In this document: positions 1 through 50,615 of the stretch, piece by piece
Layout: each line of letters opens with the position of its first letter
Numbering within the stretch: position 1 is the stretch's first letter
Assembly (NCBI GenBank): GCA_025980465.1
Contig: JAICXJ010000021.1
Span: 1 to 50,615, forward strand
Origin: Frankiales bacterium
GTDB lineage: Bacteria > Actinomycetota > Actinomycetes > JAFAQI01
Direction of reading: 5' to 3'
DNA length: 50,615 nucleotides
Position numbers and translations under genes: made by a program
The notes under the pieces: model-generated
What the model was told of the DNA's origin: nothing
Database searches by the model: none
Seen by the model: the letters and a program-made list of their open reading frames with translations, nothing else

Positions 1-732
1 CTCGCCGTCGAGGATCAGCCGTTGCGACCCGATGGCGGCGGCCATTTCGCGCAGCTCCGGGTACGACGAGGTGACGTCCGCGCCGTGGGCATCGGCGGCC
101 TGCGGCCGGCCGCCGTCGACGGACACGACGAGCCGGAGCCCACCCCAGTCGAACGCATATCCCCAGGCGTCGTCGTCGCGGGGGAGTCGCGCGGCGTCGG
201 TGGCGAGCATCGGAGCCAAGCCTTCGGGCAGCTGCGCGAACCCGGCCACCGGCGGATCCATCCGGTGGACCATCCAGTCCCGGTCGCGCGAGCCGGTCTT
301 GAACAGCACGTACTTGCCCGACACTCGCGATCCCTCGAGCACCACCATGACCTCGCGGTCGTTCCACTTCTCGGTCTGGTACGTGCCGCGATCCCAGATC
401 GTGACGTTGCCCCCGCCGTACTCACCTGCCGGGATGTCGCCCGCGAAGTCCAGGTACTCCATCGGGTGGTCCTCGGTGTGGACGGCGAGGTGATTGGTCT
501 TCGGGTCGACCGGAAGGTTCTTGGGCACGGCCCACGAGACCAGCACACCATCGCGCTCGAGCCGGAAGTCCCAATGCAACGCCCGGGCGTGATGCTCCTG
601 AATCACGAACCGATCGCCGCCGGCCTGGTCGGGCTCGCTGCGCTTGGTGCGCACCGGCGGGTCCGAACGAGGCACCGGCTCCGGCGTCCGCCTCGGATCC
701 CGCTTAGCCCGGTAGGTCCTGAGCTCAGCCAC
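1..732 (-). CDS. LigD-like 3'-phosphoesterase/degenerate ligase-domain protein (3' end outside window)
   Basis: This gene runs off the left edge; 244 codons are visible from a GTG start at 732. Residues about 30-145 match the LigD 3'-phosphoesterase domain, which trims 3' ends in bacterial non-homologous end joining. The pattern IQEHHARALHWDFRLE supplies the metal and phosphate ligands (His, His, Asp, Arg), and HTEDHPMEYLDF supplies the second His/Tyr set. From about residue 160 an ATP-dependent DNA ligase N-terminal domain begins. Its motif I, normally KxDGxR, reads FDWGGLR, so the nucleotide-accepting lysine is Asp and the motif Asp is Gly. The phosphoesterase is predicted active; the ligase is predicted unable to self-adenylate. 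No polymerase domain precedes the phosphoesterase, so this is not full-length LigD. Start chosen because the conserved domain follows about 30 residues later; a GTG at 777 lies behind in-frame sequence and is less likely. Confidence 0.85.
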   Translation of the reverse strand, partial: MAELRTYRAKRDPRRTPEPVPRSDPPVRTKRSEPDQAGGDRFVIQEHHARALHWDFRLERDGVLVSWAVPKNLPVDPKTNHLAVHTEDHPMEYLDFAGDIPAGEYGGGNVTIWDRGTYQTEKWNDREVMVVLEGSRVSGKYVLFKTGSRDRDWMVHRMDPPVAGFAQLPEGLAPMLATDAARLPRDDDAWGYAFDWGGLRLVVSVDGGRPQAADAHGADVTSSYPELREMAAAIGSQRLILDGE

Positions 733-751
733 AGCTCCGACCGTACCTAGG

Positions 752-795
752 TTGTGGAGCGGTAGCGGCGCTATCACACCGGTAGCGCTCCACAA
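752..795. repeat. 44-nt imperfect palindrome, left copy of locus A
   Basis: The left arm is TTGTGGAGCGGTAGCGG, then an 11-nt centre, then CGGTAGCGCTCCACAA. The outer 10 nt are inverted (TTGTGGAGCG / CGCTCCACAA), while the inner 8-mer CGGTAGCG is repeated directly in both arms. A second copy with almost identical arms but a different centre lies at 1823-1866, on the other side of the nuclease gene. This copy starts 6 nt past that gene's stop codon, so it could also act as its terminator hairpin, although no T tract follows. Confidence 0.85.
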
Positions 796-801
796 GCTGC
801 T

Positions 802-1746
802 CTAGCAGGAACCCCGCAACGGCTCCGGGAGGTCCTTCGGGCAGCGTACGCAGCGGCGAAACTGACCCGGCCAGCCTTCGTCCCGGAGTATCAGGGCCTG
901 CTGAATCATCGCGTCGCACGGGCGGTCGATCATGTCGGCCCATCCGTAGCGAAGATGTCGCAGCCGCTGTGCCTCGCTGCGGTTGTCCCGCTCCATGTCG
1001 CGCCACCGCTCGAGCGTGCCGTCATGCCCCAAGTGGCCGTCGAGTTCGATGTGCGTGCGGTATTCCTCAATCAGCACGTCGAGGTGCTCGACACCATTCG
1101 CCTTTCGCCTGAACTGTCGGGTTCCCATGGGCAGTCCGTGCAGTCGGCGCTGTTTCGCGTCGAGCAACTCCAGGACCGAGTGCGCCCCACGGGCAAGATC
1201 GGGAAGGGCATCGAGAACCGCCTGACGCCATCGGATCGACGGGAGTTCGACCAGCGCAGCCCGGATGCGGCCAGCGGTGGTTCGTCGTGAGCGAACGGCG
1301 TCGCCGACCACACCGAGCGCCGCCCGAGCCGACGGCATCTCCGCCAGAAGGTCGATGACGGTGCGTTCCACCGTGGTCCGGGCGGGGAAGCCCCGAACGT
1401 CGTCAGGTCGCCAAATACGGGAGCGATGAATTGTCAGGCCGCGCTGGGGTCGAATCCGGCGATCGAAGGGAATCGTGATGTGAATCGTGTCCGGCCGCGA
1501 GCGCAGCCCGTACGAATGCGCCGCGGTGGTGTGACTGAGTGCGGCGCCATCTCCGCCGTACCGCACGGCCGCGTGCAGCATTGCGGCGTAGGGGACCGGC
1601 CCACTGAAGGTGGCGTAGGTGCGGGGGTAAATCCGCTGCCAGCGACCCGACGTCACCATCCAGCGCACTCGGTCCGCCGAGAACCCAAGGTTCTCGAGGT
1701 CGTCGAGCGTGACTACCCCAGCGGTGTCCCCTGCAGCACGGATCAT
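802..1746 (-). CDS. AbiEi-like winged-helix protein with C-terminal DUF559/Vsr-like nuclease domain
   Basis: 314 aa. Residues about 8-45 (TLDDLENLGFSADRVRWMV then GRWQRIYPRTYA) match the AbiEi-type winged-helix domain that binds DNA in type IV toxin-antitoxin systems. The C-terminal third matches the DUF559/Vsr-like endonuclease fold: Glu193 in HSVLE, Asp223 in HLDVL and Glu234-x-Asp236-Gly in IELDG form a plausible PD-(D/E)XK metal site. No AbiEii toxin lies next to it, so it is a solitary gene rather than a toxin-antitoxin pair. It sits between LigD-like and glgE genes and is bracketed by two copies of one 44-nt palindrome. ATG 1746 is chosen because the conserved winged helix begins there; no strong ribosome site is visible. 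A longer reading frame upstream is antisense to glgE and is spurious. The fold assignment is family knowledge; nuclease activity and role are inferred. Confidence 0.8.
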   Translation of the reverse strand: MIRAAGDTAGVVTLDDLENLGFSADRVRWMVTSGRWQRIYPRTYATFSGPVPYAAMLHAAVRYGGDGAALSHTTAAHSYGLRSRPDTIHITIPFDRRIRPQRGLTIHRSRIWRPDDVRGFPARTTVERTVIDLLAEMPSARAALGVVGDAVRSRRTTAGRIRAALVELPSIRWRQAVLDALPDLARGAHSVLELLDAKQRRLHGLPMGTRQFRRKANGVEHLDVLIEEYRTHIELDGHLGHDGTLERWRDMERDNRSEAQRLRHLRYGWADMIDRPCDAMIQQALILRDEGWPGQFRRCVRCPKDLPEPLRGSC

Positions 1747-1795
1747 TGGCAAACGTTGCGGACGATGCTCTCGGCAGCACCCGCACAGCCGCACT

Positions 1796-1804
1796 TGTGG
1801 ATAA
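1796..1804 (-). other. Perfect DnaA-box-like 9-mer upstream of locus A nuclease gene
   Basis: The plus strand reads TGTGGATAA, the complement of TTATCCACA. It lies between the nuclease start codon (1746) and the right palindrome (1823). Similar 9-mers stand in the corresponding position at 29681-29689 and 49445-49453. Binding by DnaA is not shown and a chance match is possible. Confidence 0.4.
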
Positions 1805-1822
1805 CCGCGCGGGAATCTGGGG

Positions 1823-1866
1823 TTGTGGAGCGGTAGCGGTGTCGGGACCCCGGTAGCGCTCCACAG
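1823..1866. repeat. 44-nt imperfect palindrome, right copy of locus A
   Basis: This is the same 17-11-16 layout as 752-795. Arms agree at 32 of 33 positions in direct orientation; the 11-nt centre agrees at only 4. It lies between two divergent genes (nuclease start at 1746, glgE start at 1909), so no gene ends here and a terminator role is ruled out. It could be an operator for the winged-helix protein, or an element end. It is 42 nt upstream of the glgE start codon. Confidence 0.85.
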
Positions 1867-1882
1867 CCGGGGCATATCGCTT

Positions 1883-1906
1883 GGCGGGTGGGGGTAGGGG
1901 CTGGAG
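1883..1906 (+). promoter_or_regulatory. G-rich glgE leader with Shine-Dalgarno
   Basis: A run of G tracts (GGCGGG, GGGGG, GGGG, CTGG) leads directly into GGAG at 1903-1906, three nt before the ATG at 1909. The GGAG decides the glgE start against a GTG at 1888. The G tracts could form a two-layer quadruplex over the ribosome site, which is inference only. No clear -35/-10 pair was found in 1747-1908. Confidence 0.4.
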
Positions 1907-1908
1907 AA

Positions 1909-4005
<2,097 letters not shown>

Positions 4006-4057
4006 GTCGGCGACGTCGTTCGCCGGCCATTGTTGGGCGGCGGGTGGGGTGGCGGAC

Positions 4058-7380
<3,323 letters not shown>

Positions 7381-7384
<4 letters not shown>

Positions 7385-9489
7385 CAACCGTTTCCGATCA
7401 CGCCGCGCCGGCATCAGGGCACGGCAGAAGCGCCCTCAACGAGCTGGCCCGGCTGCACGGGATCCAGCTCTCCTACACCGGAGGAGGTGGCAAGCCGATC
7501 CGGGCCTCCGCGGACACGGTGCGGGCGGTGCTCGGCGCGCTGGGCTGTGATGCGTCCACCCCGGATGCGGTCCGCGAGGCGCTCGCGGCGGAGCGGGCCC
7601 GCCGCCGCCAGCGGGAGATCGAGCCGGTCGTGGTCCGCGATCCGAGCGGTCGGCTCTCCTCGGATCTCCTCGTCGATCCGAGCCTCGACCTTCACCAGTG
7701 CTGGGTGAGTATCGCGCGCGAGGACGGCGGGCTCGACACCGCAGCGCTGACCGAGCTGGTGCGTCATGAGGAGCTCACCGAGGACGGCGTGCGGGCGTTG
7801 ACGATCAGCCTCGACACGATGCAGCTCCCGACCGGCTACCACACGCTGGTCATCGACGGCCTGACTCGGCAGGCCCGGTCGCTGCTGATGGTCCCGCCGT
7901 CGCCGCGGCCGGCTGGGCGGGGCGTCGGCGTGGTCGCGCCGCTGTACGCGCTTCGCGGAGCGGACGACTGGGGCGTCGGCTCGTTCTCCGACCTGGCGCA
8001 GTTCGCCGACCTGGTCGGCGAGTGGGGCGGGCAGCTGGCCGGCACGTTGCCCCTGTTCGCGATGTTCTTCCGCGACCCGCTCGACCCGAGCCCGTACCTT
8101 CCGGTGAGCCGACGCTTCTTCAACGAGCTGTACGTCGACGTCGACGAGCTGCCCGAGTTGACCGACTCGGCGCGGGCGCAGGCGCTGGTGTCGTCGGCCG
8201 CGTTCCGCAGCGAGCTCGACGAGCTGAGCTGGCGCGACGAGGTCGACTACCGGGATGTGATGGCCCACAAGCGCCAGGTGCTCGCATTGTGCGCGCAGCA
8301 GCTCGTCCACTCGCAGGGCGCCCGACGCGACGCGTTCGAGGCTTTCCTCAGCGAGCACCCCGAACTCGCCTCGTACGCCGACTTCCGCGCCGCCGACGAG
8401 AAGGAACCGGGCTGGCGGACCTGGGCCGTCCCGGCCGGGGAGCTGCCGGGGGCGGTCGACGAGCATGCAGCGCTGTATCACCGCTACGTCCAGTTCGTCG
8501 CGGCCGAGCAGCTCGCCGATGCTGCCCAGCGCCGCGATGGCCGGGCCGGTCTCTACCTCGACCTGCCGGTCGGCGTACATCCCGACGGCTACGACGTGTG
8601 GTCGGCATCCGACATCTTCGCCGCGGCGAGCGTCGGCGCACCGCCGGACGAGTTCTTCGCCGGCGGCCAGTCGTGGGGCTTCCCGCCGCTTCATCCGGAG
8701 CGGATCCGCGAGACCGGCTACTCCTACGTCATCGACTCCTACCGAGCGGTGTTGCGCTATGCCTCGGCGATTCGGATCGACCATGTCCTCGGACTGACCA
8801 GGCTGTTCTGGATCCCGGAAGGCGAGGGGCCCGAGGCGGGCGCCTACGTCCGCTACCGGAGCGAGGAGCTGCGCGCGATCATCGCGATCGAGGCGGACCG
8901 CGCCGGCGCACTCGTGGTCGGTGAGGACCTCGGAACCGTCTCCGCCGACATCCGGCGGGCAATGGACCGCGACGGGATGCTGCATTCCTTCGTCTGGCAG
9001 TTCGCCGCCTCTGCAAGCGAGCCGCTGCCGCAACCACGCAACCCCGCGGCGGCGTCGCTCGGCAGCCACGACCTGCCGAGGTTCGCCACCTTCTGGCGCG
9101 CCGAGGACATCGACGACGATCTCGATCGCGGCCGGATCGATGCCGAAGCGGCGCGCAGCAGCGCAGCGCAGCGCAGCGGCATCATCGACGGGCTGCGGCG
9201 TCGCGGCGGGGAGGCGGCGGACTCCGATGAGGAGGTGCGCGCCGGCTTGACCCGTTGCCTGGAGTCGTTGGCGGCGGGGCCGGCGTCGTACCTGCTGATC
9301 GAGTTGGCCGACCTCGAGCTGGAGACCGAGCCGGACAACCGGCCGGGGACCGGACCCGAGGCGGGCAACTGGCGGCGGCGGCTACGGCGGCGGCTGAGCG
9401 AGATCGCCGCCGATCCCGACATCAACGAACTGATCGCGCAGGTGATGGCCCGGCGCCGTCGCAAGAAGGCGAAAGGAGCTGCGGCGTGA
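7381..9489 (+). CDS. malQ: 4-alpha-glucanotransferase (amylomaltase)
   Basis: 702 aa, in the range of actinobacterial MalQ (GH77), which moves alpha-1,4-glucan segments between chains and releases glucose. An N-terminal extension of about 170 residues precedes the barrel, as in actinobacterial homologues. The barrel opens with YALRGADDWGVGSFSDL. The nucleophile is Asp467 in IRIDHVLGL and the acid/base is Glu515 in VVGEDLGTV; the third Asp is in SHDLPRF. ATG 7381 overlaps the treS-mak stop as ATGA, indicating translational coupling. In this operon it probably recycles short maltodextrins left by GlgX and TreY/TreZ. The C-terminus is basic (RRRRKKAKG). Confidence 0.93.
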
Positions 9490-11438
9490 CGCCAACGAAG
9501 ACGTTGCCCACCAAGTCCAGGTCAACGAGAGCCAAGCCCTACACCCTCTTGGGCGACGACGACCTGCACCTGTTCAACGAGGGCACCCACCGCCGGCTCG
9601 CGGACCGCCTCGGTGCGCATGCACAACCGAAGGGCAGCGCCAGTTCACAGCCGGGTGGTTACTACTTCGCGGTCTGGGCGCCGAACGCCACCGCAGTGTC
9701 GGTGATCGGCGACTTCAACGAGTGGACCGGGTACGACGCCGAGCTGAAGCCCCGCGGCACCTCAGGCATCTGGGAGGGCTCGGTCGCGAGTGCGAGCAAG
9801 GGCCAGATCTACAAGTTCCGGATCACCACTCGCGACGGGAGAGTGCTCGACAAGGCCGACCCTTACGCCATCCGCACCGAGTGCCCGCCGGCGACTGGCT
9901 CGGTGCTGTGGGACCTCGACTACGCCTGGGGCGACGAGAAGTGGATGAAGAGCCGGGCAACTGCCAACTCGCTGCAGGCACCGATGTCGGTCTACGAGCT
10001 GCACCTCGGCTCCTGGCGTCGCGATCCGGCGAACCCGCGGCAGCCGCTCACGTGCCGCGAGATCGCCGAACCGCTGATCGCGCACATCAAGGAGACCGGC
10101 TTCACCCACGTCGAGTTCCTGCCGGTCATGGAGCACCCGTTCTACGGATCGTGGGGCTACCAGGTCACGTCGTACTTTGCGCCGTCGGCACGCCATGGCT
10201 CGCCGCAGGACCTGATGTGGCTGATCGACCAACTCCACCAGGCCGGGATCGGCGTGATCATCGACTGGGTGCCCTCGCACTTCCCGAGCGACACGTTCGC
10301 CCTGGCCGACTTCGACGGCACCCATCTCTATGAGCATCCCGACCCGCGGCTGGGCTATCACCCGGACTGGGGCAGCCTGATCTTCAACTACAGCCGGCAC
10401 GAGGTGCGGGCGTTCCTCGCGTCATCCGCTGAGTTCTGGCTCTCGACCTACCACGCCGATGGGCTGCGGGTCGATGCTGTTGCGTCGATGCTCTATCGCG
10501 ACTACAGCCGCGGGCCCGGCGAGTGGTTGCCCAACGAGCACGGCGGTCGGGAGAACACCGAGGCGGTCGAGTTCCTGAAGTCGTTCAACGCCGGCGTGTA
10601 CGCCGATCATCCGGACGTCCAGACGATCGCGGAGGAGTCCACCGCGTGGCCTGGCGTCTCGCATCCGCTGGAGATGGGTGGCATCGGGTTCGGGCTGAAG
10701 TGGGACATGGGCTGGATGCACGACACGCTGGCCTATCTCGCGGAGGAGCCGGTTCACCGCAAGTACCACCACGGCCAGCTGACCTTCCGTGGCGTGTACC
10801 AGTTCACCGAGAACTACCTGCTGCCGCTCTCGCACGACGAGGTGACGCACGGCAAGGGCTCGCTTCTGACCAAGATGCCGGGCGATGACTGGCAGAAGTT
10901 CGCGAACCTGCGGCTGCTCTACGGCTACCAGTGGACCCAGCCCGGCAAGAAGCTGCTGTTCATGGGCGGAGAGTTCGCGCAGCGCCGGGAATGGGCGCAC
11001 GAGACCTCCATCGACTGGGACCTGCTCCACCACGAGAAGCACCGCGGCGTGATGCGCTGGATCAGTGACCTCAACGCGGTGTACCGCGCCGAGCCGGCGC
11101 TGCATGAGCTCGACACCGAGTCGAGCGGGTTCCGCTGGGTGCAGATCGCGGATTCCGACGCCGGGACGCTGAGCTACCTGCGGCTGTCATCCGCCGGCGA
11201 ATGCATCCTGGTGGCGATCAACCTCACCCCGGTGCCGCGGTACGAGCACACCGTCGGCGTACCGGTCGCTGGCCGTTGGCGCGAGCTGCTCAACAGCGAC
11301 TCCGAGCCGTACGGCGGGAGTGGTGTCGGCAATCTGGGCAGCATCGACGCGGTCGCCGAGCCGTGGGGCGAGTTCGAGTACCGCTTGGACCTCACCTTCC
11401 CGCCGCTCAGCGTCGTGGTGCTCAAGGCCGACGGTTGA
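9486..11438 (+). CDS. glgB: 1,4-alpha-glucan branching enzyme
   Basis: 650 aa, the shorter class of GlgB that has one CBM48 domain (about residues 50-140: YYFAVWAPNATAVSVIGDFN) and lacks the extra N1 module. It cuts alpha-1,4 chains and reattaches them through alpha-1,6 links. Catalytic Asp330 lies in LRVDAVASMLY, Glu383 in TIAEESTAW, and the third carboxylate in LSHDEVTHGKGS. The GTG start at 9486 overlaps the malQ stop (GTGA). GlgE and GlgB together build the branched glucan in the GlgE pathway, so the two enzymes share this transcript. A basic 20-residue N-terminal tail (KTLPTKSRSTRAK) precedes the domain. Confidence 0.95.
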   Translation: MTPTKTLPTKSRSTRAKPYTLLGDDDLHLFNEGTHRRLADRLGAHAQPKGSASSQPGGYYFAVWAPNATAVSVIGDFNEWTGYDAELKPRGTSGIWEGSVASASKGQIYKFRITTRDGRVLDKADPYAIRTECPPATGSVLWDLDYAWGDEKWMKSRATANSLQAPMSVYELHLGSWRRDPANPRQPLTCREIAEPLIAHIKETGFTHVEFLPVMEHPFYGSWGYQVTSYFAPSARHGSPQDLMWLIDQLHQAGIGVIIDWVPSHFPSDTFALADFDGTHLYEHPDPRLGYHPDWGSLIFNYSRHEVRAFLASSAEFWLSTYHADGLRVDAVASMLYRDYSRGPGEWLPNEHGGRENTEAVEFLKSFNAGVYADHPDVQTIAEESTAWPGVSHPLEMGGIGFGLKWDMGWMHDTLAYLAEEPVHRKYHHGQLTFRGVYQFTENYLLPLSHDEVTHGKGSLLTKMPGDDWQKFANLRLLYGYQWTQPGKKLLFMGGEFAQRREWAHETSIDWDLLHHEKHRGVMRWISDLNAVYRAEPALHELDTESSGFRWVQIADSDAGTLSYLRLSSAGECILVAINLTPVPRYEHTVGVPVAGRWRELLNSDSEPYGGSGVGNLGSIDAVAEPWGEFEYRLDLTFPPLSVVVLKADG

Positions 11439-13294
11439 GCGAGTCCCCGGCTGAGTCCTCGACTGACTCATATCGGCCGCTCGGCGCGACCCGGGTCGGC
11501 GAGCGGGAGTGGTCATTCGTTGTCTGGGCGCCGCGCTGTGAACAGGTGTGCGTGCGGCTGTACGACGCCGGTGGCGAGCGCGACGAACCGCTGACGGCAA
11601 CCGACGACGGCTACTTCTCGGCGGTCGTCGGCGGGCTTGCCGAGCCGCCGACCTACCGGTACGTCCTGAGCGGCGACGGGTACGCCGATCCGGTGTCGCG
11701 CTGGCAGCCGGAGGGCGTGCACGGTCCGTCGCGCGCGGTTGATGTCGAGGCGTTCGAGTGGGCCGACGAGGACTTCATGGCGCCGGCGCTCCGCGACCTG
11801 GTGATCTACGAGCTGCACGTCGGCACCTTCACCGACGACGGCACGTTCGACGCTGCGATCGGTCGGCTGCACGAGCTCGCCGACCTCGGCGTGACAGCGG
11901 TCGAGATCATGCCGGTCGCGGCATTTCCCGGTGAACGCAACTGGGGTTATGACGGGGTGTTTCCTTACGCAGTGCAGGACTCCTACGGCGGTCCGGCCGG
12001 TCTGCAGCGGTTTGTCGCCGCCTGCCACGCCGAACGGCTGGCTGTGATTCTCGACGTCGTCTACAACCATCTCGGCCCGGAGGGTGCGGTCCACGAGCAC
12101 TTCGCGCCGTACTTCACCGATGTCTATAAGACTCCCTGGGGAGCTGCGGTCAACGTCGCCGAGCGAGGATCTGACCAGGTGCGCTGCTACTTCATCGACA
12201 ACGCCGTGATGTGGCTGCGCGACTTCCACATCGACGGACTGCGGTTCGACGCCATCCACGGCATCGTCGACCCGACCGCGGTGCCGTTCCTGGAGGAGCT
12301 CACCGAATCGCTGCGCGGCGTGGGGCGACAGCGCGGACATGCTCCGCTGCTGATCGCCGAGAGCGGCGACAACAATCCGCGAGTCGTCACGAGCTGCCAG
12401 GACGGCGGGCTCGGTTTCGACGCGCAATGGAACGACGACTTCCACCATTCGCTTCATGCCTTGCTCACTGGCGAGCGTGAGGGCTACTACCAGGACTTCG
12501 GCAGGCTGGACCAGCTCGCCCGCGCAATCACCGAAGGGTTCGTCTTCAGCGGTCAGTACTCCGGCTTCCGCGGCCGCCGGCACGGAACGAGCGCGCGCGG
12601 CGTCCCGGCGGATCGGTTCGTCAACTTCGCGCAGAACCACGACCAGATCGGCAACCGGGCCGACGGCGATCGGCTCACCACGCTGCTCGAGCCGGCGCAG
12701 TGTCGGCTTGCGGTCGCGGTGCTGCTGCTGACCCCGGGCGTGCCGTTGCTGTTCATGGGCGAGGAGTACGCCGAGACCGCGCCGTTCCACTACTTCGTCG
12801 ATCACAGCGACCCGAAGCTGCTCGACGCCGTGCGCCGCGGCCGCGCCGAGGAGTTCGACCGCGCCGTCGACACCCTCGACCCGGCGGACCCGCGTACCTT
12901 TGAGCACTCCCGGCTGAACTGGAGCCGACGAGATGCCCCGGACGGGAAGGCGGTGCTCGGTCTCCACCAGGCGCTGCTCGCGGCCCGACGTAACCATCCG
13001 ATCATCACCGCCCCCCAGCCACGCGAGCATCTCGCCGTGGCGGTCGGCGACGTGCTGATGTTGGATCGGAGATCGGATGATGGCTCGATGTTCGCGGCGT
13101 TCAATTTCAGCGCGGATCCGGTGACGGTCCCGTTGCCGCCGCCGGTGTCCACCTGGCGCTGGGTGATGGACAGCGACAACCTTGACGGGATCGGCCCGAG
13201 CGCGGACGGCCCGGTGCCGGAGGGTTGCCTGAGCCTGGTGCCCTACGGCTTCGCGTTGCGTGTCGTTCCCGCTGATGCCGGGGTCGTCACATGA
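11435..13294 (+). CDS. treZ: Malto-oligosyltrehalose trehalohydrolase
   Basis: 619 aa from a TTG start that overlaps the glgB stop (TTGA). It cleaves trehalose from maltooligosyl-trehalose made by TreY. The N-terminal CBM48-like domain (about 10-100, SFVVWAPRCEQVCVRLYD) is followed by the GH13 barrel with Asp272 in LRFDAIHGI and Glu309 in LIAESGDNN. The third Asp is in NFAQNHDQIGNR, a TreZ hallmark. No better start with a ribosome site is visible, and the overlap fits the pattern of the whole operon. It is separated from treY by glgX, so the TreY/TreZ pair is not adjacent here. Confidence 0.94.
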   Translation: MSESPAESSTDSYRPLGATRVGEREWSFVVWAPRCEQVCVRLYDAGGERDEPLTATDDGYFSAVVGGLAEPPTYRYVLSGDGYADPVSRWQPEGVHGPSRAVDVEAFEWADEDFMAPALRDLVIYELHVGTFTDDGTFDAAIGRLHELADLGVTAVEIMPVAAFPGERNWGYDGVFPYAVQDSYGGPAGLQRFVAACHAERLAVILDVVYNHLGPEGAVHEHFAPYFTDVYKTPWGAAVNVAERGSDQVRCYFIDNAVMWLRDFHIDGLRFDAIHGIVDPTAVPFLEELTESLRGVGRQRGHAPLLIAESGDNNPRVVTSCQDGGLGFDAQWNDDFHHSLHALLTGEREGYYQDFGRLDQLARAITEGFVFSGQYSGFRGRRHGTSARGVPADRFVNFAQNHDQIGNRADGDRLTTLLEPAQCRLAVAVLLLTPGVPLLFMGEEYAETAPFHYFVDHSDPKLLDAVRRGRAEEFDRAVDTLDPADPRTFEHSRLNWSRRDAPDGKAVLGLHQALLAARRNHPIITAPQPREHLAVAVGDVLMLDRRSDDGSMFAAFNFSADPVTVPLPPPVSTWRWVMDSDNLDGIGPSADGPVPEGCLSLVPYGFALRVVPADAGVVT

Positions 13295-15411
13295 TGCGGG
13301 TTTGGCCCGGTACGCCGTACCCGCTCGGAGCGACCTGGGACGGCGAGGGCGTCAACTTCGCGATCTTCTCCGAGCATGCGACCGCGGTGGAGCTGTGCCT
13401 GTTCGACGCCGCCGATGCCGCCAAGCCGGTCGAGGTCATCTCGATGCCTGAGGCGACCGACGACGTCTGGCACGTGTACCTGCCCGATTCTCGGCCGGGG
13501 GCGCTCTACGGGTACCGGGTCCACGGACCGTACCAGCCGAGCGAGGGGCACCGGTTCAATCCGGCGAAGCTGCTGATCGACCCGTACGCGAAGGCGACGA
13601 CCAGCAACATCATCTGGAGTGACGACCTGTTCGGCTACACCATCGGTGACCCGGACGCCGATCTCTCGCGCGACGACCGTGACTCCGCCGGCGCGATGCC
13701 GAAGTGTGTCGTGGTCGATCGGGCATTCACCTGGGGCGACGACCGGGCGCCGCGCACGCCGTGGAACCGGACGATCATCTACGAGTGCCACGTCCGTGGC
13801 CTGACGAAACGCCATCCGCTGGTGCCGGAGGAGCTTCGTGGCACCTATCTCGGACTTGCTTCCGATCCGATCATCGACCACCTGACGTCGCTCGGCGTGA
13901 CCGCGGTCGAATTGATGCCGGTACACCAGTTCCTGCCCGAGCGTGACCTGATCGACAAGGGACTCACGAACTACTGGGGCTACAACTCGATCGCGTTCCT
14001 CGCCCCGCACGTGGGCTACGCCGCGGGTGCGCCGGGGGAGCAGGTCAACGAGTTCAAGTCGATGGTGAAGACGCTGCACCGCGCCGGGCTCGAGGTGATC
14101 CTCGACGTGGTCTACAACCACACCGCCGAAGGAAGTGAGCTCGGCCCGACGCTGTCGCTGCGGGGGATCGACAACGCGGTCTATTACCGGCTCAGCCCGG
14201 AAGACCAGCGTTACAACGTCGACTACACCGGCACCGGCAACAGCCTGAACCTGCTGCACAACCGGACCGTCGGTCTGATCATGGACAGCCTTCGCTACTG
14301 GGTCACCGACATGCATGTCGACGGCTTCCGGTTCGACCTGGCGCCGACTCTCGTCCGCGGCTACGAAGGCGGCCAGCCGAGCGCGTTCTTCGAGATCGTC
14401 CAGCAGGACCCGGTGCTGTCACAGGTGAAGCTGATCGCCGAGCCGTGGGACGTCGGGCCCGACGGCTATCGGCTCGGCCGGTTCCCGCAAGGCTGGTCGG
14501 AGTGGAACGGCCAGTACCGCGACGCGATTCGTAAGTTCTGGCGCGGCGATCGCGGCATGGTCCCCGAAGTGGCCTCGCGGCTGTCGGGCTCGAGTGACAT
14601 CTTCGCCGCGAGCCGACGTACCACGTATGCCAGCGTCAACTTCATCACCTGCCATGACGGGTTCACGCTGACCGACCTGGTCACCTACCAGGACCGGCAC
14701 AACGAGGCAAACGGCGAGGACAACCAGGACGGTACGTCGCAGAACTACTCCTCCAACTGGGGTGTCGAGGGCGAAACCGACAACGAGCAGATCAGCCGGC
14801 TCCGCGAGCGCATGAAGCGCAACATGCTCGCGACCGTGATGTTCTCCCAGGGCGTGCGCATGATCCTCGGCGGCGATGAGATCGGGCGCAGCCAGGTCGG
14901 CAACAACAACGCCTACTGTCAGGACAACGAGACCAGCTGGCTCAACTGGGACATCGACGACCCGGCTCAGGAGCTGTTCGACTTCGCCCGAGGGCTCATC
15001 GCGATCGTCCAGTCCTACCCGGTGCTGCGCCGGCGCCACTTCTTCGCCGGCAGCTCGCCCTCCGACGAGGTCGACGCCGACGTGGTGTGGATCCGGCCGG
15101 ACGGTGTGGAGATGACCGACGACGACTGGAACGATGAGGGCAACCACGCGATCGGAATGCTGATGCCCGGTCGCTCCGGCGACGAAGTCGACGCGCGCGG
15201 TCGCGCGGTCGTCGGGGAGACGTTGTTCTGGTTGCTGAACGCCGGCGGCTCGCCGCGCAAGTACACGCTGCCGAAGATCGAGCGGCCCGGGGTGTGGGAG
15301 GAGCTGTTCTCGACGGCGCGGCCCGGTACCAGGGTCGTGCGCACCCCGGCGATCGTGGTGACCAGCCACTCGACAGTCTTGCTGCGGCACAACGAGAACC
15401 CCACGAGGTGA
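13291..15411 (+). CDS. glgX: Glycogen debranching enzyme
   Basis: 706 aa, usual length for GlgX (GH13 subfamily 11), which hydrolyses alpha-1,6 branch points of limit glycogen. CBM48 occupies about residues 5-100 (PLGATWDGEGVNFAIFSEHA). Catalytic Asp349 is in FRFDLAPTL, Glu384 in LIAEPWDVG, and the third Asp in FITCHDGFTL. The long NEANGEDNQDG loop is typical. ATG 13291 overlaps the treZ stop; the next codon is also ATG, so the start may be 13294. GlgX makes linear chains that TreY can convert at the reducing end. Confidence 0.95.
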   Translation: MMRVWPGTPYPLGATWDGEGVNFAIFSEHATAVELCLFDAADAAKPVEVISMPEATDDVWHVYLPDSRPGALYGYRVHGPYQPSEGHRFNPAKLLIDPYAKATTSNIIWSDDLFGYTIGDPDADLSRDDRDSAGAMPKCVVVDRAFTWGDDRAPRTPWNRTIIYECHVRGLTKRHPLVPEELRGTYLGLASDPIIDHLTSLGVTAVELMPVHQFLPERDLIDKGLTNYWGYNSIAFLAPHVGYAAGAPGEQVNEFKSMVKTLHRAGLEVILDVVYNHTAEGSELGPTLSLRGIDNAVYYRLSPEDQRYNVDYTGTGNSLNLLHNRTVGLIMDSLRYWVTDMHVDGFRFDLAPTLVRGYEGGQPSAFFEIVQQDPVLSQVKLIAEPWDVGPDGYRLGRFPQGWSEWNGQYRDAIRKFWRGDRGMVPEVASRLSGSSDIFAASRRTTYASVNFITCHDGFTLTDLVTYQDRHNEANGEDNQDGTSQNYSSNWGVEGETDNEQISRLRERMKRNMLATVMFSQGVRMILGGDEIGRSQVGNNNAYCQDNETSWLNWDIDDPAQELFDFARGLIAIVQSYPVLRRRHFFAGSSPSDEVDADVVWIRPDGVEMTDDDWNDEGNHAIGMLMPGRSGDEVDARGRAVVGETLFWLLNAGGSPRKYTLPKIERPGVWEELFSTARPGTRVVRTPAIVVTSHSTVLLRHNENPTR

Positions 15412-17924
15412 GGAAACTCCGCACCGGCCGTGAGCTGGGGTCGACGTACCGCCTCCAGTTGCCAGGCCTGGCGTTCGCGGGTGCGACGAAGCTGGTGCCG
15501 GCGCTGCACGCGTTGGGTGTCGGCACGCTGTACCTGTCACCGATCACGAGGGCGCGGGCCGGGAGCTCACACGGGTACGACGTGGCCGATCCGACCGAAC
15601 TGGACCCGACACTTGGGACCCGAGCGGACTTCGATGCGCTGCTGCGGTCGCTCGGCGAGCACGACATGAAGCTGCTGATCGACATCGTGCCGAATCACAT
15701 GGCGACCTCTTCGGACAATCCGTTCTTCGCTGACGTGTTGCGCCGCGGCCGCAAGTCCCGCTACGCGAGCTACTTCGACATCGACTGGGAGCAAGGCGAC
15801 GGCAAGGTCGTGCTGTGCGTGCTCGACGGCTCACTGTCCGACGTTCTCGACGCCGGCGAGCTGCGGGTCAGCGACGGGGCGGACCTCCAGACGTACCGGT
15901 TGACCTACGGCGAGCAACAGTTCCCGCTCGACTCCGCGCGCAACGGCAAGGTGCTTGCGGCGCTCAGGGACGCCGCTGACGGCAACGGCGCCACCGAACG
16001 GGAGCAGCTCGAGCAGGTGTTGTCGCGGCAGCACTACCGGTTAACCGATTGGCGACGCGCTCCTGAAGAGATCAACTACCGCCGGTTCTTCGACATCAAC
16101 GGCTTGATCGGGGTCCGGCAGGAGGATCCGTTCGTCTTCGCGGCGACTCACAGCGCGATCGTCGAGATCGCCGCCGACGAGCGGGTCGGCGGGCTGCGCG
16201 TCGACCACGTTGACGGTCTGGCCGATCCGGCCGGCTACCTCGCCTCGTTGCGGGCCGCGGTGCCGGTCGACGCTGTGATCGAAGTCGAGAAGATCGTCGA
16301 GCGGGAGGAGCCACTTCCCGTTGGCTGGCCGATCGACGGCACGACCGGCTACGAGTTCGCGACCGATGTGATCAATCTGTTCGTCGATCCGTCGGGCGCT
16401 GAGGCGATTCGGCTCGAGCAGGTTGCGGCGACCGGCGACAGCCAGTCGTTCGCCGAGCGCGCGGTCGAGGCGAAGAACGGCGCGGTCACCTCGCTGTTTC
16501 CAGCACCGTTCGACCGGGTCGTCACATTGATGGCGCGGGCGCTGCCTGAGATCGATCGCGAGGATCTCGCGACGGCGCTTCGCTGGCTCACCGTCCACCT
16601 CGGCGTGTACCGGACGTACCGCCGGATCGGCGAGCCGGTGTCCGATGCCGACCGCGACCAACTCCGGGCGGCGGCCGATGCTGCCCGGGCTCGCCTCGAC
16701 GACCGAGCCGGCGCCGCCCTCGACCGAGTCTGTGACCTCCTGCTCGGCGAGCTCGTCCCCGACGGTGCCGGCCACGCTGCGGTCACCGCCTGGCAGCAGC
16801 TCACCCCGGCGGTCATGGCGAAGGGGGTCGAGGACACCGCGCTGTACGAGCCGGGCGGGTTGCTGGCACTCGCGGACGTGGGCAGTGACCCGGGTCGGAC
16901 AGCGACGACGCTGGTCGACTTCCACACCGCTATGGGGCGGCGCCAACGCCTGAGCCCGCGAGCGTTGAGCGCGCTGTCGACCCATGACAGCAAACGAAGT
17001 TTCGACACCCGCTGCCGGATCGCTGTGTTGTCGGAGCTCGCGGAGACCTGGACCGAATCGGTCGAGGCGTTGGACAAGGAGACCGCCGCGGTCGAGGTCG
17101 ATCCCGCCGAACGGCGCTACATCTATCAGACCCTGATCGGCACCTGGCCGATCTCCGGTGAGGTCGACGAGGCCTTCATCGAGCGGATCCGCGGTCACCT
17201 CAACAAGGCGGTGCGGGAAGCGAAGCGACGCAGCAGCTGGCTCGACCCGGATCTGGAACATGAGCGCGCCGTCGCGGACTTCATCGACCAGATCCTCAGC
17301 GATCCGGCGTCTGCCAGCGTCGAGATCCTCGAGACCCTGGTCACCGACATCGAGTTCGCGGCTGCGGTGAACTCGCTCGCCGGGGTGGTGCTGCGCAGCT
17401 GCGCCCCGGGGGTTCCCGACATCTACCAGAACGACGACGCATGGTTCCTCGCCATGACCGATCCCGACAACCGGGCACCGGTCGACCCGGCGCGGCTCGC
17501 ACCCAGCCGGCTCGCGGCAGGGCCGGTCGGGTTGGAGCTGCTTCACTCCTGGCGCGACGGTCGGGTCAAGCAGGCCGTCATCCGCGCGGCGCTGGAGCTA
17601 CGACGGCAGCTGCCGGCGCTGTTCGCGGCAGGGGAGTATCTGCCGATTGCGGCGCGCGGCGCGTCCGCCGACCACGTGGTCAGCTTCGAGCGGCGCTACC
17701 GCGAGGCCTCGGTCGTCTGCGTCGTACCACGGCTCTCGCGCACCCTCGCCGGGCCCGGACAGTTCCCGACCGGTGAGGTCTGGGGCGACACCGAGATCGC
17801 GTTGTCGAGCACGTCGGGTTATGTCGACGTCCTGACCGGGCGTGGCGTGGCGGCGAGCCCGCGCGCGTCAGTGTCGGACCTGCTCGCGATCCTCCCGGTC
17901 GCGATTTTGCGGTCGCCGGCCTGA
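15408..17924 (+). CDS. treY: Malto-oligosyltrehalose synthase
   Basis: 838 aa, within the usual TreY length. It isomerises the reducing-end alpha-1,4 bond of maltodextrin to an alpha,alpha-1,1 bond. Signature segments are STYRLQL near the N-terminus, YLSPITRARAGSSHGYDVADP, and DIVPNHMA. Catalytic Asp266 is in LRVDHVDGL and Glu294 in VIEVEKIV. The C-terminal half has MAKGVEDTALYE and STHDSKRS, both standard for TreY. GTG 15408 overlaps the glgX stop (GTGA). It is the last gene of the operon; a 100-bp spacer follows before a differently organised gene. Confidence 0.95.
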   Translation: MRKLRTGRELGSTYRLQLPGLAFAGATKLVPALHALGVGTLYLSPITRARAGSSHGYDVADPTELDPTLGTRADFDALLRSLGEHDMKLLIDIVPNHMATSSDNPFFADVLRRGRKSRYASYFDIDWEQGDGKVVLCVLDGSLSDVLDAGELRVSDGADLQTYRLTYGEQQFPLDSARNGKVLAALRDAADGNGATEREQLEQVLSRQHYRLTDWRRAPEEINYRRFFDINGLIGVRQEDPFVFAATHSAIVEIAADERVGGLRVDHVDGLADPAGYLASLRAAVPVDAVIEVEKIVEREEPLPVGWPIDGTTGYEFATDVINLFVDPSGAEAIRLEQVAATGDSQSFAERAVEAKNGAVTSLFPAPFDRVVTLMARALPEIDREDLATALRWLTVHLGVYRTYRRIGEPVSDADRDQLRAAADAARARLDDRAGAALDRVCDLLLGELVPDGAGHAAVTAWQQLTPAVMAKGVEDTALYEPGGLLALADVGSDPGRTATTLVDFHTAMGRRQRLSPRALSALSTHDSKRSFDTRCRIAVLSELAETWTESVEALDKETAAVEVDPAERRYIYQTLIGTWPISGEVDEAFIERIRGHLNKAVREAKRRSSWLDPDLEHERAVADFIDQILSDPASASVEILETLVTDIEFAAAVNSLAGVVLRSCAPGVPDIYQNDDAWFLAMTDPDNRAPVDPARLAPSRLAAGPVGLELLHSWRDGRVKQAVIRAALELRRQLPALFAAGEYLPIAARGASADHVVSFERRYREASVVCVVPRLSRTLAGPGQFPTGEVWGDTEIALSSTSGYVDVLTGRGVAASPRASVSDLLAILPVAILRSPA

Positions 17925-17981
17925 CCGCGAACGTTCGTTGTCCCTGAGATGGGGAATGCCGGGGGGCAGGAGTTCGTCGCC

Positions 17982-18004
17982 GCGGCCACAGTGGCCACGG
18001 CCGC
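17982..18004 (+). other. Hairpin in the leader of the hemerythrin-like gene
   Basis: GCGGCC (17982-17987) pairs with GGCCGC (17999-18004), and an inner GTGGCCAC is itself palindromic. The hairpin ends just before the GAGGAGG ribosome site at about 18009-18015. It may be a terminator of the treY transcript or a translation-affecting leader fold. No T tract follows, so a classical intrinsic terminator is unlikely. Confidence 0.3.
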
Positions 18005-18024
18005 CGCGAGGAGGATCGCCGTCC

Positions 18025-18525
18025 ATGTCCACTGACGCCATCGTGATCTTGAAAGAGGACCACAAACAGGCCAAGGCGCTCTTCCGCGAGTTCGAGCAGG
18101 CCGGCGAGAATGCCACCGCCACGAAGGCCCGGATCGTCGACCAGATCCTCGAAGCCCTGACGGTGCACACCTATATCGAGAACGAGGGCATGTACCCCGC
18201 CGTCCGCAAGGCGCTTCCCGACCTCGACGACGAGATCCTCGAGTCCCTCGAGGAGCACCACGTTGCCGATGTGCTCTGCATGGAGCTGGCGGCGATGTCG
18301 CCGGAACACGAGCACTTCGATGCCAAGGTCGCGGTCCTGATCGAGTCGGTCAGTCACCACATCGAGGAAGAAGAAGGCGAGTGGTTTCCAAAGGTGCGTG
18401 AAGGAATGGGCCGCGCCCAGCTCCAGGAGCTCGGCTCCAACCTGCTCGAGCTGAAGAAGGCAGCCCCCCGACGCCCGAGTCAGCCTGGCGCCCTCAAGAA
18501 GGCCGTCAAAGCCCTCATCGGGTAG
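18025..18525 (+). CDS. Hemerythrin-like HHE-domain protein
   Basis: 166 aa. It forms a four-helix bundle with the HHE metal pattern: His13 in KEDHKQ, His48 in VHTYIENEGMYP, later EEHH and HHIEEEEGEWFPKV. Such proteins bind a di-iron centre and O2 or NO, or act as iron sensors; actinobacterial versions are linked to oxidative stress. The last 30 residues are basic and outside the domain (KKAAPRRPSQPGALKKAVK). A strong GAGGAGG ribosome site 10 nt upstream fixes the start. It lies 100 bp after treY on the same strand and may have its own promoter. The precise ligand is not predictable. Confidence 0.85.
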   Translation: MSTDAIVILKEDHKQAKALFREFEQAGENATATKARIVDQILEALTVHTYIENEGMYPAVRKALPDLDDEILESLEEHHVADVLCMELAAMSPEHEHFDAKVAVLIESVSHHIEEEEGEWFPKVREGMGRAQLQELGSNLLELKKAAPRRPSQPGALKKAVKALIG

Positions 18526-18581
18526 CGCGGCCTACTCCTCGCGCAGCCACCAAGGGGCAGTGCTCACTCCCCGGGCGGCTA

Positions 18582-18776
18582 CTAGGTGCGGGGGTAGTCG
18601 TCGTCGATTTCGGGGACCGGCCGGGACTGTTCGGCGAGGTCGGCGGCGTCGGCTTCGACGTCCACGTTGACCTGCTCGTCATGCCGGTCGTCGTCGACAG
18701 AGCTCAGCTGCTCGGCGACGTCGGCGTCGTTCGCTTCGCCGACCGGATCGGTGTCGTCGTACGGCGCGGAATCCAT
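18582..18776 (-). CDS. Small acidic two-repeat protein
   Basis: 64 aa and highly acidic. It has two similar segments, EANDADVAEQLSSV and EADAADLAEQSRPV, followed by a DDDYPRT tail. The ribosome site GAGGGAGAAGCG directly precedes the ATG at 18776, which supports a real gene despite its size. Similar acidic, probably disordered proteins occur in actinobacteria; I do not recognise a function. It is convergent with the hemerythrin-like gene (56 bp between stops) and lies downstream of the glycosylase gene on the same strand. Confidence 0.65.
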   Translation of the reverse strand: MDSAPYDDTDPVGEANDADVAEQLSSVDDDRHDEQVNVDVEADAADLAEQSRPVPEIDDDYPRT

Positions 18777-18853
18777 CGCTTCTCCCTCGCAGAGGTGGAT
18801 CGCAGCGGTGTCACCGGTTACCTGCCCGGCTCAACGGCCGCAAACCCGCAGCG

Positions 18854-19804
18854 TCAGATCCGGCGGAAGTCGCGGCGAGTCATACGCGGCGCACGGCGTG
18901 GTGGGGCCGCGCCCGGGGTGAGCTCGAGCAGCCGGAACACCCGGTAGCGATGCGGCCGCCAGGGCTCGAGGAACTCCTCGACCTCCTCATCCGGCAGCAC
19001 CGAACCGGTCAGCGCCCACCCGACCACGGAGCCGAGGTGGTAGTCGCCGATCGGTACGGCGTCGGCGTCACCGAGCGCTCGATGGCCGACCTCTGCCGCG
19101 GTCCAGCGCCCGACGCCGGGAAGCACCATCAACCTGCGGTAGAGCTCCTCGCGCGGCTCGGTCGCGGCCGCGTGTTCGAACTTCACGGCGTGCATCGCGC
19201 AACGAACCGCAGTGCTCGCCCGCTTGTCCTCGACGCCGGCGCGATGCCATTCCCACGACGGGATCCGCCGCCAGACCGCCGCGGTCGGCGCCAGCTTCAT
19301 GTCCGTCGGCACCGGCCCCGGGGCCGGCTCGCCGTACCTGGTCACCAGCCGCTGCCAGGCCGCGAAGGCGTCGAGGCCGATCACCTTCTGCTCCAGCACG
19401 GCCGGGATGAGCGACTCGAGGACCCGCCCGGTCTTGGGGATCCGCATCCCGACCGCCCGGCGGTGCGCCTGCCGAAGCACCTCGGCGCGAGGCTGGAATG
19501 AATCGGGATCGTCGTCCGCGCCGAGCAAGGTTGGGACTGATGCGATGAGTTCGGCTGCGCCCGCGCCCCACGCCTCGGCCCGGATCGCACCGCGGGCGAG
19601 CTGTTCGAGACGGTAGCTGACCGGACCGGAGTCGAGCCGGCTGGTCCGCCACAGCGAGCCGTCGCGCTGCCAGCGGTGGCAGGGGTCGTAACCGCCGTGA
19701 CCAAGAGTGGAGACCGTCAGCCGAAGGCTGACCGGATAGTCGGGGCGCCATACCGTCACGGCGTCAGGTTGCTGCTCCCGCAGTTCTGCCACGACCGACG
19801 TCAC
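18854..19804 (-). CDS. AlkA-like DNA-3-methyladenine glycosylase (HhH-GPD)
   Basis: 316 aa. It is predicted to excise alkylated bases in base-excision repair. The helix-hairpin-helix is LPGVGRWTAAEVGHRALG, followed by the catalytic Asp254 in VPIGDYHLG, the HhH-GPD layout of AlkA and actinobacterial relatives. The N-terminal half is the AlkA-type substrate-pocket region (EQKVIGLDAFAAW). No zinc or iron-sulfur cysteines are visible. The start is GTG at 19804. It is divergent from the transporter gene at 19872, with a 67-bp shared spacer. Substrate range is inferred from the family. Confidence 0.85.
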   Translation of the reverse strand: MTSVVAELREQQPDAVTVWRPDYPVSLRLTVSTLGHGGYDPCHRWQRDGSLWRTSRLDSGPVSYRLEQLARGAIRAEAWGAGAAELIASVPTLLGADDDPDSFQPRAEVLRQAHRRAVGMRIPKTGRVLESLIPAVLEQKVIGLDAFAAWQRLVTRYGEPAPGPVPTDMKLAPTAAVWRRIPSWEWHRAGVEDKRASTAVRCAMHAVKFEHAAATEPREELYRRLMVLPGVGRWTAAEVGHRALGDADAVPIGDYHLGSVVGWALTGSVLPDEEVEEFLEPWRPHRYRVFRLLELTPGAAPPRRAPRMTRRDFRRI

Positions 19805-19871
19805 TGCGCCACCCTGTCACGGACTTGAAATACCGGCCGATCTCGGCTCGCCGGAATGGTAGACAGCCCAT

Positions 19872-21422
19872 GTGGTGGCGGAGGCGGTCGAGGCGCCAAG
19901 CGTTCCGGCTCCGTTGCGAGGCGGGCCGGCCATCGCTGTCGCCACCTTGTGCGGGTTGCTGTTCCTCACTTTTCTCGACAACACCATCGTCTCGGTGGCC
20001 CTCGGCAACATCCAGCACACGATGCATTCGACGGTCACCCAGCTGCAGTGGACGGTCAACGGATACGCACTTGCGTTCGCGGCACTGATGTTGCCCGCCG
20101 GCGCGATAAGCGATGAATTCGGCCGAAAGCGGGTGATGCTCACCGGCGCGTTCCTGTTCTGCGCCGGTTCGGTCGTGTGTGCGCTCGCCGACTCGCCACA
20201 CCCGTTGATCGCGGGCCGGATCGTCATGGGCGTCGGCGCGGCTGCCTCCGAACCGGGCACCCTGTCGATGCTGCGACAGATGTTTCCGGTCGAACCGATG
20301 CGAGGACGCGTCTTCGGCATCTGGGCGGCGGTCTCCGGGCTGGCGCTGGCAGTCGGACCGGTCATCGGGGGAGCGCTCGTCGGGCTCGGCGGCTGGCGAC
20401 TGATCTTCTGGGCGGGTCTCGGTCTCGGCGCGCTGCTCCTGGTGTGCGGCGTACTGGTCCTGCCGGAGTCGGCCGATCCCCGGGCGTACCGGCTCGACAT
20501 CGTCGGAGCGGTTCTGAGCGTGCTCGCGCTCGCGAGCATCATCGACGCAGTCGCACGGGCCGAGGTGACCGGCTACTCCGACGCCGGCGTCATCGCGCGG
20601 CTCTCGGTGGGTGCGGTTGCCACCATCGGCTTCGTGATCCGCCAACGCACCGCCGCCCACCCGCTGCTCGATCTGCGAGGCGTCAACACGCGAGTGTTTG
20701 CGGTCGCGAACATCGCAGCGTTCACCACGTACTTCGCGACCTTCGCGGTCTTCCTGTTCACCGCGCTCTACCTGCAACAGGTGGCGTCGTACGACGGGTA
20801 CAAGATCGCGGCGCAGTTCCTTCCCCTCACCGGCGGGATGCTGTTCGCCGCGCTCGCCGCGGGCATCTGGACCGGCCGGCGCGGCGCCCGTGAGCCGATG
20901 CTGGTCGGTTGTACCGCGTTCGGGGTCGGCCTGCTGTGGGTGACCGCGATCATCAGTCCGTCGCCGAACGTGCTTGCGCTCACCTTTGCGCTGGCTCTGG
21001 TCGGGGTCGGCATCGGGCTGACCGTCGTACCGATCACCGACGCGGCGCTTGCGTCGGTCCCGCAGCAGAAGTCGGGCCTCGCCGCGTCGGCGACGAACAC
21101 TTCACGTGAGCTCGGCGCCGTCGTCGGCGTCGCGGTTCTCGGCGCCGTGGTCAGCTCGCGGCTGGTTTCGGACCTGACGGCGTCGCTGACCCGGATCGGT
21201 ATCCCGCACTTCTTCCAGGGACTGATCGTCAACGCGATCGTCCGCAGCGGCGCGGGGGATTATCAGAAGCTGGTGAAAGGCCACGCCAAGATCGAGCAGC
21301 AGGTGGTGGTCGCCGCCCACGACGCGTTCGGAAACGGGCTGCACATTGCGCTTGTGACCTCCGCGATCCTGGTGTTCGCAACGGTGGTGCTTCAGCTCGC
21401 GACGTACTGGCGCCGGCGCTGA
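19872..21422 (+). CDS. DHA2-family (EmrB/QacA-type) MFS drug exporter
   Basis: 516 aa with about 14 hydrophobic segments, the DHA2 arrangement. TM1 carries FLTFLDNTIVSVALGNI with the Asp characteristic of the family; LMLPAGAISDEFGRKRVM is the MFS loop 2-3 motif; and LALAVGPVIGGALVG is the antiporter motif C in TM5. It is an inner-membrane proton-driven exporter of small molecules, substrate unknown. A periplasmic-side loop of about 65 residues lies before the last TM helix. GTG 19872 is followed by a second GTG; no clear ribosome site decides between them. No TetR or MarR regulator is adjacent. Confidence 0.88.
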   Translation: MVAEAVEAPSVPAPLRGGPAIAVATLCGLLFLTFLDNTIVSVALGNIQHTMHSTVTQLQWTVNGYALAFAALMLPAGAISDEFGRKRVMLTGAFLFCAGSVVCALADSPHPLIAGRIVMGVGAAASEPGTLSMLRQMFPVEPMRGRVFGIWAAVSGLALAVGPVIGGALVGLGGWRLIFWAGLGLGALLLVCGVLVLPESADPRAYRLDIVGAVLSVLALASIIDAVARAEVTGYSDAGVIARLSVGAVATIGFVIRQRTAAHPLLDLRGVNTRVFAVANIAAFTTYFATFAVFLFTALYLQQVASYDGYKIAAQFLPLTGGMLFAALAAGIWTGRRGAREPMLVGCTAFGVGLLWVTAIISPSPNVLALTFALALVGVGIGLTVVPITDAALASVPQQKSGLAASATNTSRELGAVVGVAVLGAVVSSRLVSDLTASLTRIGIPHFFQGLIVNAIVRSGAGDYQKLVKGHAKIEQQVVVAAHDAFGNGLHIALVTSAILVFATVVLQLATYWRRR

Positions 21423-21458
21423 CCGATGCTCACAGCCACCGCACCGGGCTCGGCCGGG

Positions 21459-21482
21459 CCTCGCTGAACCGGCGGGGCGAGG
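21459..21482. terminator. Possible bidirectional terminator hairpin
   Basis: CCTCGC (21459-21464) pairs with GCGAGG (21477-21482) in the 98-bp spacer between the convergent transporter and secreted-nuclease genes. There is no T tract on either side, so the call rests only on position and symmetry. Confidence 0.25.
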
Positions 21483-21520
21483 TCGCTCGAGTCGGCGGCT
21501 GGCCGGACGGCTGGTAGCTG

Positions 21521-22777
21521 CTAGTAGGGCAGCTCGACGTCGGCGTAGATCGGGTTGTGGTCCGAGGGGATCGTCCCGACGAACTTGCCGTGGCTGAGGT
21601 GCAGCAGCTCGCCCCACTTCCGCACGCCGATTCCGCGGGTCGCGTAGATGTGGTCGGAGCTGCCGTGGCCCTGCTTCGGAGTGCGGTAGTACGCGTTGAT
21701 GCTGTCGTACTGGGCCTTCGAATACTTCGCGGCTTCCCCGATGGAGTCCGGCACGTTCGCGTTGCGCATCACGGTGCCGCTGTAGTCGTGGACGTGGAAT
21801 TCCCCGACGTAGCTGTTGAAGTCACCGGCGTAGAGCACGCTCGTCACGCCGTGCGCGGCGGCGTACGCCTTGCCCTGCTTGAGCATGCTCGATGTCTCGT
21901 TGCCGCGCACCTGGTCGGATCCGCTGGCAAGAGTGTGGGTGACGATGAAGAGGAACCTCGCGCCGGTCGCATTGACGCTGAAGGTCTGGTACGCCCCGAA
22001 CCGCTGCAGTGAACCCGGCGGGCCGATGGCGAAGAAGCCGCCAATGCCGACCGGTGTGACGACCGACGGCGCGTAGAGGATGTCGTCGGCGGTGTAGCGG
22101 TTGATCACCGCCCCGTCGCGGGTCGTGTCGTCGAGCTGGTAGTTGGGGAGCCCATCCGCGAGCGAGTCGATCTGCCGGGTGCAGGGTGCGCCGACGTGTT
22201 TTTGGAGGCAGAACGCGCCCTCTTCGATCCCGATGACTGCCGCGTGACTGCTCTGCAGCAGGCTGATCTGACCCGCGCGTCGCTGGGAGAACGGCGCGAC
22301 CACGCCGCCGGGGGCCCGCTGGCCGTCGAACTTCGCCGAGCGGCTGTTGTAGGACAGCACCCGCAGCACACTGAACCGGGTGCGGTCGGTCGCCGCCGCG
22401 GTGACGGACCACTGCGACCGAGTGCTGCCGCGCTTGGCGGCAACCCGGTAGAAGTAGGTCACTCCGTGAGCGACGGCGGACGGCGTGAATGCCTTCTGGA
22501 TCCCCCGGGTCTGGTAGGTGTGAAGCCCCGAGGTGAAGGACGAGTTGGTCGCCTGCTCGACCAGATACCCGGTGACGTTGTTGTCGTGGTGCCACACCAA
22601 GGACAACCCGCCGCTGTTGCCCTTCGCGGTCACGCTGGTCGGCGGCTTCGGTCGGCTGGCTGCCTTGGCGCCGACCGGTGCCGCGACGCCGATGACGAGG
22701 CCGACCACCCCGGCGCCGGCGATGAGCGCGGTGGTGGTCTTGCGGCGCAGGTGCACCATTCGGCTCGTGGAATCCAC
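21521..22777 (-). CDS. Secreted fibronectin type III-endonuclease/exonuclease/phosphatase fold protein
   Basis: 418 aa. A signal peptide is visible: LRRKTTTALIAGAGVVGLV followed by an A-rich cleavage region ending AKA. A fibronectin type III-like domain (about 45-130: KPPTSVTAKGNSGGLSLVW, VTYFYRVAAK) precedes a DNase I-like domain. The latter shows the Glu in IGIEEGAF, Asp/Asn in YAGDFNSY, His in SSDHIYA and the terminal PSDHNPIYADV, so the Mg2+-dependent hydrolase centre appears complete. Substrate (nucleic acid, lipid or phosphate ester) is open. GTG 22777 is preferred because GGAGG lies 8 nt upstream; an ATG at 22792 is in frame. It is divergent from the P450 gene. Confidence 0.85.
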   Translation of the reverse strand: MDSTSRMVHLRRKTTTALIAGAGVVGLVIGVAAPVGAKAASRPKPPTSVTAKGNSGGLSLVWHHDNNVTGYLVEQATNSSFTSGLHTYQTRGIQKAFTPSAVAHGVTYFYRVAAKRGSTRSQWSVTAAATDRTRFSVLRVLSYNSRSAKFDGQRAPGGVVAPFSQRRAGQISLLQSSHAAVIGIEEGAFCLQKHVGAPCTRQIDSLADGLPNYQLDDTTRDGAVINRYTADDILYAPSVVTPVGIGGFFAIGPPGSLQRFGAYQTFSVNATGARFLFIVTHTLASGSDQVRGNETSSMLKQGKAYAAAHGVTSVLYAGDFNSYVGEFHVHDYSGTVMRNANVPDSIGEAAKYSKAQYDSINAYYRTPKQGHGSSDHIYATRGIGVRKWGELLHLSHGKFVGTIPSDHNPIYADVELPY

Positions 22778-22856
22778 GCCGACGTCCTCCATCTGATTGC
22801 CCCCGTGGTCTGGAGTCGATGGTAGGCGGCGAGGCAGTGCTTCGTCCCAAAACGGC

Positions 22857-22862
22857 TACCCT
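22857..22862 (+). promoter_or_regulatory. Candidate -10 element for a leaderless P450 transcript
   Basis: TACCCT lies 7 nt before GTG 22870, the distance expected between a -10 box and a transcription start at the start codon. No convincing -35 hexamer was found 17 nt upstream. This supports GTG 22870 over ATG 22819 but is not decisive. Confidence 0.35.
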
Positions 22863-22869
22863 GACGTTC

Positions 22870-24033
22870 GTGTCAGGTAAGGCTGCGAAGTTCGACTTGC
22901 TCGCCGCGCCGATGAGCCACGACCGTGGCGAAGGGTGGCGGCAGGTCCGGGCCGCCGGCCCGGTCCTGCTCAGCAACGGCCGGTACCTGCTGACCCGGCG
23001 CGACGACGTCGAGTGGGCGTTGCGCAACCCGGAGCTGTTCAGCTCGCGGGAGGCGTTCGCGATGATGAACAGCCCGTTGCCCCTGGTGCCGATCGCCTTC
23101 GATCCGCCCGAGCACACCCGTTACCGCAAGATCCTGCAGCCGTTCTTCTCACCGCGGGCGCTCGCGTCGCTCCTCCCAGGCCTCCAGTCGCAGATCGACG
23201 AGACGATCGATGCGATCGCCAAGAAGTCGGAGTGCGAGGTGATGGCTGAGCTCGCCGTTCCGTACCCGTCGACGGTGTTCCTCACCTTGTTCGGGTTGCC
23301 GCTGGAGGACCGGGAACGGCTGATCGTCTGGAAGGACGCCGTCATCGGCCTCGGCAACAGTTCCGGCACGATCGAGAACCTCGACCCGGCGCCGGCCATC
23401 GAACTGTTCGGCTACCTGGTGGATCACATCGGTCGGAAGCGGGCGGAGCCGGCCGACGACGTGCTGTCGCAGGTCCTGACCGCTGACGACCCGCTCACCG
23501 ACGATGAGGCGATCGGGTTGTCGTTCCTGTTCGTGCTCGCCGGCCTCGACACGGTCACCTCCGCGATCGGCTTCGCGCTCAACCATCTGGCGAACCACCC
23601 TGACGTGCGGCAGCGGTTGATCGACGATCCCAAGCTGGTGCCGTCTTTCGTCGACGAGATCATTCGACTCGAGCCACCGGCGTACATGGTTCCGCGGGTC
23701 GCGACCGAGGAGGTCGAGGTCGCCGGCGTGCGGATCCCGAAGGGCGGCGAGGTCGTCATGCTTCTCGCCGCCGCGAACCGCGAGGAGACCGAGGAGAACC
23801 CGAACCCGGACTCACTCGATATCGACCTGCTACGCCGGCATTGGGGCTTCGGTGGTGGTCCGCATCGCTGCGTCGGCGCCCACCTTGCCCGGATGGAGTT
23901 GACGCTCGTCGTCACCGCATGGCACGAGCGGATCACCGAGTACCGGACGCCGCCCGGCTTCGCTGCCACGGTCGATTGGCCCCGCCCCGTCTTCGGTCTC
24001 GATGAACTTCCGCTCCTCCTCGGCCCGGGATGA
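22870..24033 (+). CDS. Cytochrome P450
   Basis: 387 aa soluble bacterial P450. The I-helix oxygen-activating motif is VLAGLDTVTSAI, the K-helix ExxR is EIIR, and the haem-binding loop FGGGPHRCVGAH contains the proximal ligand Cys334. It would need a ferredoxin and reductase; none is adjacent, though a [3Fe-4S] ferredoxin lies at 33107. It is followed by a convergent thiolase/DUF35/dehydrogenase operon, so oxidation of a sterol-like or branched substrate is plausible, as for CYP125/CYP142 in mycobacteria. I cannot assign a CYP family. An alternative start at ATG 22819 would add 17 residues. Confidence 0.9.
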   Translation: MSGKAAKFDLLAAPMSHDRGEGWRQVRAAGPVLLSNGRYLLTRRDDVEWALRNPELFSSREAFAMMNSPLPLVPIAFDPPEHTRYRKILQPFFSPRALASLLPGLQSQIDETIDAIAKKSECEVMAELAVPYPSTVFLTLFGLPLEDRERLIVWKDAVIGLGNSSGTIENLDPAPAIELFGYLVDHIGRKRAEPADDVLSQVLTADDPLTDDEAIGLSFLFVLAGLDTVTSAIGFALNHLANHPDVRQRLIDDPKLVPSFVDEIIRLEPPAYMVPRVATEEVEVAGVRIPKGGEVVMLLAAANREETEENPNPDSLDIDLLRRHWGFGGGPHRCVGAHLARMELTLVVTAWHERITEYRTPPGFAATVDWPRPVFGLDELPLLLGPG

Positions 24034-24062
24034 TCCCTCCGACCGTCACCGGGCGGCTGTGA

Positions 24063-25235
24063 TCAGCGGGTCAGCAGGAGGCAGCCGGCGATCGGGCCGC
24101 CGCCCACCGCGACCGCGGCGACCTCGGGAGAGCCGGCGACTTGACGTTCGCCGGCCTCGCCGCGCAGCTGAACGCACGCTTCGTGGAGCACCCAGTAGCC
24201 GTGCATCCGGCCGGCCGACAGCTGGCCGCCGTAGGTGTTGAGCGGCAGCTCGCCGTCGAGCGCGATCCGCTTGGCACCCTCGATGAACGGGCCGGCTTCA
24301 CCTGCTCCGCACACGCCCAGCGCCTCGAGCCACACCAGCGTGAGATAGGTGAATCCGTCGTACAGCTCCGCGATGTCGAGATCGGTCGGCTTGAGATCGG
24401 TGCGGCGCCACAGCTCGGCGCCGGCGTCGGCGGACGCCATCTTCGGGTAGTCGGGGCGTCGGAACCAGCCGCCGTCGCCCGGCGAGGTCCCGACTGCTTC
24501 GACCCGCACCGCCGGCTTCGGGCAGTCCGCGGCGTACTCCGGTGCCGAGACGACGACCGCGATCGAGCCGTCCACCGGCACGTCGCAGTCGAACAAGCCA
24601 AGCGGCGTCGACACCATGCGCGCCGCGAGGTAGTCCGCCATCGTCATCGGATCGCGGTAGACGGCCTTCGGGTTGAGCCCGGCGTTGCGCCGCGAGTTGA
24701 TCGCGAGCCAGCCCAGCTGCTCTTTCGTCGTGCCATACAGATGCATGTGGCGCCGGCAGTGCATCGCGAGCCAGTTCACCGCCGAGAACGAGTTCGCGGC
24801 GATGACCTCATCGATACCGCCCATCGACTTCGCCAGGTCGACGAATCCGGAGTCTTCCGGTGCGGCCGGAGCGTGGCCGGCGTTGGAGATCATGTCGCCG
24901 CCCATCATCTGGATGGTGCGGTAGATCAGGACGTGACGGGCGCGTCCCTCGCACACGGCAAGCGCCGCCGACATCACGGGGGAGATCAGACCGCCGCTGG
25001 AGATCCCGCCACCGCGGTACGACGGCTCGATGCCGAGCGCCTGCGCCGCCTCCGCGATCGGGGTGTCGCCCATCGTCGTGATGCCGTCGATGTCGGCGGG
25101 GGTCAGCCCGGCGTCGGCGATGGCCTCACGGGAGGCAGCCAGCGTGTTGTCGAGATGCGAGATGCCGGTGCGGCGGCCGATCTGCGAGATGCCGAGGCCC
25201 GAGATGACCGCGCCCTTGCCGGGGGTATCGATCAT
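24063..25235 (-). CDS. Thiolase-superfamily protein (Ltp2/SCP2-thiolase-like)
   Basis: 390 aa. Thiolase fold with SCP2/lipid-transfer character (KGAVISGLGISQIGRR at the N-terminus, NTYGGQLSAGRMHGYW and AVGGGPIAGCLLL at the C-terminus). The usual nucleophilic Cys region reads SSGGLISPVM with no cysteine, so Claisen-type thiolysis is unlikely. Actinobacterial Ltp2 is a retro-aldolase that works with a DUF35 partner to cut a steroid side chain, and a DUF35 gene overlaps this one by 4 bp (ATGA). Tyr292 in LYDGFTY probably matches one catalytic Tyr of Ltp2; the second, as I recall it, would fall near Arg343/Met344 here, so the reaction may differ. Third gene of the dehydrogenase-DUF35-thiolase operon. 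Confidence 0.85.
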   Translation of the reverse strand: MIDTPGKGAVISGLGISQIGRRTGISHLDNTLAASREAIADAGLTPADIDGITTMGDTPIAEAAQALGIEPSYRGGGISSGGLISPVMSAALAVCEGRARHVLIYRTIQMMGGDMISNAGHAPAAPEDSGFVDLAKSMGGIDEVIAANSFSAVNWLAMHCRRHMHLYGTTKEQLGWLAINSRRNAGLNPKAVYRDPMTMADYLAARMVSTPLGLFDCDVPVDGSIAVVVSAPEYAADCPKPAVRVEAVGTSPGDGGWFRRPDYPKMASADAGAELWRRTDLKPTDLDIAELYDGFTYLTLVWLEALGVCGAGEAGPFIEGAKRIALDGELPLNTYGGQLSAGRMHGYWVLHEACVQLRGEAGERQVAGSPEVAAVAVGGGPIAGCLLLTR

Positions 25236-25663
25236 TTCCCGGCCTCGGCGGGCTCGAAGACCGGGTAGTAGACCTCGCCATGATTCTCGAAGCGGACCAC
25301 GACGTCGTCACCTACGCTGATGTCGTCCTCCGCGCAGTTGATGAGGTTGGTCATCACGCGCAGGTCGTCCTGCTCGGCGAGGGTGACAACCGCGATCAGA
25401 TTCGGCGGTGGAATCTTCGGGTGGAACGGCTGGTGGTTCGTCGTGTAGGTGAAGACCGTGCCGCGGCCGCTCACCGGCCGGAACTGCGGTACGCCGCCGC
25501 AGCCCGGACAGGTCGCTACCGGCGGCAGCATCCAGTTGCTGCAGGCGTCGCAGTACTGCACGTGAAGCTGCCCGTCGGCACCGCCGGTCCAGTACGGCCG
25601 GTTGAGGTCGGTGAGCGTCGGCAGCATGCGTTCGGTGGCAGGCTGAATCGCCGGCTGGGTCAT
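25232..25663 (-). CDS. Zn-ribbon/OB-fold DUF35 acyl-CoA-associated protein
   Basis: 143 aa. The rubredoxin-like zinc ribbon has Cys38-x2-Cys41 and Cys52-x2-Cys55 (YCDACSNWMLPP, TCPGCG), followed by the OB-fold (GRGTVFTYTTNHQPFHP). Such proteins bind acyl-CoA and form complexes with thiolase-like partners. In cholesterol catabolism the DUF35 domain of ChsH2 partners with Ltp2; here it is a stand-alone protein without a MaoC hydratase domain. It overlaps the thiolase gene by 4 bp and starts 10 nt after the dehydrogenase stop, so the three form one operon. Confidence 0.9.
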   Translation of the reverse strand: MTQPAIQPATERMLPTLTDLNRPYWTGGADGQLHVQYCDACSNWMLPPVATCPGCGGVPQFRPVSGRGTVFTYTTNHQPFHPKIPPPNLIAVVTLAEQDDLRVMTNLINCAEDDISVGDDVVVRFENHGEVYYPVFEPAEAGK

Positions 25664-25673
25664 GTCGACGGGC

Positions 25674-27827
25674 CTACTTGCTCAGCAGCGGGTCGCGGGG
25701 GAGGCCGAGGATGCGCTCGCCGATCTGGTTGCGCTTGATCTCCGACGTACCGCCCGCGATCGACATGCCGCGGTTCATCAACACCATGAACGCGGCCCGC
25801 TCGCCGTCGCCACTGGCGAATGCGATCTGCGGTCCGCACAGCTCGGCCATGATGCCGGCCGCGTCGTGACCCAGCTCTGAGAGGACCAGCTTGGTCACCG
25901 CGCCCTCCGGGCTCGGCCCGCCGCCGGCGACGGCTCGAGCCGCACTGCGCAGGTTGAGCAGTCCCATCGCCTGGTGGTTGACGATGTATCGGCCGACCCG
26001 GGCCGCGCCGCCGGTCAGTCGCTCGGGATGAGCGTCGAACGACGGGATCAGGAACTCACCCGGCATCGACAGTCCGCCGCCGCCACCGATGCTGACGCTC
26101 TCGTTGCCGAGTGTCGCGCGCGCGACTGTCCAGCCGTCGTTGACCGCACCGACGACATCCTCGTCGGGGACGAACACGTCGTTGAAGAACACCTCGTTGA
26201 AGTCAGCGTTGCCGGTGGTCTGCCGCAGCGGCCGGACCTCGACGCCGGGCGCCTTCATGTCGACGACCATGACCGTGATGCCGTTGTGCTTCGGCGCCTC
26301 CGGGTCGGTCCGGACGGTGATCATGCCGCGGCCCGCGATGTGGGCGCCGGAGGTCCACACCTTCTGGCCGTTGATCTGCCAGCCGCCTTCGACCTTGGTG
26401 GCCTTCATGCGGATGCCGGCCGCATCGGAGCCCGCACCTGGCTCGCTGAACAGCTGGCACCAGACGACCTCCTGGTTGAGTGCGCTCGGCACCCAGCGCT
26501 GCACCTGCTCCTCGCTCGCATGCTGAATCAGGGTGAGGATGACCCACGCGGTGATGCCGTATTGGGGCCGCTGGATGTTCGCCGCCGCGAACTCCTGCTC
26601 GATGACGAGCTGGGTGAGGGCGTCCGCCTCGCGGCCCCACGGCTTCGGCCAGTGCGGCTGGATGTAGCCGGAGGAGATCAGCTCGTCACGCTGTGCTGCG
26701 GCGTCCTTGTCCTTGATCGACTCCGCGAACGTGCGGACCTCGTCGCGGATCGGCTCCGCCTCCGGCGGCAGGTCGACGCTGCGCTCGCGCCTCACGCCGG
26801 CGCGAGCGAAGTCGACGGCCTCGGCAGCTGCCGCATCGGGTTCGGTCAGCCCGAGCAGGACGGTTGCGCGACGGAGATAGAGGTGTGCGTCGTGCTCCCA
26901 GGTCATGCCGATGCCGCCATGCACCTGGATGTTGAGGTTGGCGCACAGGTACGCCGCCGGCGCCGCCAGCGCCGCTGCCGTTGCGGCGGTGATCGCGCGC
27001 TGGTCACCGCCGAGCGATGCCGCCCGAGCCGCGTCCCAGACGGCGGCGGTCGCGAGCTCGGTGGCGACCAGCATGTTGGCGCAGTGATGCTTGACGCCCT
27101 GGTACATCGCGATCGGCCGGCCGAACTGCTCGCGGACCTTGGCGTACTCGGCGCCCATGATCGTGCACTCGCGGGCGACGCCGACTGCCTCGGCGGCGAG
27201 GATCACCCTGGCCAGGTCGGTCAAGGCTGCCCGGCCACCGGCGATCACGGTGGCGGTAGCGCCGCTGAGGGTGATGGTGCCCGAGCGGCGGGACCAGTCG
27301 AGGTTGACCGGTACGTCGACCTCGACGCCGTCGCGGCCGTCGATCACGATCAGGTCGTCGCCGGAGCCGACGACGATCACGTCAGCGAAGTTGGCGCCAA
27401 GCGCGACGCCGGTCGTGCCCGAGGCCTTGCCGCCGCTGACCGAGACGTTCCCGCTGAGAGCGACCGCCGATGTCCGTGACCCGTCGGCCAGCGCAGGCAG
27501 CAGGCTCTTCTTGACGTCGTCGTCGCCGGCAGCGTTGATGGCTGCGCTCGCGATGACCGTCGACACGAAGGGTCCGGGCGCCATGGCGCGGCCGAGCTCC
27601 TCGACCACGACCACCAGTTCTTCCAGGCCGTACCCGGCACCGCCGTACTCCTCAGGAATGTGGAGCGCGAGCCAGCCCAGCTCGACCAGGTCGTTCCAGA
27701 ACTCGGGCAGCTCCTCAGCTGGGTTCTCCAGCAGACCGCGGGCGGCGCCGCGGGCGTCGCGCTTGCGAAGGAAGTCAGCCGCGGTCTCGGTGAGTGCCTT
27801 GTGGTCTTCGGTGATCGCAATCGACAT
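25674..27827 (-). CDS. Two-domain (fused) acyl-CoA dehydrogenase, FadE34-like
   Basis: 717 aa, about twice a normal acyl-CoA dehydrogenase. Residues about 1-340 form one half (LHIPEEYGGAGYGLEELVVV, later VHGGIGMTWEHDAHLYLRR). From about 360 a second complete half follows (FSEPGAGSDAAGI, INGQKVWTSGAH, and C-terminal SIAGGTSEIKRNQIGERILG). This matches the length and order of mycobacterial FadE34 (ChsE3), where two halves replace the alpha2beta2 heterotetramer used on steroid side-chain CoA thioesters. It oxidises acyl-CoA to 2-enoyl-CoA with FAD. First gene of the operon, with DUF35 and Ltp2-like genes downstream. The substrate is inferred from context; steroid ring-degradation genes are not in the window. 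Confidence 0.9.
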   Translation of the reverse strand: MSIAITEDHKALTETAADFLRKRDARGAARGLLENPAEELPEFWNDLVELGWLALHIPEEYGGAGYGLEELVVVVEELGRAMAPGPFVSTVIASAAINAAGDDDVKKSLLPALADGSRTSAVALSGNVSVSGGKASGTTGVALGANFADVIVVGSGDDLIVIDGRDGVEVDVPVNLDWSRRSGTITLSGATATVIAGGRAALTDLARVILAAEAVGVARECTIMGAEYAKVREQFGRPIAMYQGVKHHCANMLVATELATAAVWDAARAASLGGDQRAITAATAAALAAPAAYLCANLNIQVHGGIGMTWEHDAHLYLRRATVLLGLTEPDAAAAEAVDFARAGVRRERSVDLPPEAEPIRDEVRTFAESIKDKDAAAQRDELISSGYIQPHWPKPWGREADALTQLVIEQEFAAANIQRPQYGITAWVILTLIQHASEEQVQRWVPSALNQEVVWCQLFSEPGAGSDAAGIRMKATKVEGGWQINGQKVWTSGAHIAGRGMITVRTDPEAPKHNGITVMVVDMKAPGVEVRPLRQTTGNADFNEVFFNDVFVPDEDVVGAVNDGWTVARATLGNESVSIGGGGGLSMPGEFLIPSFDAHPERLTGGAARVGRYIVNHQAMGLLNLRSAARAVAGGGPSPEGAVTKLVLSELGHDAAGIMAELCGPQIAFASGDGERAAFMVLMNRGMSIAGGTSEIKRNQIGERILGLPRDPLLSK

Positions 27828-27935
27828 AGCGAGAGCGTATCCACCTGACGGCGGCGTCAGGGTCGGGCGGGCCTCGGCGTACCGTCAGGGCAGCGCTGGC
27901 GGGATCGGCCCGTCGGAGGAAGGGCGGGTTGGAAC

Positions 27936-28694
27936 GTGGAGATCGCCGGCAAGAAGGCCGTCATCGTGGGCGGGGCGTCGGGAATGGCGAGGGCCGCTGC
28001 TGAGCAGCTGAAGGCCAAGGGCGCGAGCATCGCGATCCTCGACCTGCCGACCTCGGCCGGAGCTGAGGTGGCGAAGTCGCTCGACGGCTCGTTCCATCCG
28101 GTCGACGTGATGAGCGACACCGACACCGAGACCGCACTCGGCGACGCGATCAACGCTCTCGGCGGCCTGCACATCGCGGTCAACACTGCCGGAGGTGGGG
28201 TGGCCCGCCGAACCCTGAGCAAGGAAGGCCCGCATCCGCTCGAGGACTTCCGCCGGGTGATCGAGCTCAACCTGATCGCCACTTTCAACCTCAACCGGCT
28301 GCAGGCCCAGGCGATGGCCTCCAACGAACCGGAGGACGACGAGCGCGGCGTCATCATCGACACCGCGTCGATCGCGGCGTTCGAGGGCCAGATCGGTCAG
28401 GTCGCCTACACGGCCGCCAAGGCCGGCATCGCGGGCATGTCGCTCACGATGGCGCGTGATCTCGGCAGCCTCGGGATCCGCGTCGTGTCGATTGCGCCGA
28501 GCCTGTTTGCCACCGGCATCACCCAGGGCATCCCGGACGAGTTCGCTGCGGTCCTGACGAAGGACGCCGCGTTCCCGAAGCGGATGGGGCGCCCCGAGGA
28601 GTACGGCCGGCTCGCGGTCGCCATCGTCGAGAACCCGATGCTGAACGGGTCGTGCATCCGGCTCGACGCAGGGCAGCGGTTCGCCCCGAAGTAA
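27936..28694 (+). CDS. Short-chain dehydrogenase (17-beta-HSD10-like)
   Basis: 252 aa classical SDR. The cofactor loop is VGGASGMA, the NAG-type motif reads NTAGGG, and the catalytic Ser/Tyr/Lys lie in IDTASIAAFEG and YTAAKAGI. The sequence resembles the HSD17B10/3-hydroxy-2-methylbutyryl-CoA dehydrogenase branch, which oxidises short 3-hydroxyacyl-CoA or hydroxysteroids with NAD+. It is divergent from the fused dehydrogenase (108-bp spacer), fitting the same beta-oxidation context. GTG 27936 has GGAGGAAGG upstream. Its stop is 12 nt before the left palindrome of locus B. Confidence 0.88.
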   Translation: MEIAGKKAVIVGGASGMARAAAEQLKAKGASIAILDLPTSAGAEVAKSLDGSFHPVDVMSDTDTETALGDAINALGGLHIAVNTAGGGVARRTLSKEGPHPLEDFRRVIELNLIATFNLNRLQAQAMASNEPEDDERGVIIDTASIAAFEGQIGQVAYTAAKAGIAGMSLTMARDLGSLGIRVVSIAPSLFATGITQGIPDEFAAVLTKDAAFPKRMGRPEEYGRLAVAIVENPMLNGSCIRLDAGQRFAPK

Positions 28695-28706
28695 CCGACC
28701 AACGAG

Positions 28707-28750
28707 TTGTCAGCGTCACCGGGTGCCCGAGCACCCGCTGGTGCTGACAA
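28707..28750. repeat. 44-nt imperfect palindrome, left copy of locus B
   Basis: The ends are TTGTCAGC and GCTGACAA, and a strong inner hairpin is formed by CGGGTGC and GCACCCG. It shares length and the TTGT...ACAA ends with the locus A palindromes but not the inner arms. It overlaps the last 11 codons and the stop of the nuclease gene, and lies between convergent gene ends, so it could also stop transcription. A partner at 29698-29741 agrees at 34 of 44 positions. Confidence 0.85.
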
Positions 28751-29642
28751 GTCCAAGGGCGCGCCGGAGTTGGGCAACCGCGCGAGGGTCGTCGGAGTAG
28801 ATCGCGACGCTCGGGAAGCGCAACGTCGTGAGGCCGTCGAGTAGGGCGTCGTTGTCCTTGGCCGTGTCGGTCCAGCGGGTCGTCAGCGTCAGGTGGATTC
28901 CGCCGTCGACTTCGACATAGAGCACTCGTCCGTCCGGGAGCCGAAACGTCGCGTCGAGGTAGCGCCGCCGCCCTCCGCTGTCGAGCCGCACCTGCAACTG
29001 TGGCCGCGGAAAGTGGTGGCGTCGACACCAACGAAGGAACTCGACCTCGGACAGCGCCTGGTTCCCGCCATCAAGGTCGAGTAGCAAGGACCGGAGCAAC
29101 CGGCGATGCCGAATTGCGCCGGCCACAGCCAACTCAAGGAGCAGGTTGCCCGGGAGGGTCAGGCGCTGTTGCACCGGGGCCACCACGATGCGACTCGCCG
29201 TGAGGGGCTGCTTCGACCAGGCGGCCGCATCGATCGTCGAGCGGTCGAGGGAGGTACTCGGCGGGCCGCTACCGGTCCGGATGTCCGCCGGCCCGAACCG
29301 GCGTGACTCGTGGACCACGACGTTCACGCCCAAAACACCGAGAACCCGGGCGCCGCGACAGACGATGACATGCACATCCGCCGTCTCGAACCCGCGTACC
29401 TTCCACTGCGCCAGCGAGGTCAGACCGCAAGTCGCCGCCGGTCCAGCGGCACTGAGTACGACGGCCCAGCGCGCCTGCTCAGGTGTGAGTGGACCGTTGT
29501 GCGTGCACACCACGAGCTCGTTGAGCAAGACCCACCGGCCACCATCGAGCTGGGCCCGAAGCTGATCCGGGGTGACCGCCCAGTCCCGAAGTTGCGAGCG
29601 GGTGGCAATTCCCCGCTGGGCGGCAAGTGAACTCAGACGCAC
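28716..29642 (-). CDS. Winged-helix/DUF559 Vsr-like nuclease-domain protein, second locus
   Basis: 308 aa with the same layout as the gene at 802-1746 but very divergent in sequence. The N-terminal winged helix is ATRSQLRDWAVTPDQLRAQL then GRWVLLNELVV. The C-terminal nuclease-like domain has Glu in LSEVEF, Asp230 in YLDATFRL and Glu244-x-Asp246-Gly in VEVDGG, so the PD-(D/E)XK-type residues are kept. The end of the coding sequence (GLVSTSGCSGTR) lies inside the left palindrome. No toxin partner is present. It starts with GTG 29642, 55 nt downstream of the right palindrome, and follows the helicase gene on the same strand. Activity and biological role are inferred. Confidence 0.78.
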   Translation of the reverse strand: MRLSSLAAQRGIATRSQLRDWAVTPDQLRAQLDGGRWVLLNELVVCTHNGPLTPEQARWAVVLSAAGPAATCGLTSLAQWKVRGFETADVHVIVCRGARVLGVLGVNVVVHESRRFGPADIRTGSGPPSTSLDRSTIDAAAWSKQPLTASRIVVAPVQQRLTLPGNLLLELAVAGAIRHRRLLRSLLLDLDGGNQALSEVEFLRWCRRHHFPRPQLQVRLDSGGRRRYLDATFRLPDGRVLYVEVDGGIHLTLTTRWTDTAKDNDALLDGLTTLRFPSVAIYSDDPRAVAQLRRALGLVSTSGCSGTR

Positions 29643-29680
29643 CGGATGACGATCGCCGATCTGGGCCGACGCCGCTGTCG

Positions 29681-29689
29681 TTGTCCACA
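29681..29689 (+). other. DnaA-box-like 9-mer upstream of locus B nuclease gene
   Basis: TTGTCCACA matches the actinobacterial DnaA-box form. It lies 38 nt upstream of the nuclease start and 8 nt from the right palindrome, the same slot as at locus A but in the opposite orientation. A chance occurrence is possible. Confidence 0.4.
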
Positions 29690-29697
29690 GCCCGCAG

Positions 29698-29741
29698 TTG
29701 TCAGGACCAGCGGGTGCTATAGCCCCCGCTAGTGCTGACAG
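29698..29741. repeat. 44-nt imperfect palindrome, right copy of locus B
   Basis: It starts TTGTCAG and ends CTGACAG; the inner AGCGGG and CCCGCT pair. It agrees with 28707-28750 at 34 of 44 positions in either orientation because both are near-palindromes. When the left copy is inverted, 20 of the first 21 positions match, including ACCAGCGGGTGCT. It begins 8 nt after the helicase stop codon, so a terminator role is possible here. Like the right copy of locus A it ends in ACAG, while both left copies end in ACAA. Confidence 0.85.
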
Positions 29742-29749
29742 GTCGGCAG

Positions 29750-31423
29750 TTAGGCGAGTTGTTCCATGAGCCAGTCGCGGCGGGCGGCGAGGACCTCCTC
29801 GGTGGCCGACGATGACGGCGGTCCTGGCACCGCGTTGCGGACCAGGGTGTGTACCGCGGCGTGCGTCAGCCGCCGGCGGGAGGCCAGCTGGCCGACCATC
29901 TCGCTGATCTCCTGGCGCAGGCCGGCGGCTGACTGCCAGGCGGTTCCGCGAGGTACGGCGAACAGCTCGTCCTGGCTGGCGCGACGCCGATGCGCCTCGT
30001 CGCGGCGGGCCAGCAGCGTCGCGGTCTGCTCCGCACTGAGCAGGCCGGGCAGGCCGAGGTAGTCCTGATCCTCATCGGTGTGCGCCGTCGGCATCGCGAC
30101 CACTGCCCGCCCGCCCTCGAGGACGTGCGCGAACTCGGCATCGGAGTCCAGCGCTTCCCAACGGTCGGCACCGACCAGTCGGTCCTCGGGTGCGATGAGC
30201 GGATCCAGGTCGTGCGCGTCGTCGCCGTCGGTCCGGGGTGGCATCACGTGGTTGCGGGCCCGCTCGAGCTCCGCCGCCAGGGCCAGCAACGGCCGGACCG
30301 CCGGCAGGAACACCGTCGCGGCTTCGCCCGGGCGCCGCGACCGGACGACCCGGCCGACGGCCTGGGCGAAGAACAGCGGCGTGCGGTAGCTCGTCATCCA
30401 CGCCAGGCAGGCGGCTCGGGGGATGTCGACGCCTTCGCTGATCATCCGCACGCACACCGCGAACCGGTCGTGTGAATGGGTGAAACGTTCCAGCCGCTTG
30501 CTCGCCTTCGGGTCGTCGGACAGGATCAGCGCCGGCCGGTGACCGGTGATCCGGCTCACGATCTCGGCGTACTGCCGGGCGTCGTCCTGGTCGCTCGCGA
30601 GGACGAGGCCCGCGGCATCCGGCATGGAGGTTGCTCGCAGGTCGGTGATCCGTTGGTCCATCGCCGCGATGACGTGCGGGATCCACTTGCCACCCGGGTT
30701 GAGCGCGGTGCGCCAGGCCCTCGCCTCGACGCTTTTGGTCGTGGTCTGCGACAGCGAGGCGGCGATGACATCCCCGGCCGAGTTCTTCCAGCGGGACACC
30801 CCGGTGTACGCCGCGAAGACGACCGGCCGGACCACCCCGTCGGCCAGCGCCTCGCCGTACCCGTAGGTGTAGTCCGCCACGCTGGCGAGGCTGCCATCGC
30901 CATCGTCTTCGTAACGGACGAACGGGATTCGCTCCTGCGGCCGGGTCCGAAACGGCGTGCCGGTGAGAGCGAGCCGGCGACTTGCCGTGTCGAATGCGGT
31001 CAGCGTTGCCTCACCCCAGGACAGACCGTCGCCGGCATGGTGAATCTCGTCGAGGATCACCAGGCTGCGCTTCGCCCGGGTGCGCGCCTCGTGGATGGCC
31101 GGCCGCGCCGCCACCTGCGGGTAGGTCGTGACGTAGCCGTGCAGGTCGGCGCGAACCGGACCGACGGCGTTCGCCAACGTCGGGTCGAGCCGGATCCCGA
31201 GGCGGTCAGCGGCGAAGGCCCATTGGCTGCGCAGGTGGTCGGTCGGGCACACGACGATCACCCGGTCGACCGCGCGCTTGGCCAACAGTTCGTGCGCCAC
31301 GGCGAGTGCGAAGGTGGTCTTCCCGGCGCCAGGGGTGGCGGTGACCAGGAAGTCGGTCGCGGCCCGGTCTCGGTAGAGCCGCAGCGCCTCGACCTGCCAC
31401 GCCCGTAGCTGTCCGGGCAGCAC
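29750..31423 (-). CDS. SF2 DEAD/DEAH-box helicase
   Basis: 557 aa. The helicase core starts close to the N-terminus: Q-like LRAWQVEALRLY, Walker A TPGAGKTT, Walker B as DEIHH, motif III as LTGTPFR. Motif V/VI region is SEGVDIPRAACLAWM and QAVGRVVRSRRPGE. The ResIII-type N-lobe is shared with restriction and repair helicases. The C-terminal 150 residues (ARRDEAHRRRASQDELF onward) have no motif I recognise. GTG 31423 is preferred because AAGGAG lies 8 nt upstream and the conserved LPGQLRAWQ follows; an in-frame start at 31477 is less likely. The nuclease gene of locus B lies 107 nt downstream on the same strand. Its role (DNA repair or nucleic-acid remodelling) is not known. Confidence 0.85.
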   Translation of the reverse strand: MLPGQLRAWQVEALRLYRDRAATDFLVTATPGAGKTTFALAVAHELLAKRAVDRVIVVCPTDHLRSQWAFAADRLGIRLDPTLANAVGPVRADLHGYVTTYPQVAARPAIHEARTRAKRSLVILDEIHHAGDGLSWGEATLTAFDTASRRLALTGTPFRTRPQERIPFVRYEDDGDGSLASVADYTYGYGEALADGVVRPVVFAAYTGVSRWKNSAGDVIAASLSQTTTKSVEARAWRTALNPGGKWIPHVIAAMDQRITDLRATSMPDAAGLVLASDQDDARQYAEIVSRITGHRPALILSDDPKASKRLERFTHSHDRFAVCVRMISEGVDIPRAACLAWMTSYRTPLFFAQAVGRVVRSRRPGEAATVFLPAVRPLLALAAELERARNHVMPPRTDGDDAHDLDPLIAPEDRLVGADRWEALDSDAEFAHVLEGGRAVVAMPTAHTDEDQDYLGLPGLLSAEQTATLLARRDEAHRRRASQDELFAVPRGTAWQSAAGLRQEISEMVGQLASRRRLTHAAVHTLVRNAVPGPPSSSATEEVLAARRDWLMEQLA

Positions 31424-31835
31424 GATCAGTACTCCTTGCTGGGCGGGAGATTCCGGACGGATACCGGTGCCGTCCACCCTAGGACGACGCGGCAGCAGGT
31501 CGCGGTTACGCCACCTCCGCGGCTGGTTCGGCGATCCTGCCTAGTGCAGATGGACCCACTTGGTCCGGAGCGGTTAACCACCCCTCGACACCAACCGACG
31601 CAAAGCCAGTCCACAGGTTCGTCAGCGCAGCCGGCACACCGACATCACAGTTCGGCGAATCACCCAGTGACCGCTCGGGGTCGGTCGCTCTCGTCGGAGT
31701 GGGTTAGGTCGGTCTGCCGACTGCCACGGCGTCGCGTGGCTGGTGTGCGAGTACGCGGGGTCGACGTGAGCCCGGGCTCGGCTCGATGACATCGGGCCCG
31801 GCTCCGTCGACCTCGGGCTCGCCGACCCGAAGCTG
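31424..31835. other. 412-bp region without a supported gene
   Basis: Reading frames here have biased, repetitive composition (Arg/Ser/Pro-rich) and no ribosome sites or recognisable motifs. The only structure seen is the 12-bp perfect palindrome GAGCCCGGGCTC (31768-31779), downstream of the P450 stop on the minus strand, possibly a hairpin terminator without a T tract. The right part of the region is upstream DNA of the helicase gene only near 31424-31500. Confidence 0.5.
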
Positions 31836-33107
31836 TCAGCCGATCCGGACCGGCAGGGTCCGCGGTCCACGGACCTGCCCGCCGGCCCAGCGGACCGCGT
31901 CAGCGTCGGCAAGGCTGAACCGCGGGATCCGCTCCAGCCAGACCTCGAGCGCCACCCGCAGCTCCATCCGGGCGAGGTGCGATCCCAGGCAGCGGTGGAT
32001 GCCGAGTCCGAAGGCGGCATGGCGGTTGACCTCGCGGTCGATGACCACCTCGGCTGCGCGGTCGAACTGCGACGGATCGCGGTTCGCGGCGGGGAACGAC
32101 AGCAGGATGAAGTCCTCGGCCTTCATCTCGACCCCGCCGAAAGACATGTCCTGCTTGACGATCCGCGCCATCGTCACCGGTGCATAGGCGCGCAGGAACT
32201 CCTCCATGGCGGTGGGCAGCAGCTCGGGTTCGGCGACCAGCCGTTCCCGGTCGGCAGGATTGCTCGCCAGGTGCCACAAGGAGGCGCCGATCGCGCTCCA
32301 CGTGGTGTCGATGCCTGCGACCAGCAGCAGGATCATCGTCCCGACGACGTGGAAGGTCTCGAGCTTGTTGCCGTAGAGCTCGGCGTTGACGAGGTACGAC
32401 GTGAGGTCGTCGCGCGGCTCGTCGAGGTGCGCCCGGATCTGCTGCATGTGGTAGTCGAACTGCCGCCCCATCGCCGCGATCCGTTCCTCGGCGGGGTTGT
32501 TGATGCCCTCGAGTGACTGCTCGATGAACTCGGTGAACAGATGCGCGTCCTGCGGCGGATAGCCGAGCATGTCGGCGATGACCCGCGCCGGGATGTGCTG
32601 CGCGTACTCGGTCGCGGCATCGACGACGTCACGGTCGCCGAGGTCGTCGATCAGCTTGTGACAGAACGCGCGGGTGGCCGGCTCGAGCTTCGACACGGCG
32701 CTCTTGGTGAACGCCGGCAGCAGCAGCTTGCGTGCATCGTGGTGGAACGGCGGGTCGGAGGAGATCGGTGGGATGCCGCCGACCGGCTCGATCTCTGCCG
32801 GCGGACGGAAGTTCCCGACCACGACGGTGCGCGAGGTGAACCGCTCGCTGTCGTGGGCGATCGCTGCGACGTCGTCCCACCTGACCGGCAGCCACGCACC
32901 GCCGAACCGGTTGGTGTGAGCGACCGGGCAGCGCTCACGCAGGTCGTCCTGGATCGCGTATGGGTCAGCGGCCCACACCTCGTCGATGTGGCTCCAGTCG
33001 GTGGCCCAGTCCTTGACCGGGCTGTCGTCGGGGGTGAACCGGGTCCCGAACGGCCGCTCCTCGATGTGGTCGGCGAAGTTCTTGGCGAAGCGGTCGTCGA
33101 CCGACAT
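31836..33107 (-). CDS. Cytochrome P450 paired with a [3Fe-4S] ferredoxin
   Basis: 423 aa. I-helix LLVAGIDTTWSAI, K-helix ExxR as Glu303-Phe-Leu-Arg306, and haem loop AAFGLGIHRCLGSH with ligand Cys373. It starts immediately after the ferredoxin gene (TGATG, one-base overlap), so the ferredoxin is its likely electron donor. The N-terminal 40 residues before WSHIDEVWAADPY are longer than usual. Located between two catabolic clusters; substrate unknown. Sequence clearly differs from the P450 at 22870, so the two are not a recent duplication. Confidence 0.92.
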   Translation of the reverse strand: MSVDDRFAKNFADHIEERPFGTRFTPDDSPVKDWATDWSHIDEVWAADPYAIQDDLRERCPVAHTNRFGGAWLPVRWDDVAAIAHDSERFTSRTVVVGNFRPPAEIEPVGGIPPISSDPPFHHDARKLLLPAFTKSAVSKLEPATRAFCHKLIDDLGDRDVVDAATEYAQHIPARVIADMLGYPPQDAHLFTEFIEQSLEGINNPAEERIAAMGRQFDYHMQQIRAHLDEPRDDLTSYLVNAELYGNKLETFHVVGTMILLLVAGIDTTWSAIGASLWHLASNPADRERLVAEPELLPTAMEEFLRAYAPVTMARIVKQDMSFGGVEMKAEDFILLSFPAANRDPSQFDRAAEVVIDREVNRHAAFGLGIHRCLGSHLARMELRVALEVWLERIPRFSLADADAVRWAGGQVRGPRTLPVRIG

Positions 33108-33304
33108 CAGGCCTCCGCCACCGTGATCGCCTGCTCCGGGCAGTTCGCCTCGGCGAGGCGGGCGGCGGCTTCGCAGCCGGCCGGGACCATTCCGTCGGTC
33201 GGCGCCTGGCCATAGCCCTCGTCGTCCTCGGCGAAGACCTCAGGAGCGAGGTCGTAGCAGCGGCCATGGCCCTGGCAGCGCGCGCCGTCGATCGTGACCT
33301 TCAC
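33107..33304 (-). CDS. [3Fe-4S] ferredoxin
   Basis: 65 aa. Cluster ligands are Cys10-x2-His13-x2-Cys16 (ARCQGHGRC) and Cys55 in NCPEQAI. The His in place of the second Cys is typical of the single-cluster [3Fe-4S] ferredoxins that serve actinobacterial P450s. GTG 33304 has GGAGG about 9 nt upstream. It is first in a two-gene operon with the P450 and divergent from the hydrolase-cyclase gene. Confidence 0.92.
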   Translation of the reverse strand: MKVTIDGARCQGHGRCYDLAPEVFAEDDEGYGQAPTDGMVPAGCEAAARLAEANCPEQAITVAEA

Positions 33305-33372
33305 GGCTGGTGCCTCCGTCGTACCTCGAAACCGAACTCAATTCCAACAGCGTCCCATATGCGCCTTACGGC

Positions 33373-34728
33373 ATGATGCCGTGCGTGGAGTGGCCGTTCG
33401 ACGTGAGCTATGCGCGCAGCGCCGACGGCACCAATCTCGGCTACGCGGTTCTCGGCGCCGGCCCGCGCGACATCCTCCTTGCCATCGGCATGGGAACGAA
33501 CCTCGGTGCCGACATCCGCGACGACCCGGGGATCATGCGGTGGTACCAACGGCTCGCCGGCATTGGCCGCTGCATCCTCTACGACCAGCGAGGCTCAGGG
33601 GTCTCCGATCCGGTGGCGCTCAACGAGTTGCCGACCGTGGAACGGCTCGCGGAGGACATGGAGGCCGTACTTGACGCGGCCGGCTCCGAGCGTGCATCGA
33701 TCGTCGCGATGACCTCGCTCGGCGCAGCTGCGATGCTGCTCGCCGCCACCAAGCCGCAGCGGCTCGCCTCGCTGGTCTTGTGCGGGACCTATGCCCGGAT
33801 GCGGGCGGCTTCGGACTACCCCGCCGGTACGCCGGACGACGTGCTGGCGAAGTTCATCGAGTTCTCCGGCGAGGTGTGGGGCACCGGGCAGATGCTGCGG
33901 ATGATCGCCCCCAGCCTTGCCGACGACGTCGTGTCGCGGGATCGGGCCTCCCGTGCCGAGAAGCTCACGATCAGCCCACGGCAGTCCGCCATCCTCGGAT
34001 CGATGGGTATTGAGCTCGACGTGCGACACGTCCTGGCCTCGATTGCCGTGCCCACCCTTGTCATCCATCGCAGCGGCGACCGGTTCGTCAACGTTGCGCA
34101 TGGGCGTTACCTCGCCGAGCACATCCCGTCGGCGACCATGTTCGAAGTCGACGGCGATGACCACCTCCTCACGGTCGGCGACATCGACCCGATCCTCGAT
34201 CGGATCGACGAGTTCATCACCGGCGAGCGTGTCGTCCCGATGTCGAGCCGCATCCTGACGACCGTGCTGTTCACCGACATCGTCGGCTCGACCGAGTTGG
34301 CCGCTGAGATCGGCGACCAGCGGTGGAAGCAGCTGCTGGATGAACACGACCGAGTCGCCACCCGGCAGCTCGACCGGTTCGGCGGCAGGCTGGTCAAGTC
34401 CACCGGCGACGGGATGATGGCCACGTTCGACGGGCCGGGCAGGGCGGTGCTGTGTGCCGGTGCGATCCGCGACGCGGTGAAGGTCCTCGGCATCGACATC
34501 CGAGCCGGTGTCCACACCGGGGAGGTCGAGGTGCGCGGCGAGGACATCGGTGGGATCGGCGTCCACATCGCGGCCCGGATCCTCGGCGAGGCAGGCGTCG
34601 GGGAGGTCTGGGCGTCGAGGACCGTGCGGGACCTCTCGGTCGGCTCCGGCGTCAGCTTCGAGCCGGAAGGATCGCGGCAGTTGAAGGGCGTCAGCGAGCC
34701 ATGGGAGCTCTACCGCGTCGACGGCTGA
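33373..34728 (+). CDS. Alpha/beta hydrolase-adenylate cyclase fusion
   Basis: 451 aa. The N-terminal half (about 10-275) is an alpha/beta hydrolase: oxyanion region AIGMGTNL, YDQRGSGVSD, nucleophile elbow AMTSLGAAA (Ser in MTSLG, first small residue replaced by Met), late Asp in HRSGDRFV and His in DGDDHLL. The C-terminal half is a class III cyclase: metal Asp in LFTDIVGST and STGDGMMATF, substrate Lys in LVKSTGDG and Arg in VHIAARILG. All residues needed for cAMP formation appear present. This fusion is known in actinobacteria; the hydrolase part probably senses a ligand. ATG 33373 is chosen because an upstream GTG at 33310 would overlap the ferredoxin ribosome site; ATG 33376 is equally possible. 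Confidence 0.88.
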   Translation: MMPCVEWPFDVSYARSADGTNLGYAVLGAGPRDILLAIGMGTNLGADIRDDPGIMRWYQRLAGIGRCILYDQRGSGVSDPVALNELPTVERLAEDMEAVLDAAGSERASIVAMTSLGAAAMLLAATKPQRLASLVLCGTYARMRAASDYPAGTPDDVLAKFIEFSGEVWGTGQMLRMIAPSLADDVVSRDRASRAEKLTISPRQSAILGSMGIELDVRHVLASIAVPTLVIHRSGDRFVNVAHGRYLAEHIPSATMFEVDGDDHLLTVGDIDPILDRIDEFITGERVVPMSSRILTTVLFTDIVGSTELAAEIGDQRWKQLLDEHDRVATRQLDRFGGRLVKSTGDGMMATFDGPGRAVLCAGAIRDAVKVLGIDIRAGVHTGEVEVRGEDIGGIGVHIAARILGEAGVGEVWASRTVRDLSVGSGVSFEPEGSRQLKGVSEPWELYRVDG

Positions 34729-34856
34729 TCGGAGCACTCTCGGTAGTCCTCAGACACGCCCACCTGTACCACGCGCAGGCGGCGGGTCTAGTCATATCGG
34801 ACGGTATTGCGCCGGTACCCCCTCAGTAACCAGTTATCTGTGTCGAAGGTACGGCC

Positions 34857-37067
34857 GTGGGTCCGCCTGGTCTTCTGGACATCGCTGAGCTGCTTCCGGC
34901 GTCGGTCAAGGCCGACACCGGCGAGCTCGACTTGGCCGGGATGCTGCAGCTGGTCGCCGACACCATCGTCGAGTCGCTCGGATTCGAAGTGGCCGTGGTC
35001 AACATCGTGGTGGACGACGTAGCGATGCTGGTGGCCGCGGTCAGCGGTCCGCAGGAGGTCCGGACGGCGTTGCTGAACCGTCGTCAGGGGCTCGACGGTT
35101 GGCACAAGCTGGTCCAGGCGAGCGAGCCCTGGGGTGCGCTGCGGTTTCTTGACCACCGAACCTCGCAGGCCGATCCCGAGGACATCTTCACCTGGGTCCC
35201 CGACCTTCCGGTCTCGGACGACCCTGATGCCTGGCATCCCGAGGACTCGCTGTTCGCGCCGCTGACCTCCTCCGACGGCAAGTTGCTCGGAATGCTGTCG
35301 GTGGACATGCCGCGCGACGGCCGACGGCCGGGGCCGGCCACCCGCCGCGCCCTAGAGGCGTTCACCGTGACCGCAGCTCTCGCACTCGAGCATGCCAGCC
35401 TCGCCGCGCGAAGCCTCGAGCTCCAGCGCCAGTTCGAAGCCGTCTTCGACACCAGTCCGATCTCGATCGCCCTCCTGGACGAACAGAGTCGGTTCGTCCG
35501 GGTCAATGAGGCGTTCGGCGCGCTGCTTCGACGCTGCCCGGAGGACCTGCTCGGTCATCACCCGACCGAGTTCACCCACCCGGAGGACCGTGATGCCGCG
35601 AGCGGAGCGATGGCAACGACTCGAGCGTATCCGGATCGCCGATCCGAGTTGCCGCCGGTCGAGAAGCGCTATCAGTTGCCGGACGGCTCCAGCGTCTGGG
35701 GGCGGCTGCATCTCGCCGCACTGACCACGGCCAGCAAACAGACGCTGGTCATCGCCCAGGTCGAGGACATCACCGAGAGCAAGCGGGCCGAGGCGCAGCT
35801 GGTGAAGCAGGCGCATTACGACTCGCTGACCGGCCTGCCGAACCGGTCTGAGTCGATGCGCCGGCTGCGGGAGGCGATCCTGGCCGACTCTGCTGATGCG
35901 CTGATGACGGCGGTGTTCTTCTGCGACGTCGACCGGCTGAAACTAGTGAACGACACGCACGGACACGCGGTTGGAGATGCGTTCATCCGGGCGGTCAGCC
36001 AGCGAATCCGGGCCAGCGTCCGCGAGCAGGACATCGTCGGCCGGTTGTCCGGCGACGAGTTCGTCGTCGTCGTACAGGGCATCGAGACGCCGACCGAGGC
36101 GATCGGCCTGGCCGGTCGAATCGTCGACCGGGTTCGCGAGCCGTTGTCGCTCGCCGGTCAGCGCTTCACGCCGTCGCTGTCGCTGGGCATCGCCTACAGC
36201 GGGGGCGGCATGGCGAGTGCGGACGAGTTGCTGGCTCACGCCGACAGTGCGATGTACCGCGCCAAGGTGGAGGAGCGCGGCGCCTGGCACGTCTTCGATC
36301 CGAGCATGCGCAACTCGGCACCATCGCAGCTGGCGCTGCGCAACGACCTCGCCGAGGCGCTCGCGCAGGAGCAGTTCGTCCTGCACTACCAGCCGGTGGT
36401 CCGGCTCGCGACACGTGAGGTCATCGGCCACGAAGCGGTCCTTCGCTGGCAGCATCCGCGGCGGGGCCTGCTGGCACCAAGCGAGTTCCTGAACGTCGTT
36501 CTCGACAGTGAGTACGAGGGAGCGATCACGGACTGGGTGATCCGGCAGGCCTGTAACGACGCGTCGCGACTGCCGCCGGGATGCCGCAAGGTCTCGGTCA
36601 ACGTCAGTTCCGTGCAGATCGGCCGCCGGGATCTTCGATACGTGCTGAGCCGATGCCTGGCAGAGTCCCGGCTCAGCCCGCGGGAGTTGGTGCTCGAGCT
36701 CACCGAGGATCGGCTGCTGTCCCGGCCTGACGGCGCAGAAATCCTCTCGGCCCTCCACGACCTCGGCGTCTCGTTGGCGATCGATGACTTCGGGACCGGG
36801 TACGCCGGGCTGAACTACCTCCAGCGCTTCCCGATGATCAACACCGTGAAGCTCGATCGCAGCTTCATCGACAACCTGGGACACGACCCGCTGAGCGAGA
36901 ACATCGTGCGTGCTGTCGCCGGCCTCGCGTTGTCCTCGGGCCTCACTCTCGTCACCGAGGGAGTGGAGACCGAGGAGCAGGCAGAACGGCTGACCGCGAT
37001 CGGCGTCGAGTTCGCCCAGGGCTACCTGTTCGCCCGGCCGCGGCCCGCCGACCAGCTGCTCACCTGA
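34857..37067 (+). CDS. GAF-PAS-GGDEF-EAL cyclic-di-GMP turnover protein
   Basis: 736 aa, no signal peptide or TM segment seen. A GAF-like domain (about 25-180) is followed by PAS (190-310, FEAVFDTSPISIALLDE), GGDEF (315-470) and EAL (480-736). The cyclase motif is SGDEF (398-402), an accepted active form, with the inhibitory RxxD site as REQD five residues before it. The EAL motif reads Glu526-Ala-Val, while NVSSVQ, LELTE, DDFGTGY and KLDRSFI are intact, so hydrolysis is possible. GTG 34857 has GAAGG about 7 nt upstream. A 128-bp spacer separates it from the cyclase fusion, putting cAMP and c-di-GMP genes side by side. Confidence 0.93.
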   Translation: MGPPGLLDIAELLPASVKADTGELDLAGMLQLVADTIVESLGFEVAVVNIVVDDVAMLVAAVSGPQEVRTALLNRRQGLDGWHKLVQASEPWGALRFLDHRTSQADPEDIFTWVPDLPVSDDPDAWHPEDSLFAPLTSSDGKLLGMLSVDMPRDGRRPGPATRRALEAFTVTAALALEHASLAARSLELQRQFEAVFDTSPISIALLDEQSRFVRVNEAFGALLRRCPEDLLGHHPTEFTHPEDRDAASGAMATTRAYPDRRSELPPVEKRYQLPDGSSVWGRLHLAALTTASKQTLVIAQVEDITESKRAEAQLVKQAHYDSLTGLPNRSESMRRLREAILADSADALMTAVFFCDVDRLKLVNDTHGHAVGDAFIRAVSQRIRASVREQDIVGRLSGDEFVVVVQGIETPTEAIGLAGRIVDRVREPLSLAGQRFTPSLSLGIAYSGGGMASADELLAHADSAMYRAKVEERGAWHVFDPSMRNSAPSQLALRNDLAEALAQEQFVLHYQPVVRLATREVIGHEAVLRWQHPRRGLLAPSEFLNVVLDSEYEGAITDWVIRQACNDASRLPPGCRKVSVNVSSVQIGRRDLRYVLSRCLAESRLSPRELVLELTEDRLLSRPDGAEILSALHDLGVSLAIDDFGTGYAGLNYLQRFPMINTVKLDRSFIDNLGHDPLSENIVRAVAGLALSSGLTLVTEGVETEEQAERLTAIGVEFAQGYLFARPRPADQLLT

Positions 37068-37092
37068 TTCGTCGCCGTGTGAGACTGCACCG

Positions 37093-37821
37093 GTGGCGGA
37101 CCGGGTAGCGGTGGTGACCGGTGCCGGTTCCGGCATCGGCAGAGCGGTTGTTTTCGGGCTCGCCGCATCGGGGGCCCGGGTCGTCGCTGCGGACCTCGAT
37201 GACGCCGCTGCGGCGGCCACCGCCGGCGCACAGGACGGCATCGTCGCCCACCAAGTCGATGTCGGTGATGCCGCCGCCGTGGATGCGTTGCGCGATCGCG
37301 TCCTCGCGGAGTTCGGCACGCCCAGCATCGTCGTGACGGCGGCGGGCTGGGATCGCACTGCACCGTTCGTGGCGGCGACCGAGGAGTTCGCGCGCCGGGT
37401 CGTCGACGTCAACTATCTCGGCCATGTCTGGGTGGCTAGAGCCTTCCTGCCGGCAATGATCGAGGCGCGAGGCGGCGCACTGGTGACCATCGCGAGCGAC
37501 GCCGGTCGGGTGGGCAGCTCCGGCGAGACCGTGTACGCCGGCGCGAAGGGCGGTGTCATCGCGCTGACGAAGTCACTTGCGCGTGAAACCGCCCGCTACG
37601 GCATCCGGGTCAACTGCGTGTCTCCCGGCCCGACCGACACCCCGCTGTTCGCAGCGCAGGCTGAGCCACTCAAGGAGGCGCTGATCAAGGCGATCCCGTT
37701 CCGGCGGCTGGCGCGCCCCGAGGAGGTCGCCGCCGCGGTGCAGTTCTTCGCATCCGACGCGGCGTCGTTCATCACGGGCCAGGTGCTCAGCGTCAGCGGT
37801 GGCCTGACGATGGCAGGCTGA
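37093..37821 (+). CDS. Short-chain dehydrogenase (FabG/BadH-like)
   Basis: 242 aa SDR. Cofactor motif VTGAGSGIGRA, structural motif VTAAGWDRT, catalytic Ser in VTIASDAGRV and Tyr/Lys in YAGAKGGVIALTKSL. It resembles 3-oxoacyl reductases and 2-hydroxycyclohexanecarboxyl-CoA dehydrogenase (BadH). The next gene, an enoyl-CoA hydratase-like protein, begins 6 nt later, so the two probably act in the same CoA-ester degradation route. GTG start at 37093, 25 nt after the preceding stop. Confidence 0.88.
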   Translation: MADRVAVVTGAGSGIGRAVVFGLAASGARVVAADLDDAAAAATAGAQDGIVAHQVDVGDAAAVDALRDRVLAEFGTPSIVVTAAGWDRTAPFVAATEEFARRVVDVNYLGHVWVARAFLPAMIEARGGALVTIASDAGRVGSSGETVYAGAKGGVIALTKSLARETARYGIRVNCVSPGPTDTPLFAAQAEPLKEALIKAIPFRRLARPEEVAAAVQFFASDAASFITGQVLSVSGGLTMAG

Positions 37822-37827
37822 TCAGAC

Positions 37828-38628
37828 ATGACCTACGACGACTACCGCCACCTTCGCTTCGAGCGGCACGCGCCGGGCGTCGTTCTCATCACGTTGAACG
37901 AGCCGGAGAAGTACAACGCCGCTGACGAGGAGATGCACACCGAGCTGGCGCGAGTCTGGCTCGACGTTGACGCCGACCCGCAGACCACAGTTGCGGTGGT
38001 GACCGGTGCCGGCCGGGCGTTCAGCGCCGGCGGCGACCTCGACATGGTGCGCCGAATGGCCGGCGACTACGACCGGGTGTCGCACATGCTTCGCGAGATG
38101 GCCGACCTGGTCTACAACATGATCAACTGCGAGAAGCCGATCGTGTCAGCGATCAACGGTGTCGCCGTCGGCGCCGGACTGGTGGTCGCGCTTCTCGCCG
38201 ACATCTCGATCTGCGCCGAGGATGCCCGGCTGGGCGACGGCCACGTCCGCCTCGGTGTCGCTGCCGGCGATCACGCGGCGATGGTCTGGCCGCTGCTCGC
38301 CGGCATGGCGAAGTCCCGGTACTACCTGCTCACCGGCGAGATGCTCACCGGTGCCGAGGCCGAACGCATCGGCCTGGTGAGCAAAGCGCTGCCCGGCGAG
38401 GAGGTCGTCGCCGAAGCGATGCGCGTCGCGTCCGGACTGGCGAACGGCTCACAGCATGCGGTGCGCTGGACGAAGCGGGCCTTGAACAACTGGCTCCGGG
38501 TCGCCGGTCCGATCTTCGACCAGTCGGCGGCCTACGAGATGTTGACGTTCATGGGGCCGGACGTGCTCGAGGGGGTCGCGGCGCTGCGGGACAAGCGCGA
38601 CCCACACTTTCCCTCCGCAGCTACCTGA
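37828..38628 (+). CDS. Enoyl-CoA hydratase/isomerase family protein
   Basis: 266 aa crotonase. The oxyanion-hole segments are AFSAGGDLDMV and NGVAVGAGLVVALLADISI. At the second catalytic position the loop reads LGVAAGDHAA, so the hydratase-type Glu pair is not obvious and another crotonase reaction is possible. Co-transcribed with the SDR 6 nt upstream. Resembles actinobacterial crotonases from aromatic or cyclic acid catabolism; substrate unknown. Convergent with lon, whose stop lies 23 nt away. Confidence 0.88.
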   Translation: MTYDDYRHLRFERHAPGVVLITLNEPEKYNAADEEMHTELARVWLDVDADPQTTVAVVTGAGRAFSAGGDLDMVRRMAGDYDRVSHMLREMADLVYNMINCEKPIVSAINGVAVGAGLVVALLADISICAEDARLGDGHVRLGVAAGDHAAMVWPLLAGMAKSRYYLLTGEMLTGAEAERIGLVSKALPGEEVVAEAMRVASGLANGSQHAVRWTKRALNNWLRVAGPIFDQSAAYEMLTFMGPDVLEGVAALRDKRDPHFPSAAT

Positions 38629-38651
38629 CGCAGTTCTCGACGGCCATCTCC

Positions 38652-41021
38652 TCAGGCCGCGAAAGTGTCGCTCACTGCCGCCGTCGGCTCGAGCGCGATG
38701 GCGAGGACCTCGCGGACGTCACTGACCGGATGCACCGTCAGCTGCTCGCGTACCGACTCAGGAACGTCGTCCAGATCAGGCTCGTTGCGCGCCGGGATCA
38801 GCACTGTCGTGATCCCGGCCCGGTGCGCCGCCAGCAGCTTCTGCTTCACGCCGCCGATCGGGAGCACCCGCCCGGTGAGCGAGACCTCGCCGGTCATCGC
38901 GACGTCCGATCGGACCGGCCGGCCGGACAGCAGCGACGCCAGCGCGGTCGTCATCGTCACGCCGGCGCTCGGGCCGTCTTTCGGCACGGCGCCTGCCGGC
39001 ACGTGCAGGTGGACACGGCGTTCCCGGAGCTCGCCGACCGGAAGACCCAGCGCGGCGCCGTTGGCACGCAGGAACGCCAGAGCGATCTGCGCCGACTCCT
39101 TCATGACGTCACCGAGCTGGCCGGTGATCGTCACGCCCGGGTCGCCGGTCGCTGGATCGGCGAGCGAGGCCTCGACGAACAGCACATCGCCGCCGGCGCC
39201 GGTGACCGCCAACCCGGTCGCCACGCCGGGAAGCGAGGTCCGGTCGGCGGATTCCGGAGTGTGGCGGGGACGCCCGACGTACTCCTTCAGATCACCGACG
39301 TCGACCGTGGCCGGGATCGCCGAGTCGTCGAGGGCGGCCTTCGCCGTGAGCTTGCGGAGCACTCGGGCGAGTAGCCGCTCGAGGTCACGGACTCCTGCCT
39401 CGCGGGTGTACTCGGCCGCGAGCAGCCGGATCGCGGCGTCGGTGATCGTGACGTCCGCTGCCGAGAGCCCGGCTCGGTCGAGCTGACGCGGGAGCAGGTG
39501 GTCACGGCCGATGACGATCTTCTCGTCCTCGGTGTATCCGTCGAGGCGGACCAGCTCCATCCGGTCCAGCAACGGTGCCGGGATCGACTCGATGACGTTG
39601 GCGGTCGCGAGGAACAGCACGTCCGACAGGTCGAGCTCGATCTCGAGGTAGTGGTCACGGAAGGTGTGGTTCTGGGCCGGGTCCAGCACCTCGAGCAATG
39701 CCGCCGTCGGGTCGCCGCGGTAGTCGGCGCCGACCTTGTCGACCTCGTCGAGCAGCACGACCGGGTTCATCGAGCCGGCCTCCTTGATGGCTCTCACGAT
39801 GCGTCCCGGCATCGCGCCGACGTAGGTCTTGCGGTGGCCGCGGATCTCGGCCTCGTCGCGAACGCCGCCGAGGGCGACTCGCACGAACTTGCGACCCATG
39901 GCGCGGGCCACCGACTCGCCCAGTGAGGTCTTGCCCACGCCGGGCGGGCCGACCAGCGCCATGACGGCGCCGGAGCGACGGCCGCCGACCACACCGAGGC
40001 CACGCTCGCTGCGGCGGCGTCGTACCGCGAGGTATTCGACGATTCGCTCTTTGACGTCCTCCATGCCGGCGTGGTCGTCATCAAGAACAGCGCGGGCGCC
40101 GGTGATGTCGTAGGCGTCCTCGGTGCGCTCGTTCCACGGCAGCTCGAGGACGGTGTCGAGCCAGGTCCGGATCCAACCCACCTCCGGTGACTGCTCGGAG
40201 GTTCGCTCGAGCTTGTCGACCTCGGCGAGCGCCGCCTGTCTCGCCTTCGCCGGCAGGTCCGCCGCCTCGACCCGCGCGCGGTAGTCCTGCTCCTCGGTCT
40301 CCGGCCTGCCGGTCAGCTCGTTGAGCTCCTTGCGGACCGCGGCCAGCTGCTGGCGCAGCAGGAACTCCCGCTGCTGGCGGTCCATGCCCTCTTGGACGTC
40401 CTTGCGGATCGTCTCGGCGACATCGAGCTCGGCCAGATGCTCGCGGCTCCACTGCACGAGCCGCTCCAGCCGTTCGGCCGGGTCGGCGGTTTCCAGCAGC
40501 CAGACCTTCTGGTCGTTGGACAGGTACGGCGCGTAGCCGGCCATGTCGGCGAGCGTGGAGGGATCGCTGACCGACTGGACCGAGTCGATGAACTGCCACC
40601 CGCCGCGCTGCTGCAGGATCGATGTCGCCAGGCTCTTGTACTCCTTGGCCAGGGCTTGCGCCTTGCCACTGGGAGCGAGCTCATCCTGCGTGCTCGCCTC
40701 GACCCACAGCGCGGCACCCGGGCCGGTGGCACCGGTGCCGATCCGCACCCGGGAAAGCCCGCGCACCACCGCGGCCGGGGTGCCACCGGGGAGCTGGCCG
40801 ACCTGTTCGACGACAGCCATCGTGCCGACCGCGGCGTACTTGCCGTCGAGCCGGGGCACGAGCAGCACCCGCGCCGCGTCGTTGTCGCCGGCGCGAGTGG
40901 CGCGCGCCGCATCAAGCGCGTGGCGGACCTCCGCGTCGTCGAGGCGTAGCGGAAGCACCATGCCCGGCAGTACGACGGCGTCGTCGAGGGGCAGCACCGG
41001 CAGGGTCAGGGTCTCGGTCAT
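38652..41021 (-). CDS. lon: ATP-dependent protease Lon
   Basis: 789 aa, typical LonA. It degrades misfolded and regulatory proteins in the cytoplasm. N-terminal substrate domain (LPVLPLDDAVVLPGMVLPL), coiled-coil region near 190-260, AAA+ domain with Lys364 in GPPGVGKTSLG and LLDEVDKVG, then the protease domain with the Ser685-Lys728 dyad (KDGPSAGV, GGVKQKLLAA). ATG 41021 is chosen because it starts at the conserved N-terminus; a longer in-frame extension to 41171 crosses the HspR-type site and is unlikely. A HAIR-like operator at 41037-41057 suggests HspR heat-shock control, as described for lon in Streptomyces. Confidence 0.96.
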   Translation of the reverse strand: MTETLTLPVLPLDDAVVLPGMVLPLRLDDAEVRHALDAARATRAGDNDAARVLLVPRLDGKYAAVGTMAVVEQVGQLPGGTPAAVVRGLSRVRIGTGATGPGAALWVEASTQDELAPSGKAQALAKEYKSLATSILQQRGGWQFIDSVQSVSDPSTLADMAGYAPYLSNDQKVWLLETADPAERLERLVQWSREHLAELDVAETIRKDVQEGMDRQQREFLLRQQLAAVRKELNELTGRPETEEQDYRARVEAADLPAKARQAALAEVDKLERTSEQSPEVGWIRTWLDTVLELPWNERTEDAYDITGARAVLDDDHAGMEDVKERIVEYLAVRRRRSERGLGVVGGRRSGAVMALVGPPGVGKTSLGESVARAMGRKFVRVALGGVRDEAEIRGHRKTYVGAMPGRIVRAIKEAGSMNPVVLLDEVDKVGADYRGDPTAALLEVLDPAQNHTFRDHYLEIELDLSDVLFLATANVIESIPAPLLDRMELVRLDGYTEDEKIVIGRDHLLPRQLDRAGLSAADVTITDAAIRLLAAEYTREAGVRDLERLLARVLRKLTAKAALDDSAIPATVDVGDLKEYVGRPRHTPESADRTSLPGVATGLAVTGAGGDVLFVEASLADPATGDPGVTITGQLGDVMKESAQIALAFLRANGAALGLPVGELRERRVHLHVPAGAVPKDGPSAGVTMTTALASLLSGRPVRSDVAMTGEVSLTGRVLPIGGVKQKLLAAHRAGITTVLIPARNEPDLDDVPESVREQLTVHPVSDVREVLAIALEPTAAVSDTFAA

Positions 41022-41036
41022 GAGGGGGCCTTTCGG

Positions 41037-41057
41037 ATTGAGCCTGAAGCACTCAAC
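41037..41057 (-). promoter_or_regulatory. HAIR-like HspR operator upstream of lon
   Basis: ATTGAGC-N7-ACTCAAC matches the HspR inverted repeat CTTGAGT-N7-ACTCAAG at 11 of 14 positions, with exact spacing. It lies 15 nt before the lon start codon, so bound HspR would block transcription or initiation. HspR itself is outside the window. Confidence 0.6.
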
Positions 41058-41088
41058 CTCCGGCCACCGGGATTTGTTTCCTACGCAA

Positions 41089-41107
41089 ATTCCGCTGTCG
41101 GCGGAAT
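41089..41107. promoter_or_regulatory. Perfect inverted repeat between lon and GGDEF-EAL gene
   Basis: ATTCCGC-N5-GCGGAAT is a perfect 7-bp inverted repeat in the divergent spacer, 67 nt upstream of lon and 108 nt upstream of the GGDEF-EAL gene. It may be an operator for either gene. I do not recognise the binding protein. Confidence 0.4.
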
Positions 41108-41215
41108 GGCAACTGCGCGGCTCCGATGGGCCAAACGGATCAAGGTCCGGCCCGCCGGGCCCGATACACACGAGGACGATCTGTAGGAGTGTGACCAGCG
41201 CGTGGGGCGGGTTCG

Positions 41216-43276
41216 ATGACCGAGGTGACGCCGCGCGCCGCGGTGTCGAGATCTCGGCCGCCCGGTGGCGGCATCCTGCACACCGACGACGACCTGGTCG
41301 TCGTCACCTCCGCAGACGGTCGTTGCATCGATGCCAGCCCGAGCTTGCTTCCGCTGCTCGGCATCGAGGTCGCCGAGCTGCGTGACCATTACCTGTCGAA
41401 CGTGGTGGGGACCCGAGACGTCCCCATGATCCGAGCGATGTGGGAGCGGTTGCGGCGTACCGGGCGGCTGCGGAGCACGCTTCGGTTGCAGCACCGCGAT
41501 GGCCGACAGGTCTGGTTCGATGTCTCCGGCCAGCGGCTGGACGGAGACGACGGGGCAGCGCCGACCTTCCTCATCGTCGGCCGCGAGGTGACCGATGATG
41601 TCGTGGCCCAGGAGCACCTTGCCGAATCCGAGCAGCGATGGCGGCTCGCCTTCGAGCACTCGCCCATCGGCGCCGCCCTGGTCACTGCCTCCGGCGAGAT
41701 CGCGCTGGCGAACGCATCCCTCAGCGAGATGCTGAAGCGGGGGACTGCGACGCTGGCGCAGATGTCGCTCGCCGACCTGACCTACCCGAGCGATCTGGAC
41801 CGTGATGCCGAGAAGTTCGAAGGTTTGCTGACCGGCGAGCACGACACCTACACGGTCGAGAAGCGATTCGTCGACGCCGACGGCGGGGTGCTGTGGGGTG
41901 AGATGACCGCTGCTGCCGTGCACGACATGCACGGCGAGGTGCATGAGGTGATCGTCCAGATCAAGGACGTCACCCAGCGCCGGGACGCTGAGCTGGAGCT
42001 GGCGAACCGGGCGTTGCATGACCCGCTCACCGGTCTCGCCAACCGCTTCCTGGTGCAGCAATGGCTCGACGGCGCGCTGCAGGAGCATCTGGGCAGTGAT
42101 GTTGGCGTTCTGTACTGCGACCTCGATCGGTTCAAGCTGGTCAACGACTCACTCGGCCACAACGCCGGCGATGACGTGATCGTGGAGGCGGCCGCCCGGC
42201 TGCGGGCCGCGGTCCGTCCGGAGGACCTGGTGGGCCGGGTCGGCGGCGACGAGTTCGTCGTTGTCTGCGAGCGGCTTTCCGATGAAGAGGACCTGCTCCG
42301 GGTTGCCGGCCGGTTGGCGGCCGCACTTGATGAGCCGATGGTCGTCGACGGGCACCTTCACACCGTGACGATCTCGGTCGGCGCGGCGACCGGACGGTCA
42401 CCGGAGAACGCCGAAGAAGTGTTGATGCGCGCCGACATGGCGTTGCTGCGCGCCAAGCGACTCGGCCGGGCGCGGGTGGAACAGTTCGATCCCGACATCG
42501 ATCGGATCGCGACCCGCGAGGACCTGCGGCTCGAGGACGAGCTTCGCGAGTCCGTCGCGTCGGGTCAGCTGCGCGCGTTCTACCAGCCGATCCTCACCCT
42601 CGCCGATCGGCGGGTCGTCGGGTACGAAGCGTTGCTGCGGTGGCGCCATCGGGAGCGCGGCCTGATGCTGCCGGGGGAGTTCCTCGAGACGGCGGAGACC
42701 TCCGGGCTGATCCGGTCGCTGGGCTGGTGGATGCTGGAGCGCGCCTGCCGCGACACTGCCGACGGGCTCGGCGAGGCGCTCAACCCCGAGACCTGGGTCG
42801 CGGTCAACTTCTCGGCGGTGCAGCTCACCCGCACCGATGTCTTCCAGGTTGTCGTCGATGCGTTGAAGAAGACCGGTCTGCCGCCGACCCGGCTGCACAT
42901 GGAGATCACCGAGAGCGCCCTGATCCAGGCCAGCCAGACGTTGCTGGCCGATCTCAGTGCGCTTCGCGCACTCGGCGTCGGCATCGTGCTCGACGACTTC
43001 GGCACCGGCTTCTCCTCGCTGTCGCTGCTGCGTGACTTCCCGGTGAGCATGGTGAAGATCGACCGCAGCTTCATTGCGCCGCTGCTCGAGGACCGCGGTG
43101 CGCTCGCGATCGTCCGCGCCGTACTCGGCATGTGTCGCGACCTCGACGTGCCGGTCGTGGCCGAAGGAGTGGAGACCGAGGGGCAGGCCGAGCGGCTCGC
43201 CGAGCTCGGATGCAGTCACGTGCAGGGTTACCTGTTCGGTCGGCCGCAGGGCCTCGATCCCGAGGAGACGTCATGA
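41216..43276 (+). CDS. PAS-PAS-GGDEF-EAL cyclic-di-GMP turnover protein
   Basis: 686 aa, cytoplasmic. Two PAS domains (about 20-130 and 135-260; FEHSPIGAALVTASGEIALAN marks the second) are followed by GGDEF (265-425) and EAL (440-680). The cyclase motif is complete (Gly343-Gly-Asp-Glu-Phe347) with an RPED inhibitory site five residues before it. The EAL motif Glu471-Ala-Leu and LDDFGTGF, KIDRSFI are complete. Both activities are therefore possible. It is divergent from lon. Its stop overlaps the start of a small conserved protein (ATGA), suggesting a functional link. Architecture is close to the protein at 34857, but that one has GAF in place of the first PAS. Confidence 0.94.
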   Translation: MTEVTPRAAVSRSRPPGGGILHTDDDLVVVTSADGRCIDASPSLLPLLGIEVAELRDHYLSNVVGTRDVPMIRAMWERLRRTGRLRSTLRLQHRDGRQVWFDVSGQRLDGDDGAAPTFLIVGREVTDDVVAQEHLAESEQRWRLAFEHSPIGAALVTASGEIALANASLSEMLKRGTATLAQMSLADLTYPSDLDRDAEKFEGLLTGEHDTYTVEKRFVDADGGVLWGEMTAAAVHDMHGEVHEVIVQIKDVTQRRDAELELANRALHDPLTGLANRFLVQQWLDGALQEHLGSDVGVLYCDLDRFKLVNDSLGHNAGDDVIVEAAARLRAAVRPEDLVGRVGGDEFVVVCERLSDEEDLLRVAGRLAAALDEPMVVDGHLHTVTISVGAATGRSPENAEEVLMRADMALLRAKRLGRARVEQFDPDIDRIATREDLRLEDELRESVASGQLRAFYQPILTLADRRVVGYEALLRWRHRERGLMLPGEFLETAETSGLIRSLGWWMLERACRDTADGLGEALNPETWVAVNFSAVQLTRTDVFQVVVDALKKTGLPPTRLHMEITESALIQASQTLLADLSALRALGVGIVLDDFGTGFSSLSLLRDFPVSMVKIDRSFIAPLLEDRGALAIVRAVLGMCRDLDVPVVAEGVETEGQAERLAELGCSHVQGYLFGRPQGLDPEETS

Positions 43277-43716
43277 GTGCGAGCGGTCGTCGCGACGAGT
43301 TAGCGACGACCGAGGTGATCCGGCCGGCCGCAGTGCTGATGGAGCGGGAGGCCCGCGAGATCCTGGCCGGCCTGGCCGGTGACGACGTGCGCCAGTTCGG
43401 ATGCTGGATGACCTCACCCGGCGTCTGGCAGCGTTACGACCGGCCCTGGCCCGAGAACTCGCGGGAGCCCGGCCCGGCGGTCCACCTCGGCACCATCCGC
43501 TCGATCTATGACAGCCCGCAGCGCTACTTCGTCACGATCTTCCGCGCCTCGATCACGGCCGCCGGTCTGGAGGCAGGCTGGACCGTCGAGACGCTCTGTG
43601 ACGACGCCCTCAAGCACGCCGGGCTCAGCCTGCTCGAGTGCCCGCGGGTCGCGCTCACACCGCTGCCGCTGCCGTTCCGACAGGACACCCCGGGACCGCG
43701 CCGCTCGGTGGGTTAG
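43273..43716 (+). CDS. Conserved actinobacterial protein of unknown function
   Basis: 147 aa. I recall similar unnamed actinobacterial proteins with a core like VWQRYDRPW, then SIYDSPQRYFVTIFRASIT, then GWTVETLCDDALKHAGLSL and a final ECPR segment. No catalytic motif, signal peptide or TM segment is visible. The start overlaps the upstream GGDEF-EAL stop by 4 bp, so it is probably translated with it and could be a c-di-GMP-related partner; this is inference. Its TAG stop overlaps a tiny ORF on the other strand. Confidence 0.75.
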   Translation: MSASGRRDELATTEVIRPAAVLMEREAREILAGLAGDDVRQFGCWMTSPGVWQRYDRPWPENSREPGPAVHLGTIRSIYDSPQRYFVTIFRASITAAGLEAGWTVETLCDDALKHAGLSLLECPRVALTPLPLPFRQDTPGPRRSVG

Positions 43717-43769
43717 TTCTCGATCGCGAGCCGCACCCCGAAGCCGATCAAGACGATCGCGACGATCAT
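43713..43769 (-). CDS. Tiny hydrophobic ORF (18 aa) coupled to the FAD oxidoreductase
   Basis: The ORF reads MIVAIVLIGFGVRLAIEN and starts inside the oxidoreductase stop codon (ATGA). Ten or more consecutive hydrophobic residues and a charged C-terminus suit a single short membrane peptide, or the last helix of a lost LysE-like transporter, whose C-termini often resemble IGFGVRLAL. It may be a real small protein, a remnant, or chance. It overlaps the stop codon of the opposing gene. Confidence 0.3.
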   Translation of the reverse strand: MIVAIVLIGFGVRLAIEN

Positions 43770-44893
43770 GAGCCGAACCACCGGTCGACCCGGCTGGCGC
43801 CGAACTCCACCTTGTCGGCGGCCAGCTCCGGTGACGGTCCGATCATCGAGCCGAACGGCGCCTGTCCGGCCCGGAACGTGACGTCAACCTGGGCGACGGC
43901 GTTGTGGCCGAACTCGAGGTAGCACAGGCCGTGACCGTCGTACTCGGCGGCGCTGCTCTCACCGCGCAGCCGAGCTGCGATCCGGCGGGCGGCGATCACG
44001 GCTTGCCCTTCGGAGAACACCCCGGCCTTCGGGGTGCCGACACTGGTCACGTCGCCGACGGCGTACACCCCGTCGAACTGCGTCTCGAGGGTCAGCGGGT
44101 TGACCGCGATCCAGCCGTCGACGGTGAGGCCGGCGTCCACCGCGACCTGTGGCGCCCGATGGACCGGTACGCCGAGGAACAGGTCGTACGGGATCTCGTC
44201 TCCGTCGGTGACCAGCGCGACCTTGCGGTCACCATCGAGGCCCCGGACCAGGCGGGGCCCGAGGAACTCGATGCCGCGTCGGGCGAATTCGGCGAGGAGA
44301 GCCTCCGACGCCTGCGGCGACGGCGGGATCGGGACCGGCATCGGCATGCACAGCGTCACCGACGACACGTCGAGCAGGCCGCGGTCGGCGAGCAGGTCGT
44401 GCATGAGAAGCGCGGTCTCACTCGGAGCCGGCGGGCACTTGAAGGGCGTCGCGGTGACGGCTACGACGACCCGGCCGCCGGCGAAGTTGGCGAGCACCTC
44501 GCGGAGCGCGAAGGCACCGGCGACGGTGTAGAACTCATGGCCGGCCTCGACCAGACCCGGCGTCGCCTCCGGATGCAGGTCGGCACCGAGGGCAACGACG
44601 AGGATGTCGGCGTCGAACTCGCCGGCGGTTGTGCTGACGTGTCGAGCGACCGGGTCGATCGCGGTGATGTCGGCCTGAACGAAGCGAACGCCGGGCTTCA
44701 CGATCTGGGCGTAGGCGTGAGTCACGGCATCGGCTGTGACCCGGCCGAACATGACGTCGAGCTTCGAGAAGCCGAAGATGAATCCGTCAGCCCTGTCGAT
44801 CAGCGTCAGCTCGAGATCGCTGCCGAACTCCGCCGCCAACCGGGAGGTCAGCTCGAGGCCGCCGAAGCCGGCGCCGAGGACCACGATCCGCAC
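43766..44893 (-). CDS. FAD-dependent NAD(P)H/sulfide:quinone oxidoreductase-like protein
   Basis: 375 aa. N-terminal FAD-binding motif VLGAGFGGLE, second Rossmann segment around RVVVAVTATPFKCPPAPSE, and the C-terminal FAD motif GVYAVGDVTS. The KCPPAP segment is like that of sulfide:quinone oxidoreductases and flavocytochrome c sulfide dehydrogenases. Only one of the cysteines usual in type I sulfide:quinone oxidoreductase is obvious, so sulfide oxidation is not certain; a type II NADH dehydrogenase-like role is possible. GTG 44893, 15 nt after the acyl-CoA ligase stop, in the same minus-strand operon. Confidence 0.82.
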   Translation of the reverse strand: MRIVVLGAGFGGLELTSRLAAEFGSDLELTLIDRADGFIFGFSKLDVMFGRVTADAVTHAYAQIVKPGVRFVQADITAIDPVARHVSTTAGEFDADILVVALGADLHPEATPGLVEAGHEFYTVAGAFALREVLANFAGGRVVVAVTATPFKCPPAPSETALLMHDLLADRGLLDVSSVTLCMPMPVPIPPSPQASEALLAEFARRGIEFLGPRLVRGLDGDRKVALVTDGDEIPYDLFLGVPVHRAPQVAVDAGLTVDGWIAVNPLTLETQFDGVYAVGDVTSVGTPKAGVFSEGQAVIAARRIAARLRGESSAAEYDGHGLCYLEFGHNAVAQVDVTFRAGQAPFGSMIGPSPELAADKVEFGASRVDRWFGS

Positions 44894-44908
44894 CGCCGCA
44901 CGATAACG

Positions 44909-46558
44909 CTAGGCGTGCTGCGTGCGCGCTGCGGTTTCCAGGCCGAGTTCAGTGACCGACGTCTCGCGCATCTTGTACTTCTGGATCTTGCCGGTGACCG
45001 TCATCGGGAACTCGGTGACGAACCTGACGTATCGCGGCACCTTGAAGTGCGCGAGCGAGCCGCGGCAATGCTCCCGGATCGCGTCCTCGGTCAGCGCCTC
45101 GCCGGCTGCGCCAGGACGGCGGACGATCCAGGCGCACAGCTCCTCGCCGTACCGTTCGTCCGGTACGCCGATGACCTGGACGTCGGCGACGCCGGGATGG
45201 GAGTAGAGGAACTCCTCGATCTCCCGCGGATAGATGTTCTCGCCGCCGCGAATCACGAGGTCTTTGATCCGCCCGACGATGTTGAGATAGCCGTCGGCAT
45301 CCATCGTCGCGAGATCCCCGGTGTGCATCCATCCCGCGTGGTCGATCGCCTCGGCCGTCTTCTCCGGGTCGTTCCAGTAGCCGAGCATCACCGAGTAGCC
45401 GCGGGTGCAGAACTCACCAGGTGTGCCGCGGGGCACGACCAGCCCGGTCTCCGGATCCACGATCTTCACCTCGACGTGCGGATGCACCGCACCGACGGTC
45501 GAGACGCGTCGTTCGAGGTCGTCGTCTGCTCGGGTCTGGGTCGAGACGGGTGACGTCTCGGTCATGCCATAGCAGATCGTGACCTCGGTGCAGCCCATGT
45601 CCGCGACGACCCGCTTCATCACCTCGACCGGACATGGTGAGCCGGCCATGATGCCGGTGCGCAGCGATGTCAGGTCGTAGGTCGCGAAGTCGTCGAGACC
45701 GAGCTCGGCGATGAACATCGTCGGGACTCCGTACAGCGAGGTGCATCGCTCGTCCTGCACGGCGCGCAGCGTCGCCGCCGGCTCGAAGCTCGGCGCCGGT
45801 ATGACCATCGCCGACCCGTGAGTCACCGCGCCGAGGTTGCCCATCACCATGCCGAAGCAGTGGTAGAAGGGCACCGGGATGCAGACCCGGTCCACCTCGG
45901 TGTAGTGGCAGAGCTCGCCGACGAAGAAGCCATTGTTCGCGATGTTGTGGTGCGAGAGCGTCGCACCTTTCGGGAAGCCGGTCGTGCCCGACGTGTACTG
46001 GATGTTGATCGGATCGTCGAACGACAGCCGGGCTGCCCGCGCCCGCACCCCGTCGAGATCCGGGCGCGGCGCTGCGAGGGCGTCCCACTCGTCCCGACCG
46101 AGGAAGACGACGTCACGCAGGTCGGGGCAGTCGGGGCGTACCTCCTCGACCATCGCGACGTAGTTGCTGGTCTTGAACTCCGTCGCCGCGATCAGCATCC
46201 GGCAGCCGGACTGCCGGAGGGCGTAGCCGAGCTCGTGCGTGCGATACGCCGGATTGATCGTGACGAGGATCGCGCCGATCTTGGCCGTTGCGAACTGTGT
46301 CAGCGTCCACTCGGCGCAGCTCGGCGCCCAGATCGCCACCCGCTCGCCCGTGTCGATCCCGGCTTCGAGAAGCCCGGCGGCGAGCCAGTCGACCGCGCGG
46401 TCGAGCTCGGCGTAGGTCCAGCGTCGGCCGGTCGTGCACTCGACGAGCGCCTCGTGGTCGCGATGGCTCGTCGCTACCCGCTCGAGGATCTCGCCGATGG
46501 TCTCGCCCAGCAGCGGAACGTCAGAGGTGCCGGAGACGTAGGAAGGTGCCGCGATCAT
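44909..46558 (-). CDS. AMP-forming acyl-CoA ligase (FadD-like)
   Basis: 549 aa ANL-superfamily enzyme that activates a carboxylic acid to its CoA thioester through an acyl-AMP. Motifs in order: P-loop [13 protein letters not shown]5 GMTETSPV, A7 HTGDLATMD, hinge [20 protein letters not shown] and catalytic Lys in [12 protein letters not shown]. Family position is with medium/long-chain FadD proteins; the substrate is not predictable. It lies 15 nt downstream of the enoyl-CoA hydratase gene and 15 nt upstream of the oxidoreductase, forming one operon. Confidence 0.93.
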
Positions 46559-46573
46559 GGCGCCGATCCTCGC

Positions 46574-47359
46574 TCAATTCTTGGGACGGGTCATCTCCTC
46601 GACGGCAGCCCAGTGCGCCGGCGCAGCCCATAGCAGGGCGAACTGCTCCACGGCGTTCTCGCGGGTGGCGGGGTGTACGGCGGGGACCAACGACGCGACC
46701 ACCGACTTGACCGCACGGGTCGCGCCGGGCGCGAGCCCTGCCATGGCCGTTGCGATCGATTGCCAGCACTCGTCGAACTCGGATCGGGCGACCACCAGGT
46801 CGAGCAGGCCGAGCCGTTGCGCCGTGTCGGCGTCGTACTGGGTGCCGGAGGCGACCGCGAGCATCGCCCGGCTGCGGCCGACCAGCTGGGTCAGCCGCTC
46901 GATCCCGCCCCAGGCCGGCATGATGCCGAGCGTCACCTGGTTGAAGCCGATCCGGATGTCTTCGGCGGCGATGCGGATGTCGGCGGCGACCGCAACCTCG
47001 GCACCGCCGCCGAGAGCGTGGCCGTTGAGCGCCGCGATCACCGGGATCGGGAGGCCGGCGAGCCGGTCGAGGACGCTACGGACCCGGTTCGCCATTTTGA
47101 CCGCTTGCTCGTGCGTCCGCAGCGCGTTGAGTTCCTTCAGGTCACCGCCGGACACGAACGCCCGGTCACCGCCGCCCCGCAGCACCACGACCGCGGCCTC
47201 GGACCCGGCGATGTCGGTGATCGCATGGTCGAGTGCGTCGACCGTCGCAAGACCGATGGCGTTGCGGACCTCGGGACGATCGATGGTGATGAGCGCGACG
47301 CCGCTTCGGATCGTCAGCGTCACACCGCCGCGTGGTGCCGGGGCATCGCCTTGAGTCAC
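46574..47359 (-). CDS. Enoyl-CoA hydratase/isomerase family protein
   Basis: 261 aa crotonase with oxyanion segments AFVSGGDLKELNAL and NGHALGGGAEVAVAADIRI, then VTLGIMPAWGG. In the region of the second hydratase Glu it has IMPAWGG, which makes simple hydratase activity doubtful. First gene of the ligase/oxidoreductase operon and divergent from the B12-dependent mutase (76-bp spacer with an inverted repeat). This pairing allows a role on methylmalonyl- or ethylmalonyl-CoA, such as a decarboxylase of the crotonase fold, but that is a guess from position. Confidence 0.88.
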   Translation of the reverse strand: MTQGDAPAPRGGVTLTIRSGVALITIDRPEVRNAIGLATVDALDHAITDIAGSEAAVVVLRGGGDRAFVSGGDLKELNALRTHEQAVKMANRVRSVLDRLAGLPIPVIAALNGHALGGGAEVAVAADIRIAAEDIRIGFNQVTLGIMPAWGGIERLTQLVGRSRAMLAVASGTQYDADTAQRLGLLDLVVARSEFDECWQSIATAMAGLAPGATRAVKSVVASLVPAVHPATRENAVEQFALLWAAPAHWAAVEEMTRPKN

Positions 47360-47361
47360 CG

Positions 47362-47382
47362 AGCGAGAATATCCCTCTCGCT
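47362..47382. promoter_or_regulatory. Perfect inverted repeat in the hydratase/mutase divergent promoter
   Basis: AGCGAGA-N7-TCTCGCT is a perfect 7-bp inverted repeat, 2 nt upstream of the hydratase start codon. A TGTAAT (47385-47390), a possible -10 box for the mutase gene, follows directly. A dimeric repressor bound here could control both transcripts. No regulator gene is adjacent. Confidence 0.45.
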
Positions 47383-47435
47383 GGTGTAATGATGGTTTCC
47401 ACCCGACTGGGAACCCAGCGAGGAGCGAGGCGGGA

Positions 47436-49025
47436 ATGGACGACGGCGGCGTGCACAGCGAGTCGGGGATCCCGCTCGCGCCGAGCTACGGACCGGACGA
47501 TCTCCCACCGGCCGACGACCTGCCGCCGCCCGGTGTCTTCCCGTTCACCCGCGGCAACTTCCCGACCGGTTACCGCGGCCGGCTGTGGACCTTCCGGCAG
47601 TACTCCGGGTTCGGTACGCCGGAGGAGTCCAACCAGCGCTACCGGTACCTGCTCGAGCAGGGCGGCACCGGTCTGTCAGTTGCCCTGGATCTGCCGACTC
47701 AGTGCGGCTACGACTCCGACCATCCGGATGTCGAGGAGGAGGTGGGCCGGGTCGGGGTCGCGATCGACACGCTGGCCGACTTCGAGATCCTCTTCGACGC
47801 GATCCCGCTCGACCAGATCTCCACCAGCATGACGATCAACGGCACCGCCGCGATCCTGCTCGCGTTCTATGTCGCAGCCGGGGAGAAGCAGGGCGTTGCC
47901 CGCGCGAAGCTGCGCGGAACGATCCAGAACGACATCTTGAAGGAGTACGTCAGCCGCGGCACCTGGATCTGGCCGCCACGGCCGTCGCTGCGGCTGATCG
48001 CCGACACGATCGAGTTCTGTGCCACCGACGTACCTCGCTTCAACGCGATCTCGGTTGCCGGCGCCCACTTCCGGGATGCCGGTGCGAACGCCGCCCAGGA
48101 GATGGCGTTCACCTTGATGGACGGCGTCACGTACTGCGACGAGGTGATCTCGCGCGGCCGGATGACGATCGATGAGTTCGCGCCGCAGGTGTCGTTCTTC
48201 TTCTACACGCACGGTGACTTCTTCGAGGAGATCGCGAAGTATCGGGCCGGGCGTCGGCGCTGGGCGAAGATCGTGCGCGAGCGGTACGGCGCCAAGGAGG
48301 ACAAGTCCTGCATGTTCCGAGTCGGCTGCGTCGCTGGCGGAGCCTCGCTGTACGCACCGCAGGCGCACACCAACATCGTCCGGGTCGCCTACGAGGCGCT
48401 CGCGTCTGTGCTGGGCGGCGTGCAGTCGATGTTCACCGCGGCCTGGGACGAGCCGTTCGCGCTGCCGACCGAGGAGTCGACGACACTGGCGCTTCGTACC
48501 CAGCAGGTCCTGGCGTACGAGACCGGAGTGGCGAAGGTCGCCGACCCGCTCGGCGGCTCCTACTACGTCGAGGCGCTGACCGACGCGATGGAGGAGCGAA
48601 TCGTCGAGATCATGGCCGACCTCGAGCGGCGCGGCGGCATGGTCGACGCCGTCGAGCAGGGATACCTGCACAGCCTGATCGCCGATGAGGCATTCCGGGT
48701 GCAGCAGGCACTCGACAGCGGCGAGCGCAAAGTCGTCGGACTCAACACGTTCGCGACCGACGAGGTGCCGCCCGAGGTCGAGGGCTTCGAGCTCGACGAG
48801 GCGGGCCGGCAGCGACAGCTCGAGCGGCTCGCGGAGGTCAAGCGCAATCGCCCCGCCGGGGAGGTCTCGCAGACCCTGGAGGCGTTGAAGAAGGCGGCGG
48901 CGACCGACGACGTGAACCTGATGCCGTTGCTCGTCGACTGCGCGAAGGCGTACTGCACGGTGGGGGAGATGGTCGAGGTGTTGAAGCAGGAGTGGGGCGA
49001 GTTCCAGCAGCCGGTGGTCTTCTGA
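47436..49025 (+). CDS. B12-dependent acyl-CoA mutase, large (catalytic) subunit
   Basis: 529 aa, the barrel-only large subunit of a two-subunit mutase. Methylmalonyl-CoA mutase Tyr89 and Arg207, which select a carboxylated substrate, are kept here as Tyr56 (FRQYSGF) and Arg174 (EYVSRGTW); isobutyryl-CoA mutase has Phe and Gln at these places. The radical-handling Tyr243-His244 pair is Ala210-His211 (SVAGAHFRDAG), an unusual change. The predicted reaction is methylmalonyl-CoA to succinyl-CoA or a close carboxylated homologue. The cobalamin-binding subunit is the next gene (TGATG overlap). AGGAG 10 nt upstream supports ATG 47436. No MeaB-type chaperone lies within the window. Confidence 0.9.
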   Translation: MDDGGVHSESGIPLAPSYGPDDLPPADDLPPPGVFPFTRGNFPTGYRGRLWTFRQYSGFGTPEESNQRYRYLLEQGGTGLSVALDLPTQCGYDSDHPDVEEEVGRVGVAIDTLADFEILFDAIPLDQISTSMTINGTAAILLAFYVAAGEKQGVARAKLRGTIQNDILKEYVSRGTWIWPPRPSLRLIADTIEFCATDVPRFNAISVAGAHFRDAGANAAQEMAFTLMDGVTYCDEVISRGRMTIDEFAPQVSFFFYTHGDFFEEIAKYRAGRRRWAKIVRERYGAKEDKSCMFRVGCVAGGASLYAPQAHTNIVRVAYEALASVLGGVQSMFTAAWDEPFALPTEESTTLALRTQQVLAYETGVAKVADPLGGSYYVEALTDAMEERIVEIMADLERRGGMVDAVEQGYLHSLIADEAFRVQQALDSGERKVVGLNTFATDEVPPEVEGFELDEAGRQRQLERLAEVKRNRPAGEVSQTLEALKKAAATDDVNLMPLLVDCAKAYCTVGEMVEVLKQEWGEFQQPVVF

Positions 49026-49423
49026 TGCCTGCCCGCGTGCTGGTGGCGAAGCCGGGACTTGACGGCCACGATCGCGGCGCCAAGTTGGTCGCGCGGACGC
49101 TGCGAGATGCCGGGTTCGAGGTGGTCTACCTCGGCATCCGGCAGCGACCGGAGGCGATCGCAGCCATCGCCGTCCAGGAGGACGTCGACGTCGTAGGGCT
49201 GTCGATCCTGTCGGGCGCGCATGTCGCGCTCACCCGCAAGACCCACGATGCGATGGTGACCGCCGGTGGCGGCGACATCCCACTGGTGGTCGGCGGCACG
49301 ATCCCGCGGGTCGACGTCGCCAAGCTCGAAGCCGCCGGCGCGGTTGCGGTCTATCCGACCGGTACGCCGCTCGAGTCGGTCGTCGACAGCATGAAGGAGC
49401 TGGTCGCCGCCGCACCGCGCTGA
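49025..49423 (+). CDS. B12-binding small subunit of acyl-CoA mutase
   Basis: 132 aa, a single cobalamin-binding flavodoxin-like domain. The DxHxxG motif is DGHDRG with His15 as the lower cobalt ligand, followed by LSILSG and VVGGTIP, the other nucleotide-tail contacts. ATG 49025 shares its A with the TGA of the large subunit, so the two are translated together. The C-terminal YPTGTPLESVVDSM is standard for mutase small subunits. Confidence 0.95.
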   Translation: MPARVLVAKPGLDGHDRGAKLVARTLRDAGFEVVYLGIRQRPEAIAAIAVQEDVDVVGLSILSGAHVALTRKTHDAMVTAGGGDIPLVVGGTIPRVDVAKLEAAGAVAVYPTGTPLESVVDSMKELVAAAPR

Positions 49424-49444
49424 TGGTCCGGATCGGTCGTCGCC

Positions 49445-49453
49445 CGTGGATAA
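49445..49453 (-). other. DnaA-box-like 9-mer upstream of the DUF222 gene
   Basis: CGTGGATAA (complement TTATCCACG) matches the DnaA consensus at 8 of 9 positions. It is 65 nt upstream of the DUF222 start and the third such 9-mer in front of a nuclease-type gene in this window. Confidence 0.35.
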
Positions 49454-49482
49454 GATTTCGTTGGAAATAAAGGCGTTTGGGC

Positions 49483-49511
49483 TTGAAACTGTCGTCGCTG
49501 TCCGGCATAAT
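49483..49511 (+). promoter_or_regulatory. Consensus-like promoter of the DUF222 gene
   Basis: The -35 box TTGAAA (49483-49488) and -10 box CATAAT (49506-49511) are 17 nt apart, the ideal distance. Transcription would start near 49518-49519, at or next to the A of the start codon, giving a leaderless mRNA. No ribosome site precedes the ATG, in agreement. Confidence 0.7.
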
Positions 49512-49526
49512 CGAACGCATGTTCGA
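49511..49526. promoter_or_regulatory. SOS box (LexA operator)
   Basis: TCGAAC-N4-GTTCGA is a perfect match to the mycobacterial LexA operator. It overlaps the last base of the -10 box, the predicted transcription start and the ATG at 49519-49521. LexA binding would block the promoter fully, so the gene should be induced by DNA damage. Confidence 0.85.
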
Positions 49527-50615
49527 AGTCCTCCTCGGGTTCGGTCCGGATCAGCCGGAGGACTTCCCGCGGCGCTCGGATGACGAGTTCGCCGAGATGA
49601 TGAACGAGCCGCTGCCGGCGGAGTATGCGCACTACCAGCCGTGCGGCGCGGATCCGGATGTGTTCGTTGCGCGGGCTGCTAAGGCCGGCCCGAACTCGCA
49701 AACGATGCCGTTGCTGATGGCGGCGCCGTATCAGGCGCTGTCGCCGGCGGGGCGGAGCCAGGCGCTGGACCAGTTCGAGCGCTTCACCGCGGCGGTCGAG
49801 GCGGAGAAGGCGATCCTGACTGCGGTGATCGCCGGTCCCGCGCCGAGGTCGCGGCAGGCGAAGCTGGATGACTTCGCCGCCCAGGAGGTCGCGGTCGCGA
49901 CCCGCTGCAGTGTGTACGCCGCGGACGCGAGGATCGCAGTGGCGCGGGAGCTCGCCGGTCGGTTCACCGCTACCCGGGAGGCGATGCGGGCCGGAAACAT
50001 CAGCCAGTGGCAGGCCCGGGCGATGACCGAGTCGTTCTCGCATCTGCCGGAGGATCTGCGTGAAGAGCTGGAAGCGAACATGCTCCGCTACTCCCACCGG
50101 CAGACCGCCGCCGCCTTCCGTCGGTCACTGAGCCGCTGGCTGGCAAAGAAAGACCCCACCTGGACCCGGCGGGCCGAGAAAGCCCGCCGCGAGGTCACCG
50201 TGCACCATCAGGCCAACGACGACGGCACCGGCGAGCTGCACATCCGCGGTCCGCTGGAAGCCACCACGCTCATCGATCTCGCGCTGACCGCAGCCGCCGC
50301 GCAGACCAGGTCGGATGTCGGCGGGACGGTCGCTGATCGGAAGTTCGCCGCGTTGCGGGACTGGGCCGATACCGCCTTGACCGCACCGGGCGCACCCACC
50401 CAGCACGGAATGGGAGTGCGGGTGCAGATCGTCACCCACGACTCGACCGTGGCCGGCCACGACGACCATCCCGCCGAGATCCCCGGCGTCGGGATGATCC
50501 CCGCGTCGGCGATGCGCTGGGCGCTCGCCGACGGCGCCGAGATCCACGCCCTGCTCGTCAACGCCGAGACCGGTCACCTGAAAGCCATCGACCCCACCGG
50601 CTACCAAGTGCCGCC
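49519..50615 (+). CDS. DUF222 (13E12-type) protein, expected HNH endonuclease (3' end outside window)
   Basis: 365 codons are visible and the frame is open at the window end. The DUF222 domain covers most of it: EAMRAGNISQWQARAMTE, the basic RRAEKARREVTVHH, the ADGAEIHALLV segment and TGHLKAIDPTGYQVPP. In this family a C-terminal HNH motif normally follows within about 40-80 residues, so it should lie just past the edge; it is not seen here. Family members are abundant in actinobacteria, and several 13E12 copies in M. tuberculosis carry SOS boxes. The start codon lies inside a perfect SOS box, and no ribosome site is present, fitting a leaderless, damage-induced message. It follows the mutase small subunit after a 95-bp spacer. 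Confidence 0.85.
   Translation, partial: MFEVLLGFGPDQPEDFPRRSDDEFAEMMNEPLPAEYAHYQPCGADPDVFVARAAKAGPNSQTMPLLMAAPYQALSPAGRSQALDQFERFTAAVEAEKAILTAVIAGPAPRSRQAKLDDFAAQEVAVATRCSVYAADARIAVARELAGRFTATREAMRAGNISQWQARAMTESFSHLPEDLREELEANMLRYSHRQTAAAFRRSLSRWLAKKDPTWTRRAEKARREVTVHHQANDDGTGELHIRGPLEATTLIDLALTAAAAQTRSDVGGTVADRKFAALRDWADTALTAPGAPTQHGMGVRVQIVTHDSTVAGHDDHPAEIPGVGMIPASAMRWALADGAEIHALLVNAETGHLKAIDPTGYQVP

Follow-up and report, generated by a model that had tools for sequence, protein, structure and literature searches.

A gene whose predicted product joins an AbiEi-type DNA-binding module to a Vsr-like nuclease is bracketed by two copies of a 44-nt palindrome in a 50,615-nt stretch of Frankiales DNA (the window). 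Many homologs of this gene in other Actinomycetes are likewise bracketed, each by a palindrome pair specific to that gene, and solo copies of the gene's own palindrome are dispersed intergenically in most of the genomes sampled. We interpret the gene and its two palindromes as one unit of a palindrome-repeat system resembling REP/RAYT and run by the AbiEi-Vsr nuclease, a reading to which we assign a probability of about 0.65.

A palindrome pair brackets a single gene in the window

The earlier note on this DNA had described paired 44-nt palindromes around one gene, the right-hand copy lying between divergent genes. The two palindromes were found at exactly those positions, one on each side of the gene, with near-identical arms, and the divergent arrangement was borne out as well. 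The unit comprises the following features:

752..795, no strand: downstream palindrome of the unit, with 17-nt arms and a 10-nt centre, 6 nt past the stop codon of the gene; the same family occurs at four other places in the genome
802..1746, minus strand: gene for a 314-aa protein with a predicted AbiEi-type DNA-binding module (residues 1-186) and a predicted Vsr/EDxHD-like nuclease domain (residues 188-292), from Pfam, PADLOC, AlphaFold and PDB matches
1823..1866, no strand: upstream palindrome of the unit, placed between divergent genes and 77 nt ahead of the start codon

A symmetric 17-10-17 layout (arm-centre-arm) proved a better reading of the palindromes than 17-11-16; the arms of the two copies agree but for the last base, and the centres are unlike. 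Searching the 50.6-kb window for the arm TTGTGGAGCGGTAGCGG with up to three mismatches returned just these four arms (0.20 expected; four reached in 0 of 100 shuffles), and the palindromes are beyond chance. Folded as single-stranded DNA, they form strong hairpins of -19.0 and -18.3 kcal/mol (z -7.0 and -5.5), with two G-G mismatches in the stem that are common to both copies; a fully paired copy exists elsewhere in the host genome (L005:1079-1122). The gene is flanked by a LigD-like gene, which starts with GTG at 732 on the minus strand, and by glgE (ATG at 1909, plus strand), and no AbiEii nucleotidyltransferase toxin gene lies beside it.

Pattern scans and a covariance model revealed five copies of the palindrome in the 3.45-Mb host genome, namely the window pair, two on contig C66 and one on contig C102, so that three lie away from the gene. 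The end of C66 overlaps the start of the window, which places four copies within about 9 kb, around dcd and an FtsH-like gene, while the C102 copy sits between divergent amidohydrolase-like and membrane glycosyltransferase-like genes. Because most copies are away from the gene, the host genome by itself would allow the gene to be a bystander. An Rfam search with the palindromes matched no family. In one relative (G001) we observed two solo palindromes like the window family (L087:3976-4027 and L088:3960-4001), with arms GTTAGCGG and centre GCCAGAAC and no bracketed gene adjoining.

The gene product is predicted to combine an AbiEi-type module and a Vsr-like nuclease

The winged helix and Vsr-like nuclease that had been read from the window sequence were supported by structure prediction. 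An AlphaFold2 model of the protein, built on a 31-member alignment, reached a pLDDT of 92.8. Comparison of the model with PDB folds matched residues 1-186 to the AbiEi antitoxin 6y8q (Z 12.2 over 175 residues) and Rv2827c, and residues 188-292 to NGO0050 (3hrl, Z 11.2), I-Bth0305I (3r3p, Z 10.7) and Vsr (1cw0, Z 9.2). Sequence models agreed, with a weak match to Pfam AbiEi_4 and a PADLOC AbiEi match at 1e-18, and Pfam DUF559 (PF04480) was matched in 14 of the 31 homologs. The acidic and histidine residues of the nuclease domain (E193, D223, E234, D236, H241 and D250) are invariant in the alignment. The model gives high confidence to the prediction that this protein joins a Vsr-like nuclease to an AbiEi-type DNA-binding module. 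No plasmid-borne homolog was found at E 1e-15; one unannotated 'Bacteriophage sp.' metagenome scaffold carries a homolog at 29% identity.

Many homologs are bracketed by their own palindromes

Homologs were gathered by protein similarity alone, with palindromes ignored, giving 80 loci from named Actinomycetes that range from Frankiaceae MAGs to Jiangella, Gordonia, Microlunatus and Nocardioides; several of the genomes are fragmented MAGs. Upstream and downstream flanks were compared blindly, with swapped flanks and pseudo-genes of the same loci as controls. The flank-pair score exceeded the 99th percentile of swapped-flank controls for 46 of 78 homologs and reached at least 30 for 35 of them, versus 7 of 718 pseudo-genes. 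Hairpins scoring at least 12 were present in 38 and 37 of the 78 flanks on the two sides, versus none in shuffles.

Most homologs from the same family and class (34-57% identical) are flanked on each side by a 40-60-nt palindrome, and in Phytoactinopolyspora eight of nine fetched homologs are bracketed. Many distant homologs (25-34% identical), including a second one in the window, are also bracketed, as scored over wider flanks for which the control rate at a score of at least 30 is 4.6%. Some high scores in that comparison (L053, L063 and L066) stem from long loose alignments or ordinary duplication and were left out of the clean cases. For roughly 40% of homologs the flank test reveals no clear pair, and L069, the closest homolog (57% identical), has none. 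One palindrome is always upstream of the gene and the second comes directly after the stop codon. The AbiEi-Vsr family is the only gene family found bracketed, each member by its own palindrome. The proposal that gene and palindromes form a unit is supported: the earlier note would have been refuted by a lack of further copies near homologous genes in relatives, and homologs there are bracketed.

The second homolog in the window has these features:

28705..28753, no strand: downstream palindrome of the second homolog; its flank score of 29.0, at about the 95th percentile of controls, is weaker on its own
28716..29640, minus strand: second, distant homolog, 26% identical; ends approximate, with the stop inside the downstream palindrome
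29696..29744, no strand: upstream palindrome of the second homolog, with centre GCTATAGC

Its palindromes have tips near CTTGTCAG, and comparable tips occur beside homologs from further genomes in the family (L054, L055, L057 and L065), so the tip goes with the protein subfamily and not with the genome.

Arms are locus-specific and centers share a degenerate motif

Palindrome arms are alike within a locus and unrelated between loci. A search of relatives with the literal arm of the window, as the earlier note had recommended, matched nothing outside the host genome, because each gene has its own palindrome, whose sequence is not kept between genera; the further copies expected from that search do occur at the homologs of relatives, with arms specific to each locus in place of the shared literal sequence.

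Centers had been thought free beside conserved arms. They do differ between the two window copies, but they are not wholly free, since a degenerate motif, about GYYATRRC, recurs over many loci with unlike arms. This pattern, first spotted by eye, occurs in 44 of 97 centers versus 6% of controls. Motif models trained on one half of the loci were scored on the other half, with symmetry-preserving shuffles as controls, and gave AUC values of 0.65-0.80 (p=0.002, six splits); run on related loci, the test is supportive and not conclusive. The perfect palindromes of P. limicola do not have this centre motif. Palindrome likeness tracks protein likeness by a Mantel test (r 0.31, p<0.0005; Spearman only 0.08), and the suggestion of coevolution rests on this test and on nearest neighbors, both of which are confounded by species relatedness.

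Solo copies are dispersed and differ between congeners

When concatenated palindromes were compared with ten genomes, many extra matches appeared, almost only in the genome with the matching gene. Phytoactinopolyspora limicola stands out among 16 named genomes with about 40 copies, most of them 95-100% identical over 56 nt, and two Jiangella species have about 20 copies each; for some loci (the L084 type in G057 and the L076 type in G001) no dispersed copies were found. Of 40 solo copies examined, none is intragenic. Most adjoin gene 3′ ends, 17 being between convergent genes and 4 between divergent ones, and at many 3′ ends a simple ORF caller takes the palindrome's own TGA as the stop codon of the host gene. 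The P. limicola copies lie within variable host inverted repeats above chance (p=0.0002), and at L181 (L181:1187-1270) palindrome and host repeat together make an 84-nt perfect hairpin. At L174-L193 the palindromes stand midway in such repeats, an arrangement that insertion into terminator hairpins or extension by fold-back copying might produce. Host repeats of this kind were not seen around the palindromes of J. muralis, so they are not claimed to be general.

Congeneric genomes differ in palindrome presence. We compared the 20 kb around the P. limicola unit with four congeners. At a first site, P. limicola has a palindrome, the congener G078 has one of a different family at the same position, and the three others have none. 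At a second, P. limicola and P. alkaliphila have palindromes of different types and the three others none. Palindrome type thus switches at fixed orthologous positions within Phytoactinopolyspora. At a third site, G078 carries palindrome-gene-palindrome, and P. alkaliphila has the same two neighbors with just the 14-nt CCCATGATCATGGG (L222:833-846) between them, as the earlier note's empty-site comparison had envisaged: a small palindrome in place of the unit. Overlapping the outer tips of the palindrome at TGATCA yields exactly this 14-mer, which may be a target or a scar; no other bare site occurs in the 255 kb examined. The gene was not found to be fixed and vertically inherited either: the region upstream of glgE contains no unit in four relatives of the window's family (G001, G003, G004 and G008), and the unit is therefore not an old fixed feature there. 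In P. limicola a segment of about 9 kb (L214:7571-16528) has palindromes at both ends and a synteny different from that in congeners, its rearrangement breakpoints coinciding with the palindromes.

These patterns bear on an alternative, a transcription-factor regulon, in which the gene encodes an AbiEi-like autorepressor and the palindromes serve as its static operators, two at the gene itself and the others at regulated genes. AbiEi antitoxins bind inverted repeats in their own promoters, one palindrome is always upstream of the gene, and the C102 copy lies between divergent genes, all as a regulon would have it. Against it stand the second copy directly past the stop codon, the preference of solo copies for 3′ ends and convergent gene pairs, and the invariant nuclease residues. 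Moreover, the 56-nt palindrome, with some 40 nearly identical copies in one species that congeners lack or replace by another type, fits copying and not an operator of ordinary size. We therefore consider a regulon unlikely.

Strict homing is a further alternative, in which the nuclease cuts a gene-less palindrome and recombination with a palindrome-gene-palindrome allele copies the gene in, so that solo palindromes would be old targets or decayed units and not products. The C-terminal domain resembles in fold the homing endonuclease I-Bth0305I most closely, the type switches at fixed positions suit it, and so does the 14-nt palindrome of P. alkaliphila at the site of the G078 unit, but that single bare site may equally be a deletion scar. 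Homing alone does not account for some 40 solo palindromes, nearly identical to one another, at positions that are empty in relatives, and we give it a low probability.

A proposed palindrome-repeat system run by the nuclease

In the palindrome-repeat system that we favor, the AbiEi module would recognize the arms of its own palindrome, and the Vsr-like domain would nick or cut that palindrome close to the shared centre motif GYYATRRC, most likely when the DNA is extruded into a hairpin or cruciform. Through repair or replication of the broken DNA, the palindrome would be copied to new sites, often gene 3′ ends, or alternatively a resident palindrome would be turned into the cell's own type. 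The gene between two palindromes would occasionally be copied with them, and the upstream palindrome is probably also an operator for autoregulation. Mobilization of the palindromes by the protein is what we infer from these patterns. Since Vsr-type nucleases are without strand-transfer chemistry, placement at new sites would need host repair; Vsr chemistry does not explain that step, which is the main gap in the scheme.

The logic akin to RAYT/REP that the earlier note had suggested gains support from the bracketing and from the genome-specific dispersed copies. As in REP/RAYT systems (REPtrons, REPINs; PMC3733652, PMC3116915, PMC8266576), short intergenic palindromes are genome-specific and dispersed, and matching copies flank one dedicated enzyme gene. 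Unlike in those systems, the enzyme is an AbiEi-Vsr nuclease and not an HUH/Y1 tyrosine transposase, the palindromes are longer (40-60 nt), and the GTAG or CGTC tetranucleotide is absent from the palindrome foot (window copies, 20 P. limicola and 20 J. muralis copies). The REP-like size, palindromy and intergenic placing of the repeats could suggest a RAYT/IS200-type Y1 transposase spreading them in trans, with the nuclease gene a passenger between two copies. A search for PF01797, however, gave no match in 12 palindrome-bearing genomes and did match control genomes, which contradicts this reading for those 12; together with the missing foot tetranucleotide and the restriction of bracketing to the AbiEi-Vsr family, each gene with its own palindrome, it makes a trans-acting transposase very improbable. 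That the palindromes are ordinary terminators whose likeness across the gene is chance, as the many copies at gene 3′ ends might suggest, is contradicted by flank statistics far above the swapped and pseudo-gene controls, by the presence of a copy on the upstream side, which in the window separates divergent genes, and by solo copies repeating the same sequence through the genome, and we regard it as highly improbable. On inspection, integron attC sites seem unlikely: no GTTRRRY cores were seen and only one gene type is bracketed.

The N-terminal 186 residues share the AbiEi fold with AbiE type IV toxin-antitoxin systems, from which the window gene differs in having no AbiEii partner, an extra nuclease domain, and palindromes on both sides and dispersed. 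The C-terminal catalytic fold and its conserved acidic and histidine residues are those of Vsr and of Vsr-like (EDxHD) homing endonucleases such as I-Bth0305I. Unlike homing endonuclease genes, the gene is not in an intron, an intein or a split gene (the window gene and its counterparts in the fetched loci inspected closely are intergenic), its nuclease domain is fused to an AbiEi module, and what it targets seems to be a repeated palindrome. DUF559 proteins (PF04480; NGO0050, 3hrl) have the same nuclease domain by fold, and by Pfam in the 14 homologs mentioned above; the open literature yielded no description of bracketing or dispersed palindromes for them. Nor did open-access full text yield a palindrome system of AbiEi-Vsr genes, although an earlier description may exist in subscription papers or preprints.

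Actinobacterial genomes commonly encode AbiEi-Vsr proteins, whose only model matches are to AbiEi antitoxins or DUF559. We think it somewhat probable that such fusions serve as the enzymes of a second class of mobile system based on palindromic repeats, one that evolved independently and is widespread in Actinomycetes. An antitoxin-derived domain would read gene-specific arms, and a homing-endonuclease-like nuclease, acting at a shared centre motif, would copy palindromes to new sites and switch resident ones to its own type. If so, they would be the engines of a repeat system shaping intergenic DNA, and the logic of REP/RAYT would have arisen a second time with an unrelated enzyme that has no strand-transfer chemistry. 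The recent bursts in P. limicola and Jiangella would then offer a directly testable system for the multiplication of short bacterial palindromes, a matter unsettled even for REPs.

Beside the unit, the C-terminal part of the neighboring glgE (about 3650-3745 of the window) contains an in-frame tandem repeat coding LSTIGP/PPTIGP units, which lies between the catalytic and C-terminal parts of GlgE.

Follow-up and report, generated by a model that had tools for sequence, protein, structure and literature searches.

The window analysed here, a stretch of 50,615 nucleotides, is contig C60 of the 3.4-Mb draft genome of a Frankiales bacterium (G000). At locus B of this window, one gene on the reverse strand lies between two imperfect palindromes, which are identical to each other at 34 of 44 bases (Table 1). 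These paired 44-nt palindromes had been described in the initial annotation of the sequence, and both their positions and their identity were as given there. They form the longest inverted-repeat pair listed for the whole window, followed by the pair of locus A. The stop codon of the gene falls within the left palindrome. The adjacent genes encode an SDR dehydrogenase and a helicase-like protein; no gene of an AbiEii-type nucleotidyltransferase toxin was present beside the locus.

Table 1. Features of locus B and of the comparison locus A, with positions in the window.
Feature	Position	Strand	Evidence and remarks
SDR dehydrogenase gene, neighbor of locus B	27936–28694	+	
Family-B palindrome, gene-3' side	28707–28750	.	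Dyad to ~28705–28752; covariance-model match (itself in the training set of the model)
Gene of AbiEi-like / PD-(D/E)XK-like protein	28716–29642	-	ORF and homologue alignment; 308 aa from GTG at 29642, start presumed
Putative PD-(D/E)XK nuclease-like domain	28740–29066	-	Residues ~205–313 of P0001; E211, D242, E256, D258, H262
AbiEi-like part, winged helix in front (predicted)	29070–29618	-	Residues 21–203 of P0001; 6y8q, PADLOC AbiEi
Family-B palindrome, gene-5' side	29698–29741	.	Dyad to ~29696–29743; covariance-model match
Helicase-like gene, neighbor of locus B	29750–31477	-	
Locus A palindrome, gene-3' side	752–795	.	Comparison
Locus A gene, same superfamily as B	805–1767	-	26% identical to B, E 8e-14; start presumed
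Locus A palindrome, gene-5' side	1823–1866	.	Comparison

A query of the genome with the B protein gave three matches at E ≤ 10, namely B itself, locus C on contig C65 (48% identical), and locus A (26%). Locus C has a separate pair, TTGTCAGG...CCTGACAA, around its gene. All three loci carry palindromes on both sides, and the palindrome sequences differ among the loci. The ends TTGT...ACA followed by A or G, proposed initially as a common trait, are correct for the four copies of loci A and B. As a general trait they did not hold: palindromes of other families start with, among others, TCTTGG, GGGTGC, TGTGA, or ATGTGACA, so that TTGT...ACA is limited to the families of the window and their near relatives, and the rule of A in left and G in right copies fails at locus C, where both copies end in A. 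Two weaker relatives of the gene in the same genome (G000:C14:27254–28042 and C72:337–927) were found with a profile of 13 homologues.

The B protein had no significant match in Pfam or NCBIfam, and its closest named relatives were proteins of Frankiales/Frankiaceae MAGs. PADLOC AbiEi profiles matched both the B protein (E 4.8e-7) and the locus A protein (E 7.8e-19). The AlphaFold model of the B protein, obtained with a 13-row alignment (mean pLDDT 85, pTM 0.82), matched the AbiEi antitoxin of Streptococcus agalactiae (6y8q) over residues 21–203 with a Foldseek E of 1.2e-4; VIA-align gave a Z of 11.6 for 175 residues at 4.2 Å. Residues ~205–313 of the model yielded weak structural matches to EndoMS, NucS, MspJI, and Can2 with Z values of 2.9–4.2, which can reflect a mere common arrangement. 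E211, D242, E256, D258, G259, and H262 were invariant in 13/13 aligned homologues, and all of these except G259 are probably active-site residues of the PD-(D/E)XK type. Weak Pfam matches of the relatives (E ≤ 0.01) were to MTES_1575 in 2/13, to AbiEi_4 in 1/13 and 2/10, and to DUF559 in 1/10 members; the curated Pfam cut-off for DUF559 / MTES_1575 was reached neither by these weak matches nor by B, which had none. No Pfam match to HUH (Y1) transposases appeared in the 13 + 10 members at E ≤ 0.01, only those to AbiEi_4, MTES_1575, and DUF559, and the best 50 PDB fold matches listed included no HUH transposase, which proves nothing by itself. Neither Pfam nor NCBIfam by itself sufficed to identify the B protein. 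The AbiEi_4 + DUF559 layout assumed in the initial annotation rests on the PADLOC profiles, the predicted fold, and the weak Pfam matches of relatives. The B protein is predicted to combine an AbiEi DNA-binding part with a PD-(D/E)XK nuclease that would be catalytically active.

Homologue loci were collected from genomes of the family and order, from GTDB species (60 loci), and from Micromonospora genes approximately 50% identical to the X gene of this genus (20 loci, picked before their flanks were inspected). After 48 of 129 loci were dropped (21 duplicates, 17 partial genes, and 10 with short flanks), 81 were assessable. At 59 of these, the palindrome pair scored above all 265 position controls from those loci (19/27, 25/35, and 15/19 by set). 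L340 and L345, both belonging to the last set, were put aside because the two palindromes of each mismatch each other, which left 57/81 loci with a matching pair above all controls; a matching pair was not shown at 24/81. In an earlier narrower-window run, 39/76 loci were above 700 controls, and the control maximum was again 39.0. The pair score of the 57/81 test included the similarity of both palindromes, and the fair version is a choice on each side by palindromicity only. It gave 47/81 loci whose two palindromes agree at 28 or more of 42 positions, compared with 0/171 position controls and 5% of between-locus pairs, and 30/60 after exclusion of the Micromonospora X loci, most of which are orthologues occupying a single site. 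Flanking partners shared a mean of 35.2/42 bases in the 57 selected loci, a value inflated by selection, compared with 18.4 between loci; with the palindromicity-only choice, identity within loci was 27.3 of 42 over all 81 loci.

Palindrome similarity followed protein similarity across loci (Mantel r 0.73; the highest of 2000 permutations reached 0.17), and at protein identities below approximately 65% it was at background. At least three gene groups with three palindromes were distinguished in Micromonospora: X with TCTTGG...CCAAGA, Y with GATCTTGGACAGTTTCC...GGAAACTGTCCAAGATC, and Z with GGGTGC(G/A)...GCACCC or variants. The initial annotation had claimed from two loci that each nuclease lineage has its own cognate palindrome and that protein and repeat co-evolve. 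The first claim is borne out by the survey, also when pairs are chosen blind to their similarity, and by the three Micromonospora groups, and the second agrees with the joint variation of protein and palindrome. One half of what had been named there as counter-evidence, palindromes present without the gene, was also found. Group Z comprises L344 and L346–L352; in L346, L350, and L351, lineage-specific bases were common to both copies of the locus, which suggests concerted evolution. Locus L113 is labelled 'Candidatus Melainabacteria', yet its flanks align with those of the actinobacterial loci L070, L071, and L076, and it is possibly a misbinned contig.

A degenerate family-B pattern with up to 3 mismatches matched 16 places of the own genome (30 rows), against 0 for the reversed control, in agreement with the earlier judgement that chance is unlikely. 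A covariance model made from those 16 copies found 24 places, i.e., the two flanks and 22 others, and none of the latter adjoins a detected relative of the gene. One B gene and 24 family-B palindrome places are therefore present in this genome. This dispersal had been overlooked, and what was regarded as a gene with paired ends is a gene plus a cognate repeat family. Thirteen genomes of the order were compared. Family-B rows number 6 to 54 in the 9 that have a B-type gene (each strand of a place can yield its own row) and 0, 0, 1, and 1 in the 4 that lack it; the single matches are marginal (E 0.005–0.007), and at E < 0.005 palindromes were detected in 9/9 genomes with the gene vs. 0/4 without. 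The X-palindrome model matched 24/24 gene-bearing Micromonospora genomes examined. Of 160 Micromonospora genomes, 60 have the X gene (by our reading of the listed rows, fragments included) and 100 do not. At least 8 X-palindrome rows were present in 60/60 of the former (median 23, minimum 8, where the two flanks alone may give 4) vs. 22/100 of the latter. The Mann-Whitney p for this difference was 5e-22, with rows counted among the matches listed; the loci are related to each other, as are the genomes, and this and the other co-occurrence statistics ignore kinship.

In the palindromes, the outer arms of 8–10 bp and the inner arms of 4–6 bp are conserved, and the ~4–6 bases between the arms and the spacer of 4–8 bases are free. 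All 16 aligned family-B copies start with (T/C)TGTCAG. Because the dyad usually runs 2 bases further out, with A at −2 in 15/16 and T at +2 in 14/16 copies (by eye), the family-B unit is nearer to 48 than to 44 nt. No target-site duplication was visible by eye in the flanks of these 16 copies. The arms of the Micromonospora palindromes covary (score 0.200, reached by 0/500 shuffles; 0.071–0.092 for slid versions), with paired changes in outer-arm columns 7–9 and 36–38 and also in column 15. For family B, arm covariation was not beyond that of the shuffles, and the middle of the arms varies without compensation. Because covariation of the arms was seen for Micromonospora and not for family B, we prefer a duplex dyad, with two protein half-sites of ~22 bp that would be read by a dimer, as fitting better than a fully paired extruded hairpin. 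AbiEi binds two 23-bp inverted repeats 3 bp apart, according to passages of PMC7319586, and the similar half-site geometry at locus B was counted in favor of the explanation proposed below.

Copies of one palindrome occur at unrelated places. L356 and L357 are identical 44-mers in unrelated surroundings of the same genome, and another identical pair (L358 and L359 of G110) has flanks common to both copies and lies within a longer repeat. At the L356 junction, 30 loci (L356 and 29 orthologues) carried the X palindrome in 6 cases, the Y palindrome in 3, and neither in 21, the last group including one locus without clear limits and one with a truncated X copy. In G021 (M. zingiberis; L196–L207), approximately 11 of 20 fetched X copies were inside a longer near-identical repeat found over many contigs, with ~30 nt of common flank on each side of the palindrome. 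The idea of a recent burst of 44-mers in G021 was weakened by this composite repeat. No relative was found in viral contigs, and plasmids queried with the Micromonospora protein gave one match (31.6%).

In a search for an empty site of locus B, its SDR and helicase neighbors were never side by side among the matches listed for other genomes of the order, and therefore the argument on occupancy rests on Micromonospora. The X gene of most gene-bearing Micromonospora genomes sits at one junction, convergent by our reading, whose left flank is present in 160/160 genomes. Among 112 loci read at this junction (90 and 22 already collected), some hold the whole element, facing one way or the other, some a lone X or Y palindrome, some palindromic repeats of other types, and some no palindrome at all. 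The automatic tally of the 112 loci was F+ 26, F− 11, S 13, Y 9, and O 53, with class O over-counted: L258, L262, L279, and L284 are decayed solos on reading, and L241, scored as S, is a Y-type palindrome. Solo X palindromes have the same borders as the full element; only 69 nt lie between the flanks in L220 vs. 1139 in L216. In 53 genomes with both places listed, the gene was at the common junction in 50 (33 in one orientation and 17 in the other) and elsewhere in 3. When the gene was elsewhere in G021 and G030, the common junction kept a solo palindrome (L285) and a part of a palindrome (L305), respectively. In G148, the gene with both palindromes is at another place, and no X palindrome was detected in the sequence retrieved from the common junction (L436).

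Opposite orientations at the common junction were initially considered as simple inversion in place; trees of 31 full elements showed mostly replacement by another gene lineage. On the flank tree, gene lineage changed 5 times (9.7 in shuffles) and orientation 7 times (shuffles: 8.7), and on the gene tree orientation changed only 2 times. Because orientation changes 7 times on the former and 2 times on the latter, most orientation differences are attributed to lineage replacement. Apparently, units of other gene lineages, often facing the opposite way, have repeatedly taken the place of the resident one, with approximately two flips within a lineage (L083 and L104). L263 and L269 exemplify a replacement with change of orientation: their flanks are 95% identical and their proteins 76.5%. 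Judging from truncated genes between palindromes (L115 and L231) and from L304, apparently a remnant that lacks the gene, decay or loss of the gene may be one route to solo palindromes. Family genes split by stops or in pieces were also seen at L040, L046/L053, and L052/L055, and some members of this sort are still between palindromes. In the family of the window, one junction has a B-type element with TGTCCGAA palindromes in one genus (L035) and, in another genus, an A-type element with TGTGAGC and TGTGAAC palindromes (L049 and L050).

We propose, with a probability of approximately 0.5, that the palindromes belong to a small selfish, REPtron-like element of soil actinobacteria, with locus B as its gene-carrying copy and with a nuclease that would recognize and spread its own palindrome. 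One gene is bordered by, and dedicated to, one palindrome family of ~44–50 bp, whose solo copies are mostly intergenic. The AbiEi part, as a dimer, would read the two half-sites of the palindrome, and the nuclease may cut or nick at or beside it. Repair of the break would copy the palindrome, and occasionally the palindrome–gene–palindrome unit, into other intergenic places, and the unit could also home into a pre-existing solo palindrome, where a symmetric target would permit both orientations at one site. Solo palindromes would arise also from decay or deletion of the gene between two copies. In this scheme, binding of the palindrome by the B protein, its cleavage, and the role of cleavage as the cause of spread are presumed from the architecture and distribution described above. 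The proposal is backed by the matching pairs, the cognate specificity, the dispersal, the joint occurrence of gene and copies, the identical 44-mers L356 and L357, and the varying occupancy of junctions. It is weakened by the gene–flank correlations given below and the orientation changes on the two trees, the lack of visible target-site duplications, the palindromes of gene-less Micromonospora genomes, the copies that lie within longer repeats, the 24/81 loci where no matching pair was shown, and the arms of family B, which covary no more than shuffles do.

A rather unlikely alternative is autoregulation: an AbiEi-like repressor would bind the upstream palindrome as its operator, transcription would end at the downstream one, and the solos would be bidirectional terminators or sites of this regulator, with the nuclease serving another function, e.g., defence. 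For AbiEi and Rv2827c, passages of PMC7319586 describe repression of the protein's own operon through binding to inverted repeats, and the upstream palindromes are mostly 50–200 nt ahead of the start of the profile match. The position of solo copies in the own genome points in the same direction: by a crude gene call, 10/14 were intergenic, all of them having a stop codon no more than 20 nt away, and 6 of the 10 lay between convergent genes; the remaining 4/14 were inside called ORFs. The common Micromonospora site is also a convergent junction, as we read it. But no stretch of four or more T was seen by eye immediately behind the palindrome in any of the 16 family-B copies, and one and the same palindrome is present on both sides of the gene. 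Regulation also leaves unexplained the identical copies at unrelated sites (L356 and L357), their presence or absence at orthologous junctions, and the finding of the palindrome–gene–palindrome unit at more than one site and facing either way.

It is also possible, albeit quite improbable, that another enzyme or replication slippage spreads the palindromes and that the nuclease gene is a passenger exchanged by homologous recombination between palindromes or flanking genes. X-palindrome rows in gene-less Micromonospora had a median of 1 and were absent from 47/100 genomes, but 53/100 have matches; 18 of them have 10 or more rows, the highest number being at least 39. Copies thus persist, or arrive, without the X gene, as this explanation would have it. 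Several other palindromic repeat types occupy the Micromonospora junctions described above. The correlations of gene with flanks (0.43 and 0.57) were about equal to that of flank with flank (0.53), and as they were no lower, part or all of the exchange between species may be due to ordinary recombination in flanking genes. Against a mere passenger, the palindrome tracks the protein lineage across loci and subfamilies, copies are far more numerous in gene-bearing genomes, and the four genomes of the order without a B-type gene have none or one marginal match. That the AbiEi–nuclease fusion restricts invading DNA as a defence or toxin–antitoxin system, with the palindromes as marks for self-recognition or against recombination, is hardly probable: the AbiEi profiles of PADLOC match and the C-terminal part weakly resembles REase-like nucleases, but no AbiEii-type toxin gene adjoins locus B and the spread of the palindromes is left unexplained.

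Among known systems, the proposed selfish element is closest to REPtrons. These consist of an HUH transposase with tagged palindromes, according to parts of PMC8266576, PMC6006769, and PMC3733652; mostly a single tnpA-REP (RAYT) gene per repeat family is bordered by its palindromes, cognate copies are dispersed between genes, their abundance often tracks the gene, and gene and repeat co-evolve (passages of PMC8266576 and PMC6006769). Locus B resembles them in the cognate palindrome copies bordering the gene, in the dispersed copies, and in the one gene for the repeat family. However, its enzyme is AbiEi-like and PD-(D/E)XK-like rather than an HUH Y1 transposase, and its palindrome of ~44–50 bp is without the GTAG/CGTC tag. 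The element would thus work like a REPtron, yet outside the REPtron family. The word 'actinobacteria' is absent from PMC3733652 and PMC6006769 on REPtrons.

With AbiE type IV toxin–antitoxin systems (AbiEi antitoxin; Rv2827c), locus B shares the fold of residues 21–203, and the AbiEi family binds inverted repeats in its own promoter; locus B differs in the additional nuclease-like domain, in having no adjacent AbiEii-like toxin, and in palindromes that flank the gene on either side and are scattered elsewhere. Vsr-like REase families DUF559 / MTES_1575 have in common with B the conserved E, D, E-x-D, and H of the C-terminal domain, and relatives of B match them weakly in Pfam, but B is fused to an AbiEi part and has dedicated flanking palindromes. 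Free-standing homing endonuclease genes are present or absent at a fixed site and are copied by repair. The full, solo, and empty states of one Micromonospora junction and the repair-driven copying proposed here are similar to this, whereas the repeat that flanks the gene would itself be the target and is found dispersed as well. No report of an AbiEi–nuclease gene bracketed by palindromes was found among the matches listed from the open-licence literature, and in passages of PMC3710099 on MTES_1575 no link of this family with palindromes or AbiEi was found.

Somewhat short of an even chance, in our opinion, is the broader proposal of a new class of selfish elements, in which an AbiEi + PD-(D/E)XK nuclease would spread its own palindrome, the gene would home in either orientation, and recognition would be re-specialized lineage by lineage, constituting a second origin of REP-type repeats. 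If this is true, dispersed palindromes of actinobacteria gain an owner enzyme, REP-like dissemination arose independently of HUH transposases, and the way in which short palindromes spread through bacterial genomes can be put to the test with a nuclease and a 44-bp substrate. The dozens of natural enzyme–palindrome pairs are a data set on the AbiEi-type reading of long palindromes.

Some further repeats and intervals were observed. Twelve intervals of ~1.2–1.5 kb without an X gene at the common Micromonospora junction were considered as elements of the B kind and rejected, since neither profile matched any ORF; one of them (L250) contains what we take from its sequence to be a CapA-like gene. 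Other palindromic repeats, GATC...CACGGTTTC-like and ATGTCGGCGACATGGCGG...TGTCGCCGACAT, were present at junctions L224, L236, L237, L399, and L400. In the own genome, contig C66 (L032) has two family-A-like palindromes at 1079–1122 and 3947–3989, 2.9 kb apart; no nuclease gene was seen between them, and the interval contains an ORF that is FtsH-like by reading of its translation. Tandem 18-nt repeats, TCGACGATTGGGCCGCTG-like, form four overlapping copies at positions 3643–3739 of the window.
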